A stretch of DNA of 64,000 bases from assembly GCF_030503875.2 (NCBI RefSeq), contig NZ_CP129968.2, positions 3,312,001-3,376,000 on the forward strand, read 5' to 3'. Positions within the stretch are counted from its first letter, which is position 1. The number at the start of each line of letters is the position of its first letter. The stretch is from Marivirga arenosa (GTDB lineage Bacteria; Bacteroidota; Bacteroidia; Cytophagales; Cyclobacteriaceae). This document shows positions 1 through 64,000 of the stretch, piece after piece. The notes under the pieces are model-generated. The model saw only the letters and a program-made list of their open reading frames with translations. It did no database searches and was not told the origin of the DNA. Position numbers and translations under genes: made by a program.

Positions 1-245
1 TTTCTGCCATTCATCTCATTTAATTCTGAGATTTCAGAAATATCAGCTCCCGCCACAAAAGCTTTTTCACCAGCTCCTGTGATGATTACTGACTTCACTT
101 CAGGATTATCATAAATATCTTGAAAGGCTTCACGCAGCTCTTCAATGGTAGCTATATTTAAGGCATTTAGTTTTTCGGCTCTATTGATGGTGATGGTTAA
201 TACACCATTATCATTAGCCAGTTGTAGGTTTGCAAAATCAGCCAT
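1..245 (-). CDS. Enoyl-CoA hydratase/isomerase (crotonase family), N-terminal part
   Basis: The gene runs off the left edge of the window, and only the first 81 or so residues are visible, read from an ATG at 245 down to 1. The protein begins MADFANLQLANDNGVLTITI and continues with a crotonase-like pattern: an early beta-hairpin, INRAEKLNALN, then AGEKAFVAGADISEI, which contains the AGAD segment that forms half of the crotonase oxyanion hole. Family members hydrate or isomerise acyl-CoA thioesters, typically in beta-oxidation or in butyryl-CoA-type pathways. The catalytic glutamates lie in the missing part, so the exact reaction cannot be told. The family call is secure; the substrate is unknown. 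Confidence 0.85.
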   Translation of the reverse strand, partial: MADFANLQLANDNGVLTITINRAEKLNALNIATIEELREAFQDIYDNPEVKSVIITGAGEKAFVAGADISEISELNEMNGR

Positions 246-501
246 AAATGATTTAAAGTTTCTATTAAATCACAAATATAGCGTATGTAGCCCCAACCAC
301 AAAGGGCAAATGGTATTATTGAAAATTGAATCAAGTGCTTTTATTAAGAAAATAAGCCTTTATCGAACCATATCTACATTTAACCTATTAAAATAACTCA
401 TTTAAATCCAACTATGTGCTAATTATCGTAAATAGTCATACTTATGTAAGAAAGGCTAGTATTTCAACTAGTTTTTAAGAACTGAATAGTATCATTAGAC
501 G

Positions 502-509
502 TATATTTG
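502..509 (+). promoter_or_regulatory. -7 promoter box (TATATTTG) before a T9SS cargo gene
   Basis: TATATTTG matches the Bacteroidota -7 consensus TAnnTTTG exactly, but it ends only 4 bases before the ATG at 514. Used as a promoter it would give a nearly leaderless mRNA. I see no TTG-type -33 element at the expected distance, so this is a tentative call. Confidence 0.35.
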
Positions 510-513
510 CATT

Positions 514-1638
514 ATGAAAAAGGTAGGAATATTAATTCTGTTATTAACAAGTTTTCAAGCTTTTAGCCAATCAAGTTTTGATGAGCAAACTGGAGCCTGG
601 ACTGCAAACTCAACCTGGAATGGAAGCAATGCGCCAGGAACCACTGGTTTGAAAAATATAAATATTACGATTAACGGTACTGTTACTAGGACTGGTAGTT
701 TGGATTTTGATCAAAATGCAAACATAACGATCAACAACAATACAGATGACAGTGATACTCTAATAGTTACGGGTGATCTTATTTTTAATAACAATACTGT
801 TTTAACAATAAGAGGATCCAGTATATTAATTATACTTGGCAACTTAGAATCTAATAACAATATTATTGTTTCTTCAAGTGGTAAATTGGTAGTAGTAGGC
901 TCTGCTTCTACAGGAAATAATACTAACATATCGAACAGTGGTGATTTTTATATTTTAGGTACAAATAATTTAGGAACTGGAGGAGGCAGTAATTATGCTG
1001 GTACTACACCTGGAGATGCTCAAGATTTGGTAGATAATGATCAGGCTTTAGCAGATTATCTTGTTAATGATCTAGGAGTAGTAAATTCAACTCTACCCAT
1101 CGTACTAAAATCATTCTCAGCATCGATATTTAATAATAATATTAATCTAGACTGGATCACAGCCAAAGAAGAGAATTTCTCACACTTCGAGCTTGAACGT
1201 TCTTTAGACCAAAACAATTGGGAGCAAATTGGTAAAGTTCAGGGTCTAGGCGAAAGTAATTCAGATGTTTATTATGACTTTATTGATGAAAACGCTCCTT
1301 TTGGTAAGCTTTACTATCGTTTAAAATCTGTTGACATTGATGCTACTTTTGAATATTCACCAGTTGTAAGTATTGAGAATGGTTTTGAAGGGAGTTTAAG
1401 AATAATGCCGAATCCTGCTCAAAATGCTTCAAATTTAAAGATTCATGTTCCTGCCAAATTCAAAGAAAATATTGATTACGTAGGTTTATTTGACTTATCA
1501 GGAGTTAAAATTCAAGAATTCAGAAATTTTGATACTCAATCAAGTCTACAAATTGAAAAAGAATTGAAAGCCGGAATGTATATTTTAAAAGTAAATCACA
1601 ATAGCTTACAAGAAAACATAAGAGTAATAATTCAATAA
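514..1638 (+). CDS. T9SS-secreted protein with C-terminal sorting domain (paralogue 1)
   Basis: A 374-residue exported protein. Residues 1-19 are a Sec signal peptide ending FSQ. Residues of about 30-170 are low-complexity, rich in N, G, T and short hydrophobic strands in repeating units, which suggests a parallel beta-helix or beta-sandwich surface domain. Residues of about 195-285 are a conserved linker domain starting TLPIVLKSF and containing the TAKEENFSHFELERS motif. The last 80 or so residues are a type IX secretion (Por) sorting domain with MPNPAQN and the near-terminal KAGMYILKVNHN motif. Family knowledge says such proteins cross the outer membrane through T9SS and are released or anchored there. 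Two clear paralogues lie at 9700 and 11633. The passenger function is unknown; adhesion or matrix are possibilities only. It is convergent with a PorE-like gene. Confidence 0.85.
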   Translation: MKKVGILILLLTSFQAFSQSSFDEQTGAWTANSTWNGSNAPGTTGLKNINITINGTVTRTGSLDFDQNANITINNNTDDSDTLIVTGDLIFNNNTVLTIRGSSILIILGNLESNNNIIVSSSGKLVVVGSASTGNNTNISNSGDFYILGTNNLGTGGGSNYAGTTPGDAQDLVDNDQALADYLVNDLGVVNSTLPIVLKSFSASIFNNNINLDWITAKEENFSHFELERSLDQNNWEQIGKVQGLGESNSDVYYDFIDENAPFGKLYYRLKSVDIDATFEYSPVVSIENGFEGSLRIMPNPAQNASNLKIHVPAKFKENIDYVGLFDLSGVKIQEFRNFDTQSSLQIEKELKAGMYILKVNHNSLQENIRVIIQ

Positions 1639-1663
1639 CAAAATATAGATCAACAATAGGGTT

Positions 1664-1692
1664 AGCCTTGCAATTATTGCGGGGCTTTTTTA
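1664..1692 (+). terminator. Rho-independent terminator of the T9SS cargo gene
   Basis: AGCCTTGCAA and TTGCGGGGCT form a 10-bp stem (two G-U pairs) with a 3-base loop. The stem runs straight into a T tract, 26 bases after the stop codon. Confidence 0.75.
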
Positions 1693-1814
1693 TTTTAATA
1701 GGTTGACAAGTTTACAGGTTTTTAAAAGTTGTCAAGTTATTGATAAAGAAAAGATTTTTTCTAATTAATTGCTTCTGATCACTTAAAAATATTGCCATAA
1801 TTAAATATTTGACA

Positions 1815-1836
1815 ACAAGTTAACATATTAACTTGT
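1815..1836. repeat. Perfect 9-bp inverted repeat after the OmpA-family gene
   Basis: ACAAGTTAA and TTAACTTGT face each other across a 4-base loop, 9 bases beyond the stop codon of the minus-strand gene at 1845. It could be a weak terminator for that gene, but no clear T run follows in that direction. The nearby stretch 1703-1740 contains similar gacaagtt and gtcaagtt words, so the convergent gap is locally repetitive. Confidence 0.4.
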
Positions 1837-1844
1837 CAACTTAA

Positions 1845-3893
1845 TTAGTTAAAATCAAATTCATCAGATGATGATTGCTCTGGTACTTCTTCCTCACTCT
1901 TAATTTCTACCTCTGTGGTTCCTTTTTTGAATTTAGCTTCTTCGGCTTCTCTCATTTTACGAGCAATCTCCTTATCGTATTCCGTTACTTTAAATTCAGT
2001 TCTACGATTGGTTTCATGTTCCTCTTCGGTTTGAGCATCCTGAATTATAAGTTGACTTTCACCATATCCTCTGGCCTTAATTCTAGATGGATCTATACCC
2101 TGAGATATTATATAAGCCACTGCAGACTCTGCTCTTCTTCTTGAAAGATCTTGATTATAAGCTGCCTCTCCACGTGCATCGGTGTGTGAACTTAATTCAA
2201 TTTTAATTGGAGGGTTGTCTTCCAAAATTGTAACTAATCGATCTAATTCTTTTGCGGCATCCGCTCGGATATTAGCCGAATCAAAATCATAATAAATATT
2301 TTCTAGCTCAAAGGCTTTATCTAAGATGATTTCTTCAAGCAAAATTTCGGTTTCAAAAACCTTATTAGTGATCAAAGCATCTAATTTAGATTTATCCAGA
2401 GTTTTACCTATAGTCGAAAAGGTTTTTCGAGTGGTGAAATAATTTTCTTTCTCGGCTATAATGAAATAATTTTCTTCTTCTGACACTCTGAAATTAAATT
2501 TCCCATCTTGACCTGTCATAATTTCCCCTAGCAATACACTATCAGAAGAAAATAATCTAACGCTAGTACCTGGTAATATCACCTCATCATCATTTTGATT
2601 ACGGGTTGTACTAACTCCTGCTAAAAAGTAATTAACGATTTTAAGGTTAGGGTCTTCGTTTTTCCAAGTATAGATATCATCTCTGCCTTCACCACCTGGA
2701 CGATCGCTTGAGAAAAAGCCTCTATCTGGCGAATACATAAAAACGCCAAAATCATCCTTATTAGAATTCATAGGCTTTCCAAGATGAGATATAGTGATTT
2801 TACCTCCTTTTCTTTCCGCTACGAAAATATCTAGCTTTCCTAAGCCTGGATGGCCATTTGATGAAAAATATAGTTTCCCATCTTGGGAGGTTGAGGGAAA
2901 CATTTCATCACCTGGTGTATTAATTCGATCTCCTAAATTTCTTACATTCCCCCATTGGCCACGACTATTTACTGTAGCAGAATAAAGATCCACTCCGCCA
3001 AAACCTCCCTCTCGGGTGGAAGAAAAGTAAAGTGTTCGGCCATCTTCACTAAAAGCAGGAGTTGAATTCCAGGCATTTGGATCATTAATCCGCATTAATT
3101 CAGGTTCAGACCATTGACCACTGCGATAACGAGTAATGTATAAATTTACATCATTTTGGCCTTTACGCTTGCCGGTATTTCCACGAGCAAAAATCATAGT
3201 TCTACCTCTAGGACCAATTGCTATTGAGCCTTCATTTGCATCAGGCCAATTTATAATAGGAGGTAATTTTTCGATAGTAGTAGTATCAACATTTGCTCCC
3301 CTTGATTTCACTTGATAGATATCAGAAAAATTATCTCCTGTAGCTTTATATACTTTGCTATCTTCATCCCGGGTTGAAGTAAAATAAAGTTTATCATCAT
3401 TAAAAAACGGAGCATATTCAGCTGCCGGTGTATTTATTTCCTGAAGATTTTTAACTGTGTAAAAAGTCTGATCTTCTAATATTTCATCAATATTGTAAAG
3501 ATTATTTAATTGAAAATCAGCTAATTTTTTAAATTCATCATTATTAGCGTTGGGTAAGTAACTCTCTAATACTTCTTTGGCCTTTTTATAATTTGAATTT
3601 GCTTTTAATGACAAAGCATAATTATAATACACCTCATCTTCCTGATACCCTGAATCAATTGCAGCTTCATAATAAGGCGCTGCAATTTCTAATCTATTGG
3701 AAAGCCTGTAGGCTTCAGCTGTATAAAACAATGCTTGAGCAGCATTTTCATTTTTCCTAATAGCTGATTGATAGAGATCGATAGCTGAATTATACTCTCC
3801 TTTTTCAAATTTCTTTTCTGCTTTTTTATAAACAGAACAAGCATTAACAATAGAAAAGGTGAATATTAAAAATATGTACGCTTTGGTTTTCAA
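1845..3893 (-). CDS. PorE-like OmpA-family lipoprotein (TPR, PD40 propeller, OmpA domain)
   Basis: A 682-residue outer-membrane lipoprotein with lipobox IVNAC (Cys19). Domains in order are TPR repeats (about 20-140), a PD40/WD40-like beta-propeller (about 150-420, with repeated YFSSxRxGG-type blades), a carboxypeptidase-regulatory-like beta domain (about 425-520), and a C-terminal OmpA peptidoglycan-binding domain (about 545-655, with SSHTDARGEAAYN and LSRRRAESAVAY). This order and length match PorE, which in Porphyromonas gingivalis ties the T9SS to peptidoglycan. Bacteroidota also carry several paralogous OmpA proteins of the same plan, so the specific T9SS role is inference, helped by the T9SS cargo gene next door. 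The start is a TTG at 3893: an in-frame stop lies 15 bases upstream, and the signal sequence begins right there. It ends in an acidic tail. Confidence 0.8.
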   Translation of the reverse strand: MKTKAYIFLIFTFSIVNACSVYKKAEKKFEKGEYNSAIDLYQSAIRKNENAAQALFYTAEAYRLSNRLEIAAPYYEAAIDSGYQEDEVYYNYALSLKANSNYKKAKEVLESYLPNANNDEFKKLADFQLNNLYNIDEILEDQTFYTVKNLQEINTPAAEYAPFFNDDKLYFTSTRDEDSKVYKATGDNFSDIYQVKSRGANVDTTTIEKLPPIINWPDANEGSIAIGPRGRTMIFARGNTGKRKGQNDVNLYITRYRSGQWSEPELMRINDPNAWNSTPAFSEDGRTLYFSSTREGGFGGVDLYSATVNSRGQWGNVRNLGDRINTPGDEMFPSTSQDGKLYFSSNGHPGLGKLDIFVAERKGGKITISHLGKPMNSNKDDFGVFMYSPDRGFFSSDRPGGEGRDDIYTWKNEDPNLKIVNYFLAGVSTTRNQNDDEVILPGTSVRLFSSDSVLLGEIMTGQDGKFNFRVSEEENYFIIAEKENYFTTRKTFSTIGKTLDKSKLDALITNKVFETEILLEEIILDKAFELENIYYDFDSANIRADAAKELDRLVTILEDNPPIKIELSSHTDARGEAAYNQDLSRRRAESAVAYIISQGIDPSRIKARGYGESQLIIQDAQTEEEHETNRRTEFKVTEYDKEIARKMREAEEAKFKKGTTEVEIKSEEEVPEQSSSDEFDFN

Positions 3894-3939
3894 TAGTTTA
3901 GTTTTTTACACTACTAAAAGAACGGAAAATAGTATAAAA

Positions 3940-4434
3940 TCATACTTTCTCCTTAAAAAATCTTGACATCCAACTTTCAGAAGCTGGTATTAACCATTTA
4001 GAATTAAAATCGGCTTTTGTGGTCACCATATTATTAAAAGTAGGCAAATCAGCTGAGATTTCGTTTCTTTCAACCTTAGATTTAATGGAAGGAAGATTTT
4101 CTAAAACTACCTCCTCACCTTTTAGGAATGCAACTTTACTTTTATCCAATAAATTAACGTTTAATTCATTTTCGATTGCTCTAATAAAATGAACCGATTT
4201 ATCAATTGAACAACCCGTAGCCTGTGATTTAGTCTCATCCACTGCGAGCACTATAAATTGATCATATTTCACCTCTATACTTGCATATAAAGTATTGTTA
4301 TGAGCAGTCCAGGAGTCAACAAATGCTTTGCCATTCATCAAAATGAATTCTTTTTCATTTTCTGATAGTTTTCTATCTGCTTGATAAACCCACAATCTTG
4401 AATTGTCATCTAAATCACTAAAATTGGTATACAT
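3940..4434 (-). CDS. Conserved Bacteroidota protein of unknown function (164 aa)
   Basis: A soluble 164-residue protein with no signal peptide and no membrane segment. I recognise it as a conserved Bacteroidota family that is often labelled 'ABC transporter ATPase' in databases. The sequence shows no Walker A, Walker B or ABC signature, so that name is not supported. Conserved-looking blocks are SRLWVYQADRKL near the N-terminus and QATGCSIDKSVHFIRAIE in the middle, where a lone Cys followed by a helix could be functional. It lies 46 bases upstream of the OmpA-family gene in the same direction and may share its transcript. Confidence 0.65.
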   Translation of the reverse strand: MYTNFSDLDDNSRLWVYQADRKLSENEKEFILMNGKAFVDSWTAHNNTLYASIEVKYDQFIVLAVDETKSQATGCSIDKSVHFIRAIENELNVNLLDKSKVAFLKGEEVVLENLPSIKSKVERNEISADLPTFNNMVTTKADFNSKWLIPASESWMSRFFKEKV

Positions 4435-4533
4435 ATCTAAAAGTAAATTATAACTTATTAATCGATCAGATTAACGAGCATTCTCCTCATTAAGTTTGAA
4501 GAATTTGTTTAACTACTTAAGAAGAATTTGCTG

Positions 4534-4575
4534 AAAAAAGTTTCTAACTATAATCATTGATCTAGCTAGAAACTT
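4534..4575 (-). terminator. Terminator after fabG
   Basis: On the minus strand AAGTTTCTA and TAGAAACTT form a 9-bp stem with a 20-base loop, followed by a run of six T. It lies 16-58 bases beyond the fabG stop codon. Confidence 0.55.
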
Positions 4576-4591
4576 CTATTTTGAATTTTGA

Positions 4592-5344
4592 TTAGGTTAA
4601 CATTCCACCATCAACCTGAATTACTTGACCTGTAATATAGGATGACATATCAGAGCCTAAGAAAACGCATAAATCAGCCACGTCCTCAGGACTCCCGCCT
4701 CGTTTCAACGGAATAGCATCTCTCCATCCTTGAACAGTTTTTTCATCTAACGCATCCGTCATTTCGGTTTCAATAAATCCTGGAGCTATGGCGTTTGATC
4801 TAATATTTCTGGAACCAAGTTCTAAAGCCACTGATTTAGTAAATCCAATAATCCCTGCTTTTGAAGCAGCATAATTCGCTTGACCAGCATTACCTTTTAC
4901 TCCAACAACTGAAGTCATATTAATAATTGATCCGCTCTTTTGCTTCATAAAAGTTCTATTGGCTGCTTTCACAGTATTGAAGCATGATTTTAAATTGATA
5001 TTAATGACGTCATCCCACATTTCCTCCGTCATTCTCATCAATAAGTTGTCTTTAGTGATACCCGCATTATTTACCAAAATATCTAGGCTACCAAAATCAG
5101 CTACAACCCCTGCAATTAATTCTTCGGCTGCTTTAAAATCGGAAGCATCAGAACGATAGCCTTTAACTTTTACTCCATAAGCATCCGCCAATTCCTTTTC
5201 TAAAGCCTGACCTTTTTCAACGCTTGATAAAAATGTGAAAGCAACATTAGCTCCTTGCTCAGCATATTTTTGGGCAATTGCTTTACCAATCCCTTTAGAT
5301 GCACCTGTAATAAGTGCAGTTTTTCCATCTAATAGTTTTGTCAT
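4592..5344 (-). CDS. fabG: 3-oxoacyl-[ACP] reductase FabG
   Basis: A 250-residue classical short-chain dehydrogenase/reductase. It should catalyse the NADPH-dependent reduction of 3-oxoacyl-ACP in fatty acid elongation, in the cytoplasm. The cofactor-binding TGASKGIG sits at 13-20, NNAG at 92-95, and the catalytic Ser145, Tyr158 and Lys162 are in place (the YAASK motif). The C-terminus ends in the GQVIQVDGG motif typical of FabG. The start is the ATG at 5344. It stands alone, not in a fab cluster, so another SDR substrate is possible, but the full-length match to FabG is strong. Confidence 0.85.
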   Translation of the reverse strand: MTKLLDGKTALITGASKGIGKAIAQKYAEQGANVAFTFLSSVEKGQALEKELADAYGVKVKGYRSDASDFKAAEELIAGVVADFGSLDILVNNAGITKDNLLMRMTEEMWDDVININLKSCFNTVKAANRTFMKQKSGSIINMTSVVGVKGNAGQANYAASKAGIIGFTKSVALELGSRNIRSNAIAPGFIETEMTDALDEKTVQGWRDAIPLKRGGSPEDVADLCVFLGSDMSSYITGQVIQVDGGMLT

Positions 5345-5404
5345 AATAGGTTTGAAGTTGATTCTAAAAAGTCTAAAATTACAAGGAATAAGCTAATTAA
5401 GAAA

Positions 5405-6568
5405 ATGAATATTAAAATAGCCTCTAAAAGAATATTTAATCGGTACGAATGGTATTTACTTAGCTTTATTCTTCTTTTGGCACTAAGTGTTCATTTATAC
5501 TCTTCATGGGGTGGTTTAATATGGACTATTGACTCAAATACTTACTGGACAGCTTCAAGAAATATTATCAATGAAGGGAAATTAATTGCTGCTGATGGAG
5601 GCGCCTATGTTTTCTGGCCACCACTGTTTCCCATTACACTAAGCTTATTTAGTGAAAGTAGTTATTATGTATTTCACAGCTTCAGTTTCTTACTTGGTCT
5701 AATCTTTATTTATCAATTCTTAAAATTAAAACATTCAATTACGCTTAGTTTGATGGTCTTATCGGTATATACACTAACAGTATACCCTTACTTACTATCA
5801 AGTTTTCTATGGACTGAAGTAAATTTTATACTATTTCTATATTCAGGATTGTATTTTTTTCAAAAGTGGAACATGGATGAAAATAACCACAAATACTTAA
5901 TGCTTGCTGGAATCCTGTTTTGCTTAATGTGTTTGCAACGGAATGCTGGAGTTTTTATAATAGTAGGATTGTCGATTTACTCTATCGCCTTTTATTTTAA
6001 AACTAGAAACTTTAAAAATTTTATTTCAACAGGATCCGTATTAAGTATATCTGTAATACCAGTAATTCTTTGGAATATCAATAGAAGAATATTGTTCCCT
6101 GAAGAATATTACATTTATCAACAACCATTTTTGACCGATTTTTTAAAAAATTTTAAAATGGTTTCAAATGAACTAATAAGATTAGTTTTGCCAATCGATA
6201 CTGGATTAAACTCCTACATCATTATCATTCTGCTTTCAATGATAATGATGTCAATTATTTACAAGAAAGAAAGCTCTTTAACAATCACATTAATTTCAAC
6301 TTATATTTTTCTTTTTATTACACTGCCCTTACTTGAAAAAAGCGATATTGGAAGATTCATAGCTCCAATCATGCCATTAATAATTCTACAAATAATTTCA
6401 TCATCAAAATATTACATAAGTAAATTATATAAAAACAAAATTAAAAATGCTATAATCTTATTATTCTCTATCGTTCTATTATATAATATTGCTAGAACTA
6501 TAAATAATGTTGAACAATGGAATTATAGAAGTGTTCATAATCCTAAGTCTGCTAAAATTTTTTTCTAG
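5405..6568 (+). CDS. Polytopic membrane protein resembling GT39-type glycosyltransferases
   Basis: 387 residues with about nine or ten hydrophobic helices. The first periplasmic loop after helix 1 has DSNTYWTASRNIINEGK followed by FWPPLFPITLSLF. This Asp plus xxPPLFP pattern is typical of the PMT/ArnT-like (GT39/GT-C) lipid-linked sugar transferases and related Bacteroidota membrane proteins. It probably moves a sugar from a polyprenyl carrier to a surface acceptor, but donor and acceptor cannot be read from sequence. It is divergent from fabG with a 60-base gap, and precedes lpdA. It is AT-richer than its neighbours and not obviously linked to them. Confidence 0.6.
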   Translation: MNIKIASKRIFNRYEWYLLSFILLLALSVHLYSSWGGLIWTIDSNTYWTASRNIINEGKLIAADGGAYVFWPPLFPITLSLFSESSYYVFHSFSFLLGLIFIYQFLKLKHSITLSLMVLSVYTLTVYPYLLSSFLWTEVNFILFLYSGLYFFQKWNMDENNHKYLMLAGILFCLMCLQRNAGVFIIVGLSIYSIAFYFKTRNFKNFISTGSVLSISVIPVILWNINRRILFPEEYYIYQQPFLTDFLKNFKMVSNELIRLVLPIDTGLNSYIIIILLSMIMMSIIYKKESSLTITLISTYIFLFITLPLLEKSDIGRFIAPIMPLIILQIISSSKYYISKLYKNKIKNAIILLFSIVLLYNIARTINNVEQWNYRSVHNPKSAKIFF

Positions 6569-6580
6569 TCCCTTTTCCAT

Positions 6581-6588
6581 TAAATTTG
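6581..6588 (+). promoter_or_regulatory. Probable lpdA promoter (-7 box TAAATTTG)
   Basis: An exact TAnnTTTG match 40 bases before the lpdA ATG gives a leader of roughly 35 nt. A T-rich stretch at 6558-6564 sits where the -33 element is expected, though without a clear TTTG. Confidence 0.45.
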
Positions 6589-6628
6589 TCAGCAGAAAAA
6601 AGATTTCAAAATTTAACTAATCAATATT

Positions 6629-8020
6629 ATGGCATCAAAATATGATATTATTGTTGTGGGTTCAGGCCCGGGTGGTTATGTAGCCGCTATACGTGCTTCA
6701 CAGTTAGGTAAAAAAGTAGCGATCGTTGAAAAAGAGAGCTTAGGAGGTATATGCTTAAACTGGGGATGTATTCCTACAAAAGCCTTATTAAAAAGTGCCA
6801 ATGTATTTGAATATATAAGCCATGCAGAAGATTACGGTATTAGCGTAAAAGATGCAAAAGCTGACTTCACTGGAATGGTAAAAAGAAGCCGTGGAGTTGC
6901 TGAAGGAATGAGCAAAGGTGTTCAGTTCTTAATGAAGAAAAACAAAATTGAAGTTATTGATGGCTTTGGTAAACTTAAAAAAGGTAAGAAAGTAGAAGTT
7001 GACAATAACGGTAAAAAGACTGAATACTCAGCTGATCATATCATATTGGCCACTGGTGGAAGAGCCAAAGAATTACCGAACCTTCCTATTGATGGTAAAA
7101 AAATCATTGAATACAGAAAAGCGATGAGCCTTGAAAAACAGCCTAAGAAAATGGTTGTAGTAGGTTCAGGTGCAATAGGTGTTGAGTTTGCTTATTTCTA
7201 CAATTCAATCGGTACTGAAGTTACGATTGTTGAATTTATGGATAGAATTGTTCCTGTTGAGGATGAAGAAGTTTCTAAAGCATTAGCTAAAACTTATAAG
7301 AAAGCTGGAATCAATATCATGACTAGCTCTGAAGTAACTTCTGTAGATACTAAAGGAAGCGGTTGCAAAGTAACCGTTAAAACCAAAAAAGGTGAAGAGA
7401 AGTTAGATTGCGATGTAGTTCTTTCTGCAGTTGGAGTAGCTACTAACTTAGAAAATATTGGATTAGAAGATGTTGGCGTTTCAACTGATAAAGGAAAAGT
7501 ATTAGTTGATGATTATTATAAAACTAATGTAGATGGGGTTTATGCTATAGGTGATATAGTTCATGGACCAGCATTAGCTCACGTAGCTTCAGCCGAAGGT
7601 ATTATCTGTGTTGAAAAAATAGCGGGAGAAAATCCTGAGCCATTGGATTATAAAAACATACCAGGTTGTACGTATTGCAGCCCTGAAATTGCTTCTGTTG
7701 GATATACTGAAAAACAAGCAAAAGAAGCTGGATACGATTTAAAAGTTGGTAAATTCCCATTCTCTGCATCAGGAAAAGCTAGTGCAGCAGGCGCTAAAGA
7801 CGGTTTTGTAAAATTAGTATTTGACGCGAAATATGGTGAATTACTAGGTGCTCATATGATTGGTGCTAATGTTACTGAAATGATTGCTGAAATTGTTGCA
7901 GTTAGAAAATTAGAAACTACAGGACATGAATTGATCAAAACGGTTCATCCTCACCCAACTATGAGCGAGGCCGTGATGGAAGCTGCGGCAGCTGCTTATG
8001 ATGAGGTGATTCACATTTAA
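6629..8020 (+). CDS. lpdA: Dihydrolipoyl dehydrogenase (E3)
   Basis: A 463-residue FAD-dependent pyridine nucleotide-disulfide oxidoreductase. It reoxidises dihydrolipoamide on the pyruvate, 2-oxoglutarate, branched-chain 2-oxoacid or glycine cleavage complexes, reducing NAD+. The FAD motif GSGPGGY is at 11-17 and the redox disulfide is GGICLNWGCIPTKALL (Cys42 and Cys47). An NAD-binding VVVGSGAIGVEFA lies in the middle, and the C-terminal HPHPTMSE gives the catalytic His442 and Glu447 pair. Length and all key residues are normal for E3. No E1 or E2 gene is nearby, so it probably serves several complexes. It is followed by a hairpin repeat and a strong terminator. Confidence 0.95.
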   Translation: MASKYDIIVVGSGPGGYVAAIRASQLGKKVAIVEKESLGGICLNWGCIPTKALLKSANVFEYISHAEDYGISVKDAKADFTGMVKRSRGVAEGMSKGVQFLMKKNKIEVIDGFGKLKKGKKVEVDNNGKKTEYSADHIILATGGRAKELPNLPIDGKKIIEYRKAMSLEKQPKKMVVVGSGAIGVEFAYFYNSIGTEVTIVEFMDRIVPVEDEEVSKALAKTYKKAGINIMTSSEVTSVDTKGSGCKVTVKTKKGEEKLDCDVVLSAVGVATNLENIGLEDVGVSTDKGKVLVDDYYKTNVDGVYAIGDIVHGPALAHVASAEGIICVEKIAGENPEPLDYKNIPGCTYCSPEIASVGYTEKQAKEAGYDLKVGKFPFSASGKASAAGAKDGFVKLVFDAKYGELLGAHMIGANVTEMIAEIVAVRKLETTGHELIKTVHPHPTMSEAVMEAAAAAYDEVIHI

Positions 8021-8035
8021 GAGACATCCTCAACC

Positions 8036-8112
8036 CTGTCAGGTTTTATTCTTAAATAAGGAGTAAACAGGATAACAAACTTCCACCTTGCTTTCAAAGT
8101 GAAACCTGACAG
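8036..8112. repeat. Inverted repeat with 11-bp perfect arms (CTGTCAGGTTT / AAACCTGACAG)
   Basis: Two perfect 11-base arms enclose 55 bases just after lpdA and before its terminator. The same word in a slightly different form (AAACCTGTTAG / CTAACAGGTTT) bounds a second element at 56786-56866. The two may be copies of a short dispersed REP- or MITE-like repeat. Confidence 0.55.
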
Positions 8113-8136
8113 CTTACAATACCAATAAATTAAAAT

Positions 8137-8187
8137 AAAAAGCTGTTTAGCAGATTTAATCAAATGAATCTAATAAACAGCTTTTTT
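8137..8187 (+). terminator. Terminator after lpdA
   Basis: AAAAAGCTGTTTA and TAAACAGCTTTTT form a 13-bp perfect stem, with a small inner AGATT/AATCT pairing, ending in a T run. Confidence 0.75.
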
Positions 8188-8218
8188 ATTGCCATATTAT
8201 CATTTATTTTAGCACAAC

Positions 8219-8782
8219 ATTCTTAAACTTATACCTATAGCACAACAAATTAAAATATCTGAAGAAGTTCTTGTTTCAGAACTTAAAGCACAAAAAGAAA
8301 GTGCGTTTGAATATCTTTATGATAATTACAGTGGTGCTATATATGGTGTTATACTTCGAATAGTAAAATCTGAGGATGTAGCACAGGAGGTACTTCATGA
8401 TTCCTTTATAAAAGCATGGAAAAAAATTAATTCATACAGTGCTGAAAAAGGTCGATTATACACTTGGTTAGTCAATATTAGTAGAAATGCCTCAATTGAT
8501 AAGTTAAGATCAAAAGAAATAAAGAAAACTAGCAAAACCGATTCAGTATCAGACAACGTACATAAGATTGACAATGCAAATTCAACTGAACAATCTATTG
8601 ATGGAATAGGCTTAGATAAGGTTTTAGATAAGTTACCTGAAGATTTAAGGTTTGTAATTGAGCAAATGTATTATAAAGGGTATACGCAATCTGAAATCGC
8701 AGAAGAGTTTGATATTCCGTTAGGAACTGTTAAAACGAGGGCACGAACTGCTATGCGTTCATTAAGAGAATTATTATTGTGA
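8219..8782 (+). CDS. ECF-type RNA polymerase sigma factor with a rare start codon
   Basis: About 187 residues. Region 2 is clear: YLYDNYSGAIYGVI, then EDVAQEVLHDSFIKAWKK and GRLYTWLVNISRNASIDKLR. Region 4 follows: LDKVLDKLPEDLRFVIEQ, GYTQSEIAEEFDIPLGTVKTR (helix-turn-helix) and ARTAMRSLRELLL. It should direct RNA polymerase to a stress or surface regulon. The frame is open from the stop at 8210-8212 to the TGA at 8780-8782 but has no in-frame ATG, GTG or TTG before region 2. The best start is the ATT at 8219, giving an N-terminus of start-LKLIPIAQQIKISEEVL; the in-frame ATA codons at 8231 and 8237 are alternatives. An upstream frameshift or sequencing error is also possible. It overlaps the anti-sigma gene by four bases (GTGA). 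Confidence 0.8.
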   Translation: MLKLIPIAQQIKISEEVLVSELKAQKESAFEYLYDNYSGAIYGVILRIVKSEDVAQEVLHDSFIKAWKKINSYSAEKGRLYTWLVNISRNASIDKLRSKEIKKTSKTDSVSDNVHKIDNANSTEQSIDGIGLDKVLDKLPEDLRFVIEQMYYKGYTQSEIAEEFDIPLGTVKTRARTAMRSLRELLL

Positions 8783-9591
8783 GTAAAATAGAAGCATACA
8801 TATCGTCTGGAGTAATTGAAGCTTTTGTTTTGGGTCAGTTAAATGAACCTGAAACAAAAGAATTATTACAGTATGCAGAAGAGCATGAGGAGGTAAGAAA
8901 AGCGCTTGATGAAGCGGAAGAAACTTTATTTCTTTTAGGAGAAAAAGATAAAGTCGTTCCACCAGCTAATGTAAAAAATACACTTTTTGATGAATTAGGG
9001 ATTAAATCATCACAAGCTAATAATGGGGTTAATATAGAAACTCCAAAATCATCAAAAACAATTAATTTTTACCCATATTTTTCAGCGGCTGCCAGTATTA
9101 TTGCGATAATAGGCATTGTATTAAGTGTTTATTATTACAATTTATGGCAGGATACAGAGTCAAGGTTATCTACCATCATTGCTGAAAACCAAACGATGGC
9201 CCAGCAATACAATGTAGTTAAAAACCAGATGGATCAATATGCCGCTAATATTGAAATTTTACGTCAACCAGGGATTGAAAATGTTCCAATGAAAGGGCTG
9301 GATATTGCCCCAGAAGCTCAAGCAATAGTGCATTGGAATAAAAAAACGAATGAAGTCTTTTTAAATGCTAAATCAATGCCTTCCAATGATGTGAATAATC
9401 AATATCAGTTATGGGCTATAGTAGATGGAACGCCTGTTGACATGGGAGTGTTTGATGTAGCAGGCGATATGACGAGTCTACTGAAAATGAAGACTACTGG
9501 CAAAGCCTCAGCCTTTGCGGTAACCCTCGAACCTAGAGGTGGAAGCGAAAACCCTACCCTAGAAAAAATGTATGTAATCGGACAGATTTAA
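8779..9591 (+). CDS. Anti-sigma factor, RskA-like
   Basis: 270 residues with one membrane helix (about 95-117, YFSAAASIIAIIGIVLSVYY). The N-terminal cytoplasmic helical region would hold the sigma factor; it has no cysteines, so it is not a zinc-binding anti-sigma domain. A coiled-coil-like stretch follows the helix. The C-terminal periplasmic domain (about 165-270) contains NEVFLNAKSMP, YQLWAIVDG, PVDMGVFD and AFAVTLEPRGGSENPT, which fit the RskA C-terminal domain. The GTG start at 8779 overlaps the sigma stop, indicating translational coupling. What signal releases the sigma factor is not visible. The next gene downstream is a T9SS cargo gene, a possible target. Confidence 0.85.
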   Translation: MSKIEAYISSGVIEAFVLGQLNEPETKELLQYAEEHEEVRKALDEAEETLFLLGEKDKVVPPANVKNTLFDELGIKSSQANNGVNIETPKSSKTINFYPYFSAAASIIAIIGIVLSVYYYNLWQDTESRLSTIIAENQTMAQQYNVVKNQMDQYAANIEILRQPGIENVPMKGLDIAPEAQAIVHWNKKTNEVFLNAKSMPSNDVNNQYQLWAIVDGTPVDMGVFDVAGDMTSLLKMKTTGKASAFAVTLEPRGGSENPTLEKMYVIGQI

Positions 9592-9699
9592 AATATATAA
9601 CGGCCTTCTTGACTTTTCTTGCATCTGTTTTAGATTGTTACAATAATTACATTTTTTTTATATCTTTAAAGTTATTTTTATATTAAAATAACTTATGTT

Positions 9700-10770
9700 A
9701 TGAAAAGAATAATATTGTCTCTGTTAATTTTTACAATTTCTTTTACAACTATTGCGCAAAACACCTCTGCAAGTGAACAATTTACTGACTGGGATAATAA
9801 TGGTGGGTGGTCGAATGGAACATCACCTGGAGCAGTTACTTTTTTTGAAGATATAGAAATAGACGGGAGTGTAGTAAGAATTGATGATTTAGATTTAAAT
9901 TTAGGATCAGTACTCACAATTAACACCGGTGATTCATTAGTTGTAGATGGAAATCTTAATGTTAGCTCGTCTTCAGAATTAATAGTAGAAGAAGGCGGAT
10001 ACTTATATGTAAATGGAAATCTAGTAAACGAAGGTTCCTTTATAATTTTTGGAGATTTTACAAATGATGGGATAATTGCTGTTTCTGGAAATTATATAGA
10101 GAATGGTTTAGGCGATTTAAATACAGGTACAAATAGTAATTTTTACGTAAATGGCACTAGCGATGATCCTGGCAATACTGATGGGATAATACCTCCTGAA
10201 ATTCAAGCAATTTACAATACACTCCCAATCGAATTAAAAAGCTTTGAAGGAATTTTAACCCAAAATAAAACGACAGAATTAAAGTGGATAACCGCAAAAG
10301 AAGAAAACTTTTCGCATTTTGAGATTCAGAGATCAATCAATAATCAAGATTTTGAAGTGATTGGAACTGTAAATGGCCTGGGCGAAAGTAATTCTGATGT
10401 ATATTATAGTTTTAATGATAAAAATGTTCCTTATGGCATTGTAAGATACAGACTTAATGCTGTTGACATAGATGAAAGCTTTGAACTATTTGAAGCCATT
10501 GAAATTCAAAACACATTTAGTAGTGAATTAAAAGCATTCCCTAATCCCGTTACAGATTTTTCTAAATTAAGAATTGTGGTCCCCCAAGATTTATCTGGCA
10601 AATTGAATAAAGTGGCTTTATATGACAATGCTGGAAGCTTACTTTACAGTCAAACAAATTATGACCCTATTGATGGGAAGATTGAAATAGAAAATATTAA
10701 GGAAGGAATGTATATTTTAAAAATCACTCATAATGGTTTAACCGAAAATTTGAGGATATTTAAACATTAA
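9700..10770 (+). CDS. T9SS-secreted protein with C-terminal sorting domain (paralogue 2)
   Basis: 356 residues. The signal peptide of about 19 residues ends IAQ. The N-terminal passenger (about 25-165) opens with WDNNGGWSNGTSPG and then repeats short strands of the type VxGNLxxxGxxxxxG, as in a beta-helix. The domain from TLPIELKSF onward (about 175-270) and the sorting domain (about 275-356, with FPNPVTDFSKL and KEGMYILKITHNG) closely follow paralogues 1 and 3, with paralogue 3 the nearer. It probably crosses the outer membrane by T9SS. The gene starts 108 bases after the anti-sigma gene, and a TATCTTTA box at 9661-9668 may be its -7 element. Passenger function is unknown. Confidence 0.85.
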   Translation: MKRIILSLLIFTISFTTIAQNTSASEQFTDWDNNGGWSNGTSPGAVTFFEDIEIDGSVVRIDDLDLNLGSVLTINTGDSLVVDGNLNVSSSSELIVEEGGYLYVNGNLVNEGSFIIFGDFTNDGIIAVSGNYIENGLGDLNTGTNSNFYVNGTSDDPGNTDGIIPPEIQAIYNTLPIELKSFEGILTQNKTTELKWITAKEENFSHFEIQRSINNQDFEVIGTVNGLGESNSDVYYSFNDKNVPYGIVRYRLNAVDIDESFELFEAIEIQNTFSSELKAFPNPVTDFSKLRIVVPQDLSGKLNKVALYDNAGSLLYSQTNYDPIDGKIEIENIKEGMYILKITHNGLTENLRIFKH

Positions 10771-10804
10771 GATCGAAATTAAAGAATGTAATATTCTGAA
10801 AAAC

Positions 10805-10842
10805 AAAAACCGTTTAGGATCATCAGCTTAAACGGTTTTTTT
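10805..10842 (+). terminator. Terminator after T9SS paralogue 2
   Basis: AAAAACCGTTTA and TAAACGGTTTTT make a 12-bp perfect stem around a 12-base loop, followed by more T. Confidence 0.8.
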
Positions 10843-10938
10843 AATGTTCCCTATAAAATATGAAATCAACAATTAGTGCATAAATAACCTACTAGATAAT
10901 TATCCACTTGAGGGGATTGTAGGGGTTTATATGTCAGA

Positions 10939-11175
10939 ATCTATTTCTTACTCGCATTAAAAAGCTTTTGCTTTTCATCTTTGGACAAGCTTTCATAGCC
11001 TTTTTCTGAAATCTTATCTAATATTCTATCAATCTCTTCCTGTTCAGATGCAGAAGAAGAACTACATAAGGATGAATTACCATTTGACTTTTGATTAGAT
11101 GATATACTCTTTTTGTAGGTCACTTTAAACTTTTACTTTTATTTGAACAGACTTTAAAAAAGACTTAAGATTATA
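10939..11175 (-). pseudogene. Broken duplicate of the 3' end of the downstream rhomboid gene
   Basis: The stretch is a close copy of 12779-13020, the 3' end of the rhomboid gene at 12781-13689. It encodes the same Ser-rich linker and the same terminal helix (SASEQEEIDRILDKISEKGY and then SLSKDEKQKLFNASKK), identical over the last 37 or so residues. Upstream of the linker, the copy loses one base relative to the parent around the FFQNLF codons and then decays, with no membrane domain left. A 60-codon open frame from a GTG at 11123 survives only because the tail is conserved; that GTG is the parent's internal Val codon. It probably marks a tandem duplication of a cargo-plus-rhomboid unit. Expression as a small peptide is unlikely but not excluded. 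Confidence 0.85.
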
Positions 11176-11180
11176 GAAGT

Positions 11181-11632
11181 TTGAACAGAAGTGATTCTTC
11201 CTAAAATAATATTTTATTTAACCGTTGAGTAATAATATATAATTTACAATATATAATCTTTAATTTTTAATATTAAATCAGTTTATTATTACATATGGTG
11301 AAGCTACGGATAAACACATAATTATTTTGCGATTAAGATTTTGAACAGAACATTATTTTAATCATCAAACTTTAGAAACATATGATAAAAAATATTCTCA
11401 TTTAAATTAACCTAGAAAGGAACCTGTCTATAAATAAAGAGTTAGTTTTTAATATGACTTTTTGAATAATCTAGGTAAAAATACTCACACTAATAATATA
11501 AGGTTATGTAAATTCACTTAATCTAGATAATTGCCTATAAAAAATTACAAATGTAAATACTCTTAAACAATAGGAAAGCATTCGATCCTCTGTTACTCTA
11601 CTTTTATAATTACAAACAAAACAACAAGGATC
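11181..11632. other. AT-rich stretch without a recognisable gene
   Basis: About 450 bases, very AT-rich, with stops in all frames. I see no RNA fold, repeat array or clear promoter. It lies between the rhomboid remnant and T9SS paralogue 3, and is most simply the decayed remainder of the duplicated rhomboid copy plus the upstream region of paralogue 3. Confidence 0.5.
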
Positions 11633-12736
11633 ATGAAATACTTCTTCACAGCTTTCTCAGTTATTTGTATTTTTTACTTATTTCCAATCTGTGCACAGAA
11701 TTATAAAACTCTTAATGAAAAAACTATAAAATGGAGTGAAGGTTCCGGGTGGATAAGTTATGCTAGTCCTGGCAACCAGCTTTACGGATTAGAAATTAGC
11801 ATAGAAGGTACGGTTATTTTTGACAGCATTGATTATAATTCCTCATTAGTAATCGATGGTTATGAAGAAAATGATGAAGGGATTATCACTGTTGATAGCG
11901 GAGATTCACTAACAATAAATGGTGATTTAATTGTTGAGCCTGGAGGTAAAATTATCGTTAAGAAAAATGCAGTTGTTCAGATTAATGGAAACTTATTGAA
12001 TAAAGGACTTTCCTCATTAGGAACGCCATATGCAGGGGGAGATATAATTAATAATGGAATAATCTTTGTCTCAGGAGATTATTCGCAGCATGCAGGAGCT
12101 ACGCTAACGAATGGCGATAGTAGTATTTTCACTGTTGAAGGAATAATTGATGAGAATAAAAATTATGATTCAGAAAACTCAACTTTGCCGATTAAACTTA
12201 AAAGTTTTACTGGGGTTTTAACAGCTAGTAGCACTATTGAATTGAATTGGGCGACAGCTAAAGAAGAAAACTTTTCCTTTTTCGAAATTCATAGATCAGT
12301 AGATAACCATGCTTTTGAAGTCATCGGTTATATAACGGGTACTGGAAACAGTAATACAGAAGTTGAATACAATTTTACAGATGATACCCCTCCATTTGGA
12401 TTATTGAAATACAGGTTAAAAGCAGTTGATATAGACGATAGTTTTGAGATTTTTCAATCTATAATAATTAAGAATACTTTTAGTAATCAAATAAAAGCTT
12501 ATCCTAATCCGGTTTCAAATACTACAGATTTAAGGTTATTAGTTCCTGAAAAATTATCAGGTAATATAAACAAAGTAGATTTACAAAGTACTTGTGGTAG
12601 AATGCTTTACAGTCAAACTAATTTTGATCCAGCAATTGATAAAATCAATATAAATGGACTGAAGGAAGGAATGTATATTTTAAAAGTAACATATAATGGT
12701 GTAACTGATATACTCAGAATTTTCAAAAGTCAATGA
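11633..12736 (+). CDS. T9SS-secreted protein with C-terminal sorting domain (paralogue 3)
   Basis: 367 residues. The signal peptide of about 21 residues ends ICAQ. The passenger (about 25-175) has the same opening as its paralogues (WSEGSGWISYASPG) and beta-helix-like units around VDSGDSLTINGDLIVEPGG. It is followed by the TLPIKLKSF domain with TAKEENFSFFEIHRS and the sorting domain with YPNPVSNTTDL and KEGMYILKVTYNG. It is closest to paralogue 2, with near-identical LYSQTNxDP and EGMYILK segments, so the two come from a local duplication. It ends 45 bases from the convergent rhomboid gene. Function beyond secretion is unknown. Confidence 0.85.
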   Translation: MKYFFTAFSVICIFYLFPICAQNYKTLNEKTIKWSEGSGWISYASPGNQLYGLEISIEGTVIFDSIDYNSSLVIDGYEENDEGIITVDSGDSLTINGDLIVEPGGKIIVKKNAVVQINGNLLNKGLSSLGTPYAGGDIINNGIIFVSGDYSQHAGATLTNGDSSIFTVEGIIDENKNYDSENSTLPIKLKSFTGVLTASSTIELNWATAKEENFSFFEIHRSVDNHAFEVIGYITGTGNSNTEVEYNFTDDTPPFGLLKYRLKAVDIDDSFEIFQSIIIKNTFSNQIKAYPNPVSNTTDLRLLVPEKLSGNINKVDLQSTCGRMLYSQTNFDPAIDKININGLKEGMYILKVTYNGVTDILRIFKSQ

Positions 12737-12780
12737 TATTTAGAACCCTAAGCTAATGAAAAAACCGTGTTCTTTACTTG

Positions 12781-13689
12781 CTATTTTTTACTCGCATTAA
12801 AAAGCTTTTGTTTTTCATCCTTGGACAAGCTTTCATAGCCTTTTTCTGAAATCTTATCTAAAATTCGATCAATCTCTTCCTGTTCAGATGCAGAAGAAGA
12901 ACTACTTGATGATGAAGTACTACTTGACTTTTGATTAGATGATTTACTCTTTTTGTAAGTCACTTTAATCTTTGGCTTTGATTTGAAAAGATTCTGAAAA
13001 AAACCTAAGGTCATTTGAATCCACAGACCGAAGTCCGTCCCTGCCTGAAGACCTCTAACGTAAAGAAAGCCGATTGCAGCACCCCCTAAGTGAGCAATAT
13101 TACCCCCTGCATTCGGACCAGCAGAATTCAATAAAGATAACACTATGTAAACCGCAACTATGTATTTTATTTTAACTGGTCCTATTAATATCAAATGGAA
13201 TCTATGATCAGGCAATAAGGTTGCAGATGCTGTTGCCACTGCATAAACTGCAGCTGAAGCTCCTACCATACCAGAGGTGGTTCTGTCTGCAAGAAAAGGT
13301 ATTAGGTTATAGGCTAAAATAAATACAACCGCTCCTGCCAGTGCTCCTAAAACATATAAGTTGACTAATTTGGCACTACCCAAATATTGAGAAATGAGCA
13401 TTCCAAACCAATATAAAACCAACATATTCAATAATATATGAAAAAAGCCTGCATGAGAAAATGCATAGGTAATGATGGTCCATGGTCTGTAAATAAATCG
13501 ACCTAAATCAGGTGGGATAGTAAATTGAGCATCTACTATTGCATATAATTCATTAGTACCAGAAAAAGCTCCTATTACTCTAATTAATCCTAAACCAACA
13601 AACACAATGGCGTTGATAATGATTAATTGATTTAATGCATTATTTGGTCGCTTAAAGTTTTGTCTTAATTCATCAAAAAATCCTGCCAT
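12781..13689 (-). CDS. Rhomboid family intramembrane protease with cytoplasmic tail
   Basis: 302 residues with six or so membrane helices. The rhomboid landmarks are the helix-2 block HAGFFHILLNMLVLYWFG, the serine motif GASA (Ser145) and the last-helix histidine in NIAHLGGAAIGF (His200). Most rhomboids have GxSG; here the Gly after Ser is Ala, which may alter the oxyanion hole. Family members cleave membrane-anchored substrates within the bilayer. After the last helix comes a tail with a run of serines (about 252-265) and a charged terminal helix (SEQEEIDRILDKISEKGYES) that was also duplicated at 10939-11175. It lies 5 bases downstream of a second rhomboid gene and belongs to the mutL-rhomboid-rhomboid run. 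Confidence 0.85.
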   Translation of the reverse strand: MAGFFDELRQNFKRPNNALNQLIIINAIVFVGLGLIRVIGAFSGTNELYAIVDAQFTIPPDLGRFIYRPWTIITYAFSHAGFFHILLNMLVLYWFGMLISQYLGSAKLVNLYVLGALAGAVVFILAYNLIPFLADRTTSGMVGASAAVYAVATASATLLPDHRFHLILIGPVKIKYIVAVYIVLSLLNSAGPNAGGNIAHLGGAAIGFLYVRGLQAGTDFGLWIQMTLGFFQNLFKSKPKIKVTYKKSKSSNQKSSSTSSSSSSSSASEQEEIDRILDKISEKGYESLSKDEKQKLFNASKK

Positions 13690-13694
13690 CTTAT

Positions 13695-14486
13695 TTAATA
13701 AAATCTCTTATTATCTTTCTGCCATACCTTTAACAGAATAAATCCAATTAGCATTCCCCCAAGGTGAGCGTAATGTGCAACATTATCTCCAGGAGCATTC
13801 TGTATGCCTGCATATAACTCATATAATCCATAGAAGGTTACAAGGTACTTTGCTTTGATGGGTATTGGTGGAAATAACAAAAACAGTTCTGTATTAGGAA
13901 AAAGCATACCAAAAGCTAATAATATCCCAAAAACTGCACCTGAAGCACCAATTAAAGGTACATTTGCCTGAAATCTTACTACTTCCTGAACTCTTTGAAT
14001 ACTCGCATTTAAATACTCCTGGCTGTTCGGGTTTTCACCGAAAGCATCTATGAAATCATACCACTGGCGGTACACATAATTAGCATTATTATTGATGAAA
14101 GATACGAAACCTTCATAATTAGGATTATTTATATATTGTTGAGCTGCTGATTCTAATTGTTGCATTTCAATGAAATTTACAACTCCAAATAGCATTCCTG
14201 CCCCTATGCCGGTCACCATATAATAGATGAAAAAGCGCTTAGAACCCCAAAACCTTTCCAACATTGGACCGAAGATAAACAAGGCAAACATATTCCCCAG
14301 TAAATGACCAAAACCTGAATGTAAAAACATATAGGTTATAAACTGAAAGGGCTTAAAAGACTCTGCAAATATGTAGCGTAATCCAAAAAGGTTGGCTAAA
14401 TCAAAATTTAGAAGCGATGGGATTAAAAGTAATCCAATATTTATCAGTAAAAGGTTTTTAACAACCGGAGTTAATCTCGCGAACAT
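13695..14486 (-). CDS. Rhomboid family intramembrane serine protease
   Basis: 263 residues with about six membrane helices. It has the standard GASG serine motif (Ser182) and the final-helix histidine in HYAHLGGMLIGF (His241), so it should be catalytically competent. The helix-2 block HSGFGHLLGNMFALFIFG is present. An extra soluble loop of about 70 residues (about 107-176, rich in N, Q, Y) sits between the third helix and the serine-bearing helix. It starts 88 bases after mutL in the same direction and is followed directly by the second rhomboid gene. The two rhomboids may have divided substrates. No substrate can be named. Confidence 0.9.
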   Translation of the reverse strand: MFARLTPVVKNLLLINIGLLLIPSLLNFDLANLFGLRYIFAESFKPFQFITYMFLHSGFGHLLGNMFALFIFGPMLERFWGSKRFFIYYMVTGIGAGMLFGVVNFIEMQQLESAAQQYINNPNYEGFVSFINNNANYVYRQWYDFIDAFGENPNSQEYLNASIQRVQEVVRFQANVPLIGASGAVFGILLAFGMLFPNTELFLLFPPIPIKAKYLVTFYGLYELYAGIQNAPGDNVAHYAHLGGMLIGFILLKVWQKDNKRFY

Positions 14487-14574
14487 AAAATAATTTTAAA
14501 TCAATAAAGTTGATCGACTTATTAAATACTTAATCAACTATAATAAAGTTACCAATATCTAAAAAAGATAATTT

Positions 14575-16419
14575 TTAATTGAAAAAGCTTCCAATTTTAT
14601 TCAGGTCAAAAATAATAAAAGTCGAATTACCTGAAGGTGCATAATTAGGGTTTTGACAGGCAAATAATTTATCTATCAATGCATTCATTTCTTCCGCGTT
14701 AAGTTTTGCCCCAGCTTTAACAGCTGATCGCTTGGCTAATGATCGAGCAATATTTTCGTTTTTAGATACACTTAAGACATTTTTATTATGCTTAAACTGA
14801 TCAATCAATCCCTCAAATACAGATTTCACAGAGGTATCGGTTAATTCAGTAGGCGCTCCATTAATCACTACCGTATCCTTACCAAAGGAAGTAATTACAA
14901 AACCTAAGGCTTTTAATTCCTCCTCCATATCCATTACTAAGGCATAATCTGAAGCAGACAATTGTAGTTGCTCTGGAAAAAGAAATTGCTGTGAACTTCC
15001 ATCATTATTTTTCAAGTGTTGATTAAACTTCTCAAATAATATTCTTTCGTGAGCAGCTTGCTGGTCAACCAACATTAAACCCGACTTTACTTGAGTTGCA
15101 ATGTATTTATTATGAATCTGAAAAATGCTGGTTTTACTATCTCCCCATTCCTGATTTGGGCTTACGGCTTTTACCTCTTCATTAATAGAACTTCCAAAAG
15201 TCAGTGATTGCTGACTCTCATCTATCACTTCTTTTTGATCCTCTTCCTTACTTATTTTATCACTTAATTCTTGAAAATTAGATAGGATTTTATCCCATTC
15301 ACTATCGCTATCCTTCGACTTAAATTTTTGATAATTTGATGACTTTGTTGAAAATTCATCTACCCTACTTCTTCTTGGTGCATTAAAACTAAAATTCACA
15401 TCACTATCAAAATCCAAAGCAGGTGCAACATTGTGAGCACCTAATGCCTGACGGATAGCAGCAGCTAATATTCCATACACCATACGCTCATCATCAAATT
15501 TAATTTCAGTTTTGGTAGGATGGACATTCACATCAATCTTTTTAGGATCAATTTCCAAACACAATACGTAGAATGGATGAGCATCATTTGCTAATAAGCC
15601 TTCAAAGCCGTTTACGACTGCATGATGTAAATAGCCACTTTTTATATATCGATTATTGACAAAGAAAAACTGCTCACCTCTGGTCTTTTTAGCATACTCA
15701 GGTTTTCCTATATAGCCATAAATTTTAAGCTGGTCTGTAGTTTCTTCACAAGCTACCAACTGCTCTTGATAGTTTTTGCCAAATAAACCGACTATTCGTT
15801 GGCTTAATTTTCCTGCATTTAACTGATAAACATCGGTAACATTTTGATGAAGACTAAAAGCCACTTGAGGATTAGCTAATGCCACCCTTTGAAATTCATC
15901 AATAATATGACGCATTTCTACAGGGTTAGATTTTAGGAAATTTCTTCGTGCCGGGACATTATAAAACAAATTCTTAACGGAAATCGAAGTTCCACCAGTA
16001 TAGGCAGTATGGGTCTGCTTTTTTACTTCAGAGGCCTCAACTTCTAACAAAACCCCTAGCTCTGCATCCTCCTTTTTAGTTTTTAGCTCAACTTGAGAAA
16101 CTGCAGCAATAGAGGCCATAGCTTCACCTCTAAACCCCATCGTTTTGAGTTCAAATAGATCTTCGGATTTACGAATTTTTGAGGTAGCATGTCTTTCAAA
16201 ACACATTCTGGCATCCGTTTCAGACATACCTATTCCATCATCAATTACTTGAATTAATTGTTTCCCTGCATCTTTTACAACTAATTTAATTTTCTTACTT
16301 CCAGCATCAATTGAATTTTCCAAAAGCTCCTTCACTACAGAAGCTGGTCTTTGGACTACTTCACCTGCTGCGATCTGATTGGCAATTGCATCAGGTAGTA
16401 ATTGTATAATATCAGACAT
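14575..16419 (-). CDS. mutL: DNA mismatch repair protein MutL
   Basis: 614 residues. The GHKL ATPase N-terminal domain carries [25 protein letters not shown], split across two motifs (NxxD plus GEVV), DDGIGM and [10 protein letters not shown]. The transducer domain follows with [13 protein letters not shown] linker of about 100 polar residues precedes the dimerisation domain. The endonuclease-type motif reads [12 protein letters not shown] (Asp452 to Glu463), with Gln in place of the canonical His. The usual C-terminal CPHGRP zinc site is replaced by NYAPSGNST, so nicking activity is uncertain. MutL couples MutS mismatch recognition to strand removal. It is 8 bases downstream of a small membrane protein gene and upstream of two rhomboid genes. 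Confidence 0.95.
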
Positions 16420-16427
16420 TTAAAAAA

Positions 16428-16760
16428 TTAACTTCTTCGTTTTCTTAATATGATGTATAATGGGATTAGGAGAAAAAGTGCGAAATATACATTCGCTCCA
16501 TACATTAGATACCCTCCTATTGATAATCCTACAATTACAATCATTAATAATTGAAACAAATCAGCAGATCGGTTTGAACTTCTCCTATTCCTGTATGCTT
16601 CTCTAATACTTTCTACAGAACCGCCATTACTTTCATTTTTTATTTCCTGTCGAATTCTAGCTGTTCTCTTATCTAGATCTTCTTTTACGGGATCGTAATA
16701 TCTTGGCTGGATTTCAAATCTTTGATGGCGTGGAAGCCTAAAAATGGATGGAAATTTCAT
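16428..16760 (-). CDS. Small membrane protein upstream of mutL
   Basis: 110 residues. The N-terminal half is basic and cytoplasmic (RLPRHQRFEIQPRYYDP, then a charged helix). The C-terminal half has two hydrophobic helices (about 68-85 and 90-104) and ends LRKRRS. I recognise no domain. It starts the mutL-rhomboid run and is only 8 bases from mutL, so cotranscription is likely. The link to repair is positional only. Confidence 0.7.
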   Translation of the reverse strand: MKFPSIFRLPRHQRFEIQPRYYDPVKEDLDKRTARIRQEIKNESNGGSVESIREAYRNRRSSNRSADLFQLLMIVIVGLSIGGYLMYGANVYFALFLLIPLYIILRKRRS

Positions 16761-16938
16761 AATTATTCAATTTAAGTCTGATAAATTAAGAACTAAGATG
16801 TTTATATGTAAGTTAAATTTAAATTCTATTGAAATGATTCCAAATTAATTCAACAAATTAGCGTAGTAAAGAATAATTAATCTTTACATAACAAACTTAG
16901 CGCTTATTTAGCTTTTATCATAAAATCAAAACTGCCTC

Positions 16939-19890
16939 ATGATTAAAAAAGTTTTATACCTTCTTTTTCTTTCGAGTTTAAGTGTTTTAAACACAACGCT
17001 ATCGCAAACTAAATCTTATCCTAATTGGGTGAATCAAACCTATAAGGATATGACTTTAGATGAAAAGATAGGTCAACTTTTTATGGTTGCGGCTTATTCC
17101 AATAAAGATGCTCAGCATGTGGAAGACTTAGCGATTTTGATAGAGAATTATAATATAGGAGGCTTAATATTTTTTCAGGGCGGACCAGGCAGAGAAATTG
17201 ATATTACGAATTATTTACAATCAAAATCAAAAATACCTTTATGGATCGGGATGGATGCAGAATGGGGATTAGGCATGCGGTTAGACAGCACCATGAATTT
17301 CCCAAAGCAAATGACATTAGGCGCTATTCAGAATAACGATTTGATATATAAAATGGGTGCTGAAATTGCTCGTCAAGCTAAATTAATTGGTGTACATGTC
17401 AATTTCGCACCAGTTGTAGATGTCAATAATAATATCAAAAATCCTGTGATAGGTTATCGTTCCTTTGGTGAAGACAAGGAGAATGTAGCTCAAAAAGGAG
17501 TGGCATACATGAAAGGAATGCAGAATAATGGATTGCTAGCAAATGCTAAACACTTCCCTGGTCATGGTGATACTGATTCTGATTCTCATATGACCCTTCC
17601 AGTAATCCGCCATTCTAAAGAAAGATTAGATGAAATTGAATTATACCCTTTCAAAAAATTAATTGAGAATAATGTAAATAGCATGATGGTGGCGCATCTA
17701 CATATTCCTGCTTATGATAACACGCCTAACAAAGCAACCACTTTATCTAAAAATGTGGTTACAGATTTACTTAAAACCAAATTAGGTTTCGATGGACTAA
17801 TTTTTACCGATGCCCTTAATATGAAAGGAGTTAGTAATTTTTATGAACCAGGAGAAACAGATTTACTTGCTTTTAAAGCAGGAAATGATGTTTTATTGTT
17901 TCCGATGAATGTGCCCAATGCAGTTAAAATGATTAAAACTGCTATTAAAAATAAAGAAATTACGGAAGACAGATTAGAAGAGAGTGTAAAGAAAATTCTA
18001 AATGCAAAATATAAACTAGGACTAAATGAAGGTTTTAAAAAACTAGATAAGGAAAATATTTTTGAAAAACTGCATACTACTGAAGCACATAGCTTGAATG
18101 AAAAGCTGTACGCTGAGGCTGCAACATTAGTGAAAAATAAAAAGAACTTTATCCCAATTCATATACTGGACACCACCACTTTCGCCTCACTTTCTTTAAG
18201 AGGAGAAAAGAATAGCACTTTTCAGAAATTCTTAAATAAATATGCCGATTTCACTCATTATGATCTCCCAAAAGGAAATTATGATCTTGGCGATTACACT
18301 CGATTAATGGATCAATTGAGCCAATATGAAACGGTAGTAGTAGGATTACATAACATGAATAATTCTCCATCGAAACGATTTGGGCTGAAATCTGAGGACT
18401 TATTATTCCTTCAAAATTTATCTGAAAAATCAAATGTAATCATTACTGTATTTGGAAATGCTTACAGCTTAAAATACTTACAAAATTTCGAGCAAGTTTT
18501 ATTAATGTATGAAGACAATGATTATACACAAAAACTAGCACCACAAATGCTTTTTGGAGCAAAAGCTATTAAAGGAAAACTGCCTATCAGTATTTCAAAT
18601 GACATTAAGGTAGGAACCGGTATTATCACTAAACCTTATGATAGATTTGGTTACAGCAATCCGCTCGATGTGGGCATGGACCCTAAAATACTTTCAGAAA
18701 TTGATGCTATTGCGCAAGAAGCAATTGATACAGAAGCTACACCAGGTTGCCAAATTTTAGTAGCCAAAGATGGCCAAATCATTTACGAGAAAGATTTTGG
18801 TTTTCAAACCTATCATAAATTTTCTGAGGTGAAAGAAGAAACCATTTATGACTTAGCCTCCATCACAAAAGTTGCTGCTACACTTCAAAGCATTATGTTT
18901 TTATATGATAGAGGTATAATCGATCTAGATGAGAAAATAGTAAAATATCTTCCTGAGCTTAAAGGCAGTAATAAGCAAAACATGACTTTGCGGAATATAT
19001 TAACGCATCAGGCAGGTTTAGTGCCTTACGTTCCATTTTGGAAGCAAACACACGATTTGTTTGGTTTAAAAACACCGCTTTACCAGAATTATGAAGCTTC
19101 TCTTTATCCTAACCAATTAGCTTCTGGGCTATATGGTCATCAAGTTTTAGGGGATTCCATTTGGCAATGGGTAATTGATTCAGAATTATTAGAAAAGCCT
19201 AAGTGGAAAAAAAGATACGATTATCGCTATTCTGATATGGGCTACTACATTATGCAAAAAATCAGCGAACGCATGATGAATATGAATTATGAAGAATTTC
19301 TGTATGAAAACTTCTATAAACCATTAGGTATGAAAACGATGGGATTCTTACCCTTATGCAGATTTCCAGAAACACAAATTGCTCCTACAGAAAATGACTT
19401 ACTATTCAGGAATGATTTAATAAAAGGCTGGGTACATGATCAAGGTGCCGCCATGGTGGGTGGAGTTGCAGGACATGCTGGTTTATTCAGCAATGCCAAA
19501 GACTTAGCCATATTAATGCAAATGAACCTATGGGATGGGTCTTATGGTGGAGTCCGATATTTTAGTAAGGGAACAGTTCCCTATTTCACCAAAAAGCAAT
19601 TTGATGAAAATAGAAGAGGCTTAGGCTGGGATAAACCAGTAGAAGAAGATGGCCCTTCTCCTACTTCACATTACGCATCTTCCTTAACTTTTGGCCATAC
19701 TGGCTTTACTGGAACCGCAGCATGGGCTGATCCTGAATTTGGATTGGTTTTTATTTTCTTATCTAATAGAATATACCCTGATGCATCAAATAGAAAGTTA
19801 ATAACCTCTAACATCAGAACTCGAATAATGGATGTGATTTACCAATCAATTTTTGAATACGAATCGCAGCATGAAGAATACGTAAACTAA
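16939..19890 (+). CDS. Glycoside hydrolase family 3 (NagZ-like) fused to a serine beta-lactamase-like domain
   Basis: 983 residues with an N-terminal signal peptide (about 1-22). Residues of about 30-370 are a GH3 N-acetylhexosaminidase: KHFPGHGD (204-211), the Asp215-Ser-His217 catalytic dyad of NagZ, and the nucleophile Asp291 in IFTDALNMKGV. A GH3-C-like region follows (about 390-560). Residues of about 575-980 are a class C beta-lactamase/transpeptidase-like domain with Ser641-Ile-Thr-Lys644, Tyr764-Ser-Asp766 and His920-Thr-Gly922. Both active sites look intact. It probably works outside the inner membrane on cell wall fragments, removing GlcNAc and acting on a peptide or ester bond. Such two-domain proteins are known in Bacteroidota; the esterase/amidase substrate is unproven. 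It stands divergently from the mutL run. Confidence 0.9.
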   Translation: MIKKVLYLLFLSSLSVLNTTLSQTKSYPNWVNQTYKDMTLDEKIGQLFMVAAYSNKDAQHVEDLAILIENYNIGGLIFFQGGPGREIDITNYLQSKSKIPLWIGMDAEWGLGMRLDSTMNFPKQMTLGAIQNNDLIYKMGAEIARQAKLIGVHVNFAPVVDVNNNIKNPVIGYRSFGEDKENVAQKGVAYMKGMQNNGLLANAKHFPGHGDTDSDSHMTLPVIRHSKERLDEIELYPFKKLIENNVNSMMVAHLHIPAYDNTPNKATTLSKNVVTDLLKTKLGFDGLIFTDALNMKGVSNFYEPGETDLLAFKAGNDVLLFPMNVPNAVKMIKTAIKNKEITEDRLEESVKKILNAKYKLGLNEGFKKLDKENIFEKLHTTEAHSLNEKLYAEAATLVKNKKNFIPIHILDTTTFASLSLRGEKNSTFQKFLNKYADFTHYDLPKGNYDLGDYTRLMDQLSQYETVVVGLHNMNNSPSKRFGLKSEDLLFLQNLSEKSNVIITVFGNAYSLKYLQNFEQVLLMYEDNDYTQKLAPQMLFGAKAIKGKLPISISNDIKVGTGIITKPYDRFGYSNPLDVGMDPKILSEIDAIAQEAIDTEATPGCQILVAKDGQIIYEKDFGFQTYHKFSEVKEETIYDLASITKVAATLQSIMFLYDRGIIDLDEKIVKYLPELKGSNKQNMTLRNILTHQAGLVPYVPFWKQTHDLFGLKTPLYQNYEASLYPNQLASGLYGHQVLGDSIWQWVIDSELLEKPKWKKRYDYRYSDMGYYIMQKISERMMNMNYEEFLYENFYKPLGMKTMGFLPLCRFPETQIAPTENDLLFRNDLIKGWVHDQGAAMVGGVAGHAGLFSNAKDLAILMQMNLWDGSYGGVRYFSKGTVPYFTKKQFDENRRGLGWDKPVEEDGPSPTSHYASSLTFGHTGFTGTAAWADPEFGLVFIFLSNRIYPDASNRKLITSNIRTRIMDVIYQSIFEYESQHEEYVN

Positions 19891-19999
19891 GTTACAAGCA
19901 ATAATATACTTGATTGGTATTTTTGATTTTTTAAACATATTGAGTGAGCCTTACGTTTTAGCTTTCATCAATAAAAAATTATTACTTAATAGAGAATAA

Positions 20000-21130
20000 A
20001 TGAATATTGGAATAGTGTGTTATCCTACCTTTGGGGGGAGTGGGGTTGTAGCAACAGAATTAGGAAAAGCTTTAGCAAAAAACGGACATAATGTTCATTT
20101 CATCACCTATTCACAACCTACCAGATTAGATTTTTTTAATCAAAATTTATTCTACCATGAAGTAGATATTAGAACTTATCCTTTATTTCAATATCCACCC
20201 TATGAGCTTGCCTTAGCCAGTAAAATGGTTGATGTAGTGGAACATGAAAATCTGGACTTATTGCATGTGCATTACGCCATACCTCATGCCTCAGCAGCTT
20301 TCATGGCAAAGCAGATATTAAAAGAAAAAAATATTAATATACCTGTAGTTACCACACTACACGGTACTGACATCACTCTAGTAGGTAAAGATCCTTCTTA
20401 TGAACCTGTAGTAACCTTTAGTATTAATAAATCTGATGGCGTTACTGCAGTATCAGAAGACTTGAAAAAAGACACTTTGGAACATTTTGATATCTATCAA
20501 CATATTGAAGTTATACCAAATTTCATCGATTTAAGCAGATTTAAAAGACAAAAGAAAGAGCATTTTAAAACGGCTATTTGTCCTAATGGAGAAAAATTAA
20601 TGGTACATACTTCGAATTTCCGAAAAGTAAAGAGAGTTGAAGATGTTATCCATGTTTTCAATAATGTGAGGAAAATTATACCTGCAAAACTCCTTTTAGT
20701 TGGAGATGGGCCTGAAAGAATAAAAATGGAAAAGCTATGCCGTGAATTGGGAACATGTGAGGATATAAGGTTTTTAGGGAAATTGGAGGCAGTTGAAGAA
20801 GTATTATCGGTTAGTGACTTATTCTTAATGCCTTCTGAAAAAGAAAGTTTTGGATTAGCTGCCTTAGAAGCAATGGCATGTGAAGTTCCAGTATTGTCTT
20901 CAAATGCTGGCGGTATTCCTGAGTTAAATATAAATGGTGTTACTGGCTTTACTTGTAATGTTGGTGATGTGAAAGATATGACTGAAAAAGCATTGTATAT
21001 ACTTGCAGATGAGCATTTGGATACATTTAAGAAAGCTGCCCTTGAAAGAGCCAAAGAATTTGACATCAGCAATATCTTACCATTATATGAAAACTTCTAC
21101 GATAAAATTTTGAAGACAGAACCAGCCTAG
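20000..21130 (+). CDS. bshA: N-acetyl-alpha-D-glucosaminyl L-malate synthase BshA
   Basis: 376 residues, a GT4-family retaining glycosyltransferase for the first step of bacillithiol synthesis (UDP-GlcNAc plus L-malate). The opening MNIGIVCYPTFGGSGVVATE carries the nucleotide-sugar-binding Gly loop characteristic of BshA. TLHGTDITLVGKDPSY and the GT4 acceptor motif SEKESFGLAALEAMACEVPV (E-x7-E) are present. Length is normal. bshB and bshC are not in this window. Bacillithiol is the usual low-molecular-weight thiol in many Bacteroidota. Confidence 0.9.
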   Translation: MNIGIVCYPTFGGSGVVATELGKALAKNGHNVHFITYSQPTRLDFFNQNLFYHEVDIRTYPLFQYPPYELALASKMVDVVEHENLDLLHVHYAIPHASAAFMAKQILKEKNINIPVVTTLHGTDITLVGKDPSYEPVVTFSINKSDGVTAVSEDLKKDTLEHFDIYQHIEVIPNFIDLSRFKRQKKEHFKTAICPNGEKLMVHTSNFRKVKRVEDVIHVFNNVRKIIPAKLLLVGDGPERIKMEKLCRELGTCEDIRFLGKLEAVEEVLSVSDLFLMPSEKESFGLAALEAMACEVPVLSSNAGGIPELNINGVTGFTCNVGDVKDMTEKALYILADEHLDTFKKAALERAKEFDISNILPLYENFYDKILKTEPA

Positions 21131-21231
21131 AAATTTTCTATCCAATTATATAGAACAATTAAGTAGTTTGATCGTTTCAATTTCATATTTAACCGAAAAC
21201 ATACTTTTTAACACTGTCACTTTTATTGGAT

Positions 21232-21855
21232 ATGGAAATAGCACAAGACAAAAACATAAAGGGCTCTGGTACAAAAAGATTATTTAACAACCCTATTTTA
21301 GAAAAACTATCAAGAAGTCATTTTTCAATTCCACTGAGCATTTTAGCGATAATCTCTACCTATCTTGCTTACTTAGCATTAACTTATTTCAATATTGAAT
21401 TAGCCAATTTTCTTACCTTATTTTTTATTGGTTTTTTTAGTTGGACTTTAGGTGAATATCTCATTCATAGGTTTGTGTTCCATATGGATGACGACAAAAG
21501 ATGGAAAAGGTGGATAACCTATACCTTTCATGGAATACATCATGACTATCCGAAAGATAAAGATAGGATAGTGATGCCCCCTGCTGGTGCCATTCTTATC
21601 AGTAGTATAATTTTTGGTGCCTTCTGGTTGGTAATAAAGGAATACGCTTTTGCATTCGTGCCAGGCTTCCTAATTGGATATTTATTATATGCCTTTATTC
21701 ATTATGCAATTCATGCATACCAACCACCCAAAAACTTTTTAAGATGGTTATGGATTTATCATAGCATCCATCATTACAAACACCCAGATAAATATTTTGG
21801 AGTTTCTTCTCCTATTTGGGATTTTGTATTTAATACAATTCCTAAGAAAAAGTAG
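21232..21855 (+). CDS. Sterol desaturase/fatty acid hydroxylase superfamily membrane protein
   Basis: 207 residues from the ATG at 21232; a TTG six bases earlier is less likely. It has four membrane helices and the di-iron histidine clusters of the superfamily: LIHRFVFH, then FHGIHHDYP, HYAIHAY, and YHSIHHYKHP. The arrangement resembles fungal Scs7/FA2H-type fatty acid 2-hydroxylases without the cytochrome b5 domain. In Bacteroidota such an enzyme may hydroxylate fatty acyl chains of sphingolipids, sulfonolipids or ornithine lipids; which one is inference. It is 2 bases upstream of an SDR gene and probably cotranscribed. Confidence 0.85.
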   Translation: MEIAQDKNIKGSGTKRLFNNPILEKLSRSHFSIPLSILAIISTYLAYLALTYFNIELANFLTLFFIGFFSWTLGEYLIHRFVFHMDDDKRWKRWITYTFHGIHHDYPKDKDRIVMPPAGAILISSIIFGAFWLVIKEYAFAFVPGFLIGYLLYAFIHYAIHAYQPPKNFLRWLWIYHSIHHYKHPDKYFGVSSPIWDFVFNTIPKKK

Positions 21856-21857
21856 AA

Positions 21858-22664
21858 ATGTCTTCTATTAGCATTTTAGGTTGTGGTTGGCTTGGATTAG
21901 CCTTAGCTGAAGAACTTATCAAAAGAGGTTTTAAGGTAAAAGGAAGTACAACCACAACTGAAAAAATATCACAGTTACAATCCAAAGGAATTGAGGCTTA
22001 TGAAATTGAATTACCAAATAATAAATTTGATAAAAGCTTTTTCGCTACAGATTATTTAATAATTGACATCCCTCCCAAAAGCTCAAAAGCGGGTGTAAAT
22101 CATCACTTTGAAAGTATTAAAAGCATTATTCCCTACATAAAAAACGATCAAAAAATAATATATATAAGTTCAACCTCTGTTTACCCTGATGTTGATCACC
22201 CTATAAACGAAGATCATGAATTAGATAAAAATTCAGATAGAGCCAATGCTTTAATACAAGTAGAACAACTACTCCTCAACACTTTCTATGATCGCTTAAC
22301 CATTATAAGATCTGGAGGATTATTAGGCTATGATAGAATACCTGGCAAATATTTCGCGGGTAAAAAAGTAAACCAATACGATCAAAAAGTAAATTATTTA
22401 CACAGAGATGATGCTGTTGGAATAATAATAACTGTGATAGATAAAAAAGCCTGGGGCTGCATTTTGAATGCCGTTGCTCCACAGCATCCAACTCGGAAGG
22501 AAGTTTACTTAAAAAATGCAGATGATTATAGCTTTGAATATCCCATATTTGAAAATACACCTCAAGAATTAACTAACAGAATAATTGAAAACTCTAAAAT
22601 TGAACAAATCTTATATTATTCATTCATTTACCCTGACCCTCTACACTTTTTTTATATTAATTAA
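21858..22664 (+). CDS. NAD(P)-binding SDR-like protein (YeeZ type)
   Basis: 268 residues with an N-terminal Rossmann fold (SILGCGWLGLALAEELIKRG, the GxGxxG motif). YISSTSVYPD contains the SxxxY-like serine/tyrosine region of extended and atypical SDRs. It resembles the E. coli YeeZ family, whose substrate is unknown. The gene follows the fatty acid hydroxylase by 2 bases, so a role in lipid modification is conceivable but unsupported by residues. Confidence 0.75.
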   Translation: MSSISILGCGWLGLALAEELIKRGFKVKGSTTTTEKISQLQSKGIEAYEIELPNNKFDKSFFATDYLIIDIPPKSSKAGVNHHFESIKSIIPYIKNDQKIIYISSTSVYPDVDHPINEDHELDKNSDRANALIQVEQLLLNTFYDRLTIIRSGGLLGYDRIPGKYFAGKKVNQYDQKVNYLHRDDAVGIIITVIDKKAWGCILNAVAPQHPTRKEVYLKNADDYSFEYPIFENTPQELTNRIIENSKIEQILYYSFIYPDPLHFFYIN

Positions 22665-22723
22665 AGAAATCACTTCCATTAATTTTTATATTTTAGTATC
22701 ATTCGAAAGTATTTTCAAAAACT

Positions 22724-23473
22724 ATGTGTACACTTACCTATTTACCACTTTCGGAAGAGCAATATATTCTCACCACAAATAGAGATGAAAGTCCTGAACG
22801 AGGTCAAGCAGGTTTCCCCTCTTATCATCATGTTGAAGGGAAAAACATCATATATCCAGCTGATCCTAAGGCAGGTGGTACATGGATTGCAACTTCTGAT
22901 AATGGAATTAGTGTATGCTTATTAAATGGTGCAAATGAACCACATGAGTTCAATCCTCCGTACAGAATGAGTAGAGGAAAAGTGGTAATTGAAGCCATTG
23001 AGTGTATAAAACCAGACGAGTTTTTTAAGAATTATGATTTCTCAGGTATTGAACCCTTCACAATGGTGGTTCTTTTCCATGATCCTCAATTGAAAATACT
23101 TGAATTCAAATGGGATGGTAATAATACATCTCTTGAAGAAAAGGATGTAAGCAAACCTCAAATATGGGCTTCTGCTCAGCTTTACACTCAACAGGCTATT
23201 AACAATAGAAAAGAATGGTTTGCAAAATGGTTAAAAGAGAATCAGAATTTCACTGTTGAAGCTATTAGAGATTTCCATAGAAATGCAGGTTCTGGTGATT
23301 TAGAAAATGATATGGTAATGGACCGGGGTAAAGTAAAAACAGTAAGCATTACCAGTATTTATTCTTTAAAAGGTGTGATTAATATGGCACACAAAAATTT
23401 ATTAAATGAAAAATATCAAGAAATCACATTATCTCAACACGTAAACCAAGAGTTTTCACATCATATTCTATAG
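22724..23473 (+). CDS. NRDE (TANGO2-like) family protein
   Basis: 249 residues. The opening MCTLTYLPLSEEQYILTTNR continues into DESPERG, giving the NRDE signature that names the family; Cys2 is positioned like an N-terminal nucleophile. Later blocks GGTWIATSDNGISVCLLNG and SRGKVVIEAI also match. The eukaryotic relative TANGO2 has been linked to heme and lipid handling; the bacterial role is not established. The protein is soluble with no signal peptide. It starts 59 bases after the SDR gene. Confidence 0.85.
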   Translation: MCTLTYLPLSEEQYILTTNRDESPERGQAGFPSYHHVEGKNIIYPADPKAGGTWIATSDNGISVCLLNGANEPHEFNPPYRMSRGKVVIEAIECIKPDEFFKNYDFSGIEPFTMVVLFHDPQLKILEFKWDGNNTSLEEKDVSKPQIWASAQLYTQQAINNRKEWFAKWLKENQNFTVEAIRDFHRNAGSGDLENDMVMDRGKVKTVSITSIYSLKGVINMAHKNLLNEKYQEITLSQHVNQEFSHHIL

Positions 23474-23568
23474 CTCAGGCTACTACCAGAAAATTTTAAT
23501 TCCAATTCTTTTACAATTTTCAAGCTTATCAAGTAACATTCATCTTCTCCTTTTAGTTAAGGAAAGAT

Positions 23569-24666
23569 ATGTTAGGTTACCGATTCACTAAATATTTAGC
23601 CCACAAAGATTTATCAGACACAACCTTTGATCAATTATTCAATGTATTCAATGAATTATTGATCATAACTGGAGGTGATGTAAGTGAAGCTTTGAGCTGG
23701 CTTACTAATATTGATAAACAATATAATATCACAGATGACAAATATGGTCTTGGTGATTTTATAGAAGACCTGAAAAAGAAAGGGTTTATATCTGATAAGA
23801 CACCCGATGGGTCGTTTGAAATTACAGCAAAGACCGAACAAACTATCAGAAAAAGTGCATTAGAAGAAATATTTGGTAAACTTAAAAAATCTGGAAAGGG
23901 AGAGCATAAAACTAACTTTACAGGATTAGGAGAAGAGCCAGGTACTGACAGGAGGAATTATGAATTTGGTGATCTTTTACATCAAATTTCAATGACCGAT
24001 TCTTTGCGAAATGCTCAAATTAATCATGGTCTTGGAGATTTTCAACTAACAGAAGATGATCTTGAAATAGTAGATAGTGAATACAAAACGCAGACTTCTA
24101 CAGTCTTAATGATTGATATTTCACATTCTATGATTTTATACGGAGAAGACCGTATTACGCCTGCTAAAAAGGTGGCTATGGCATTGGCTGAGCTTATCAC
24201 TAAGAAGTATAAAAAAGACACACTAGATATTATCGTATTTGGAAATGACGCTTGGCAAATACAAATAAAAGATTTGCCTTACCTTCAGGTTGGGCCTTAT
24301 CACACTAATACGATTGCTGGCTTGGAATTGGCCATGGACTTACTAAGAAGACGAAAAAATAAAAATAAACAAATTTTCATGATTACGGATGGGAAACCTA
24401 CCTGCATGAAACAAGGTATTAAATACTATAAAAATAGCTTTGGATTGGATCCTAAAATCCTTAATAAAACCTTGAATTTAGGAGCTCAATGCAGAAGATT
24501 GAATATTCCAATTACAACCTTTATGATTGCCTCTGATCCTTATCTACAAGAATTTGTAAAAGAATTCACAAGTGTAAATAACGGAAATGCTTATTACAGT
24601 AGTTTACAAGGATTAGGAAACTTAGTATTTGAAGATTATAAAAGAAATAGAAAAAAACGATACTGA
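23569..24666 (+). CDS. VWA-domain protein paired with a MoxR-type ATPase
   Basis: 365 residues, soluble. The N-terminal 170 residues are helical and charged. The von Willebrand A domain (about 178-350) has the MIDAS motif DISHS (in VLMIDISHSMILYGEDR), with further metal ligands expected at the TIAGL threonine and in MITDGKPT. VWA proteins next to MoxR/RavA-type AAA ATPases usually act as adaptors that recruit a substrate for remodelling, as with ViaA and RavA or the CoxD/CoxE pair. The ATPase gene starts 10 bases downstream, which supports a pair. The client is unknown. Confidence 0.85.
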   Translation: MLGYRFTKYLAHKDLSDTTFDQLFNVFNELLIITGGDVSEALSWLTNIDKQYNITDDKYGLGDFIEDLKKKGFISDKTPDGSFEITAKTEQTIRKSALEEIFGKLKKSGKGEHKTNFTGLGEEPGTDRRNYEFGDLLHQISMTDSLRNAQINHGLGDFQLTEDDLEIVDSEYKTQTSTVLMIDISHSMILYGEDRITPAKKVAMALAELITKKYKKDTLDIIVFGNDAWQIQIKDLPYLQVGPYHTNTIAGLELAMDLLRRRKNKNKQIFMITDGKPTCMKQGIKYYKNSFGLDPKILNKTLNLGAQCRRLNIPITTFMIASDPYLQEFVKEFTSVNNGNAYYSSLQGLGNLVFEDYKRNRKKRY

Positions 24667-24676
24667 AAACAATTTT

Positions 24677-26194
24677 ATGAGCTACGAAAAACTCTTATCA
24701 TCAGATAAATTAAAAATTACCACTCTTAAAGATTTAATGCAAAGTGGGTATCAACCAAAGTCAGTTAAGGAAGAGCTCAGAGATAACCTCATAAAGAAAA
24801 TGAGGGCTGGAGAAAATGTTTTTGAAGGCATTTGGGGATATGAGGATACAGTTATCCCTGATATTCAAAGAGCAATACTATCTCGTCATAACATTAATTT
24901 ATTGGGTTTAAGAGGTCAGGCCAAAACTAGAATAGCCAGGATGATGACCTTATTGCTAGATGAATATATACCTGTATTAAAAGGATCAGAGCTTAATGAT
25001 GACCCTATGCAGCCATTATCCCGTCAAGCAAAAGACATACTAGAGGAAAAAAGAAATGATGCTGAGGTAATATGGATGCATAGAGAAGAAAGATATACAG
25101 AAAAACTCGCTACTCCAGATGTATCGGTAGCAGATTTGATTGGTGACGTAGATCCTATTAAAGCAGCAACATTAAAATTACCCTATTCAGATGAAAGAGT
25201 AATCCATTATGGATTAATCCCACGCTCTCACAGAGGTATATTTGTGATCAATGAGTTACCGGATTTACAAGCAAGAATTCAAGTAGCTTTATTTAATATA
25301 TTACAGGAAGGAGACATCCAAATAAGAGGGTTCAAGTTACGTTTACCATTGGATTTACAGTTTGTGTTTACTGCAAACCCAGAAGACTATACGAATAGAG
25401 GAAGTATAATTACACCTTTAAAAGATAGAATAGATGCACAAATTATAACGCATTATCCTGAATCAATTGCCATTGGTAAGAAAATCACTTCTCAAGAAGC
25501 AGCTATAAAAGAGGTTCAGGATGAAACAGTAGAGCTAAATGATTTATCAAAAGACTTAATTGAACAGATTGCAATAGAAGCTAGAAATAGTGAGTATATA
25601 GATGAAAAAAGTGGTGTATCAGCAAGGCTTACAATCTCTGCTTACGAAAGTTTAGTAAGTGCCGCAGAAAGAAGGTCATTGATCAATAATGAGAAAAAAG
25701 TTTATGTTCGCATGTCTGACTTCACAGGAGTTGTTCCTGCAATAACGGGTAAAGTTGAGCTAGTATATGAAGGAGAACAAGAAGGGCCTGGTATTGTAGC
25801 TCAAACATTAGTAGGCAAAGCGATACGATCTCAATTTGATCATTATTTCCCGAATCCTGAAGAATTAAGAAAAGATAGAGAGAAGAAAAACCCATACAGA
25901 CCCATCAGCAAATGGTTTAATGATGGAGAAAAAATAGACCTTCTTCATGATGACAATGAAAAAGAATACAGAAAAAAACTGGATAAGGTTCCAGGCTTAA
26001 AAGATTTAGTAAAAGAACATCATAAAAAGCTGAATGAAAAAGAAACTTACTTTATGATGGAATTTGCACTTCATGGAATGGCTGAATACAGTTTATTGAG
26101 TAAACATGCCTTGGCAAAAGGACATAGTTTTAAAGACCTGTTAAGCAGCATGTTAAACTTTGAAGAATCAGATGAAAATGAGGATGATTTTTAA
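24677..26194 (+). CDS. MoxR/magnesium-chelatase-like AAA+ ATPase
   Basis: 505 residues from the ATG at 24677; an in-frame earlier ATG at 24629 lies inside the VWA gene and is unlikely. The Walker A motif is GLRGQAKTR. The Walker B region is GIFVINELPDL, with Asn where most AAA+ proteins have Asp. The sensor-1 segment is FVFTANPEDYTNRG, and an arginine-finger-like region is in PLKDRIDAQI. The long C-terminal helical region is the family's lid plus an extension. It likely hydrolyses ATP to remodel a protein together with the VWA partner encoded just upstream, in the cytoplasm. Confidence 0.85.
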   Translation: MSYEKLLSSDKLKITTLKDLMQSGYQPKSVKEELRDNLIKKMRAGENVFEGIWGYEDTVIPDIQRAILSRHNINLLGLRGQAKTRIARMMTLLLDEYIPVLKGSELNDDPMQPLSRQAKDILEEKRNDAEVIWMHREERYTEKLATPDVSVADLIGDVDPIKAATLKLPYSDERVIHYGLIPRSHRGIFVINELPDLQARIQVALFNILQEGDIQIRGFKLRLPLDLQFVFTANPEDYTNRGSIITPLKDRIDAQIITHYPESIAIGKKITSQEAAIKEVQDETVELNDLSKDLIEQIAIEARNSEYIDEKSGVSARLTISAYESLVSAAERRSLINNEKKVYVRMSDFTGVVPAITGKVELVYEGEQEGPGIVAQTLVGKAIRSQFDHYFPNPEELRKDREKKNPYRPISKWFNDGEKIDLLHDDNEKEYRKKLDKVPGLKDLVKEHHKKLNEKETYFMMEFALHGMAEYSLLSKHALAKGHSFKDLLSSMLNFEESDENEDDF

Positions 26195-26238
26195 TTATAA
26201 ATTGTATATTTGATAGGAACCATCAATTTATAATCTAA

Positions 26239-27990
26239 TTGAAAATTGCTGAAGACCTTATTGGGGGAATAAAGGAACTATTAGCTGATGCTCATAAATT
26301 ATCAAAACAGAATATACCTTTAGCGATAAGCATCACTGAGAAAGCGCTTTTCAAATCCCAAAAAATCAAAGAAAAAAACATCATTCATGCAGATGCATTG
26401 AATCAATTATCCTTGTTGCAGAGAAAAAACAAGGAATATGCAACCGCTAGGTCTTTAGCAGAAAGAGCTCAAGCCATTTCTATAAATATAGATTATGATA
26501 GAGGAAGAGGTGATGCATGTTATAATTTAGGGACTATATTTAAAGCCCAAGGTAAGTTTAGCGATGCATTGCCTCATTTTATTGAAGCGATCAATCATTA
26601 CGAAAGCATCCAAAACAAAAATTTCCACTCAAAATCCCTATGCCTTTTAGGTAACATTTATGAAAAGTTTCAAGATTTCAAAAATGCTAAAATCGCTTAT
26701 GAAAAAGCTTTAGATGAGGCAGAGGCGCTTAAAAATGAAAATCTGATTAGCGATATTTATTTAAATCTAGCAAGTGTAAATCTTAAAATTGATAGAATAA
26801 GTAAGGCTTCCTATTTGATAGAAAAATCAATAAAGCTAAAAGCTAAATTAGATCAGAAAGAGAAGCTCGCTAATGCACATTATGTAGCAGGAAAAATCAA
26901 ATCAAAATCAGGCGATCTTAAAACAGCCGAAGAATATTTTAAAACAGCTATTTCTTTATATTCTGAAGGCGATTTTAAGGATGGCTTGGTGGAGTGTATG
27001 GAAAAACTTGGAGGGGTTTACATACAAGAAGAAAAAATTAAAGAGGCCATTTTGCTTTTAGAAGATGCGGCTGAAATTGCAGAGAAGATGGATTTAAAGA
27101 ATAGTCTATTTAAATGCCACCATTTATTGTTCAGATGCTTCAAATCCATTAATACCTCCAAAGCGCTATTTCACTTAGAAGAATATGTACGATTAAAAGA
27201 GGAAACCAATCAACTATATATTCAAAATCTTGTAAATGGTTATGAAATTATCTCCCAACTAGAAGATTTAGAAAAAGAATCGGAAATCGAGCAAGAACGT
27301 GCTTCTATTATTGAGAAGAAAAACACTGAATTAGATTCTTTTTTTTATCGCGTTTCACATGATTTAAAAGGCCCTATAGCTTCTTTATTGGGCTTAAGCG
27401 ATTTAGCAGATAAGGATATCAAAGACGCAGAAGCACGTCAATATTTCAAAATGTACGATCATCAAATCAGAAGATTGAATATGATCGTGATGGAACTCAT
27501 TAATATTACCGAATTAAATTATAAGGACATAAAGCTGACTCTAATAAATTTCTATGAAATTGTTGATAATTGCATCTCAGCCTATACTTACCTGCCTAAT
27601 TACTCAAAAATTAGCTTTTCAATAGATATTGAAAGTAATCTATCCTTTAAATCAGAATGGTATATCATTAATACAATCCTTCAAAACCTAATTGAAAATA
27701 GCATAAAATATATTGATGCTGAAAAAGACCAGCCGCGAGTGGAAATTTCAATTTTCAAGAAAAAAGAGCTTATAAATATTAAAGTAAGTGATAATGGAGA
27801 AGGAATAGATGAAAAATACCATAGTAAAATATTTGATATGTTCTATAGAGCAAGTGAAAACGCAAGTGGTACTGGCTTAGGTTTATTCATTATGAAGAGA
27901 GCTATAGAACGTCTCAAAGGAGAAGTGTCAGTAGAAAGTGAAAAGAATGTAGGCTCTACATTTCTTGTAAAAATTCCAATTACACATTAA
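26239..27990 (+). CDS. Cytoplasmic TPR sensor histidine kinase
   Basis: 583 residues with no membrane segment or signal peptide. Residues of about 10-340 hold TPR repeats, a short coiled coil follows, and then a HisKA domain with FYRVSHDLKGPIASLLGL (phospho-acceptor His). The HATPase domain has the N box LQNLIENSIKY, the G1 box VSDNGEGIDEKYHSKIFDMF and the G2 box GTGLGLFIMKRA. All kinase motifs look intact. The start is a TTG at 26239, 44 bases after the ATPase gene. No response regulator is encoded nearby, so it is an orphan kinase. The TPR region may sense a partner protein, possibly the VWA/MoxR pair beside it; that is inference. Confidence 0.9.
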   Translation: MKIAEDLIGGIKELLADAHKLSKQNIPLAISITEKALFKSQKIKEKNIIHADALNQLSLLQRKNKEYATARSLAERAQAISINIDYDRGRGDACYNLGTIFKAQGKFSDALPHFIEAINHYESIQNKNFHSKSLCLLGNIYEKFQDFKNAKIAYEKALDEAEALKNENLISDIYLNLASVNLKIDRISKASYLIEKSIKLKAKLDQKEKLANAHYVAGKIKSKSGDLKTAEEYFKTAISLYSEGDFKDGLVECMEKLGGVYIQEEKIKEAILLLEDAAEIAEKMDLKNSLFKCHHLLFRCFKSINTSKALFHLEEYVRLKEETNQLYIQNLVNGYEIISQLEDLEKESEIEQERASIIEKKNTELDSFFYRVSHDLKGPIASLLGLSDLADKDIKDAEARQYFKMYDHQIRRLNMIVMELINITELNYKDIKLTLINFYEIVDNCISAYTYLPNYSKISFSIDIESNLSFKSEWYIINTILQNLIENSIKYIDAEKDQPRVEISIFKKKELINIKVSDNGEGIDEKYHSKIFDMFYRASENASGTGLGLFIMKRAIERLKGEVSVESEKNVGSTFLVKIPITH

Positions 27991-28036
27991 AATTTATACA
28001 TTTAACGTTTATTAATTTATCTTTTTAACGTCTTTT

Positions 28037-28777
28037 ATGGAATCACTCTTGACTGTCGATGGGATTATTAGTCTTTTGTCTTTAACCCTGATGGAAATTG
28101 TTTTAGGTATAGATAATATCATATTTATATCCATTTTATGTAATCGACTTCCTGAAAGCCAACAGTCAAAGGCTCGAAATTTAGGGCTGTTTTTAGCCCT
28201 AATCATGCGAATTGGATTATTATTTGCCGTTACTTGGTTAGTTGGACTAAAAGAGCCATTTCTAAGTGTATTTGATTTCGATTTAACCTATAGAGATGCC
28301 ATCTTAATGGCAGGTGGTTTGTTTTTAATATACAAGAGTACAACCGAAATCCATGATAAACTTGAAGGAGAAGAAACTGATGTGAAAAATTCACAAAAGA
28401 TAAGTGGCTTTACATCCGTTATCTTTCAAATCATTTTACTTGATATCGTTTTTTCATTTGATTCTATTTTAACTGCAGTAGGATTGGTGGATAACGTTGC
28501 CATTATGATAGTAGCTGTAATTATCAGTATAGGTATTATGATATTAGCCGCAGGCAAAATTAGCAGTTTTGTAAATAAACATCCAACAGTTAAAATGCTA
28601 GCTTTATCCTTCTTACTGCTAATTGGGGTTTTATTATTAGTAGAAGGTTTCCATGTACATGTACCAAAAGGATATATATATTTCGCAATATTCTTCTCAT
28701 TATTGGTTGAAGTATTAAATATGAGGATGAGAAAAAAAACAAAACCAGTGCATCTAAAAGAAAAATTCAAGGAGTAA
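28037..28777 (+). CDS. TerC family integral membrane protein
   Basis: 246 residues with about seven membrane helices. It carries the hallmark acidic motifs LMEIVLGIDNIIFISI near the N-terminus and IVFSFDSILTAVG in the middle. TerC relatives include tellurite-resistance and Mn2+ exporter (Alx/MntP-like) proteins, and metal export at the inner membrane is the best guess. It ends with a basic tail. It is followed by the promoter of the thiamine locus and does not seem part of it. Confidence 0.85.
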   Translation: MESLLTVDGIISLLSLTLMEIVLGIDNIIFISILCNRLPESQQSKARNLGLFLALIMRIGLLFAVTWLVGLKEPFLSVFDFDLTYRDAILMAGGLFLIYKSTTEIHDKLEGEETDVKNSQKISGFTSVIFQIILLDIVFSFDSILTAVGLVDNVAIMIVAVIISIGIMILAAGKISSFVNKHPTVKMLALSFLLLIGVLLLVEGFHVHVPKGYIYFAIFFSLLVEVLNMRMRKKTKPVHLKEKFKE

Positions 28778-28783
28778 AAGAAT

Positions 28784-28814
28784 TTTGCCTAGTCGAAAGC
28801 TTATGTTACCTTAG
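28784..28814 (+). promoter_or_regulatory. Promoter of the pnuT operon
   Basis: TTTG at 28784-28787 and TACCTTAG at 28807-28814 are separated by 19 bases. This fits the Bacteroidota -33 TTTG / -7 TAnnTTTG pattern with one or two mismatches in the -7 box. It lies directly before the first TPP riboswitch, so the aptamer would be near the 5' end of the RNA. Confidence 0.55.
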
Positions 28815-28823
28815 CATAATTAT

Positions 28824-28897
28824 TAAGGGGTGCCACATGATAACGGGCTGAGAACATACCCTGGACCTGATCCTGATAATGCAGGCGTAGGAATTAA
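28824..28897 (+). promoter_or_regulatory. TPP riboswitch 1 (before pnuT)
   Basis: It shows the THI-element landmarks in order: AGGGGTGCC, CGGGCTGAGA, ATACCC, GGACCTGATCC, then GATAATGCAGGCGTAGGAA. TPP binding should shut down expression of the transporter. The aptamer ends about 10 bases before the pnuT ATG, which suggests control of translation initiation rather than a separate terminator. It is read in full through an open frame that begins at 28830, which is not a real N-terminus. Confidence 0.93.
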
Positions 28898-28907
28898 TGT
28901 TATTCAA

Positions 28908-29513
28908 ATGGAAATTTTACAAGAACTTTATAAAGGCCTACTCAATATGGGATGGCTTGAAGGACTAGGTGTATTCTTTGGAATACTCTATATCTATTTT
29001 GCTGCTAAAGAAATGATTTGGTGTTGGTATGCTAGTCTGATTAGTGTTAGCATTTATTTGATAATATGCTACCAAGTACAGCTTTACGCAGAAATGGGTT
29101 TAAATGTGTACTATTTAGGCGCCACAATATATGGATGGTGGCACTGGCGTAATCCTAGTGAAAATAAAAAAGAGTTACCGATCTCTAAAATGAAATTGAA
29201 GGAACATATTTTATTTATTTTAGTCGGATTTACATTTACCTTCGGATTAGGATATTTTCTTATTGAAAATACAGATGCTCAACTCCCCTATCTAGATTCA
29301 TTTACTACTGTTTTTGCAGTGCTTACCACTCTCTTAGTTACGCGTAAAGTCCTTGAAAACTGGATTTATTGGGTATTTATTGATACTGTAGCCATTTACA
29401 TTTATTTTCAGAGAGAATTATATTTGACTTCCTTATTAATGGCCGCATACGTAATTATAGCAGCAGTCGGCTATTTGAATTGGCTTAAGCTTTACCGTAC
29501 AAAATACGCATGA
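28908..29513 (+). CDS. pnuT: PnuT-type thiamine (precursor) transporter, PnuC superfamily
   Basis: 201 residues, seven predicted membrane helices. LGVFFGILYIYFAAKEMIWCW, in two pieces, and NVYYLGATIYGWWHWRNP (Trp77, 78 and 80) are typical of PnuC-family vitamin transporters. These move vitamins by facilitated diffusion and rely on phosphorylation inside the cell for trapping. The TPP riboswitch in front marks it as a thiamine (PnuT) member rather than a nicotinamide riboside (PnuC) one. The start is the ATG at 28908, because the reading frame upstream of it lies in the aptamer. Its stop overlaps the start of the kinase gene by four bases. Confidence 0.88.
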   Translation: MEILQELYKGLLNMGWLEGLGVFFGILYIYFAAKEMIWCWYASLISVSIYLIICYQVQLYAEMGLNVYYLGATIYGWWHWRNPSENKKELPISKMKLKEHILFILVGFTFTFGLGYFLIENTDAQLPYLDSFTTVFAVLTTLLVTRKVLENWIYWVFIDTVAIYIYFQRELYLTSLLMAAYVIIAAVGYLNWLKLYRTKYA

Positions 29514-30025
29514 AAAAAATTGCCATAATAGGACCAGAAAGTACCGGAAAAAGTACGATTACAGCCCAATTGGCTAGATATTACAATGAACCATTTGTAG
29601 AAGAATTTGGAAGGAAATACCTAGAAAAAACCAATGGAACGTATAATCGAGAGGATTTATTAGCCATTACTAAAGGTATGATTGAATCAGAAAAATCTCT
29701 TGAGAAAAAAGCAACTAATTTTCTTTTTTGTGATACTGATTTAATTATGATGAAGGTATGGTATGAGGTTAAATATGGTGAGTGTCATCCTTTGGTCTTA
29801 GACCGATTGGATTCTAAACCTTATGATCATTATTTATTATGCTATCCCGATCTCCCCTGGGAAGATGATCCCTTGAGAGAAAACCCTAATATGAGAGAAG
29901 AGCTTTTTGAAAGATATTTAAAAGAATTAAACCTCTATAATTTTCCTTTCAGTATTGTGAAAGGAAAGATTAACCGATTTATGATTGCTGCAAATGAAAT
30001 TGAAAGACTAAAGAATGATAATTAA
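29510..30025 (+). CDS. NadR-like P-loop kinase, candidate thiamine-trapping kinase
   Basis: 171 residues, cytoplasmic. Walker A is GPESTGKST (8-16), as in the ribosylnicotinamide kinase domain of NadR. FVEEFGRKYLE follows, then FCDTDLIMMKVW (Walker B-like Asp) and the LPWEDDPLRENP segment also typical of NadR-like kinases. There is no NMN adenylyltransferase domain and no DNA-binding domain. The gene overlaps pnuT (ATGA) and is under the same TPP riboswitch. Known PnuT systems are trapped by thiamine pyrophosphokinase, so this enzyme probably phosphorylates thiamine, HMP or a thiazole alcohol. Nicotinamide riboside remains the alternative if the riboswitch control is incidental. Confidence 0.85.
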   Translation: MKKIAIIGPESTGKSTITAQLARYYNEPFVEEFGRKYLEKTNGTYNREDLLAITKGMIESEKSLEKKATNFLFCDTDLIMMKVWYEVKYGECHPLVLDRLDSKPYDHYLLCYPDLPWEDDPLRENPNMREELFERYLKELNLYNFPFSIVKGKINRFMIAANEIERLKNDN

Positions 30026-30027
30026 TT

Positions 30028-30059
30028 TTTGCAAAGCATAAAAATCCGTCTTATCATTG
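30028..30059 (+). promoter_or_regulatory. Promoter of the THI5-like gene
   Basis: TTTG at 30028-30031 and TATCATTG at 30052-30059 are spaced by 20 bases, close to the Bacteroidota consensus, ten bases before the second TPP aptamer. This suggests the THI5-like gene has its own transcript. Confidence 0.55.
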
Positions 30060-30068
30060 CAGAATCAA

Positions 30069-30142
30069 TGAGGGGTGCCTTAATATAACGGGCTGAGAGT
30101 ATACCCTTGACCTGATCTCGGTAATTCGAGCGTAGGAATTTT
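30069..30142 (+). promoter_or_regulatory. TPP riboswitch 2 (before the THI5-like gene)
   Basis: AGGGGTGCC, CGGGCTGAGA, ATACCC, TGACCTGATC, then GGTAATTCGAGCGTAGGAA: a complete THI-element. The aptamer ends 20 bases before the ATG at 30162. An in-frame TTG at 30141 overlaps its 3' edge and is not taken as the start. Confidence 0.93.
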
Positions 30143-30161
30143 GAACTTTAATTTACATACA

Positions 30162-31082
30162 ATGGAACTAATAAGACTAGCATTGGATTGGACTCCTAAC
30201 ACCAATCATACTGGCTTTTTTGTAGCTCAAGCAAAAGGTTTTTATGATGAAATAGGAATAAAAGTGGAGATCCGTTCTCCGGAATTAGATAATTACTCCA
30301 AGACTCCTGCAAAATTAGTAGAGAAAAAATCAGTTGAACTTGGCATAGCTCCTTCAGAATCGGTTATTAGTTACCAAACTTTAAAAAACAAGCCAAATTT
30401 GACAGCCATAGCAGCCATCCTGCAAAAAGATGCAAGCGCGATTGTGAGCTTAGCTGAAGGAAGTATTCAAAATATTAAAGATTTGGATCAGCAAACCTAT
30501 GCTTCCTATAATGCTCGTTTTGAAGACCATATAGTAGAAGCAATGATTAGGAAAGATGGTGGCAAAGGGGAATTCAATAAAAGTACTCCTGATAAATTAG
30601 GGATCTGGGATACATTATTAGAGGGCAATGCGGATGCAACATGGGTATTCATGCCATGGGAAGGCATCCTAGCTAAAAATAACGGAATAAAATTAAATGA
30701 ATTCCAACTTGATGAATACAACATTCCTTATGGATACTCTCCTATTTTGATTGCCCATCCTGAAACTCTAAATGAAAAAGAAGAACCGATTTCTAAGTTT
30801 TTAAAAGCTTCTGCAAAAGGATTTCATTTTACCCAAAATTATCCTGAAGATGCTGTTAAAATACTAGCTGCTTCAGGAGAACAAGAAGAGCTGAAGGATG
30901 AAGAGTTTTTATTAGAAAGTCAAAAGGCAATCAATCCATATTATACCGATGAAAATGATGATTGGGGTCTAATGCAAGATAGTAGATGGAAAGATTTCGT
31001 AGATTGGATAAAATCTGAAAAACTAATTGATAAAGAAACTTTATCTAATCACAAATCATTATACACGAATAAGTACTTATAA
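30162..31082 (+). CDS. NMT1/THI5-like protein without signal peptide (thiamine precursor metabolism)
   Basis: 306 residues of the periplasmic-binding-protein type II fold. The opening RLALDWTPNTNHTGFFVAQ and KGFYDEIGIKVE are typical of ThiY, the pyrimidine-binding protein of the ThiXYZ transporter, and of the yeast HMP-P synthase THI5. Unlike ThiY there is no signal peptide or lipobox, and no ThiX or ThiZ gene is near. Unlike THI5 there is no cysteine at all, so the iron-binding CCCFC motif is missing, and by eye the THI5 active-site Lys/His positions are not conserved. The TPP riboswitch places it in thiamine metabolism. It could be a cytosolic precursor-binding protein or a novel enzyme. 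The start is the ATG at 30162. Confidence 0.8.
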   Translation: MELIRLALDWTPNTNHTGFFVAQAKGFYDEIGIKVEIRSPELDNYSKTPAKLVEKKSVELGIAPSESVISYQTLKNKPNLTAIAAILQKDASAIVSLAEGSIQNIKDLDQQTYASYNARFEDHIVEAMIRKDGGKGEFNKSTPDKLGIWDTLLEGNADATWVFMPWEGILAKNNGIKLNEFQLDEYNIPYGYSPILIAHPETLNEKEEPISKFLKASAKGFHFTQNYPEDAVKILAASGEQEELKDEEFLLESQKAINPYYTDENDDWGLMQDSRWKDFVDWIKSEKLIDKETLSNHKSLYTNKYL

Positions 31083-31099
31083 AATATTACTCTTTTGAG

Positions 31100-31174
31100 T
31101 AGGGGTGCCTTAATACAACGGGCTGAGATTATACCCAATGAACCTGATGCTGGTAATGCAGTCGCAGGGATTTT
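31100..31174 (+). promoter_or_regulatory. TPP riboswitch 3 (before the TonB receptor)
   Basis: AGGGGTGCC, CGGGCTGAGA, ATACCC, GAACCTGATG, GGTAATGCAGTCGCAGGGA: a third complete THI-element, 17 bases after the THI5-like gene. It lies 72 bases before the ATG of the receptor, a longer leader than the other two. The leader holds a GGAAG/CTTCC pairing but no obvious terminator. A short TACTC/GAGTA hairpin sits just before the aptamer. Confidence 0.93.
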
Positions 31175-31245
31175 GGTTAAGGAAAATGAAGGAAGTAGTT
31201 ACCCCGCTTCCGCAAGTTTCACTAACAATTATTTAATTTATCAAC

Positions 31246-33537
31246 ATGTTACATTTAGTCAAAAAAGCAATTTTAATTGCTACAGCAGTTTTATTGCCAA
31301 TGACAGTTTTTAGTCAGCACACAATCAAAGGAACTGTAAAATCGGAAGGAGAAAATGAACCTTTAATTGGAGCCAATGTGATGCTATTGCCAATCTCCAA
31401 AGGAAATACCACCAATCAAAATGGAAAATTTGAAATCAATAATATTCCAAATGGTGACTACACCCTGAAAGTTAGCTATGTCGGCTATAAAACGCTCGAA
31501 AAAAGCATAACTATTAATGAGAACAGAACTTTTGAATTTCAACTTGAATCAGATAAGGTATTATCTGAAGAAGTAGTAGTAAGTGCTATACGTGCAGACA
31601 AACTTGCTCCTATCACACAAACAACTTTAAATAAAAAGGAAATCAATTCTGTGTTTAATGGGCAAGATGGGGCTTTTGTATTAGAACAATTATCTCCTTC
31701 TATACAGGTAAACTCAGATGCTGGAACTCGTTTCACCAATTATGGCAGCATGCGATTAAGAGGAATTGACCAAAAAAGAATTAACATTACGCTAAACGGA
31801 GTACCTCTAAATGACATGATGGATCAGGGGGTTTTCTTTTCAAATTTCACGGATATCACTAGGAGCATGGAAAGTGTGCAAATACAAAGAGGAGTTGGAA
31901 CAAGTACTAATGGAACAGCCTCTTACGCAGGTTCCATCGGCTATGAATCCGAAAAAATTAATACCGAAAAACCTGAAGCAACCGTTACTTTACTAGCTGG
32001 GTCGTTCAATACTTGGCAAGGAACAGCAGAAGCTAAAACAGGATTGATGGATAATAACACAGCCTTTTATACAAGGTTAAGCAGAACTTACAGCGATGGG
32101 TACAGAGATCATTCCGGAAGTGATGCCTATTCTTTCTTTTTCAGCGGAGGATGGTTTGGTGAAAAGGATATTATAAAGATCAATGGATTCAACGGGAGAA
32201 CTAAAAATGATTTGGCTTACTCTCCTGTTCCTGAATCTTTAATTGAAGAAGATCCGAAAACGAATATTAATAACCCCAATGATATTGATGATTTTGGTCA
32301 ATCATTATTACAATTAGAGCACACTCATTTTTTCGGTGATAATTCCACATTAACTTCTTCTGCCTATTATGGTGGAGCTGGCGGAGATTTTCCCTTTACA
32401 TATAATGTGGATAGTGTTACTCTACAAAGCATTAACTACCCGCTTTTTAATGACCATTTTGGAGTAATGAGTTACTTCAATCAAAAATTCACAGATTTTG
32501 AATGGACAACTGGTGTTCATGCTTATCGCTTTAAAAGGGAAAATATTGAGCAATTGGTACCTAATTTCAGTAATCCTTATTATCAAGACCAATCAACAAA
32601 AGACGAAATAAGTGGTTTTATAAAGGGAACTTACAGAATTGGAAAATTTAGCCTTTTGGCAGATGTACAAGCTCGTTATGTCACCCTGGAAATGATTCCT
32701 GACACTGATTTTCTAGGGGAAAATAGAAGCATTCCTACTTACGACTGGACTTTTATCAATCCTAAAATAGGTGTTACCTATGAAATTAATAGCACTTTAA
32801 ATACTTATGCATCATTTGGTCGTTCAGGCAGAGAACCTACAAGAAGTAATTACTTAGGCGACACTCAGATAAATGAAGGAAATATTGACAGTTTACAAAA
32901 TCAGGGCTTTGTGAAACCAGAATTTGTAAATGATTTTGAAGCTGGGATTCGTTACAATACGCAAACAGCGAAATTCAATTTCAATGCCTTTTATATGGAT
33001 TTTGAAAACGAAATTGCTCCAATTGGTGAATTCATCCCTCAATATTTTATCCAACTTTATGAAAACCAAGCAGCTTCCTTCAGAAGAGGAGTTGAGTTCG
33101 ATTGGCAATTCATACCGTTGGAAAACTTTATATTTTCAGGTAATGCTACTTATATGCAAAGTATCATCAGTGAATATCGACCAGAGGGCAGCAATGAAGT
33201 TTTTGAAGATATCAAAACACCTTATAGTCCAGAATATTTTGTGAATGCCCAAATTCAATATCAACCCATTGAACAATTTGGTTTAAGCTTTCACACTAGA
33301 TTTGTGGGAATGAGTTTTAGTGAATTAACCAATAACGAGAATTTTGTGCTACCGAGCTATTCAGTCGCAAATGTAAAGTTGTTTTCTAATTTATCTGAAA
33401 ACTATCGGGTAGAATTAGAACTCAATAATATTTTTAGTGAACAATATTATACGGACGGTGCTCCAGTTGGAAATGAAATGGGATTCTTTGTTCAAGCTCC
33501 TGCACATTTTTATGCAACTTTCATTGCCAAGTTCTAA
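31246..33537 (+). CDS. TonB-dependent outer-membrane receptor for thiamine or a derivative
   Basis: 763 residues. A signal peptide (1-23, ending VFSQ) is followed by a carboxypeptidase-regulatory-like domain (about 25-105, GTVKSEGENEPLIGANV, with NGDYTLKVSYVGY). The plug domain has RLRGIDQKRINITLNGVPLN and VQIQRGVG. A beta-barrel ends in a C-terminal Phe, as needed for outer-membrane insertion. No SusD partner is present. Control by a TPP riboswitch strongly suggests that the ligand is thiamine, TPP or a breakdown product, taken up with TonB energy. It completes an outer-membrane to cytoplasm uptake path with PnuT. Confidence 0.9.
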   Translation: MLHLVKKAILIATAVLLPMTVFSQHTIKGTVKSEGENEPLIGANVMLLPISKGNTTNQNGKFEINNIPNGDYTLKVSYVGYKTLEKSITINENRTFEFQLESDKVLSEEVVVSAIRADKLAPITQTTLNKKEINSVFNGQDGAFVLEQLSPSIQVNSDAGTRFTNYGSMRLRGIDQKRINITLNGVPLNDMMDQGVFFSNFTDITRSMESVQIQRGVGTSTNGTASYAGSIGYESEKINTEKPEATVTLLAGSFNTWQGTAEAKTGLMDNNTAFYTRLSRTYSDGYRDHSGSDAYSFFFSGGWFGEKDIIKINGFNGRTKNDLAYSPVPESLIEEDPKTNINNPNDIDDFGQSLLQLEHTHFFGDNSTLTSSAYYGGAGGDFPFTYNVDSVTLQSINYPLFNDHFGVMSYFNQKFTDFEWTTGVHAYRFKRENIEQLVPNFSNPYYQDQSTKDEISGFIKGTYRIGKFSLLADVQARYVTLEMIPDTDFLGENRSIPTYDWTFINPKIGVTYEINSTLNTYASFGRSGREPTRSNYLGDTQINEGNIDSLQNQGFVKPEFVNDFEAGIRYNTQTAKFNFNAFYMDFENEIAPIGEFIPQYFIQLYENQAASFRRGVEFDWQFIPLENFIFSGNATYMQSIISEYRPEGSNEVFEDIKTPYSPEYFVNAQIQYQPIEQFGLSFHTRFVGMSFSELTNNENFVLPSYSVANVKLFSNLSENYRVELELNNIFSEQYYTDGAPVGNEMGFFVQAPAHFYATFIAKF

Positions 33538-33545
33538 AATGATCA

Positions 33546-33580
33546 AGGTGGTTAGGAATTTACTTCCTAACCACTTTCTT
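33546..33580 (+). terminator. Terminator after the TonB receptor
   Basis: GGTGGTTAGGAA and TTCCTAACCACT form an 11- to 12-bp stem with a 5-base loop, 9 bases after the stop codon, ending in a short T-rich run. Confidence 0.75.
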
Positions 33581-33594
33581 AATACATAAAGCTC

Positions 33595-34650
33595 ATGCAA
33601 AATAAAAAATTCATTCCTTTCTATGACATTCGAAAATATCCAGATGATGTATTAGTAGTAGATGCTCATCATCCTGAAGCTTTTGATTTATCGCATTGGA
33701 GAGGTGCGGCTGTTCCTGATAATTGTGAAGCCGATACCAGTACGGAAGTAGTTCTTAAAGCCATTAAAAATAATTTAGCTGAACTTAGTAGAACCTATGT
33801 TACTAACAACCATTATGATATTGATGGATTTTTAGGCGTATGGGCTCTATTTAATCCTGAAATTGCAATTCAGCGATATGACTTATTAGTTGAAATGGCT
33901 CAAATAGGAGATTTCAGAGAAATAAACTTTAAAAACCCTAATTGGCAAAAAGCTCTAAAACTTGTTTGTTGGCTGAATGAGGAAGAAGCCCAATTGTTCT
34001 ACCCTCCTTTTGGAGCTCCAGAAATTGCAGAAAAAGAAATGGAAGCCTCAGTCCCTAAATATTTGCATTTCCTTGAAGCATTTACTGAACAAATAAATTT
34101 AGTAATAGATGAAATACCTAGTACTGAAGAATATGAGATAGTATCTGAACATCTAAACAAAAAAATAAATAAAGAAACACTCTCTGATATTAGATTGCAT
34201 ATAGTTCAGGCTGAACAACCGCTTCATTATTATGCCTTGTATAGCGAAAGTTCTTCCTCAGATATTGTAATGAGTATTTACTCTGATAATAGATATGAAT
34301 TAGAGTTCAAATATACTACCTGGGTAAACACTACGAGAATGCATTATCCTAGAATTGGCTTAGAAAAGCTATGCGATCAACTGAATGCAGTTGAAACAAG
34401 CGGTAAAAAATGGGAAGCTGAGCATTTTACAGATACAGCCCCTATTCTTAGACTTAAGGGTAAAAAATTAAGTAAGAAAGAGAGATTTCAAAGTCCTTGC
34501 TTTAGGCCTATCTATTCGTCAAGTATCAAGGCAGATGAGTTTAAAAATATATGCATTGAATATTTCCAACAATACTATAAAGGCTTAGAAAAAGGAGAAA
34601 CACTAGATTGGAAAGAAGTAAGAGTAATCAATCGAGAACTATTTGAATAA
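33595..34650 (+). CDS. Unknown protein with a DHH-phosphoesterase-like motif
   Basis: 351 residues, soluble, no signal peptide. I do not recognise it firmly; it may be a DUF6687-type protein. The segment TNNHYDIDGFLGVWALFNP (about 65-85) resembles motif I of the DHH phosphoesterase superfamily (HxDxDGxxS), and the early VVDAHHPEAFDLSHW could be a second metal-binding block. The usual DHH triplet is not obvious, so hydrolase activity is speculative. The rest is mixed alpha/beta with a run of acidic helices. It begins 15 bases after the receptor terminator, ends at a bidirectional terminator, and appears to be a single-gene unit. Confidence 0.6.
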   Translation: MQNKKFIPFYDIRKYPDDVLVVDAHHPEAFDLSHWRGAAVPDNCEADTSTEVVLKAIKNNLAELSRTYVTNNHYDIDGFLGVWALFNPEIAIQRYDLLVEMAQIGDFREINFKNPNWQKALKLVCWLNEEEAQLFYPPFGAPEIAEKEMEASVPKYLHFLEAFTEQINLVIDEIPSTEEYEIVSEHLNKKINKETLSDIRLHIVQAEQPLHYYALYSESSSSDIVMSIYSDNRYELEFKYTTWVNTTRMHYPRIGLEKLCDQLNAVETSGKKWEAEHFTDTAPILRLKGKKLSKKERFQSPCFRPIYSSSIKADEFKNICIEYFQQYYKGLEKGETLDWKEVRVINRELFE

Positions 34651-34651
34651 T

Positions 34652-34683
34652 AAAAAAGGCATCCGTAATCACTCAGATGCCTT
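34652..34683. terminator. Bidirectional terminator between convergent genes
   Basis: AAGGCATC and GATGCCTT pair across a 12-base loop. On the minus strand the stem is followed by six T, a good terminator for the DUF5606 gene. On the plus strand the T run is weak. Confidence 0.7.
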
Positions 34684-34706
34684 ATCGTTTATAAATCAAA
34701 TCAAAA

Positions 34707-35126
34707 TCACTTACTCTCCTCTTCACTTTTTGCAGTCAATACTTCAGGAGCTTCTTTTAATAAGATGTTATACCAGCTTACTAATTTTTTAACATCTGAA
34801 GGATATACCTGATTTTCATCATAATTAGGCAACACATGCTTTAAAAACGCCATTATTTCTTCTTTTGAAGATTTATTATCAATACCTAAATCATCTCCAA
34901 ACTCTTCATTCATAGTATTAAAGATTTTCTGTAAGGCAACGTTTCCTTCGGCATCGGTAGTATATATAGATATTTCATCTAGTATAGATACTCTATCGTG
35001 AGCGTGAGCTACTAATTTCTGTTTTTTATTGTCCAGAGACTCTAGAATAACACCTGTTCTTGATGGTTTAACAACTTTAAATAAACCTCCTTTTCCACTT
35101 ACTGATGCAATATCTTTTAATTCCAT
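34707..35126 (-). CDS. DUF5606 domain protein
   Basis: 139 residues, cytoplasmic. The N-terminal domain (about 1-70) opens MELKDIASVSGKGGLFKVVK and resembles small beta-barrel modules. A helical part follows, ending in an acidic tail. It belongs to a conserved Bacteroidota family of unknown function. It lies 195 bases downstream of ftsZ in the same direction, but behind the ftsZ terminator, so it probably has its own promoter. The link to division is only positional. Confidence 0.8.
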   Translation of the reverse strand: MELKDIASVSGKGGLFKVVKPSRTGVILESLDNKKQKLVAHAHDRVSILDEISIYTTDAEGNVALQKIFNTMNEEFGDDLGIDNKSSKEEIMAFLKHVLPNYDENQVYPSDVKKLVSWYNILLKEAPEVLTAKSEEESK

Positions 35127-35262
35127 GTTTTAATATTCTTAAAATTGATTGACGAATTTACAGTAAAGATTTTCGTTTTCACAAAATTAAGGAGCTGTTT
35201 TTAATTGATATTAGTTTTACCATAAATTCTCATGGATTATGGATATTTTGACTTTTAAAAAT

Positions 35263-35290
35263 AAAAAAGCAGCTCCGATTGAAGCTGCCT
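35263..35290 (-). terminator. Terminator after ftsZ
   Basis: On the minus strand GGCAGCTTC and GGAGCTGC pair (GCAGCT core), followed by a run of six T. It closes the division and cell wall cluster 32 bases after the ftsZ stop. Confidence 0.75.
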
Positions 35291-35321
35291 TAACACCTGT
35301 TTATTATGACTTAAAATAAGA

Positions 35322-36902
35322 TCAATCTACATTATCATGTAAAAACTTATTATTGCCTAGTATCTGATTATCATCATTTAAATTAAAACGTGATATGTTC
35401 TTTTCAGAAGAATGCGGAACATCTTTCAATTTTACTTGCTTACGCTTATAAGCGGGTACTTCCATTTGCTTGTAGGCTTCAGGAGTATTCGTATGACCAC
35501 CATTTAAGTTTTTAAGCTTCTCTATTCTTTCAATAGATCTTCTTCTTAACATTTCCTGATGTTCAGCTTCACGTTTATCTAAATCATCTTGGTTCCCCAT
35601 ATTTTCCGTATGATCTACAATTTCATAATCATGAGATAAACTTTCTGTGAAATCATCAGCATACTCATTTTCTTCTTCTATATATTCAGGCTCTTCCTGT
35701 TTTTTAGAAGGAAATCCAAATGAATAGCCTCTTTCTTCATCAGCATTAGGTCTAGATTCTTGCTGTGTATTTCTTTTTTCAAAAGTAAAGGGTCTAGAGT
35801 CAGTTTTTGGTTCTTGCTTAGGCTTATCTTCCTTTTGTTCGTCACCAAAAAGCGTTATCTGCTTATTAGAATCTAAATCATATACCTTACGGGCCTCTTT
35901 ATGAGGAATAGCATTTTCTTTGTATCCTGTTTGATCGAAACCAGTTGCAATAACTGTTACGGACAATCCTTCACCTAAAGTTTCATCCACACCATGACCG
36001 AAAATCACCTCAGCCTCATCTCCAGCTCTTTCTTGAATATAATCTGTGATCTCAGTTAATTCATCCATCTGGAGTTCTGCTTTTTCACCAGAAATGATGG
36101 ACAGCAATATTTTTTGAGCTCCCAAGATATCGGTATTATTCAATAAAGGAGAAGATAATGCTTCCTCTGCTGCTCTTAATGCTCTACCGTCACCATCGGT
36201 TTTGGCAGATCCCATAACAGCTGCACCAGCATTTTTCATTACAGTTTTAACATCTTCAAAATCCACGTTTACCTGACCTGGAACTGTTATGATTTCAGCA
36301 ATCCCTTTTGCTCCTGTTGTTAATACATTATCTGCTTTCGCAAATGCATTACCAATAGTAAGATTTCCGTGAATCTCTCTCAACTTATCATTGAGAATAA
36401 CCAAAACCGTATCACAGTTTTCCTTTAATTGACGAATACCTTCTTCCGCCTGTCTGACTTTTTTCTTGCCTTCAAAACTGAATGGAGAGGTTACAATTCC
36501 AACCGTTAGGATATCCATTTCTTTAGCTATACGGGCGATTACAGGAGCAGCTCCTGTACCAGTACCTCCGCCCATACCAGCCGTAACGAAAACCATTTTG
36601 GTATCATTACCTAGTAAGTCTCTAATATCTTCTTTGCTTTCAAGGGCCGCATCTTTTCCTTTTTCAGGATTAGCGCCAGCACCCAATCCGCTTGTCAGAT
36701 TAGTTCCAATTTGTAATTTGTTAGGCACAGGACTTGATTTGAGTGCTTGTGAGTCAGTATTACATACTATGAACTCTACATCTCTGATGCCCTGATTAAA
36801 CATGTGATTAACAGCATTACTGCCACCGCCACCAACACCTATTACTTTAATAATAGATTTATGGTGTTTTGGAATTTCGAATTTATAAGCTCCTTCAGTC
36901 AT
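35322..36902 (-). CDS. ftsZ: Cell division protein FtsZ
   Basis: 526 residues. The tubulin-like GTPase core (about 12-330) has the signature GGGTGTG at 111-117 and GVGGGGSNAVNHM at 22-34. It polymerises into the division ring at midcell. The tail after the core is long for FtsZ: about 190 acidic, Gln- and Glu-rich residues, with a conserved-looking VPAYKRKQVKLKDV segment that resembles the Bacteroidota FtsA-binding peptide but sits some 40 residues before the C-terminus. ftsA lies 123 bases upstream, with an inverted repeat between them. Confidence 0.97.
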   Translation of the reverse strand: MTEGAYKFEIPKHHKSIIKVIGVGGGGSNAVNHMFNQGIRDVEFIVCNTDSQALKSSPVPNKLQIGTNLTSGLGAGANPEKGKDAALESKEDIRDLLGNDTKMVFVTAGMGGGTGTGAAPVIARIAKEMDILTVGIVTSPFSFEGKKKVRQAEEGIRQLKENCDTVLVILNDKLREIHGNLTIGNAFAKADNVLTTGAKGIAEIITVPGQVNVDFEDVKTVMKNAGAAVMGSAKTDGDGRALRAAEEALSSPLLNNTDILGAQKILLSIISGEKAELQMDELTEITDYIQERAGDEAEVIFGHGVDETLGEGLSVTVIATGFDQTGYKENAIPHKEARKVYDLDSNKQITLFGDEQKEDKPKQEPKTDSRPFTFEKRNTQQESRPNADEERGYSFGFPSKKQEEPEYIEEENEYADDFTESLSHDYEIVDHTENMGNQDDLDKREAEHQEMLRRRSIERIEKLKNLNGGHTNTPEAYKQMEVPAYKRKQVKLKDVPHSSEKNISRFNLNDDNQILGNNKFLHDNVD

Positions 36903-36957
36903 AATATCCGTGTTTTATATCCTTTCGATATCATTCGATATTTAATTTTCTACACTA

Positions 36958-37000
36958 AAAATCTCTTTAATACTCAACATTAGTAACCTCTAGAGATTTT
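36958..37000 (-). promoter_or_regulatory. Inverted repeat between ftsA and ftsZ
   Basis: AAAATCTCT and AGAGATTTT are perfect 9-base arms around 25 bases in the ftsA-ftsZ gap, which at 123 bases is one of only two sizeable gaps in the cluster. A second motif, ATATCGAA twice 10 bases apart, lies nearer to the ftsZ start. The hairpin could attenuate or stabilise the ftsZ message; no T run follows. Confidence 0.35.
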
Positions 37001-37025
37001 CTTGTAATTGCCTAATAGGCACTAA

Positions 37026-38348
37026 TTAATAGTCATCTTTATCGTCAAAATCATCTATCAAAAAGCTCTTGGTCTTATTGATAATTTTTGAAAAAAAGTC
37101 TCCTTCTCTTTTTGAACCTTTCTGCTTATGGTTGATAAACATATTCTGATTATTCAACTTTGCTTCAAGGTATCTATTTTCTCGTTCATCAATGGAACGA
37201 TAACCTGCCAATACTAAACCAACTGATGTGGCATACATCGGGCTTTTAACAGCCTCTATTTTTGTTCTTCCTAAATGCTCATTTGGATATCCAATACGAG
37301 CATCCATTCCTGTTAAATATTCTACTAATTGACGAGCACTATGCATCTGCGACCCACCACCAGTGATTACAATTCCACCAGCAAGGCGACCTTCATAACC
37401 TGACGCTAATATCTCTGCATGTACTAAATCAATAATCTCTTCCATTCTAGCTTCAACAATATGAGCTAGGTTTTTAATGGATATTTCTTTTGGCGCTCTA
37501 TTTCGTAAGCCAGGAATTGAAACAATTTCATTTTCACTTGCTTCAGTTGAGATAGCTCTACCAAATTTAGTTTTAAGTAATTCAGCCTGCTGTTGCATTA
37601 CCATACATCCTTCCTTGATATCAGAAGTAATGATATTACCTCCGAAAGGAATTACGCCTGTATGTCGAATTATATTTTCATGGAAAATGGCAATATCAGT
37701 TGTTCCACCTCCTATATCTACTAAACACACTCCCGCTTCTTTTTCATCATCTGATAATACAGCCAAGCTAGAAGCTAAAGGCTCCAATATCATATTTTCT
37801 ATATCCAAACCTGCTCTTTTAACACATTTTTGGATGTTATTGATTGAATTAATATCAGCAGTGATCACATGGAAATCAGCTTCAAGGCGAATACCTGTCA
37901 TTCCTACAGGATCTTTTATACCGTCATCATAATCAACCGTATATACCTGTGGCATTACATGAATTATCTGATTACCAGCAGGAATTACCATACGATGCAT
38001 ATCGTTGGTAAGGCGATTAACATCCTCCACGGTAATTTCTTCCTCTCTATCATCACGTGTGATACTACCTCTTTGTATTGAACTTCTGATGTGATGACCT
38101 GCAATCCCTACATTCACCACTTTTATATCGATACCGGAATTATCTTCTGCTTCTTCCACAGCCTTTTTGATGGCCAGAATAGTCTTCTCAATATTGATGA
38201 CTTTTCCTTTTACCACACCATCAGATACGGCCTTACCCATACCTAAAACATCTAGTTTACCATAATCATTTTTATGGCCCACTATCACGCATATTTTAGT
38301 GGTTCCTATGTCTAATCCGACTACTATTTTATCATTTTGCATATCCAT
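37026..38348 (-). CDS. ftsA: Cell division protein FtsA
   Basis: 440 residues of the actin-like ATPase fold. The phosphate-1 motif is VVGLDIGTTKICVIVG at the N-terminus and phosphate-2 is CLVDIGGGTTDIAIF. The adenosine motif is GGIVITGGGSQMHSA. The 1C subdomain used for self-assembly is present. The C-terminal helix (KTKSFLIDDF) could be the membrane-binding amphipathic tail. It tethers FtsZ filaments to the membrane. It starts 18 bases after ftsQ. Confidence 0.97.
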   Translation of the reverse strand: MDMQNDKIVVGLDIGTTKICVIVGHKNDYGKLDVLGMGKAVSDGVVKGKVINIEKTILAIKKAVEEAEDNSGIDIKVVNVGIAGHHIRSSIQRGSITRDDREEEITVEDVNRLTNDMHRMVIPAGNQIIHVMPQVYTVDYDDGIKDPVGMTGIRLEADFHVITADINSINNIQKCVKRAGLDIENMILEPLASSLAVLSDDEKEAGVCLVDIGGGTTDIAIFHENIIRHTGVIPFGGNIITSDIKEGCMVMQQQAELLKTKFGRAISTEASENEIVSIPGLRNRAPKEISIKNLAHIVEARMEEIIDLVHAEILASGYEGRLAGGIVITGGGSQMHSARQLVEYLTGMDARIGYPNEHLGRTKIEAVKSPMYATSVGLVLAGYRSIDERENRYLEAKLNNQNMFINHKQKGSKREGDFFSKIINKTKSFLIDDFDDKDDY

Positions 38349-38366
38349 GTATCGCCTTAGGTTATT

Positions 38367-39143
38367 CTATTCACAAATGATTTGTTCTTTAAACTGTAAA
38401 TTTACACGATCGTATCGATTCCACCCGCGATCGGGCAATATCTTATCATAAAAAATTTTAAGTTTTGATAATTTATCAGAATAATTATACACCGTCCCAA
38501 ATTCGATCAACTGTTTAGTAACCTGTGGGTATATATTTATTATTCCTCTATCATCTACTTCTAATTGTGCAAACTGTGCACTCCAAAATTTATCTTGCTC
38601 TATAAACTTAATAAAATGAAACAAATCTTTTCCAGCTTGATCAGCTAGCATATCCTTTTCTAAATAAGGATTGAAAAAATCTCCAGACAATACCATTACT
38701 CTAGCAGTAAATCGATCTGAAACTGGAAGTATTTTCCCTTGATCACTTATATAGTGATCTTCACCGTTTGGATCAAATATTCTTGCAATAGGTCTGGCCT
38801 GAACTGCATCTACCATCATATTCCCAGCCAAGTCTCTATATACCTCTGCCGTTTGGATAAACTTATGTGCATTAACCCTTTCTTCCAAATCTTTTAATTT
38901 AAATTTTTCATATGGAAGATTCAAAATCATTTCATTGCCATTCTTGGTTAAAAGGCTGTTAATATCAGCTTCATTTAAGAAGAAGTTTCCTTGCTGATTT
39001 TCAATATTAATAATGATCTTTTTGCATAAGACTTCATTCTGCTTTTTGCTTACAAAGCCAATAGTTACCAAAAATATTATAACTGGTAAAACGATCTTCA
39101 GGGCAATATTTAAAGACTTTTTAAGCTGCATACTGCTTTTCAA
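38367..39143 (-). CDS. ftsQ: Cell division protein FtsQ
   Basis: 258 residues with one N-terminal membrane helix (about 13-30) and a short cytoplasmic head. The periplasmic POTRA domain (about 40-110, NEADINSLLTKNGNEMIL, then RVNAHKFIQTAEVYRD) precedes the FtsQ beta domain. It scaffolds the divisome with FtsL and FtsB. The start at 39143 lies inside the 3' end of murC (23-base overlap); an ATG at 39131 is equally possible. Order and position in the cluster support the call. Confidence 0.88.
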   Translation of the reverse strand: MKSSMQLKKSLNIALKIVLPVIIFLVTIGFVSKKQNEVLCKKIIINIENQQGNFFLNEADINSLLTKNGNEMILNLPYEKFKLKDLEERVNAHKFIQTAEVYRDLAGNMMVDAVQARPIARIFDPNGEDHYISDQGKILPVSDRFTARVMVLSGDFFNPYLEKDMLADQAGKDLFHFIKFIEQDKFWSAQFAQLEVDDRGIINIYPQVTKQLIEFGTVYNYSDKLSKLKIFYDKILPDRGWNRYDRVNLQFKEQIICE

Positions 39144-40518
39144 ATATATTTTTTAAGGGTTGTACTAATTGATCAATATTTCCTGCTCCCATAGTGATAA
39201 AGACCTCGAAATCTTTATTTTGTAAATACTCAATTGCCTTTTCTTTTTCAATCTTAATCTTTTCATTAGCTTGGATTGATTCCAGCAACATATTGCTATT
39301 CACACCTTCTATTGGCAACTCTCTTGCAGGATAAATATCTAACAATATGACTTCATCCGCCAGACTTAAACTTTGTGAAAATTCAGAGGCAAAATCACGA
39401 GTTCTTGAAAACAAATGAGGTTGAAATAATACACTCACTTTTTTACCTGGGTATAAAGATCTCACGGATGTAAGCATGGCTCTGATCTCACTAGGATGAT
39501 GAGCATAATCATCAATGAAAACAAAGTTTTCTCTCTGGATTATATATTCAAATCTTCTCTTTACACCCTTGTATGACTTTATTCCCTTTTGAATTAATTC
39601 AGGTTTAATTCCAAGTTGATATGCTACTGCAATAGCCGCAACAGCGTTTTCAACATTATGAAAGCCAGGAACTGACAATTCGAAACCTTCAATTGTATTA
39701 TTCCTAAAAGCTACATCAAATACAAATTTCGCATTCTTTGCCTGAACATTTAAAGCTCGTATATCTCCAGCATTAATTCCGTAAGATTGAGGTTTAGCTT
39801 TTATCTTTTTATTAGCTATTTCATCCCAAAGACCATCCTTAATATAAATATCACCATTTGGATTCACCTTCTCTAAAAATAAAGAAAAAGACTTTTTAAG
39901 TTCTCCTATTTGACCATAAATATCTAAGTGATCAGCATCTGTAGAAGTAACAATTGCGATATTAGGTTTTAAGGTTAAGAATGACCGATCATATTCATCA
40001 GCCTCTACCACAATAATAGCTTTTTTATAATCCTTTTCATTCATGACCATATTAGTACCATAATTGGTAGTAATGCCACCTAAAAATCCTGCGATATCTT
40101 TATTGCCACTTTTTAACAAATGAGCCACCATTGAGCTTGTAGTCGTTTTACCATGGGTACCCGCAACTGCAACTGTAAACATGCCTTCTGTTAGCAATCC
40201 TAAAACTTCAGATCTTTTCAACATCTCAATCCCTTTTTCTTTCAGGAAATTAAAACCAATATGATCTTTAGGAATTGCAGGAGTATACACTACAATATTT
40301 TTAGTACTTGATTCAAGTACAAATTCAGGAATTGCCTCTACTTCATCATTAAAATGAATGTAAATTCCTTCTTCATTCAGTTTATTTGTAAGGTCGGTTG
40401 ATGTTTTATCATAACCATAAACATTTATCCCATTATGGTGAAACCAGCGAGCAAGTGCACTCATGCCAATCCCTCCAATCCCGATGAAATATGCGTTATG
40501 TATATTTTTTATATTCAT
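39121..40518 (-). CDS. murC: UDP-N-acetylmuramate--L-alanine ligase MurC
   Basis: 465 residues. The N-terminal UDP-binding domain opens with FIGIGGIGMSALARWFHHNG. The ATP loop is GTHGKTTTSSMVAHLL, and DDYAHHPSEIRAML is the conserved Mur ligase C-terminal motif. It adds L-alanine to UDP-MurNAc, using ATP, in the cytoplasm. Its start codon overlaps the murG stop (ATGA). Confidence 0.97.
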   Translation of the reverse strand: MNIKNIHNAYFIGIGGIGMSALARWFHHNGINVYGYDKTSTDLTNKLNEEGIYIHFNDEVEAIPEFVLESSTKNIVVYTPAIPKDHIGFNFLKEKGIEMLKRSEVLGLLTEGMFTVAVAGTHGKTTTSSMVAHLLKSGNKDIAGFLGGITTNYGTNMVMNEKDYKKAIIVVEADEYDRSFLTLKPNIAIVTSTDADHLDIYGQIGELKKSFSLFLEKVNPNGDIYIKDGLWDEIANKKIKAKPQSYGINAGDIRALNVQAKNAKFVFDVAFRNNTIEGFELSVPGFHNVENAVAAIAVAYQLGIKPELIQKGIKSYKGVKRRFEYIIQRENFVFIDDYAHHPSEIRAMLTSVRSLYPGKKVSVLFQPHLFSRTRDFASEFSQSLSLADEVILLDIYPARELPIEGVNSNMLLESIQANEKIKIEKEKAIEYLQNKDFEVFITMGAGNIDQLVQPLKNIFEKQYAA

Positions 40519-41621
40519 TCAATCATTTTAAAAATAATCGATACTATATCTTGAGTGGCGTTTGGTTTTGCCATTTTCTTAATATTTTTCGCTAATTCAG
40601 TCTGCTTATATTCATTTTGCAACAGTGATAAAGTAGTAGGCAATAGTTCTTTTATAGAATTCTCATCTTTTACTATTTCAGCAGCATTTTCTTTAACCAA
40701 AGCCATTGCATTTTTAGTTTGATGATCCTCAGCTACATTAGGTGAAGGCACAAATACAACAGGTTTAGCTACTACCGCCAATTCTGAAACAGATAGTGCT
40801 CCTGCTCTAGAAATAATAATATCAGCTGCAGCATAAGCAGCCCCCATATTTTTAATGAATTCCAATATCTTCACATTATCTTCATTAGCCTTGTCAGATC
40901 TTGATAGCATTTCTTTATGATAAAGTCTGCCTGTTTGCCAAAGCATTTGAATAGTATCATTATTCAGTAATTCTAAATTCTGAACAATGCTTTCATTAAT
41001 TGTCCTTGCTCCTAAACTTCCTCCTAAAACCAGTATAGTTTTCTTACCTTCTTCTAAATCAAAACTTTTTAAAGCTTCTTTTTTAGCAGGTAAGTTCAAT
41101 AAATCTTTCCTAATTGGATTACCAGTTATATTAAGCTTCGATTGAGGAAAATATTTTTCCATTCCATCATAAGCCACACAAATTTGCTTCACCTTTTTTC
41201 TTAACCATTTATTGGTTAAGCCAGCATATGAATTTTGCTCCTGTAATAAACAAGGTATTCCAAGATTTGAAGCGGCTCTTAAAGTAGGGCCACTAGCATA
41301 TCCGCCAACTCCAATAACAGCATCTGGCTTGAAGTTTTTCACAATCTTTTTTGCCTGCTTTAAGCTATTCAATAATTTAAAAGGGAAACTCAAATTCTTT
41401 ATGGACAAACTTCTTTGAATGCCTGCTATCGGTAGGCCAAATATTTTATATCCAGCTTCTGGCACTTTTTGCATTTCCATCTTACCCTCAGCACCTACAA
41501 ATAAAATTTCAGCATTAGGCAATTGACTTTTAATCTCATCAGCAATAGCTAATGCAGGAAATATGTGACCGCCAGTGCCCCCTCCACTTAAAATAAATCG
41601 ATATGGTTTTTGCATATCCAT
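40515..41621 (-). CDS. murG: Lipid II synthase MurG (GlcNAc transferase)
   Basis: 368 residues of the GT28 family. The glycine loop SGGGTGGHIFPALAIA near the N-terminus and VLGGSLGARTINE in the middle bind lipid I and UDP-GlcNAc. ISRAGALSVSELAVVAKPV is the conserved sugar-nucleotide site. It transfers GlcNAc to lipid I at the inner face of the membrane. It directly abuts ftsW with no spacer. Confidence 0.96.
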   Translation of the reverse strand: MDMQKPYRFILSGGGTGGHIFPALAIADEIKSQLPNAEILFVGAEGKMEMQKVPEAGYKIFGLPIAGIQRSLSIKNLSFPFKLLNSLKQAKKIVKNFKPDAVIGVGGYASGPTLRAASNLGIPCLLQEQNSYAGLTNKWLRKKVKQICVAYDGMEKYFPQSKLNITGNPIRKDLLNLPAKKEALKSFDLEEGKKTILVLGGSLGARTINESIVQNLELLNNDTIQMLWQTGRLYHKEMLSRSDKANEDNVKILEFIKNMGAAYAAADIIISRAGALSVSELAVVAKPVVFVPSPNVAEDHQTKNAMALVKENAAEIVKDENSIKELLPTTLSLLQNEYKQTELAKNIKKMAKPNATQDIVSIIFKMIE

Positions 41622-42803
41622 TTAAGCTGCTTCTTTTTTAGGTAAGTTTGAAAATTGTTTTTTACTCAATGCATCGGGAGTTTCTTCTATTTCTCCTCTG
41701 CTTACGCTTAATATTATTCCCATTGCTATACCTGTAAATAATAAAGAAGTCCCTCCCATACTTAATAGGGGCAATGGTAAACCTGTAATCGGCCCTAAAC
41801 CAACTGCGACAGCCATATTTACCATGGCTTGAATTACGATCGCGAAACTCAGTCCTGCAGAAAGTAATCCTCCGTAGGCCCTACCACTGGCAGCTGCCGC
41901 TTTCATTCCTCTATAGAGAAGAGTGAGATACAATAAAATTACAATGCCCGCTCCTATCATTCCATATTCCTCCACTACAATGGCAAAAATGAAATCAGAA
42001 AATGCCTCTGGCAGGAAATTTCTTTGTGAACTATTTCCCGGACCTTTACCTGTAATCCCTCCAGTGGCTACAGCGATATAAGATTGCTGAGCTTGATACG
42101 GTACATTTTCTTTATTGATGAAATTTTCAACTCTACTAATTGCTGTCTCTCCCCTTTGCCCTACTACCATTGCTATACTAACCGCAAAAACACCCACAAA
42201 AGCCAACATAGCTAAATACTTCACGGGTATTCTACCAATAAATAAAAGTAGCATACAGGTTAAGAATAATAATATTGCGGTCGATAAATTAGTCATGGCA
42301 ATTAAACCACAGATTAAACCACACCACCCTAACATTGGGATAAGTGACTTTTTAAAATCATGAATATTTTGTTGCCGCTTCGAAAGCATCCCTGCCAAAT
42401 TGATAATCAAAGCTAGTTTTGCTAAATCAGATGGCTGAAAAGATTGATTAATGAAAGGAATCGTGATCCACCGTGATGCACTATTCAAATTCACACCAAA
42501 CTGCCATGCAAAAATTAACAATGGAACAGATAACCATAAGGCCAATCTTGACAATTTAGAATAATATCTATAATCTATTTTATGGGCTACCCACATAGCT
42601 AAAAAGCTTAACAATACTAAAAAGCTATGTCTTATTAAGTAGTATTCAGTATTTCCACCAAATTTGAAATACGCTATACTTCCAGTGGCACTGTATACCA
42701 CCAAAATACTAAGCATCCCTAAAGCAAAGACCACAGACCAAATTACCGGGTCTCCTTTAAGATGCTTATCTGTCCATGCCTTTATGTTTTGAATATTAAG
42801 CAT
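41622..42803 (-). CDS. ftsW: Septal peptidoglycan polymerase FtsW (SEDS family)
   Basis: 393 residues with about ten membrane helices. SEDS motifs include WITIPFINQSFQPSDLAKLA, the periplasmic GNSSQRNFLPEAFSDFIF with the catalytic Asp region, and GLPLPLLSMGGTSLL near the end. It polymerises glycan strands during septation with FtsI. Its start overlaps the murD stop by one base. Confidence 0.95.
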   Translation of the reverse strand: MLNIQNIKAWTDKHLKGDPVIWSVVFALGMLSILVVYSATGSIAYFKFGGNTEYYLIRHSFLVLLSFLAMWVAHKIDYRYYSKLSRLALWLSVPLLIFAWQFGVNLNSASRWITIPFINQSFQPSDLAKLALIINLAGMLSKRQQNIHDFKKSLIPMLGWCGLICGLIAMTNLSTAILLFLTCMLLLFIGRIPVKYLAMLAFVGVFAVSIAMVVGQRGETAISRVENFINKENVPYQAQQSYIAVATGGITGKGPGNSSQRNFLPEAFSDFIFAIVVEEYGMIGAGIVILLYLTLLYRGMKAAAASGRAYGGLLSAGLSFAIVIQAMVNMAVAVGLGPITGLPLPLLSMGGTSLLFTGIAMGIILSVSRGEIEETPDALSKKQFSNLPKKEAA

Positions 42804-44167
42804 TACTGTGATATTTTCTTTAATTCGATTTCTCTCTCTAATAATTGAAAAGCTAAACGAAACTGATTTCCTCTATCTTCATAATTTTTGAATAAATCAA
42901 AGCTGGCACAAGCTGGAGATAATAAAACTACCTCTCTATCTTTCGATAGATGATATCCAATTTTTACCGCTTCCTGCATAGATTGTGTTTCCTCTATTAT
43001 TGGGCATCTATCCTTAAAGTGCTTCTTAATCTTATCATTATCTTTTCCTAAACAGATAATAGCTTTCACATTTCCACTAACTGCGTCTAACTGGCTATAA
43101 TCATTTCCTTTGTCGACTCCACCTACTATCCATATTATTGGGCGACTAAAAGCTTCCAGGGCATAATAAACTGCATCTACATTAGTAGCTTTAGAATCGT
43201 TTATAAATTCAACACCATGTATGTTACCAACAGATTCAAGTCTATGCTGAATGCTCTTGAATTTTGGTAAACTCTCTTTAATTTGATCATCTTTAATTTT
43301 AGTCAGTTTCGCAGTTAAAATAGACGCCATAGCATTGATTTGATTATGTCTTCCTTTTATGGGAAGCAGTGATTGTGAAAAATGATGTTTTTTGTCCTCT
43401 ATATTGATTACGATCTCAGAAGAATCAGCAAATGCATTTAATGATTGATTTGTAAAGCCAACATTTAGGATTTCCGCTTCAATATTATACTTCGGTAATG
43501 CTTCATTAATCAGTTGATTGCCTTCAACCAAAATGGCAAAATCTTCCTCAGATTGATTTTTGAATAGTGAAAACTTAGCGTTCACATAGTTTTCAACTTT
43601 ATAGTGATAACGATCTAAGTGATCAGGTGTAATATTTAAAAGTACCGCGATATGAGGCTTAAAATCAACAAAGCCATCAATCTGGAAACTGCTACACTCC
43701 AATACCCACCAATCATAATCCTGATCAACTAATTGAGCAGCCATACTTTTTCCAATATTCCCCCCTAAACCTACTGACAAAGCTGCTTCTTTTAGCAAAT
43801 GATAAGTCATCATCGTAGTAGTAGATTTACCATTGGTTCCCGTAATCGCAATTATTTTCCCTTTTGTGAATTGGTAAGCAAATTCAAGCTCATCTATCAC
43901 TTTGATGTTTTTAGCTACAGCCTTTTTAATTATCTCAACCTCTGGATTTATTCCAGGGCTTTTAATAATCGTATCTGCATTTAATATTTTTTCTTCAGTG
44001 TGTTTACCTTCTTCAAATTGAATATGAGCATTGTATAATTTTTCTTTAAATGAGTCAGATATGGTTCCAAAATCAGACACAAAAACATCATATCCCTTTG
44101 CTTTTGCTAGCAAAGCAGCACCTGTTCCGCTTTCTCCTGCTCCTAATATGATGATTCTTTTATTCAC
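42803..44167 (-). CDS. murD: UDP-MurNAc-L-Ala--D-glutamate ligase MurD
   Basis: 454 residues. The N-terminal Rossmann-like domain opens RIIILGAGESGTGAALLAK. ATP binding uses AITGTNGKSTTTMMTYHLL, and the LNITPDHLDRY segment and the HRLESVGNIHGVEFINDSKA motif are Mur ligase hallmarks. It adds D-glutamate to the stem peptide. It is separated from mraY by a 150-base gap, the widest inside the cluster. Confidence 0.97.
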   Translation of the reverse strand: MNKRIIILGAGESGTGAALLAKAKGYDVFVSDFGTISDSFKEKLYNAHIQFEEGKHTEEKILNADTIIKSPGINPEVEIIKKAVAKNIKVIDELEFAYQFTKGKIIAITGTNGKSTTTMMTYHLLKEAALSVGLGGNIGKSMAAQLVDQDYDWWVLECSSFQIDGFVDFKPHIAVLLNITPDHLDRYHYKVENYVNAKFSLFKNQSEEDFAILVEGNQLINEALPKYNIEAEILNVGFTNQSLNAFADSSEIVINIEDKKHHFSQSLLPIKGRHNQINAMASILTAKLTKIKDDQIKESLPKFKSIQHRLESVGNIHGVEFINDSKATNVDAVYYALEAFSRPIIWIVGGVDKGNDYSQLDAVSGNVKAIICLGKDNDKIKKHFKDRCPIIEETQSMQEAVKIGYHLSKDREVVLLSPACASFDLFKNYEDRGNQFRLAFQLLEREIELKKISQ

Positions 44168-44317
44168 TGTCTATTTTCTTATTTCTATTTATTTCTAACT
44201 CACTTCTATCTATTTCAATTTTATCTAACTCCGGTCTGGCCTAAGGTACCGACCTACTCATGATTCAATTTTCTCTTTTAATGCTATCCCAATTTCCCCT
44301 TTGGGGTTTAAAGGGCT
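44168..44317 (-). other. Longest internal gap of the division cluster
   Basis: 150 bases between mraY and murD in a cluster that otherwise overlaps or nearly so. On the minus strand it holds a CCCTTT/AAAGGG hairpin with a 7-base loop, a GC-richer patch (GGTCGGTACC to GACCGG), and a run of short TAGA/TAGAAATA repeats before murD. There is no T run for a terminator and no clear promoter. It could affect expression of murD and genes beyond. Confidence 0.4.
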
Positions 44318-45535
44318 TTATCTTAATTTTAAAGTTGCTACTGAAATAATGGCTAATAATATTCCTACAATCCAAAATCGGTTTACAATTTTAGATTCAT
44401 GAATCCCTTTCTTCTGATAATGATGATGAAGTGGAGACATCAAGAATATTCTTCTTCCTTCTCCGTATTTCTTTTTAGTGTATTTGAAATAACTTACTTG
44501 AATAATTACTGATAGATTTTCAATTAAGAATATCCCACATAAAACAGGTATCAAAAGTTCTTTTCTGATTACAAGAGCCAGTACAGCAATTATCCCCCCG
44601 ATAGAAAGACTACCTGTATCCCCCATAAAAACTTGAGCTGGATGGGTGTTATACCATAAAAAGCCTACGCAGGCCCCAACAAATGCCGCACAGAAAATCA
44701 CAATTTCTCCACTGTTTGGTATAAACATGATGTTGAGATATTGCGAAAAAATAGCATTACCCGATACATAAGCGAAAATGGCTAGAGCTAAACCTATTAT
44801 AGCTGAAGTTCCAGCCGCTAGACCGTCAATTCCATCAGTGATATTAGCTCCATTGCTAACTGCTGTAACGATGAATATCACCCATAAAACATAAATGATA
44901 ACCGTATAACCATCAGGTAGAAATGGGAAAATATTGCTGTAATCAAATTCATTGTTTTTGAAGAAAGGGATAGTAGTTACCATCGACTTCACATCTTCAA
45001 ATGAGCTTTCTGTCACCATTTCAACACCATCAGAAACGCTTACGGGATCCCCAAATTCCCTTACTGTCACATCAGGATGATAGAATAGTGTTAAGCCCAC
45101 TATAAGGCCTAAACCAATTTGTCCGAATACTTTGAATTTACCCTGTAAACCTTCTTTATTCTTTTTAAATACTTTGATATAGTCATCTAAGAAGCCTATT
45201 AACCCCATCCATACGGTTGAGATTAATAATAAAATGATGTAAATATTATCAATTTTCGAGAACAGTAATACTGGAATTACTATAGCAAGAATAATCATTA
45301 TCCCTCCCATAGTTGGAGTTCCAGCCTTTTCAATTTGTCCATCTAAACCTAAATCACGAACCGTTTCGCCTACTTGCTTTCTTCTTAAGGCATTGATCAA
45401 TTGCTTGCCGAAAGTAATTGTAATCAAAAGTGAAAAAAGCGTAGCCATTCCAGCTCTGAAAGAGATGTATTGAAACACCCCTGCTCCCAGAAGATCTAAT
45501 TTTTTATTTAAGAAGTCGAATAAATAATATAACAC
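44318..45535 (-). CDS. mraY: Phospho-N-acetylmuramoyl-pentapeptide transferase MraY
   Basis: 405 residues, about ten membrane helices. Key blocks are [11 protein letters not shown], the magnesium/uridine site in [28 protein letters not shown], and the HHH motif [11 protein letters not shown]. It makes lipid I from UDP-MurNAc-pentapeptide and undecaprenyl phosphate. A periplasmic insert of about 60 residues (about 155-215) is longer than in E. coli and common in Bacteroidota. The start is a GTG at 45535, 6 bases after murE. Confidence 0.96.
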
Positions 45536-45541
45536 CCTATT

Positions 45542-47008
45542 CTATTTGTTATGTATTAGATTTAACATTTCATTTACTACTTCCTTATCATCGAAATGGC
45601 TTCTTTCTCCTTTTATTTCCTGATAAGTTTCATGACCTTTTCCGGCCACTAATATGATATCTCCCTTCTGAGCAAAGCTGCAAGCAAGCTTAATAGCTTC
45701 TTTTCTATCAGGAAGATTTGTTACTTTTCTTATTTGCGAAATCGGCACTCCTTTTTGCATATCTGCAATAATGGCTTCAGGCTCTTCATAGCGTGGATTA
45801 TCAGAAGTGAGAATCACTCTATCGCTATATCTGCAAGCAATCTCAGCCATAACTGGCCTTTTTTCTGTATCTCTATTCCCACCACAGCCTACTACAGTTA
45901 ATACTTGTTCATTACCCGTTCTGATGTTATCAATAGTATTCAACACATTTTCTAATGCATCAGGAGTATGTGCATAATCCACTATTGCAGTAATACCTGC
46001 TTTATTGGGTACTTGCTCAAACCTCCCATTGTTCAATTCTATTTGAGATAAGTGCATCAATACTTCTTCACTATCTTCTTCTAATAGATTAGCAGTTGCG
46101 TAAGCCGCAAGTAGATTATATGCATTGAAATAACCGATCTGTCTGAACCAAACATCTTTCTGATCCACTGTAAGCTCTAATCCCTGGAGTGAATTGTTCA
46201 AAACTTTTGCTTTGTAAGTCGCCATCATTTTTAAGGAATAAGTATTCTTTGATGCTTTACAATTCTGAAGCATCACCATTCCTCTTTTATCATCCACATT
46301 TACTAAAGCAAAAGCATCTGATGGAAGATCATCAAACAACTTTTTCTTAGCTTTTATATAATTATCAAAAGTCTTATGATAATCTAGATGCTCATGGGTA
46401 ATATTGGTGAAAATAGCACCTGCTAATTTTAGACCCGCCATTCTTTCCTGAGCAATCGCATGGCTACTAGCTTCCATGAAAACCATAGTGCATCCATGAT
46501 CTACCATCTTGCTCAATAAAGCATTCAACTGTAATGCATCAGGAGTCGTATGAGTTGCAGGAATTACCAGATCATCAATTTGATTTTGAACCGTGGATAT
46601 CATTCCGGTGTGATATCCTAAACTCATGAATAATTTATGAAGCAAGCTTACAGTAGTAGTTTTACCATTAGTACCTGTAACTGCAACTAATTTTAATTTT
46701 TCAGAAGGATGATCATAATAGTTATCGGACATGATGCCTAAAGCCTTAGCAGAATCCTCAGTTTGAACATAAGTAACTTCAGGATGAATATTATGCGGGA
46801 TATCTTCACAAATTACAGCTACAGCACCTTGCTCAACAGCTTTGCCTATATAATCATGACCATCTACTTGAGTACCTTTAACGGCTACAAAAACATCTCC
46901 TGATCCTACAATCCTCGAATCGAATTGAATAGCATCAACAGAAATATCAGTAGCACCAGATATGCTCACTAATTTTACTTTGTATAATATGTCTTTTAAA
47001 ATTGCCAC
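45542..47008 (-). CDS. murE: UDP-MurNAc-tripeptide synthetase MurE
   Basis: 488 residues. It has the VTGTNGKTTTVSLLHKLF ATP loop, HEHLDYHKTFDNYIKAK with the carbamoyl-lysine region, and the C-terminal TSDNPRYEEP motif. The DNPR form is the one that selects meso-diaminopimelate, so this cell wall probably uses meso-DAP. It also has GKGHETYQEI. The start codon is GTG and shares one base with the ftsI stop (TAGTG), indicating coupled translation. Confidence 0.96.
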   Translation of the reverse strand: MAILKDILYKVKLVSISGATDISVDAIQFDSRIVGSGDVFVAVKGTQVDGHDYIGKAVEQGAVAVICEDIPHNIHPEVTYVQTEDSAKALGIMSDNYYDHPSEKLKLVAVTGTNGKTTTVSLLHKLFMSLGYHTGMISTVQNQIDDLVIPATHTTPDALQLNALLSKMVDHGCTMVFMEASSHAIAQERMAGLKLAGAIFTNITHEHLDYHKTFDNYIKAKKKLFDDLPSDAFALVNVDDKRGMVMLQNCKASKNTYSLKMMATYKAKVLNNSLQGLELTVDQKDVWFRQIGYFNAYNLLAAYATANLLEEDSEEVLMHLSQIELNNGRFEQVPNKAGITAIVDYAHTPDALENVLNTIDNIRTGNEQVLTVVGCGGNRDTEKRPVMAEIACRYSDRVILTSDNPRYEEPEAIIADMQKGVPISQIRKVTNLPDRKEAIKLACSFAQKGDIILVAGKGHETYQEIKGERSHFDDKEVVNEMLNLIHNK

Positions 47009-49104
47009 TAACCTACTTCTAATTTAATAGTGCTACCTTTTAATGCTCGCGATCCCGGATATTGAGATTGCTGCATCACTCTACCTTTACTTCCTTTTAC
47101 TTGTACTTGAAGACCTGTATTTTCTAATAAATAAAGTGCATCTCTTAAAGTCATTCCTCTAACATCTGGCACTAATCCATTTTGATGTTGATTATTTGGT
47201 TTCCATTTAATTGAATTGTTATGAATAGAAGCTCTTACCCAGTCTACATCTTGAGATTCTGCGTGGTTAGAAACACCTAAATAGTTAAGCATCGAAGCTA
47301 AATCACTTCTATTCCCTGCTTGTACTACAGGGAATATTCCTTCCTCAGGCTTCTCCTCCAATTCGTACTCATCGTGCATATTTAAATCTAGCGCATAAAT
47401 CTTATCTGCAATTTCTTTGAATACCGGAGCCGCTACATCAGAACCATATTGCTGATATCCTTTAGGATTATCCATCACAACTATAGCTGAATATTTTGGA
47501 TTATCCGCTGGAAAATACCCAGCAAAAGAGGTGTAATACTGCCTTACATATCTACCATTCTTTAGACTTTGGGCTGTGCCCGTTTTACCAGCAATTTTAT
47601 ATTCTGCATTGTTGATATTGGAGGCTGTTCCTTCCTCAACAACTCCTTCAAGCATTTTTTTAAGTTTTTTAAGTGTTTCTTCAGAGCATATTTGATCACT
47701 GATTACACTAGTTTTGAAAGTATTAATTTCCTTATCTGTCTTTTTAATTGATTTCACTAAAAGCGGACGGATCATTTTTCCATTATTTGCAATGGCATTA
47801 TATAATGTTAGTGTATGAAGCGGAGTTAATTCCAAACCGTAGCCATAAGCCATCCATGGCAATGTAATACCACTCCATTTTTTAATAGGTGGAATATTAG
47901 GTTTACCCTCTCCTACCATTTGAAAACCTAAAGGCTGTGTTAAACCCATAATTTTCAAATAGTCCAAAAATCTTTGAGGATTTTCTCTAAAGGTTTCATC
48001 AATTAATTTAGCAATTGCAATATTGGAAGATTTTTTAAAAGCTTCTTCTATAGTAATGGTACCGTAACCACCCGGCTTATGATCTCTTACCGTTTCTTTA
48101 TAAAATTTTAATTGGCCATCACCAGTCTCTATGGAGTCTGATAATTGAATTTCTTTCTCTTCCAATAAAGCCATATAAGAAGCTAATTTGAAAGTAGAAC
48201 CAGGTTCTCTTAATCCATGACTTCCCACAGCATAGTTATAAACCTCACCATACTTACCATTCTTTAACTTTTTAAGATTAGAAATGGCTTTAATTTCACC
48301 CGTTTCAACTTCCATTACAACCACACAGCCCATATCCGCATCATGCTTTATCAAATGTCTTAAAAGCGCTGATTCTGATACATCTTGTAAGTTTATATCA
48401 ATAGTAGTTTGGATATCAAATCCATCTTTTGGTCTTATTTCAGATCCATCATTTACAGGTCTCCAGCTACTGCCAGATATTTTTTGAAATAATGCTTTGC
48501 CGTTAGTGCCAGCTAAATATTTATTAAAACTGTATTCTAATCCTGCTCCATAATCATTCTCATTCAAGAAGCCTATTGTTCTAAAAGCTAGATTAGAGAA
48601 TGGACGGAATCTTTTATCTGTTTTAGTAAAAATTACTCCTCCACCTAATCTTCCTTCTCTGAAGATAGGCCAGGTTTCCATTTCCTTTTTCTTTTGATAA
48701 CCAATTAAATCTCTTGTTAAGAAGATATACTGCCTTCCCTTTTGTCTAGCAGAAGTAATTTTTTGTTTATAATAAGTTTTACTGTTCCCAAAGTTTTTAG
48801 CTAGCATTAAGCTTAAAGAATCAATGCCTTCTCTAAAAAGTTGTTCGTCAGCGATAGTCGGATCAAAAGCCACCTTATAAAAAGGCAAAGAGGTAGCTAA
48901 CAAGCTCCCATTATCGGAATATATATTTCCTCTGGTAGCTTTCACTTCCTGATAACTCATGGTAATTTCTTCTGCCATCTTTTTCCATTTTTCACCATCC
49001 ATCCATTGGATATGGAAAATCTGATACATGATAGCCCCAGCAAAAATTACAATTGCCAAAAATGCTAGTCTTACTCTTAGTAATATGGACTTCTTAATAT
49101 TCAC
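47008..49104 (-). CDS. ftsI: Septal transpeptidase FtsI (class B PBP) with PASTA domain
   Basis: 698 residues. A membrane helix (about 11-29) precedes a class B PBP pedestal domain. The transpeptidase has the catalytic Ser303-Thr-Phe-Lys306, the Ser359-Ser-Asn361 motif and Lys507-Thr-Gly-Thr510. A single C-terminal PASTA domain (about 640-698, PDVRGMTLRDALYLLENTG) is a Bacteroidota trait absent from E. coli FtsI. It cross-links septal peptidoglycan with FtsW. The start is a GTG inside the last codons of ftsL. Confidence 0.96.
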   Translation of the reverse strand: MNIKKSILLRVRLAFLAIVIFAGAIMYQIFHIQWMDGEKWKKMAEEITMSYQEVKATRGNIYSDNGSLLATSLPFYKVAFDPTIADEQLFREGIDSLSLMLAKNFGNSKTYYKQKITSARQKGRQYIFLTRDLIGYQKKKEMETWPIFREGRLGGGVIFTKTDKRFRPFSNLAFRTIGFLNENDYGAGLEYSFNKYLAGTNGKALFQKISGSSWRPVNDGSEIRPKDGFDIQTTIDINLQDVSESALLRHLIKHDADMGCVVVMEVETGEIKAISNLKKLKNGKYGEVYNYAVGSHGLREPGSTFKLASYMALLEEKEIQLSDSIETGDGQLKFYKETVRDHKPGGYGTITIEEAFKKSSNIAIAKLIDETFRENPQRFLDYLKIMGLTQPLGFQMVGEGKPNIPPIKKWSGITLPWMAYGYGLELTPLHTLTLYNAIANNGKMIRPLLVKSIKKTDKEINTFKTSVISDQICSEETLKKLKKMLEGVVEEGTASNINNAEYKIAGKTGTAQSLKNGRYVRQYYTSFAGYFPADNPKYSAIVVMDNPKGYQQYGSDVAAPVFKEIADKIYALDLNMHDEYELEEKPEEGIFPVVQAGNRSDLASMLNYLGVSNHAESQDVDWVRASIHNNSIKWKPNNQHQNGLVPDVRGMTLRDALYLLENTGLQVQVKGSKGRVMQQSQYPGSRALKGSTIKLEVG

Positions 49105-49477
49105 CTTTCTCTACTACTATTTTAAAGGGTGGCTTTTCTGACTCTTTTAATCCTAATTTTTTAACTTTTTTAGCCACTTCAGATTGCTTCGAAGCAAACA
49201 TATATTCTGATTTTAATGTGGTATAATCTGCTCTAAGATCTTCTACTTCTTGGTGCAGTTTGTCAATTTTTCTAGTAGTTTTATCAGCATAATGACTGTT
49301 CCCTATGTAGAAAATACCCATAGCCACTAAAAAAAGAACATAGGGAAGATACTTTACTGGTAAGCCAGCATCTTGAGCATTTCCACCTATTCTCTTATCT
49401 AATCTGGAAAAGATGCTTCCAGAAGATGAGTCCTTAGCTTTATTTTTATCCTTTGCTTTAAAAGTGTTCCCTTTCAT
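49094..49477 (-). CDS. ftsL: FtsL-like cell division protein
   Basis: 127 residues. The cytoplasmic basic head has about 45 residues. One membrane helix follows (about 46-62, LPYVLFLVAMGIFYIG), then a coiled-coil stretch (about 68-100), the standard plan of FtsL. Sequence similarity to E. coli FtsL is weak, and the assignment rests on topology and position between rsmH and ftsI. It would bridge FtsQ and FtsW/FtsI. It overlaps rsmH (ATGA) and ftsI. Confidence 0.8.
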   Translation of the reverse strand: MKGNTFKAKDKNKAKDSSSGSIFSRLDKRIGGNAQDAGLPVKYLPYVLFLVAMGIFYIGNSHYADKTTRKIDKLHQEVEDLRADYTTLKSEYMFASKQSEVAKKVKKLGLKESEKPPFKIVVEKGEY

Positions 49478-50379
49478 AACTTTTCAGCAATTCTTAATTT
49501 TGCACTTCTTGCTCTATTATTTCTCTCAACCTCTTCATCATCAGCTACTACGGGCTTGCGAGTTAAGGCTTTAAAAGGTTTTAATACATTACCATAAAAA
49601 TCTTTCTCTTCATGGCCGTCTAATTTCCCTTTATTGATATAATTCTTCACTAGCCTATCTTCAAGACTATGATAACTCATTACAACCAATCTCCCACCTG
49701 GTTTTATTACTTCTTCCATTTGAAGTAGAACCTCCTCTAAAGCCTTCAATTCTTCATTCACTTCAATTCTTAAGGCTTGAAATACCTGAGCATAATATTT
49801 ATTCTCTCTACCTCTTTTGGCAAATTTCTCCAAAACAGCTTTAAGCTCTCCTATGGTATTAATGGGATTATTATTTCTGGCTGAAACTATAGCAGCTGCT
49901 AAAGTTTTTGCATTTCTAACCTCACCATATAGCCCAAAAATTTTATGTAAGTCTGCTTCACTGTATTCATTAATGACCTGTTTGGCAGATAATGAAGCAT
50001 TTTGATCCATTCTCATATCCAATTCAGCGTCAAAACGAGTAGAAAATCCTCTTTCTGCTTTATTAAACTGATGGGAAGAAACTCCCAAATCAGCTAAAAC
50101 TCCATCGAGCTGTTTAACTCCATACAGTTTTAAATACTTCTTAATATATCTGAAATTTGCTTGAACAAATTCAAAGCCTGGATGATCAATGGTCTCAGCA
50201 TTTGCTTCAGCATCTTGATCTTGATCGAAGCTGAATAACCTACCATCGGTTAACTTCTCTAAAATTGCTTTAGTATGTCCGCCTCCGCCAAAAGTTAAAT
50301 CGGCATAAACTCCAGATGGCTTTATAGCCAATCCATCCAGACATTGCTGTAACATAACCGGTTCGTGATATTCGCTCAT
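49474..50379 (-). CDS. rsmH: 16S rRNA (cytosine-1402-N4) methyltransferase RsmH
   Basis: 301 residues. The SAM-binding block YADLTFGGGGHTKAIL and the family motifs LADLGVSSHQFN, RGFSTRFDAELDMRMD and VMSYHSLEDRLVKNY are present. It methylates C1402 of 16S rRNA, fine-tuning the P site. It is the usual second gene of the division cluster (old name mraW), 5 bases after mraZ. Confidence 0.97.
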   Translation of the reverse strand: MSEYHEPVMLQQCLDGLAIKPSGVYADLTFGGGGHTKAILEKLTDGRLFSFDQDQDAEANAETIDHPGFEFVQANFRYIKKYLKLYGVKQLDGVLADLGVSSHQFNKAERGFSTRFDAELDMRMDQNASLSAKQVINEYSEADLHKIFGLYGEVRNAKTLAAAIVSARNNNPINTIGELKAVLEKFAKRGRENKYYAQVFQALRIEVNEELKALEEVLLQMEEVIKPGGRLVVMSYHSLEDRLVKNYINKGKLDGHEEKDFYGNVLKPFKALTRKPVVADDEEVERNNRARSAKLRIAEKL

Positions 50380-50384
50380 ATTGA

Positions 50385-50831
50385 TTAAGATTCAAAAAGG
50401 TGTTTCTCAGCTAATTCAGAAAATTCTTTCTGGTCCTTAATCAGGTAATCATCATATTTAGATGGTTCCCATATTTCAACTCGATTTCCCATCCCCACAA
50501 CAATTGACTCCTTTTGAAGTCCAGCAAAGGACATCATATTTTTAGGAATCAAAATTCTTCCTGCACTATCAAGTTCCACGATTGCATTGCCCCTAAAGAA
50601 ATTACGCTGAAGATTTCTGTATTCAGCATTAAATTCATTCAAGCCAGCGATTTTAGAAAATATCTTTTTGTATTCAAGCATAGGATATAATACCAAACAT
50701 GGTTCAAATCCTCTGCGCACGACAAGCTCATCACCGCTTCCCTCTGGAAGGCTGTTTTTGATCTTGGCTGGCAAGACCATTCGCCCTTTGGCGTCTAGCT
50801 TACAATCATATTCACCGGTGAAGAATGCCAT
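50385..50831 (-). CDS. mraZ: Transcriptional regulator MraZ
   Basis: 148 residues with two SpoVT/AbrB-like beta-barrel repeats, each with the DxxGRxxxP motif: YDCKLDAKGRMVLPAKIKN, and AIVELDSAGRILIPKNMMSF. MraZ forms ring-like oligomers that bind short direct repeats upstream of its own operon and usually repress it. Repeats of the kind bound by MraZ are present at 50891-50916, just upstream. It is the first gene of the cluster. Confidence 0.96.
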   Translation of the reverse strand: MAFFTGEYDCKLDAKGRMVLPAKIKNSLPEGSGDELVVRRGFEPCLVLYPMLEYKKIFSKIAGLNEFNAEYRNLQRNFFRGNAIVELDSAGRILIPKNMMSFAGLQKESIVVGMGNRVEIWEPSKYDDYLIKDQKEFSELAEKHLFES

Positions 50832-50859
50832 GCTTACATTTTACACAATTTCTTATATG

Positions 50860-50867
50860 CAAAGCTA
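50860..50867 (-). promoter_or_regulatory. Probable promoter of the mraZ cluster (-7 box TAGCTTTG)
   Basis: TAGCTTTG, read on the minus strand, is an exact TAnnTTTG box 28 bases before the mraZ ATG, giving a leader of about 25 nt. The -33 element is not clear. The MraZ repeats lie 23 bases upstream of it. Confidence 0.55.
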
Positions 50868-50890
50868 AAACAATATGCGACATTTCATAC

Positions 50891-50916
50891 CACTTTCCCC
50901 CACTTTTTTACACTTT
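50891..50916 (-). promoter_or_regulatory. Triple 10-bp MraZ operator (AAAGTG[T/G] repeats)
   Basis: On the minus strand the sequence reads AAAGTGT-AAA-AAAGTGG-GGG-AAAGTGG: three AAAGTG[T/G] units with 3-base spacers, exactly 10 bases apart. MraZ in Mollicutes is reported to bind AAAGTG[T/G]N3 repeats, and in E. coli TGGGN5 repeats. A fourth, degenerate unit (CATTTC on the plus strand) may lie at 50881-50890. The position just upstream of the mraZ promoter fits autoregulation. Confidence 0.75.
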
Positions 50917-50920
50917 TCTT

Positions 50921-51181
50921 CAAAAGATTACATTTTCATCCCCAAATTTTAAAAGAAAATATAGCTTAAAAGCATTTTAAGGCCAGGAAATAAAAAATTA
51001 GAAGTGAAATTTCAAGAGGTATTAATATGACATAAGATACTGATAACCAGAATAATAAGACTGGATATAATTATTGAAAGATTAGAAGGTAAAGGATTGT
51101 AAATCAGAGAGAAGTGAAAATTATTAATTATTTCAGCACGTGTAATATTTGAAATTAAGAATTTTTCAGAAAAAGTGATTT
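50921..51181. other. Spacer without recognisable features
   Basis: About 260 bases between the MraZ operator and the convergent-side end of the CoA-transferase gene. AT-rich, with no open frame, hairpin or RNA fold that I can support. Confidence 0.5.
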
Positions 51182-52321
51182 TCATCTCAATAAGGATAGA
51201 ATTTCGGCTCTATCCGCATCTAATTCTGGTGGTGGGGGAAGGTGGGAGATTTTTTCCATAAATTGAATTTCCCCCACAAAATGTCTTAATCCGTGGGGGT
51301 TTTCACCTTCTTGAAAAATCATTTCGGAAGCTTCTTTTGTTTCAAAAACTTCATCAATCGATTTCAAAACTCCAGCGGGTACATTTGCTGAATTTAGTTG
51401 ATGAATCAATTCTTCAGCCAGAATATTTTCAGCTTTTTCTAAAAGATATTGATTTATGATTTCCCTATTTTGAACGCGCTCAGAATTCGATTTAAACCGC
51501 TGATCATCAACAATATTTCCCAATCCTAAAACCTTACAGAGGTTCCTGAATTGTTTATCCGTTCCAACGGCCAAAAGTATTTCTTTTTGGTTTTTCGTTC
51601 TTAACACTGTTCCATAAGGAGCAATATTAGGATGCTCTGTCCCCATCTTTGTTGGAATATGTTTAGCAACCAGATAATTCGTAGCTTGATTTACCAAGGC
51701 TGATACAGCTGATTCAAATAAAGAAACGGAAACTTTTGAACCCACCCCATTTTTTAAAAGGTTTATATAGGCCAGTAAAATTGCTTCTTTAAGCTGATGA
51801 GCTGCTAATACATCCACAAGGGCAACCGGCATCTTTAAGGATTTCCCACCAGGTTCACCATTCATCTTCATAAATCCACTTTCTGCCTGAATTATAGCAT
51901 CATAACCTACCCTTTTATCATGCTCACCATAACCAGTAATTTGACCATATATAATTTTTGGATTTAATAATTTTAAGGATTCAAAATCAACTTTAAGCTT
52001 TTGGGCATCACCTGACTTATAACTTGCAATCACTACATCTGAGATCTTTACAAGTTCATAAAATATAGATAAATCCTCCTGATTCGATAGATCTAAAGCA
52101 ATGGATTTTTTACCGCAATTCGCTGAAGAAAAATAAGCAGACACAGAGCTTTCCTTTTCTTCATTCTTTAATTTCCAAGATCGCGTTACATCTCCGCAAC
52201 TTTTGGGGTTTTCGATTTTGATTACTTCAGCCCCCAACTCAGCAAAAAACTGACCTACAGATGGGCCTGCAAGCACATTTGCTAGTTCTAAAACTCTCAA
52301 TTCTTTAAAAATACCCTCCAT
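51182..52321 (-). CDS. CaiB/BaiF (class III) CoA-transferase family protein
   Basis: 379 residues. The N-terminal block LRVLELANVLAGPSVGQFFA and then ELGAEVIKIENP are hallmark class III. The candidate catalytic aspartate is Asp170 in MPVALVDVLAAHQ. Members move CoA between acids (formyl-, carnitine-, succinyl-CoA) or racemise 2-methylacyl-CoA. Which of these this one does cannot be read from the sequence. It lies 22 bases downstream of the MATE gene in the same direction, probably without a functional link. Confidence 0.88.
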   Translation of the reverse strand: MEGIFKELRVLELANVLAGPSVGQFFAELGAEVIKIENPKSCGDVTRSWKLKNEEKESSVSAYFSSANCGKKSIALDLSNQEDLSIFYELVKISDVVIASYKSGDAQKLKVDFESLKLLNPKIIYGQITGYGEHDKRVGYDAIIQAESGFMKMNGEPGGKSLKMPVALVDVLAAHQLKEAILLAYINLLKNGVGSKVSVSLFESAVSALVNQATNYLVAKHIPTKMGTEHPNIAPYGTVLRTKNQKEILLAVGTDKQFRNLCKVLGLGNIVDDQRFKSNSERVQNREIINQYLLEKAENILAEELIHQLNSANVPAGVLKSIDEVFETKEASEMIFQEGENPHGLRHFVGEIQFMEKISHLPPPPELDADRAEILSLLR

Positions 52322-52343
52322 AAAACATTAGATCATTACGATT

Positions 52344-53741
52344 CTAAACTTCTGTTAACTTCCATTTACCTCTCTTAAACCAAATAATTGAAATAATGGC
52401 AAGAAGAGCGAAAGCCGAAACAATCCCAATATAGACACCATTTGAACCATAACCCATTTGATTTGCTATATAATAAGCCAAAGGAATTTGAAATAGCCAA
52501 AAACATACAAAATTGATGATAGTTGGCGTTTTGGTGTCTCCTGCACCGTTGAAAGCATGACTCAACACCATTCCGTAAGCAAAAAAGATGTAGCCAAAGC
52601 AAATGAATCGAACTGCTTTAATGGCTTCAGCTTTTACTGCTGCTACATCTGTAAAAATTCCAACGATTTCATTTGAAAAGATGAAAAACACTAAAGAAAC
52701 TGTAAATAGGAAAATCACATTATAACGAGCAGCGAGCCAAACTGACTTCTCTGCTCTTTCGGGAAATTTAGCCCCCAAGTTTTGACCCACTAAAGTTGCT
52801 CCTGCATTACTGATTCCGAAGGAGGGCAGTATGGTAAAAATAATAATGCGGAGTGCAATGGTATAACCTGCTAAAACTTCACTGCCAAAATTTGAAATGA
52901 TTCTAACCAAAAATATCCAACTGGCGGATTCAATTAAAAATTGCCCTACCCCACCCGAAGCAATTTTCACTATTCTTTTTATAATAGAAAAATCAGGTTT
53001 TAAATGATGAAAAGAAACGCTTATTACTCCTGTTCCTTTCAATAAATGATAAAGTTGATACAAGACTCCAATACTTCTACCTATGGCCGTGGCAATTGCA
53101 GCTCCAGTAACTCCCATTTCTGGGATTGGTCCAAATCCAAAAATGAATATTGGATCCAATATCATGTTTAAAATATTGCTCACCCATAAAGCACGCATTG
53201 CAATGGATGCGTTTCCAGCACCTCTAAAAATTCCATTTATTAAGAATAGCAGCATAATAGTTCCATTACTGGCAAATAGAATTTTAGTATACCATTTCCC
53301 TTCTTGGATTAAAGCCTCAGAACCTCCCATCAATCGTAATATATCTTCCCCGAAAATGAAGCCTGAAACACTTAAAATAATAGAAATAAACACAGTTACA
53401 ATTATCGCTTGTACTGATGTATGAGCGGCTTCTTTGTTTTTCTTTTCCCCTATTCTTCTTGCAACCATAGCAGTTGCAGCCATACTAAGCCCAATACCTA
53501 ATGAATAAACTATTGTGATCACGGACTCGGTTAAACCTACAGTTGCTACAGCATTAGTGCCAACTTGAGCAACAAAAAATACATCAACCACTGCAAAAAG
53601 TGATTCCATAACCATTTCCAGAACCATAGGAACGGCCAATAAAATTATAGCTCTGCTAATCTTTATATTGGTTAAGTCTTCATTTGTTCCTTTTATGGCA
53701 TATTGAAGGAAAACAATATATCTCTTAATTCTTTGTAGCAT
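52344..53741 (-). CDS. MATE family efflux transporter
   Basis: 465 residues, twelve membrane helices in two related halves. It has the MATE-type opening ISRAIILLAVPMVLEMVMESLF and repeated blocks ATAVGLTESV and GQNLGAKFPERAEKSV. These proteins export drugs or metabolites using Na+ or H+ gradients in the inner membrane. Substrate unknown. The C-terminus ends in a basic segment. Confidence 0.9.
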   Translation of the reverse strand: MLQRIKRYIVFLQYAIKGTNEDLTNIKISRAIILLAVPMVLEMVMESLFAVVDVFFVAQVGTNAVATVGLTESVITIVYSLGIGLSMAATAMVARRIGEKKNKEAAHTSVQAIIVTVFISIILSVSGFIFGEDILRLMGGSEALIQEGKWYTKILFASNGTIMLLFLINGIFRGAGNASIAMRALWVSNILNMILDPIFIFGFGPIPEMGVTGAAIATAIGRSIGVLYQLYHLLKGTGVISVSFHHLKPDFSIIKRIVKIASGGVGQFLIESASWIFLVRIISNFGSEVLAGYTIALRIIIFTILPSFGISNAGATLVGQNLGAKFPERAEKSVWLAARYNVIFLFTVSLVFFIFSNEIVGIFTDVAAVKAEAIKAVRFICFGYIFFAYGMVLSHAFNGAGDTKTPTIINFVCFWLFQIPLAYYIANQMGYGSNGVYIGIVSAFALLAIISIIWFKRGKWKLTEV

Positions 53742-53871
53742 AATTATAGATGAAAATGCAAAGTAAATCTATTCTCAACTTAAGTTGACAACTTATACGC
53801 CTTTTTTCAGAGAACTGTATATCAAAACATTAAATGAAAGTGGCGGTTATTGATGAACTAAACTAAAGACT

Positions 53872-54378
53872 ATGGAAAAGATTAAAACTAGAATTAAAAA
53901 AGGCTCCTTAACCGAAGAAAGAAGAGACTTTCTTAAAAAAGCAGGTGGTTTTGCTGTAATGAGCATGTTTGGATTATCATTTTTCACTTCATGTAGTGAT
54001 GAAAATGACCCCACTCCTGACAATAATTCTTCTAATCCAACTGATGGTGGAAATACAACAGAAGGAATTCAAATTGATGGAAACACAATAACAATTGATT
54101 TAACTGTAATAGATGAATTAAATTCAAATGGTGGTTGGGTACTGATTGAAGAAGCCCAAACTTTAGTGGTTAATGATGGTGAAATTAAAGCCTTAACTTC
54201 TGTTTGCACTCACTCCGGTTGTGATAAAGATTGGTCCTTACAAGGAGGAAATTTTGTATGTTCTTGTCACGGATCTGTATTTACAACAGACGGAGAAGTA
54301 GTTAGCGGCCCAGCAAATGGTGATTTACAAAAATTTAGTGTTATTGTTGAAGAAGACATAGTTACAATAACGAAATGA
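53872..54378 (+). CDS. Tat-exported Rieske iron-sulfur lipoprotein
   Basis: 168 residues. The N-terminus has a Tat-type RRDFLKK motif (Arg17-Arg18), a hydrophobic core and a lipobox ending at Cys41 (FFTSC), so it is probably a folded, lipid-anchored protein outside the inner membrane. A polar linker follows. The Rieske site is Cys112-Thr-His114 and Cys130-Ser-Cys132-His133, with Cys117 and Cys132 forming the disulfide seen in bc1-type Rieske proteins. It likely carries electrons in the periplasm. No cytochrome b lies nearby. It overlaps the YceI gene by four bases. Confidence 0.9.
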
Positions 54379-54926
54379 AGAAAATTCTTATACTATTTCT
54401 TATATGGTGTTTTTCAGAGAACGCATTGTCACAAGCCTATATTACTGATGATGGTTCTATCAAATTTATCTCCAGAGCGCCACTTAATGAGTTTGATGGA
54501 AATTCTAGTTATTTGAATGGTTTAATTGATTTAGATAAAAACCTAGTTGATTTCTACATTGATTTGAACACCATAAAAACAGGGATTTCACTTAGGGATT
54601 CTCATATGAGGGATAGCTATTTAGAAACTAATGATTATCCTTATGCAGAATTTACAGGTACGATAGAGAATATTGAGCAGATTAATAAACAAACTTTACA
54701 GCGTGGTTTAAAAGTGGTTGCTAAAGGAGATTTCACCATTCATGGTGAAAAACAACAAAAAGAAATAAATGGAAGGTTAAAATTAAATGATGAAGGAAAA
54801 TTAATTCTAGAAGCTAAATTTAAAGTAGCCTTGAAAGACCACAATATTGAAAAACCTTCCCTCCTAGGTTACGAACTTGCTGATGTTCAAGATGTAGAAA
54901 TTAAAGCCATTTTAAATGAAAAATAA
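54375..54926 (+). CDS. YceI family periplasmic protein
   Basis: 183 residues with a signal peptide (about 1-19, ENALSQ). The YceI lipocalin-like barrel shows [39 protein letters not shown] and [10 protein letters not shown]. YceI proteins bind polyprenoid or lipid molecules. The gene overlaps the Rieske gene at its start and the DUF5777 gene at its end, so the three are translated as one operon. It may handle a lipid or quinone-like partner of the Rieske protein, which is inference. Confidence 0.9.
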
Positions 54927-55791
54927 AAAATATTATTGTTTAGCATTAATATTAGTCTTCTCAATGGTGCAAACTAGTTATGCACAACTAGAGCGTAAAC
55001 TTGTAAATAAAAATCCTGATGTTGAACTCACATTTGAGGCCCCAAGAAATATAAATTTACTTACCGTTGAACCTTTAGGTGCTAACAATCTTCATTGGGC
55101 AATTATGCATACTTTTGGCACCATTGATAATGGAGGACAAAACCTTTGGGGCATAGATAACGGAGCAAATATTAGATTAAGTTTTGAATATGGAATTAGT
55201 GATAGATGGTCTGTTGGCTTTGGAAGAAGTAGTTTAGACAAAGTATATGATTTTTATACACGATACCATATTATTAAGCAAAAGCTAGATGATTCAACAC
55301 CACTTTCAATATCCGCTATGTTGAATTATGCTGTTAATACTAGCAATTATAAATTTTTAGGAACGGAAAACCCCACATTCAGACAACGTTCCTCTTACTT
55401 CGGTCAAATTATGTTGGCAAGAAAGTTTAATAAAAAATTAAGCCTTCAAATAAGTCCTATGGTCGCATATTTTGAAGACCCTCAAGATATATTCCTTAAT
55501 AACAGCACGGAAGAAATAAATGCGGCTTTAGGCTTCTCTGGAAAATACAGAGCATTCGGCAGAAGTACGTTTACCGTTCAATTCATTCCTAATTTAACTA
55601 ATGGCTTAAGACCAAATGTTGGGATTGGCTATGATTTGGAAGCTGGTGGTCACGTTTTTCAAATGTATTTTGTTACAGGCTCTAGTTTAAATGAACAATA
55701 TTTACTGAGCTCACAAAATGGTGTTGTTGGCGAAGGTTTTCGATTAGGCTTTAACGTTAATCGAGTTTTCTCATTGGGGTCAAATGAGTAA
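54916..55791 (+). CDS. DUF5777 family outer-membrane beta-barrel protein
   Basis: 291 residues. The signal peptide (about 1-23) ends SYAQ. The rest is a beta-strand-rich barrel with the DUF5777 blocks NLHWAIMHTFGTIDNGGQNL and YGISDRWSVGFGRSS. The family is common in Bacteroidota next to YceI and redox proteins, function unknown. It is the third gene of the Rieske-YceI operon and overlaps YceI by 11 bases. Confidence 0.85.
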   Translation: MKNKKYYCLALILVFSMVQTSYAQLERKLVNKNPDVELTFEAPRNINLLTVEPLGANNLHWAIMHTFGTIDNGGQNLWGIDNGANIRLSFEYGISDRWSVGFGRSSLDKVYDFYTRYHIIKQKLDDSTPLSISAMLNYAVNTSNYKFLGTENPTFRQRSSYFGQIMLARKFNKKLSLQISPMVAYFEDPQDIFLNNSTEEINAALGFSGKYRAFGRSTFTVQFIPNLTNGLRPNVGIGYDLEAGGHVFQMYFVTGSSLNEQYLLSSQNGVVGEGFRLGFNVNRVFSLGSNE

Positions 55792-55860
55792 CATTTAACA
55801 TTTGGATAATTTATATCTAAATTAATTTTTAGTAATTAGGAGTTATAAAACTACTTTAAA

Positions 55861-56760
55861 ATGAAAAACCTAATAATTGTCTCATCAATTTTATTCTCGA
55901 TCATTAGTTGTAAACAAAACCCTGAAAGCTATGAAAACATCGATTGGCAAGGTCATCGAGGTGCACGTGGGGTTTATCCTGAAAACACTTGGGCTGCCTT
56001 TCAATATGCTTTAGAACAAAACATGAATACTTTAGAAATGGATGTTGTCATTTCAAAAGATGGCAAAGTCGTTCTATCTCATGAGCCATTTCTAAATCAT
56101 AAAATTTGCCTAGATACTGCAGGAAACCCAATTCCTGAGGCAGAGGAAAAAGAATGGAACATTTACAAAATGAACTACTCTGATTTACAAAAATGTGATT
56201 GTGGAACTATTCAAAATCCTGATTTTCCTAACCAGAAAACTTCCAGCTCATCGAAACCGCTTTTAATTGACATTATAAATAAAACAAAGTCTTATTGTGG
56301 TGAAAAAGGAATTGAATTACCTCATATGAATGTTGAAGTAAAATATGAGGAAGAAATGAAAGGTGAGTTTCATCCTGAAATTAAAGAATTTAACAAATTA
56401 GTATATAATGTGCTATCTGAAAATTACCCATCAGAGAAATGGAATATTCAATCATTTGATTTTAATGTATTAAAACACTTTCGCAAAAATTACCCAAAAG
56501 TAACTTTAGCAGCTTTAGTTTTTGAAAGTGGTGCATATGAGCAACAATTTGAAGACTTAGGCTTTACACCTGAAATTTACAGTCCTTATTTTCAATTAGT
56601 TGACAATGAAATGTTAACTGAATTACACGAACAAAATGTAAAGGTGATTCCGTGGACGGTAAATGAGGAAAAAGATGCCAAGAGACTTATAAAATTAGGC
56701 ATAGATGGCATCATTACAGATTATCCGGAATTAGCCGACAAATTCCGTAAGAATCCTTAA
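55861..56760 (+). CDS. Glycerophosphodiester phosphodiesterase, lipoprotein
   Basis: 299 residues with a lipobox around Cys17 (SIISC). The GDPD motif is GHRGARGVYPENTWAAFQYA, followed by LEMDVVISKDGKVVLSHEP, which together supply the metal-binding and catalytic His and Glu residues. The end has VIPWTVNEEKDAKRLIKLGI and DGIITDYPEL. It hydrolyses glycerophosphodiesters from phospholipid turnover to glycerol-3-phosphate outside the inner membrane. It stands alone, 69 bases after the DUF5777 gene. Confidence 0.93.
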   Translation: MKNLIIVSSILFSIISCKQNPESYENIDWQGHRGARGVYPENTWAAFQYALEQNMNTLEMDVVISKDGKVVLSHEPFLNHKICLDTAGNPIPEAEEKEWNIYKMNYSDLQKCDCGTIQNPDFPNQKTSSSSKPLLIDIINKTKSYCGEKGIELPHMNVEVKYEEEMKGEFHPEIKEFNKLVYNVLSENYPSEKWNIQSFDFNVLKHFRKNYPKVTLAALVFESGAYEQQFEDLGFTPEIYSPYFQLVDNEMLTELHEQNVKVIPWTVNEEKDAKRLIKLGIDGIITDYPELADKFRKNP

Positions 56761-56785
56761 TTTTGCCTAAATATTAGAAATTAAA

Positions 56786-56866
56786 AAACCTGTTAGCTTT
56801 GAAAATTTAATAGCGAATTCGCTATTTTATTCCTCTTTAATTTTAATAGAAAAACCTAACAGGTTT
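56786..56866. repeat. Nested inverted repeat (AAACCTGTTAG / CTAACAGGTTT)
   Basis: The outer arms are 11 bases, perfect, around 59 bases. Inside lies a perfect 16-base palindrome, ATAGCGAATTCGCTAT (56810-56825). The outer word resembles the arms at 8036-8112 (AAACCTGACAG). It could double as a terminator for the gene before it, but the design looks more like a short dispersed repeat. Confidence 0.55.
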
Positions 56867-56927
56867 CTGTTTTCGTTAAACTAAAGCGATCTCAGATTCA
56901 CTAATTATAAAATACTAATTAATATTT

Positions 56928-57932
56928 ATGTCTAATAAAAAATACGACATCTACGGGATTGGAAATGCCTTGGTAGATATCATAACTGAAGTTTCAGAAG
57001 AGTTCGTTTTGGCAAACAAGGTCGAAAAAGGCGTTATGACCTTGGTAGAAGAAGAAAGACAAGCGGAGCTATTAAATTCTATGAAAATCACTGAAGAACA
57101 CATGCAAGGTGGTGGTTCAGCTGCTAACACATTGGTTGCTTCTAGTCAATTTGGCGCAAAAGGATTTTATTCTTGTAAGGTAGCTAATGACATGGAAGGT
57201 AAGTTCTTTTTGAAAGATTTAAAAGAAAATGGAATTGACACGGTTTTAACACCTGAAACTGCGCCTCACGGTACTACAGGAAAAGTATTGGTGATGACTA
57301 CTCCTGATGCTGAAAGAACAATGAATACTTTTTTAGGGATAACCTCTGATTTTTCTGAAAAGGAAATTCATGAATACGCATTAAAAGATTCAAAATATTT
57401 ATACCTAGAAGGCTATTTAGTAACATCAGAAAGTGGTTTAGCAGCTATGCAAAAGGCTAAAAAAATTGCTGAAGAAAACGATGTAAAAGTAGCCCTTACA
57501 TTCTCTGATCCATCTATGGTTAAGTATTTCAAAGAACAAATGGAATCAGTAGTGGGTGCAAGTGTTGATATGTTATTCTGTAATGAAGAAGAAGCAGCAC
57601 TTTTCACAGGAGAAAATGATATAAAAAGTATAAGAGAAGAACTTAAAAAAGTAGCAAAAAAGTTTGCAATTACTCAAGGTAAAAATGGAGCTATCATTTA
57701 CGATGGTGATACCTTTATTGATATTGAACCTTATCAAGTTCAAGCAATAGACAGCAATGGTGCTGGTGATATGTTCGCAGGAGCATTTTTATTTGCCATT
57801 ACACATGGGCATAGCTTCGCAGATGCTGGGAAATTAGCTTCTTTAGCAAGTTCTAAAATTGTAACACAATTAGGCCCAAGGTTAAGCTGGCCAGATGCCA
57901 AAGAAATCCTAAGCAGATGGACAGCTGAATAA
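56928..57932 (+). CDS. PfkB-family kinase, probably adenosine kinase
   Basis: 334 residues of the ribokinase fold. YGIGNALVDIITEV opens it, MQGGGSAANTLVASSQFGAK binds the sugar, and SNGAGDMFAGAFLFAITHG contains the anion hole and catalytic Asp. Overall it matches Bacteroidota proteins called adenosine kinase, which phosphorylate adenosine or a related nucleoside/sugar. Without further residues the substrate is provisional. It is a single-gene unit between a repeat and a strong terminator. Confidence 0.85.
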   Translation: MSNKKYDIYGIGNALVDIITEVSEEFVLANKVEKGVMTLVEEERQAELLNSMKITEEHMQGGGSAANTLVASSQFGAKGFYSCKVANDMEGKFFLKDLKENGIDTVLTPETAPHGTTGKVLVMTTPDAERTMNTFLGITSDFSEKEIHEYALKDSKYLYLEGYLVTSESGLAAMQKAKKIAEENDVKVALTFSDPSMVKYFKEQMESVVGASVDMLFCNEEEAALFTGENDIKSIREELKKVAKKFAITQGKNGAIIYDGDTFIDIEPYQVQAIDSNGAGDMFAGAFLFAITHGHSFADAGKLASLASSKIVTQLGPRLSWPDAKEILSRWTAE

Positions 57933-57951
57933 TAGGATGAACATTTAATCA

Positions 57952-57987
57952 AATGCCTTTCGATTTCTCGAAGGGCATTTTTTTTAA
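57952..57987 (+). terminator. Terminator after the PfkB kinase
   Basis: AAATGCCTTTCG and CGAAGGGCATTT form a 12-bp stem with G-U pairs and a short loop, followed by eight T. It ends at the stop codon of the convergent VOC gene. Confidence 0.8.
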
Positions 57988-58359
57988 TCACCTATGCTGG
58001 TCAATCAAAATCGTATTACCATCAGGATCCTTTAAGATAATATTTGCAGGACCTTCTTTACTTCCATCGGTTGCCTGTATTAGTTCTAATCCTTTTGATT
58101 TCAAATCCTTTTCAATTTTTCTAACATCATCAAAAGGATTGATATCTTCTCCATTCTCATTCCATCCTGGATTAAAAGTCAGAATATTTTCTTCAAACAT
58201 TCCTTGAAATAAGCCTACTAAAGAGTTCTCATTATTCATGATGAGATAATTCTTATCTAAATCTCCACTTAAAACTTGGAAGCCTAACTTTTCATAAAAT
58301 TCTTTGGAAACTTTAAGATCTTTAACTGCTAAGCTTATTGAAAATGCTCCTAATCTCAT
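57988..58359 (-). CDS. VOC (glyoxalase/bleomycin resistance) family protein
   Basis: 123 residues from the ATG at 58359, preferred over a TTG 24 bases upstream because the VOC domain begins right there (MRLGAFSISLAVKDLKVSKE). The pattern is typical: FYEKLGFQVLSG, then a second half with ANIILKDPDGNTILIDQH. It could be a dioxygenase-like or binding protein; the metal ligands are not obvious, so activity is open. Confidence 0.85.
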   Translation of the reverse strand: MRLGAFSISLAVKDLKVSKEFYEKLGFQVLSGDLDKNYLIMNNENSLVGLFQGMFEENILTFNPGWNENGEDINPFDDVRKIEKDLKSKGLELIQATDGSKEGPANIILKDPDGNTILIDQHR

Positions 58360-58431
58360 AATTTGATTGTATTGGTTCTTCAATCAAATTACAATTTTTT
58401 CAATAAAAAATGCATTCCGTAGCTGAATGAC

Positions 58432-58677
58432 TTAATGTTTAGCAGATTTTAATTTCAATATTAAAAGATTAACTACAAATAAAGCGATCATTGTTATAGA
58501 TATCATCAATATGTAAGTAGTTGCAAATGCAAGATTATGGCCAAAATTTAAGCCCACTTCATATACAGAAGCACTATCAAAATTAGTGAAAATTGAATAG
58601 ACAAAAGTGAGTAAATAAGCAATGCCAATGAAGCTAAAAATAATTTTGAGGAATTTTTTAAGGTTTAGGTTGATCAT
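58432..58677 (-). CDS. Small two-helix membrane protein
   Basis: 81 residues with two hydrophobic helices (about 10-28 and 47-74) and a basic head. No recognised domain. Start ATG at 58677. It lies 72 bases upstream of the VOC gene in the same direction, possibly unrelated. Confidence 0.5.
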   Translation of the reverse strand: MINLNLKKFLKIIFSFIGIAYLLTFVYSIFTNFDSASVYEVGLNFGHNLAFATTYILMISITMIALFVVNLLILKLKSAKH

Positions 58678-58751
58678 AACAAAAGTATTTAAGGTTATTA
58701 AAATTCTAAGTCATATGAATTCATGAGTTTTCATTTATATTTATAAAGTTA

Positions 58752-58787
58752 AAAAAATATGGCAAGATCAGCATTTCTGATCCTGCC
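58752..58787 (-). terminator. Terminator after the giant TPR gene
   Basis: On the minus strand GGCAGGATCAG and CTGATCTTGCC pair over 11 bases with one G-U pair and a 5-base loop, followed by a T run. Confidence 0.75.
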
Positions 58788-58794
58788 TAATATC

Positions 58795-61700
58795 TTAATT
58801 ACAATATTGATTTAAATAATAATTAACGCTGCTGTCACCTAAGCTTTTCGCTTTATTCCAATCTTCACAAGCTTCAGTATCATTTTCCAATTGATAATTT
58901 ACATTTCCTCTTAACTTATAATAAGAAGCGTCATCATTTTTTAATTCAATTGCTTTGTTTAAATCTTTTAAAGCTGGGAGAAAATTTTCAAGAACAGATT
59001 TAACATTTCCCCTGTAGTAATATGCCGAAGCATCTTCTGGGTTTAACTGAACTACTTTATCATAATCTTGTAAGGCACCTTCCCAATCTTCGGTTTCTTC
59101 TCTTAAAATTGCTCTGTTGTAATAAGCATCTGTATTATTAGGATCTAAAGTGATGGCCTTAGAATAATCTTCAGCTGCATATCTTACATTCCCTAAATAC
59201 AAATAACACTGAGCCCTATACAAATAAATTGAAGCATCTGCTGGTGATGCCTCAGCAGCTTTGTTAAAATCATCTAAGGCTGCTTGATAATCTTCTAATT
59301 CTAAATACGACCTACCTCTTTTAAAATAAGAATCTGATTTAATAACATCTCCTTGAATTGCTCTTTCGAAGTAAGATACTGAGCCCACCCAGTCTTCTAT
59401 TGCATAATATGATTCTGCTTTTATGTAAAATACTTGAGGGTTTCCTTCATCTAAATCTTCCAAAGCATCCACATCATCAATTACACCTTGATAGTTTTCC
59501 TTTTCATATCTTGCTACTGCCCTATTTTCATAAGCTCTGGCATAATCTGAATCTAAGGATAGCGCTTGATCATAATCTTTTATCGCTTCATCAATATTCC
59601 CTTGGAGCTGTTTAGCCTTACCTCTATTATTAAAATAAACCGCCTCATTTATTCCACCAGAAATAGCGGTATTATAATCGCTAATAGCTCCCGACAAATC
59701 ATCCAATCTAAATTTAGTATTCCCTCTTAACGCATAAGCTTCATACAATTCTTTGTTGGCTGCAATTGCAATGTCAAAATCCTGAAGTGCATTCTGCCAA
59801 TTGTTTAATGCATAATTGGATTTCGCTCTAAACAAATAAAGTTGATCCGCTTTGCTGCCAAATTCTTCGGCTTTATCGAAATCAGATAAAGCAATTTCAT
59901 ATTGCTCATTTCTAAAATTAATTACCCCTCTGTGAAAATAGGTTTCAGGGTGCTTATCCCCAAATGTAACTGCTTGATTCAAATCACTTAAGGCCGGATC
60001 AAGTTCTTCCTGTTGGAAATAGGCGTTACCTCTACCATAATATAAATCTGATGACTGATTCCCCATTTGAAATGCTTGATCCATCATATTAATGGTTTCA
60101 CCATAATTCTCAAGATTATAATAACTTAATCCCATGCGTACATAAGTGTTATTGTCAACCTGACCCAATTCAACAGCCTTATTAAAATCAGTTAATGCAC
60201 TCTCCCATGACTCTAAAAAGAAATGAGCATTTGCTCTATTTAATACACCTTGCGGATAATTAGGATCTATGGTAAGCGATTGGTTATAATCCTGTAAAGC
60301 TGCTTCGTAATTTCCAAGCTTTGCTTTTGCCTTACCTCTATTGTTATAAATGATTTCATCTTTTTGCCCTAAAGTAATAGCCTGATCATATGATTTAATT
60401 GCATCTTTAAATCTATCCTGACGGAATAAGGTATTAGCATAATTAAAATGAGTTGTTGGATTCTGTGTACCAAAGCCAATTGCTCTTTGAAGGAATTTAC
60501 TTGCTTCCTCATATTGTTTTCCTTCGTATAAAGCATTACCCAAGTTTTCAACTACTTCTTTGTCTGTAACACCTTTGTCAATTGCTTTAGATAACTGTGT
60601 TGCTGCTTCCCTATAATTTTCAATGACAAAAAATGCATTCCCTATGTTGGCATACAATTCAGCTTCATCAATTCCACCTTCAATTGCTTTTTGATAATCG
60701 CTTATGGCTGGTCTATAATCTTCTTTGTTATATAAGATATTTCCTTTGAAATAATGTAATTGTGCATTTTTAACACCACCTGTGATTGCCGTTTGCATAT
60801 TTTCTAAAGCCTTATCAAACTGCTGAGTTTGATAATAAGCCAAACCGAGCATTTCAGCCACCTGTGTACTTTTATTTTCTATTTTTTCTAAATCACTTAT
60901 CGATCCACTATAATTCTTTTGCTGATAATAAGCTGTACCTCTGTTTAATAAGGCTTGTTCATAATCTGGTTTTTCTGTTAAAGCCAAATCATAATCTTTA
61001 ACGGCTTCCGCTACCTTATCCTGTAAAAATTTAGCTTTCCCCCTATTGTTAAATAAAATAGGGTCTTTAGCTCCTAAATTCACAGCTTTTGTATAAGCCT
61101 CTTCAGCTCTAATTAAGTTTTGATTTCTAAAATATAAATTGCCTAAATTAAAATAAACATCAATAGATTTACTTCCCATATCGGAGGCTTTGGACAAGTC
61201 CATAATAGCCATATCTGCTGATTTCATTTCATTGTAGGCCAAGCCTCTTTTCTCATATAAGTTTATGCTTGTTTCACCTTGCTCTTCTGCTTTTGTTAAA
61301 GCTTCAGCAGCACTTCTAAAATTTCCAGCTTCAAATTGAGACTGACCTAAAGCATAATAGACTTGCTGTGTATTTTTCCCGCCTTGAATAGCAGAATTCA
61401 AAGCTCGCACTGCCTCTTCATAATTTTTCGTTTCGAAATAAGACAAGCCTATTATTTCATAATTATCTGCAGATCTATCCCCTCTCTGAAAAGCTTGCTT
61501 AACCGTTTCAATGGATTGCTCATACTCCTTTTTATTGAATTGAGCTTTTGCTAAAGCAGAAAATAAATCTGCTTCATTATAGGAGGCTTCTTTTGCTTTA
61601 TTTAATGCAGCTATAGCTTTATCCCAATTTTGATTGGCATTTGCCATAAAGCCTTGATAGAGGAATAGCTTAGCCCCCGATGAACCTGATGCGATTGCTC

Positions 61701-63534
61701 TTTCAATGTTAATTTTAGCTTCTTGAGTATTCCCTGCTTCATATAATAAAATAGCATATTCTTCAAAAACTTCTGGTGACTTTGCTCCAGCTGCAATGGC
61801 TTTTTTGAAATACGAAATAGCTCCTTCATTTTGATTTAATTCAATTTTAGCTTTTGCTGCATTTTTGAAAAGAGTAGTATCGTTTACACCAAATGAAATA
61901 GCCCTTTCTAAATTTTGAATTGATTCTTGATATGCTCCTCTTTCATATTGAGCTGTACCTAGCAATTGAAAAATCTCTCCATCATTCGCACCTCTTTCTA
62001 CAGCAGCTTTAAAATCAGCTATTGCTCTATCACTTTGGGAATCCTTTAAATAGGCAATCCCTCTGTTTTTGTAAGTTTTAACCTCATTATTGCCTCCACT
62101 AATTGCTTTACCGTAATTAATGATCGCTTCACTGTATTTCTCAGTATTAAATTGAGCTTCTGCTAATTGAAGAAATACTTCTTGATCATTAGTACCTTGC
62201 TGAATTGCTTTTTTGTAATCTTCAATTGCTTTTGACCAATCCTCTGTTTTGAAATAAGCGGCTCCTCGGTTTTCTAGTGCAGTTTGATAATTAGCTTTTA
62301 ATCCTAATGATGTAGTATAATCAGCAATTGCAGCCTCATATTTTTCAGTTAGAAATTTAGCTTTCCCTCTATTATTGAATAAGATCTCAGATTCATATCC
62401 CAACTTCTCTGCCTGATCATAAGCATTTATTGCGTTGGCATATTTCTCATTTTTGAAGTATGCATTCCCTAAATAATAGCTCACTTTCGGATCTTTGAAT
62501 TCTAATTCAACTGCCTTTTCCAAATCAGGAATGGCTTGACTGATTTGATCCAATTCGTAATGAGAAATCCCTTTATAGGCATACCATTTAGCCTCATTAA
62601 CTTTTTCTTTTTGAGCTTGTGCAAAATCATTAATTGCTTCAGTATACTTATTAAGCTCAAAGTATGCGAAAGCCCTAATTGAATAAGCTCTAGGGCTAGA
62701 TTTTATTTTAAAAGCATTGGTTAGATTTGAAATTGTCTTATTATAATCTTTAGCTTCAAATGCTGAGAAGCCTGCCATCTTCCATGCAAAATCATCTTTC
62801 GGATTTTGGTTAGCAAACTTTTCAAATGTATTAATTGAATTAGCCCAATCTTCACTTGCATAAGCATTCAATGCAGATAATAAATGTGCGTTTTCACTAA
62901 TCCTATTGGTAAAATTTGAAAACCCATTGGTGATTGGGTTGGCCTTTTCTAATCGAGATATATCAATAATTACGGCTCCATTTATGCCATCCGCCTTATT
63001 TAAAATAAAGCCTTGAATTTTATCATTTTCTACAACAGCGGCTCCAATAGCATCTTTATTCAGATTATCAGGTATTACGGCAAAAACACCATATCCTTCT
63101 ATTTCAGAAGCACTCGCTACACTAACATTCGATTTTTTCACATCCTGTATAGCATCAGCTCTTAGCATATTAAAACTGGCTCCTTTCTTAATAATTCCTT
63201 CCCCAAGATTAGCCTTTTGGAATTTAATAGTCAGATTATTATCTACTGCAAATTTCACTAAGCCACTAGCTGGATCATGAGCATTTATAGTAGAAATATT
63301 ATGAACGCTGCTATCCTGAGTAAATACTTTAGCGCTCGTGGCTTCTAAAAAAAGGTTCTGATGTGTGACCCCAGTTCCTTGGCCATCAATAATTATTGCA
63401 GTTCCTTTTTGAAGAGGTTGACCAGCACCATTATAGGTTTGAACAAAATATAAACTTTGCTCAGTTTGAGAAAAAGCAATTGCTGAACTAATAAAAAGAA
63501 TTAGGGTCAGTATATTTCTATATATTTTCACCAT
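58795..63534 (-). CDS. Giant TPR protein with degenerate trypsin-like N-terminal domain
   Basis: 1579 residues, exported (signal peptide about 1-22, AFSQ). Residues of about 25-200 resemble a trypsin/V8-like serine protease domain (KGTAIIIDGQGTGVTH, NAHDPASGLVKF), but by eye the catalytic Ser is replaced by Ile163 (DAIGAAVV) and the His position by Asn60, so it is probably a non-catalytic pseudoprotease. Residues of about 215-1575 are roughly 40 tandem TPR units of 34 residues. The signature NNRGKAK recurs at 387, 829, 1064 and 1302; the steps are 442 (13 units), 235 and 238 residues (about 7 units). This suggests growth by block duplication. It likely forms a long periplasmic or surface solenoid scaffold; partners unknown. 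Confidence 0.85.
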   Translation of the reverse strand: MVKIYRNILTLILFISSAIAFSQTEQSLYFVQTYNGAGQPLQKGTAIIIDGQGTGVTHQNLFLEATSAKVFTQDSSVHNISTINAHDPASGLVKFAVDNNLTIKFQKANLGEGIIKKGASFNMLRADAIQDVKKSNVSVASASEIEGYGVFAVIPDNLNKDAIGAAVVENDKIQGFILNKADGINGAVIIDISRLEKANPITNGFSNFTNRISENAHLLSALNAYASEDWANSINTFEKFANQNPKDDFAWKMAGFSAFEAKDYNKTISNLTNAFKIKSSPRAYSIRAFAYFELNKYTEAINDFAQAQKEKVNEAKWYAYKGISHYELDQISQAIPDLEKAVELEFKDPKVSYYLGNAYFKNEKYANAINAYDQAEKLGYESEILFNNRGKAKFLTEKYEAAIADYTTSLGLKANYQTALENRGAAYFKTEDWSKAIEDYKKAIQQGTNDQEVFLQLAEAQFNTEKYSEAIINYGKAISGGNNEVKTYKNRGIAYLKDSQSDRAIADFKAAVERGANDGEIFQLLGTAQYERGAYQESIQNLERAISFGVNDTTLFKNAAKAKIELNQNEGAISYFKKAIAAGAKSPEVFEEYAILLYEAGNTQEAKINIERAIASGSSGAKLFLYQGFMANANQNWDKAIAALNKAKEASYNEADLFSALAKAQFNKKEYEQSIETVKQAFQRGDRSADNYEIIGLSYFETKNYEEAVRALNSAIQGGKNTQQVYYALGQSQFEAGNFRSAAEALTKAEEQGETSINLYEKRGLAYNEMKSADMAIMDLSKASDMGSKSIDVYFNLGNLYFRNQNLIRAEEAYTKAVNLGAKDPILFNNRGKAKFLQDKVAEAVKDYDLALTEKPDYEQALLNRGTAYYQQKNYSGSISDLEKIENKSTQVAEMLGLAYYQTQQFDKALENMQTAITGGVKNAQLHYFKGNILYNKEDYRPAISDYQKAIEGGIDEAELYANIGNAFFVIENYREAATQLSKAIDKGVTDKEVVENLGNALYEGKQYEEASKFLQRAIGFGTQNPTTHFNYANTLFRQDRFKDAIKSYDQAITLGQKDEIIYNNRGKAKAKLGNYEAALQDYNQSLTIDPNYPQGVLNRANAHFFLESWESALTDFNKAVELGQVDNNTYVRMGLSYYNLENYGETINMMDQAFQMGNQSSDLYYGRGNAYFQQEELDPALSDLNQAVTFGDKHPETYFHRGVINFRNEQYEIALSDFDKAEEFGSKADQLYLFRAKSNYALNNWQNALQDFDIAIAANKELYEAYALRGNTKFRLDDLSGAISDYNTAISGGINEAVYFNNRGKAKQLQGNIDEAIKDYDQALSLDSDYARAYENRAVARYEKENYQGVIDDVDALEDLDEGNPQVFYIKAESYYAIEDWVGSVSYFERAIQGDVIKSDSYFKRGRSYLELEDYQAALDDFNKAAEASPADASIYLYRAQCYLYLGNVRYAAEDYSKAITLDPNNTDAYYNRAILREETEDWEGALQDYDKVVQLNPEDASAYYYRGNVKSVLENFLPALKDLNKAIELKNDDASYYKLRGNVNYQLENDTEACEDWNKAKSLGDSSVNYYLNQYCN

Positions 63535-63665
63535 GAATTAATGATTTAAAAAGATTGACGAAAATTATTGAATTTTTGGCGCTTATGGAAGAAAATAACC
63601 GCTTTAGTTATACATCTTGGTTAAACTAATTCTGTTAATTAAATTGAAATCTAAATTTTATAACT

Positions 63666-64000
63666 ATGAAAAAGACATACCAAATCATTTTTCCCTTATT
63701 CATTATCTTAATTCTAGTGGCTTGTGATCCTACAACCAGGAAATCTCCCGAAGAAAAAGAAATAAGTACAGAACAAGTAGCCGGACCAAAAGAAGTAATG
63801 CAAGGCCCTATAAGCCTTGTGATTCATGGAGGAGCAGGTACTATTAAAAGGGAAAATATGACTGAAGAAAAAGATGCTGAATACAGAGCTAAGTTAGCAG
63901 AAGCATTGGAAGCAGGTTATGCTAAACTAGAAGATGGTGCTCCAGCAATGGAAGCGGTTATAGCAGCTATTCAGATTATGGAAGAATCACCACTTTTTAA
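63666..64000 (+). CDS. Isoaspartyl peptidase/L-asparaginase lipoprotein, N-terminal part
   Basis: The gene runs off the right edge. The first 111 residues show a lipobox near LVACD (Cys20) and the N-terminal-nucleophile asparaginase block ISLVIHGGAGTIKRENM, then ALEAGYAKLEDGAPAMEAV. In this family the precursor self-cleaves before a Thr that lies beyond the window. It cleaves isoaspartyl dipeptides or asparagine. The start is the ATG at 63666, divergent from the TPR gene with 131 bases between. Confidence 0.88.
   Translation, partial: MKKTYQIIFPLFIILILVACDPTTRKSPEEKEISTEQVAGPKEVMQGPISLVIHGGAGTIKRENMTEEKDAEYRAKLAEALEAGYAKLEDGAPAMEAVIAAIQIMEESPLF

Follow-up and report, generated by a model that had tools for sequence, protein, structure and literature searches.

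In Bacteroides, the thiamine uptake genes OMthi, pnuT and tnr3 are under TPP riboswitches, and the passages describing them call tnr3 a thiamine pyrophosphorylase (PMC5613172). For Flavobacteriales and Cytophagales, a genome survey took ThiL together with the omr1 receptor as the sign of salvage; the passage concerned names no enzyme for the step from thiamine to the monophosphate in those genomes, and its pathway legend has thiK in general (PMC12236431). Among titles and abstract openings, with the subscription literature mostly outside reach, no published proposal of a NadR-type thiamine kinase was found.

The locus described here lies in a 64,000-nucleotide stretch of DNA, analysed as a whole and hereafter called the window. 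It shares with the Bacteroides genes a TonB receptor, PnuT, a thiamine-phosphorylating enzyme (predicted in the window) and TPP riboswitches, and differs in having a NadR-family kinase at the place of tnr3 and an NMT1-fold protein in addition. Its features are the following.

28816..28911, + strand, TPP riboswitch 1, preceding pnuT-kinase (RF00059, 59.2 bits, gathering score 54.3)
28908..29513, + strand, pnuT, PnuC-family transporter, 201 aa (PF04973; start read from the sequence)
29510..30025, + strand, NadR-family kinase, 171 aa, predicted thiamine kinase (PF13521)
30061..30155, + strand, TPP riboswitch 2, preceding the NMT1-fold protein (RF00059, 62.0 bits)
30162..31082, + strand, NMT1/THI5-fold protein, 306 aa, predicted cytosolic thiamine-binding protein (PF09084)
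31091..31187, + strand, TPP riboswitch 3, preceding the TonB receptor (RF00059, 60.4 bits)
31246..33537, + strand, TonB-dependent outer-membrane receptor, 763 aa (PF00593, PF07715, PF13715)

All three aptamers match the covariance model RF00059 over its full length (positions 1–105 of 105) and above the gathering score, and they are the only RF00059 matches in the whole genome, which bears out the original prediction of three TPP riboswitches ahead of three separate units. The first riboswitch extends to the start codon of pnuT (ATG 28908) and the kinase gene overlaps pnuT by 4 nt; these features, with the PF04973 and PF13521 matches, confirm the predicted pairing of pnuT with an overlapping NadR-like kinase. 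Translated from 28911, PnuT matches PF04973 over profile positions 2–175 of 175 (E 5.5e-55) and has the PnuC structure 4qtn as its PDB relative. Given a TPP aptamer that reaches the start codon, its substrate is predicted to be thiamine rather than nicotinamide riboside. Profile search found both plug (PF07715) and barrel (PF00593) in the TonB receptor.

In the same genome, ThiL is present (E 2.3e-98) and the NadR-family kinase occurs in one copy, while ThiC was not found, TPK (PF04263) gave no match, and ThiE was not found above the cut-off, with one partial match of 22.3 bits versus 27. Because ThiL stands here without ThiC, TPK or an above-cut-off ThiE, its substrate must derive from thiamine phosphorylation (or uptake). 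The NadR-family kinase fits this gap upstream of ThiL; another enzyme, such as a ThiK-type kinase or YjbQ, could supply thiamine monophosphate instead. The predicted reaction is that of enterobacterial ThiK, in which thiamine becomes thiamine monophosphate and then serves ThiL. ThiK has the choline/aminoglycoside kinase fold, which is unrelated to the NadR fold.

We infer the substrate and product of the kinase, the direction of transport and the regulation as follows. The host is apparently unable to make thiamine, and the locus would be its salvage route. Thiamine would cross the outer membrane through the TonB receptor and equilibrate over the inner membrane by way of PnuT; the kinase would phosphorylate its hydroxyethyl group and so trap the vitamin. 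The likely product is thiamine monophosphate, handed to ThiL, which is encoded elsewhere in the genome and would convert it to TPP; TPP would in turn shut the three units through their riboswitches. The best explanation is very probably that of a thiamine salvage locus in which a thiamine kinase of NadR fold takes the place of TPK, to which it is not homologous, as in many Bacteroidota without ThiE and TPK; what was computed are the gene families and riboswitches, which pathway genes are present or absent, co-occurrence and synteny. The own-genome pathway gap and two genome samples both support the earlier proposal that thiamine is trapped by a NadR-type kinase standing in for TPK.

The first sample comprised 148 genomes of the order. 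The kinase was present in 65 of the 70 that have ThiL but lack ThiE and TPK, and in 33 of the 69 that have ThiE or TPK (Fisher 2.6e-9). In the two TPK genomes scored as kinase-positive, G045 and G114, the copies cluster with NadR, and reassigning these genomes turns 33/69 into 31/69. Scoring by thiC and TPK alone, with nine f21 genomes excluded, gave 83/89 versus 16/50 (within-family CMH p 1.8e-5). ThiL itself was dropped as a discriminator since it is near-universal at E 0.001 (139/148 in the order, the own genome included, and 194/198 in the class sample). That 33 of the 69 order genomes possessing ThiE or TPK retain the kinase counts against the replacement reading, although salvage would also be useful to prototrophs. 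In addition, five order genomes have ThiL, neither ThiE nor TPK, and no kinase. A simple exchange of TPK for the kinase at one site was not found, as within about 1.5 kb of eight TPK loci (of 11 TPK matches in the order) there was neither a TPP riboswitch nor any match of pnuT-like, TonB-receptor or kinase type.

Outside the order, in the class sample, 73 of 80 genomes without ThiE and TPK carry the kinase, as opposed to 8 of 92 with either (Fisher 1e-30; within-family CMH p 3e-5, with no family running contrary). ThiE was here required to match PF02581 at E < 1e-24, and weaker matches were left out because three kinase-adjacent TenI-like proteins reach 27 to 44 bits, where the ThiE cut-off is 145. 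If the 24 weak TenI-like matches listed are nevertheless taken as ThiE, the relation weakens to 51/56 versus 30/116 (Fisher 9e-17). With fused forms uncounted, none of the 36 class genomes with TPK has the kinase, compared with 86 of the 155 others. Three of those 36 (G210, G245 and G335) have the kinase domain fused to DUF4301, and two of the three fusions adjoin a TPP riboswitch; counting them as kinase gives 3/36 (Fisher 1.5e-7). Seven class genomes with the gap, having neither ThiE nor TPK, lack the kinase. Many Bacteroidota in the order and class samples are without ThiC, ThiE and TPK, and the pattern across the several hundred genomes compared points to the kinase as the likely supplier of the missing first phosphorylation of vitamin B1 in many bacteria unable to synthesise it.

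The kinase could in principle be an ordinary nicotinamide riboside kinase that serves NAD salvage together with PnuC, its riboswitch setting being incidental. Its ancestry agrees with this: it is a P-loop kinase homologous to the C-terminal half of NadR, matching PF13521 and the kinase part of NadR models, and it has the fold of the NadR ribosylnicotinamide kinase domain (1lw7, 6gyf, 8x7f), with which it has the P-loop, Glu32, Arg35, Asp75, Asp120 and Arg123 in common. The PnuC family, moreover, is best known for nicotinamide riboside, and the same order has bifunctional NadR genes with pnuC, in several cases with a TonB receptor as well. In genome G116, the genes for a TonB receptor, PnuC and NadR come after a TPP riboswitch. 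A PnuC-family neighbour was also found at 12 of 23 bifunctional NadRs and thus cannot tell thiamine from nicotinamide riboside. However, the 171-aa kinase lacks the N-terminal NMN adenylyltransferase domain of NadR (TIGR01526, 103.6 bits versus a cut-off of 341) and differs from NadR at Pro126, Trp117 and position 121. Profile search gave PF13521 and a sub-cut-off PF13238 as its only matches, and not the TPK domain PF04263. The short kinases form a branch largely separate from NadR, the best split misplacing 6 of 159 sequences (support 0.85). If the kinase served NAD metabolism, its occurrence should be unrelated to that of ThiE and TPK, contrary to the 73/80 versus 8/92 and 0/36 seen in the class sample, and in the window a TPP aptamer lies immediately ahead of pnuT-kinase. 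A TPP riboswitch within 5 kb accompanies 41 of 135 short kinases and 1 of 23 bifunctional NadRs (p 0.009), and we consider the nicotinamide riboside reading improbable.

The same linkage bears on the original prediction, which was to be refuted were the orthologues generally not linked to TPP riboswitches. It held in part, through the 41 linked loci, and failed in part, about 70% of the kinases examined having none within 5 kb; the co-occurrence of the kinase with ThiE and TPK is evidence independent of this linkage. At the 29 riboswitch-linked order loci, the riboswitch is always downstream of the kinase (29/29) and mostly on its strand (27/29); 27 have a TonB-receptor match on the riboswitch strand and 28 a pnuT-like match. 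As a rule, the riboswitch in the order precedes the TonB receptor, not pnuT.

Two other substrate or product assignments deserve weighing. That the kinase acts as a pyrophosphokinase, taking thiamine to TPP in one step, would agree with its absence as a short form from all 36 class TPK genomes, but ThiL is retained in 139 of 148 order genomes, the own genome among them, and relatives in the NadR and thymidylate kinase families transfer a single phosphate, so that we regard this as very unlikely. Slightly less credible still is a kinase for the precursors HMP or hydroxyethylthiazole rather than for intact thiamine. The kinase is indeed among TPP-controlled genes, and at least 16 class genomes have a TenI/ThiE-superfamily gene no more than 5 kb away from it; the own genome, however, has no ThiE above cut-off to couple such precursors, and 65 order and 73 class genomes carry the kinase without ThiE and TPK. 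The preferred reading remains that of a kinase yielding thiamine monophosphate.

The NMT1-fold protein had been described as a THI5-like cytosolic protein, of which the fold stood and the cytosolic location is likewise predicted here. Its ATG (30162) sits six bases past the second aptamer and its first strand spans residues 2–7, leaving no room for a signal peptide. By inspection, a signal-like start was absent from 34 of 35 aligned relatives (one row being cut at the start) and from 17 of 19 loci (two frames extending upstream), and profile search found no ABC protein among the six neighbours scanned. A periplasmic binding protein of the ThiY/ThiXYZ kind was rejected, as neither an export signal nor, among those six neighbours, an ABC partner was found. 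The likeness to THI5 did not extend to catalysis. The active-site residues of THI5 are reported to be Lys62 and His66 (PMC10848271); those of the yeast enzyme align with Ala63 and Ser67 of the window protein, which, with Glu66, are near-invariant across the 35 aligned rows. Its best match is a thiamin-bound binding protein (4nmy of C. difficile, 31% identity), from which it differs in having neither signal peptide nor scanned ABC neighbour. An HMP-P synthase of the THI5 type is highly unlikely given these replacements and the nearer relationship to a thiamin-binding protein, and its HMP-P would find no above-cut-off ThiE in the own genome. The protein is probably a cytosolic thiamine binder, acting as buffer or carrier.

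More tentatively, and with less than even confidence, we propose that the role of thiamine kinase in B1-auxotrophic Bacteroidota may have passed generally to the NadR kinase fold, mostly to the exclusion of TPK, and that some lineages may add a cytosolic binding protein (an export-less periplasmic-binding-protein fold) that captures thiamine at PnuT for the kinase, a retention step after facilitated diffusion. If true, a NadR-family thiamine kinase would close the gap in monophosphate supply before ThiL, would be a marker gene for intact B1 salvage, and would show one kinase fold shifted between two vitamins along with its PnuC-type transporter partner. The database name that such kinases bear, 'NadR type nicotinamide-nucleotide adenylyltransferase', would then need correcting.

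The NMT1-fold protein was not kept as a marker of thiamine loci, its link outside Marivirga being partial. At E 1e-20, 31 of the 148 order genomes encode it, and within the window's family 1 genome of 11 does; none of 19 NMT1-fold loci with about 1.5 kb of flank has a TPP riboswitch. By coordinates, a riboswitch is 2.3 to 2.5 kb away from the gene in three genomes (G006, G043 and G062), and in a fourth (G055) the distance to pnuT is about 2.7 kb. With the single kinase sequence as query, where an alignment would reach further, just two Marivirga loci were returned. Among the loci examined, the three-riboswitch layout is confined to the window and M. arenosa (L004), which likewise has three; M. 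aurantiaca (L005) has one, preceding pnuT-kinase.

The original prediction of a thiamine-scavenging locus under three riboswitches was borne out. Three full TPP aptamers lie between 28816 and 33537, each exceeding the Rfam gathering score in a covariance search of the window, and a whole-genome search found no fourth. The locus and its flanks, the latter annotated by domain search, are arranged as follows:

28037-28777, TerC-family membrane protein, one flank of the locus
Aptamer 1, extending into the pnuT start codon (ATG at 28908, start read from the sequence)
29510-30025, forward strand, 171-aa NadR-family kinase, its gene overlapping pnuT by 4 bases
Aptamer 2, ending 6 bases 5' of the gene for an NMT1/THI5-fold protein
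Aptamer 3, 58 bases 5' of the TonB receptor gene
33595-34650, DUF6687 protein, the other flank

The kinase lying among these riboswitches is of the NadR type, and the rest of the genome, whose completeness is listed as 99.95%, suggests what it might do. ThiL is present (E 2.3e-98); no match was obtained for ThiC or TPK (PF04263), and for ThiE nothing rose above the cut-off of 27, the one partial match scoring 22.3 bits. Since ThiL requires thiamine monophosphate and there is no ThiE to supply it, the source must be either phosphorylation of thiamine or uptake of the monophosphate.

The kinase fits this gap, and across genomes it tracks the absence of ThiE and TPK. A profile built from 26 kinases was searched against the 148 Cytophagales genomes, a positive being a match with an E-value no worse than 1e-8 in a frame shorter than 300 aa; two overlong frames were also accepted, and G142, being NadR-like, was excluded. 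For ThiL the threshold was E 0.001 (139 genomes, 133 of which exceed its cut-off), whilst ThiE had to exceed its own cut-off (65 genomes). With ThiL present and both ThiE and TPK absent, the kinase was found in 65/70 genomes, as against 33/69 with ThiL plus ThiE or TPK; of the nine genomes without ThiL, one has it. When the order was divided by thiC and TPK, leaving aside family f21 (nine genomes), the counts were 83/89 vs 16/50 (Fisher 2e-14); because the sampled genomes are related, this and the other plain Fisher values overstate certainty, and within-family tests are the safer figures, the Mantel-Haenszel test on the same comparison giving p 1.8e-5. Five genomes have the gap and no kinase, namely G099, G116, G120, G137 (63% complete) and G147.

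The trend was replicated in 191 additional Bacteroidia genomes outside the order, where short kinases occur in 86/155 genomes without TPK and 0/36 with it. Three of these 36 (G210, G245 and G335) carry the kinase domain within a frame of about 735 aa; including them gives 3/36 (Fisher 1.5e-7). ThiE was tested in 178 genomes, which we infer to be six from the order plus G148-G319, and the counts use the latter 172. Here the kinase is present in 73/80 genomes without ThiE and TPK and in 8/92 with either (Fisher 1e-30), or 51/56 vs 30/116 when weak TenI-like matches are taken as ThiE. In eight families (f23, f33, f41, f51, f56, f58, f65 and f66) it occurs in every tested genome lacking both and in none with either; the within-family test gave p 3e-5, and no family opposes the trend. 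Seven genomes have the gap and no short kinase, including G304, where a single 349-aa frame combines the kinase domain with a GNAT acetyltransferase domain, downstream of a pnuT-like gene (L174).

The prediction that a NadR-type kinase traps thiamine in place of TPK is therefore supported, and sharpened: the likely product is thiamine monophosphate, which would pass to ThiL. The three TPK genomes with a fused kinase weaken this reading only very slightly.

Gene neighbourhoods were surveyed in 100 stretches from the order, reaching up to 5 kb each side of kinase matches (three turned out NadR-type), 40 from the class and 20 around NadR-type matches. Using a model from 21 aptamers at E 0.05, TPP riboswitches were detected in 29/100 order and 12/40 class stretches; by protein type, they accompany 41/135 kinases vs 1/23 bifunctional NadRs (p 0.009). 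In all 29 riboswitch-linked order loci the riboswitch lies downstream of the kinase (same strand in 27), with TonB-receptor matches in 27 and pnuT-like matches in 28, which makes pnuT, kinase, riboswitch, receptor the typical arrangement. Among the loci examined, the only ones with an aptamer 5' of pnuT are those of the window, L004 and L005, with a weak case in L207. Of the kinase loci, 48/97 in the order and 33/39 in the class have a pnuT-like gene no more than 700 bases from the kinase, an adjacency that alone cannot separate thiamine from nicotinamide riboside, since 12/23 bifunctional NadRs have such a neighbour too.

In at least 16 class genomes, a PF02581 gene is found no more than 5 kb from the kinase, sharing its strand in at least 13. 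At L179, L180 and L195 a TenI/ThiE-superfamily gene stands just 5' of pnuT-kinase on the same strand, an arrangement that, judged by spacing, recurs in 11 class genomes among the matches listed; the two proteins tested (L179 and L195) score far below the ThiE cut-off.

In a related-locus search the nearest named relatives were in Marivirga. M. arenosa L004 has the same three-aptamer layout, and M. aurantiaca L005 has a single aptamer, 5' of pnuT-kinase; what follows in the stretch examined is a long opposite-strand frame, with neither an NMT1 nor a receptor gene. The TerC protein also has a close relative upstream of pnuT in L005. Residue 57 of the window kinase (29678-29680) is Met, as in M. 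arenosa P0002 and M. tractuosa P0006; it is Gln in 99% of compared kinases.

Thiamine uptake in Bacteroides is reported to rely on OMthi, pnuT and tnr3, together with TPP riboswitches (PMC5613172). The window locus would work alike, except that its kinase comes from a different family and, if our reading is right, the route takes two steps via ThiL. Other studies describe ThiL and omr1, with key biosynthetic enzymes absent, in draft genomes of Flavobacteriales (8) and Cytophagales (3) (PMC12236431), and omr1 and pnuC dominating B1-gene expression in Baltic Bacteroidetes (PMC12442306). Literature searches, by titles and abstract openings, found no proposal of a NadR-type thiamine kinase. Such an enzyme would surprise the specialist, and it is directly testable.

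Several variant loci were also seen. G116 has ThiL, and no ThiE, TPK or single-domain kinase was found there; its locus (L227, 1643-5522) consecutively carries a TPP riboswitch, TonB receptor, PnuC-type transporter and bifunctional NadR, and may be an intermediate stage, with NadR itself acting on thiamine. A TonB-receptor match, PnuC-type gene and bifunctional NadR also stand together at L104, L105, L173, L216, L220-L222 and L228, none with a TPP riboswitch, apparently the counterpart for nicotinamide riboside uptake across the outer membrane. The fused kinases of G210, G245 and G335 (L170-L172), all three genomes also having TPK, each have a pnuT-like match 5', and L170 and L171 a TPP riboswitch and TonB-receptor match after the kinase; in L170 the partner was identified as DUF4301 (PF14134, 669 bits). 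Finally, Bacteroidota share the NMT1-fold family without signal peptide with haloarchaea, at about 50% identity, perhaps through horizontal transfer, and its many invariant residues include Arg119, Glu121, Asp122 and Trp166; its role is perhaps enzymatic.
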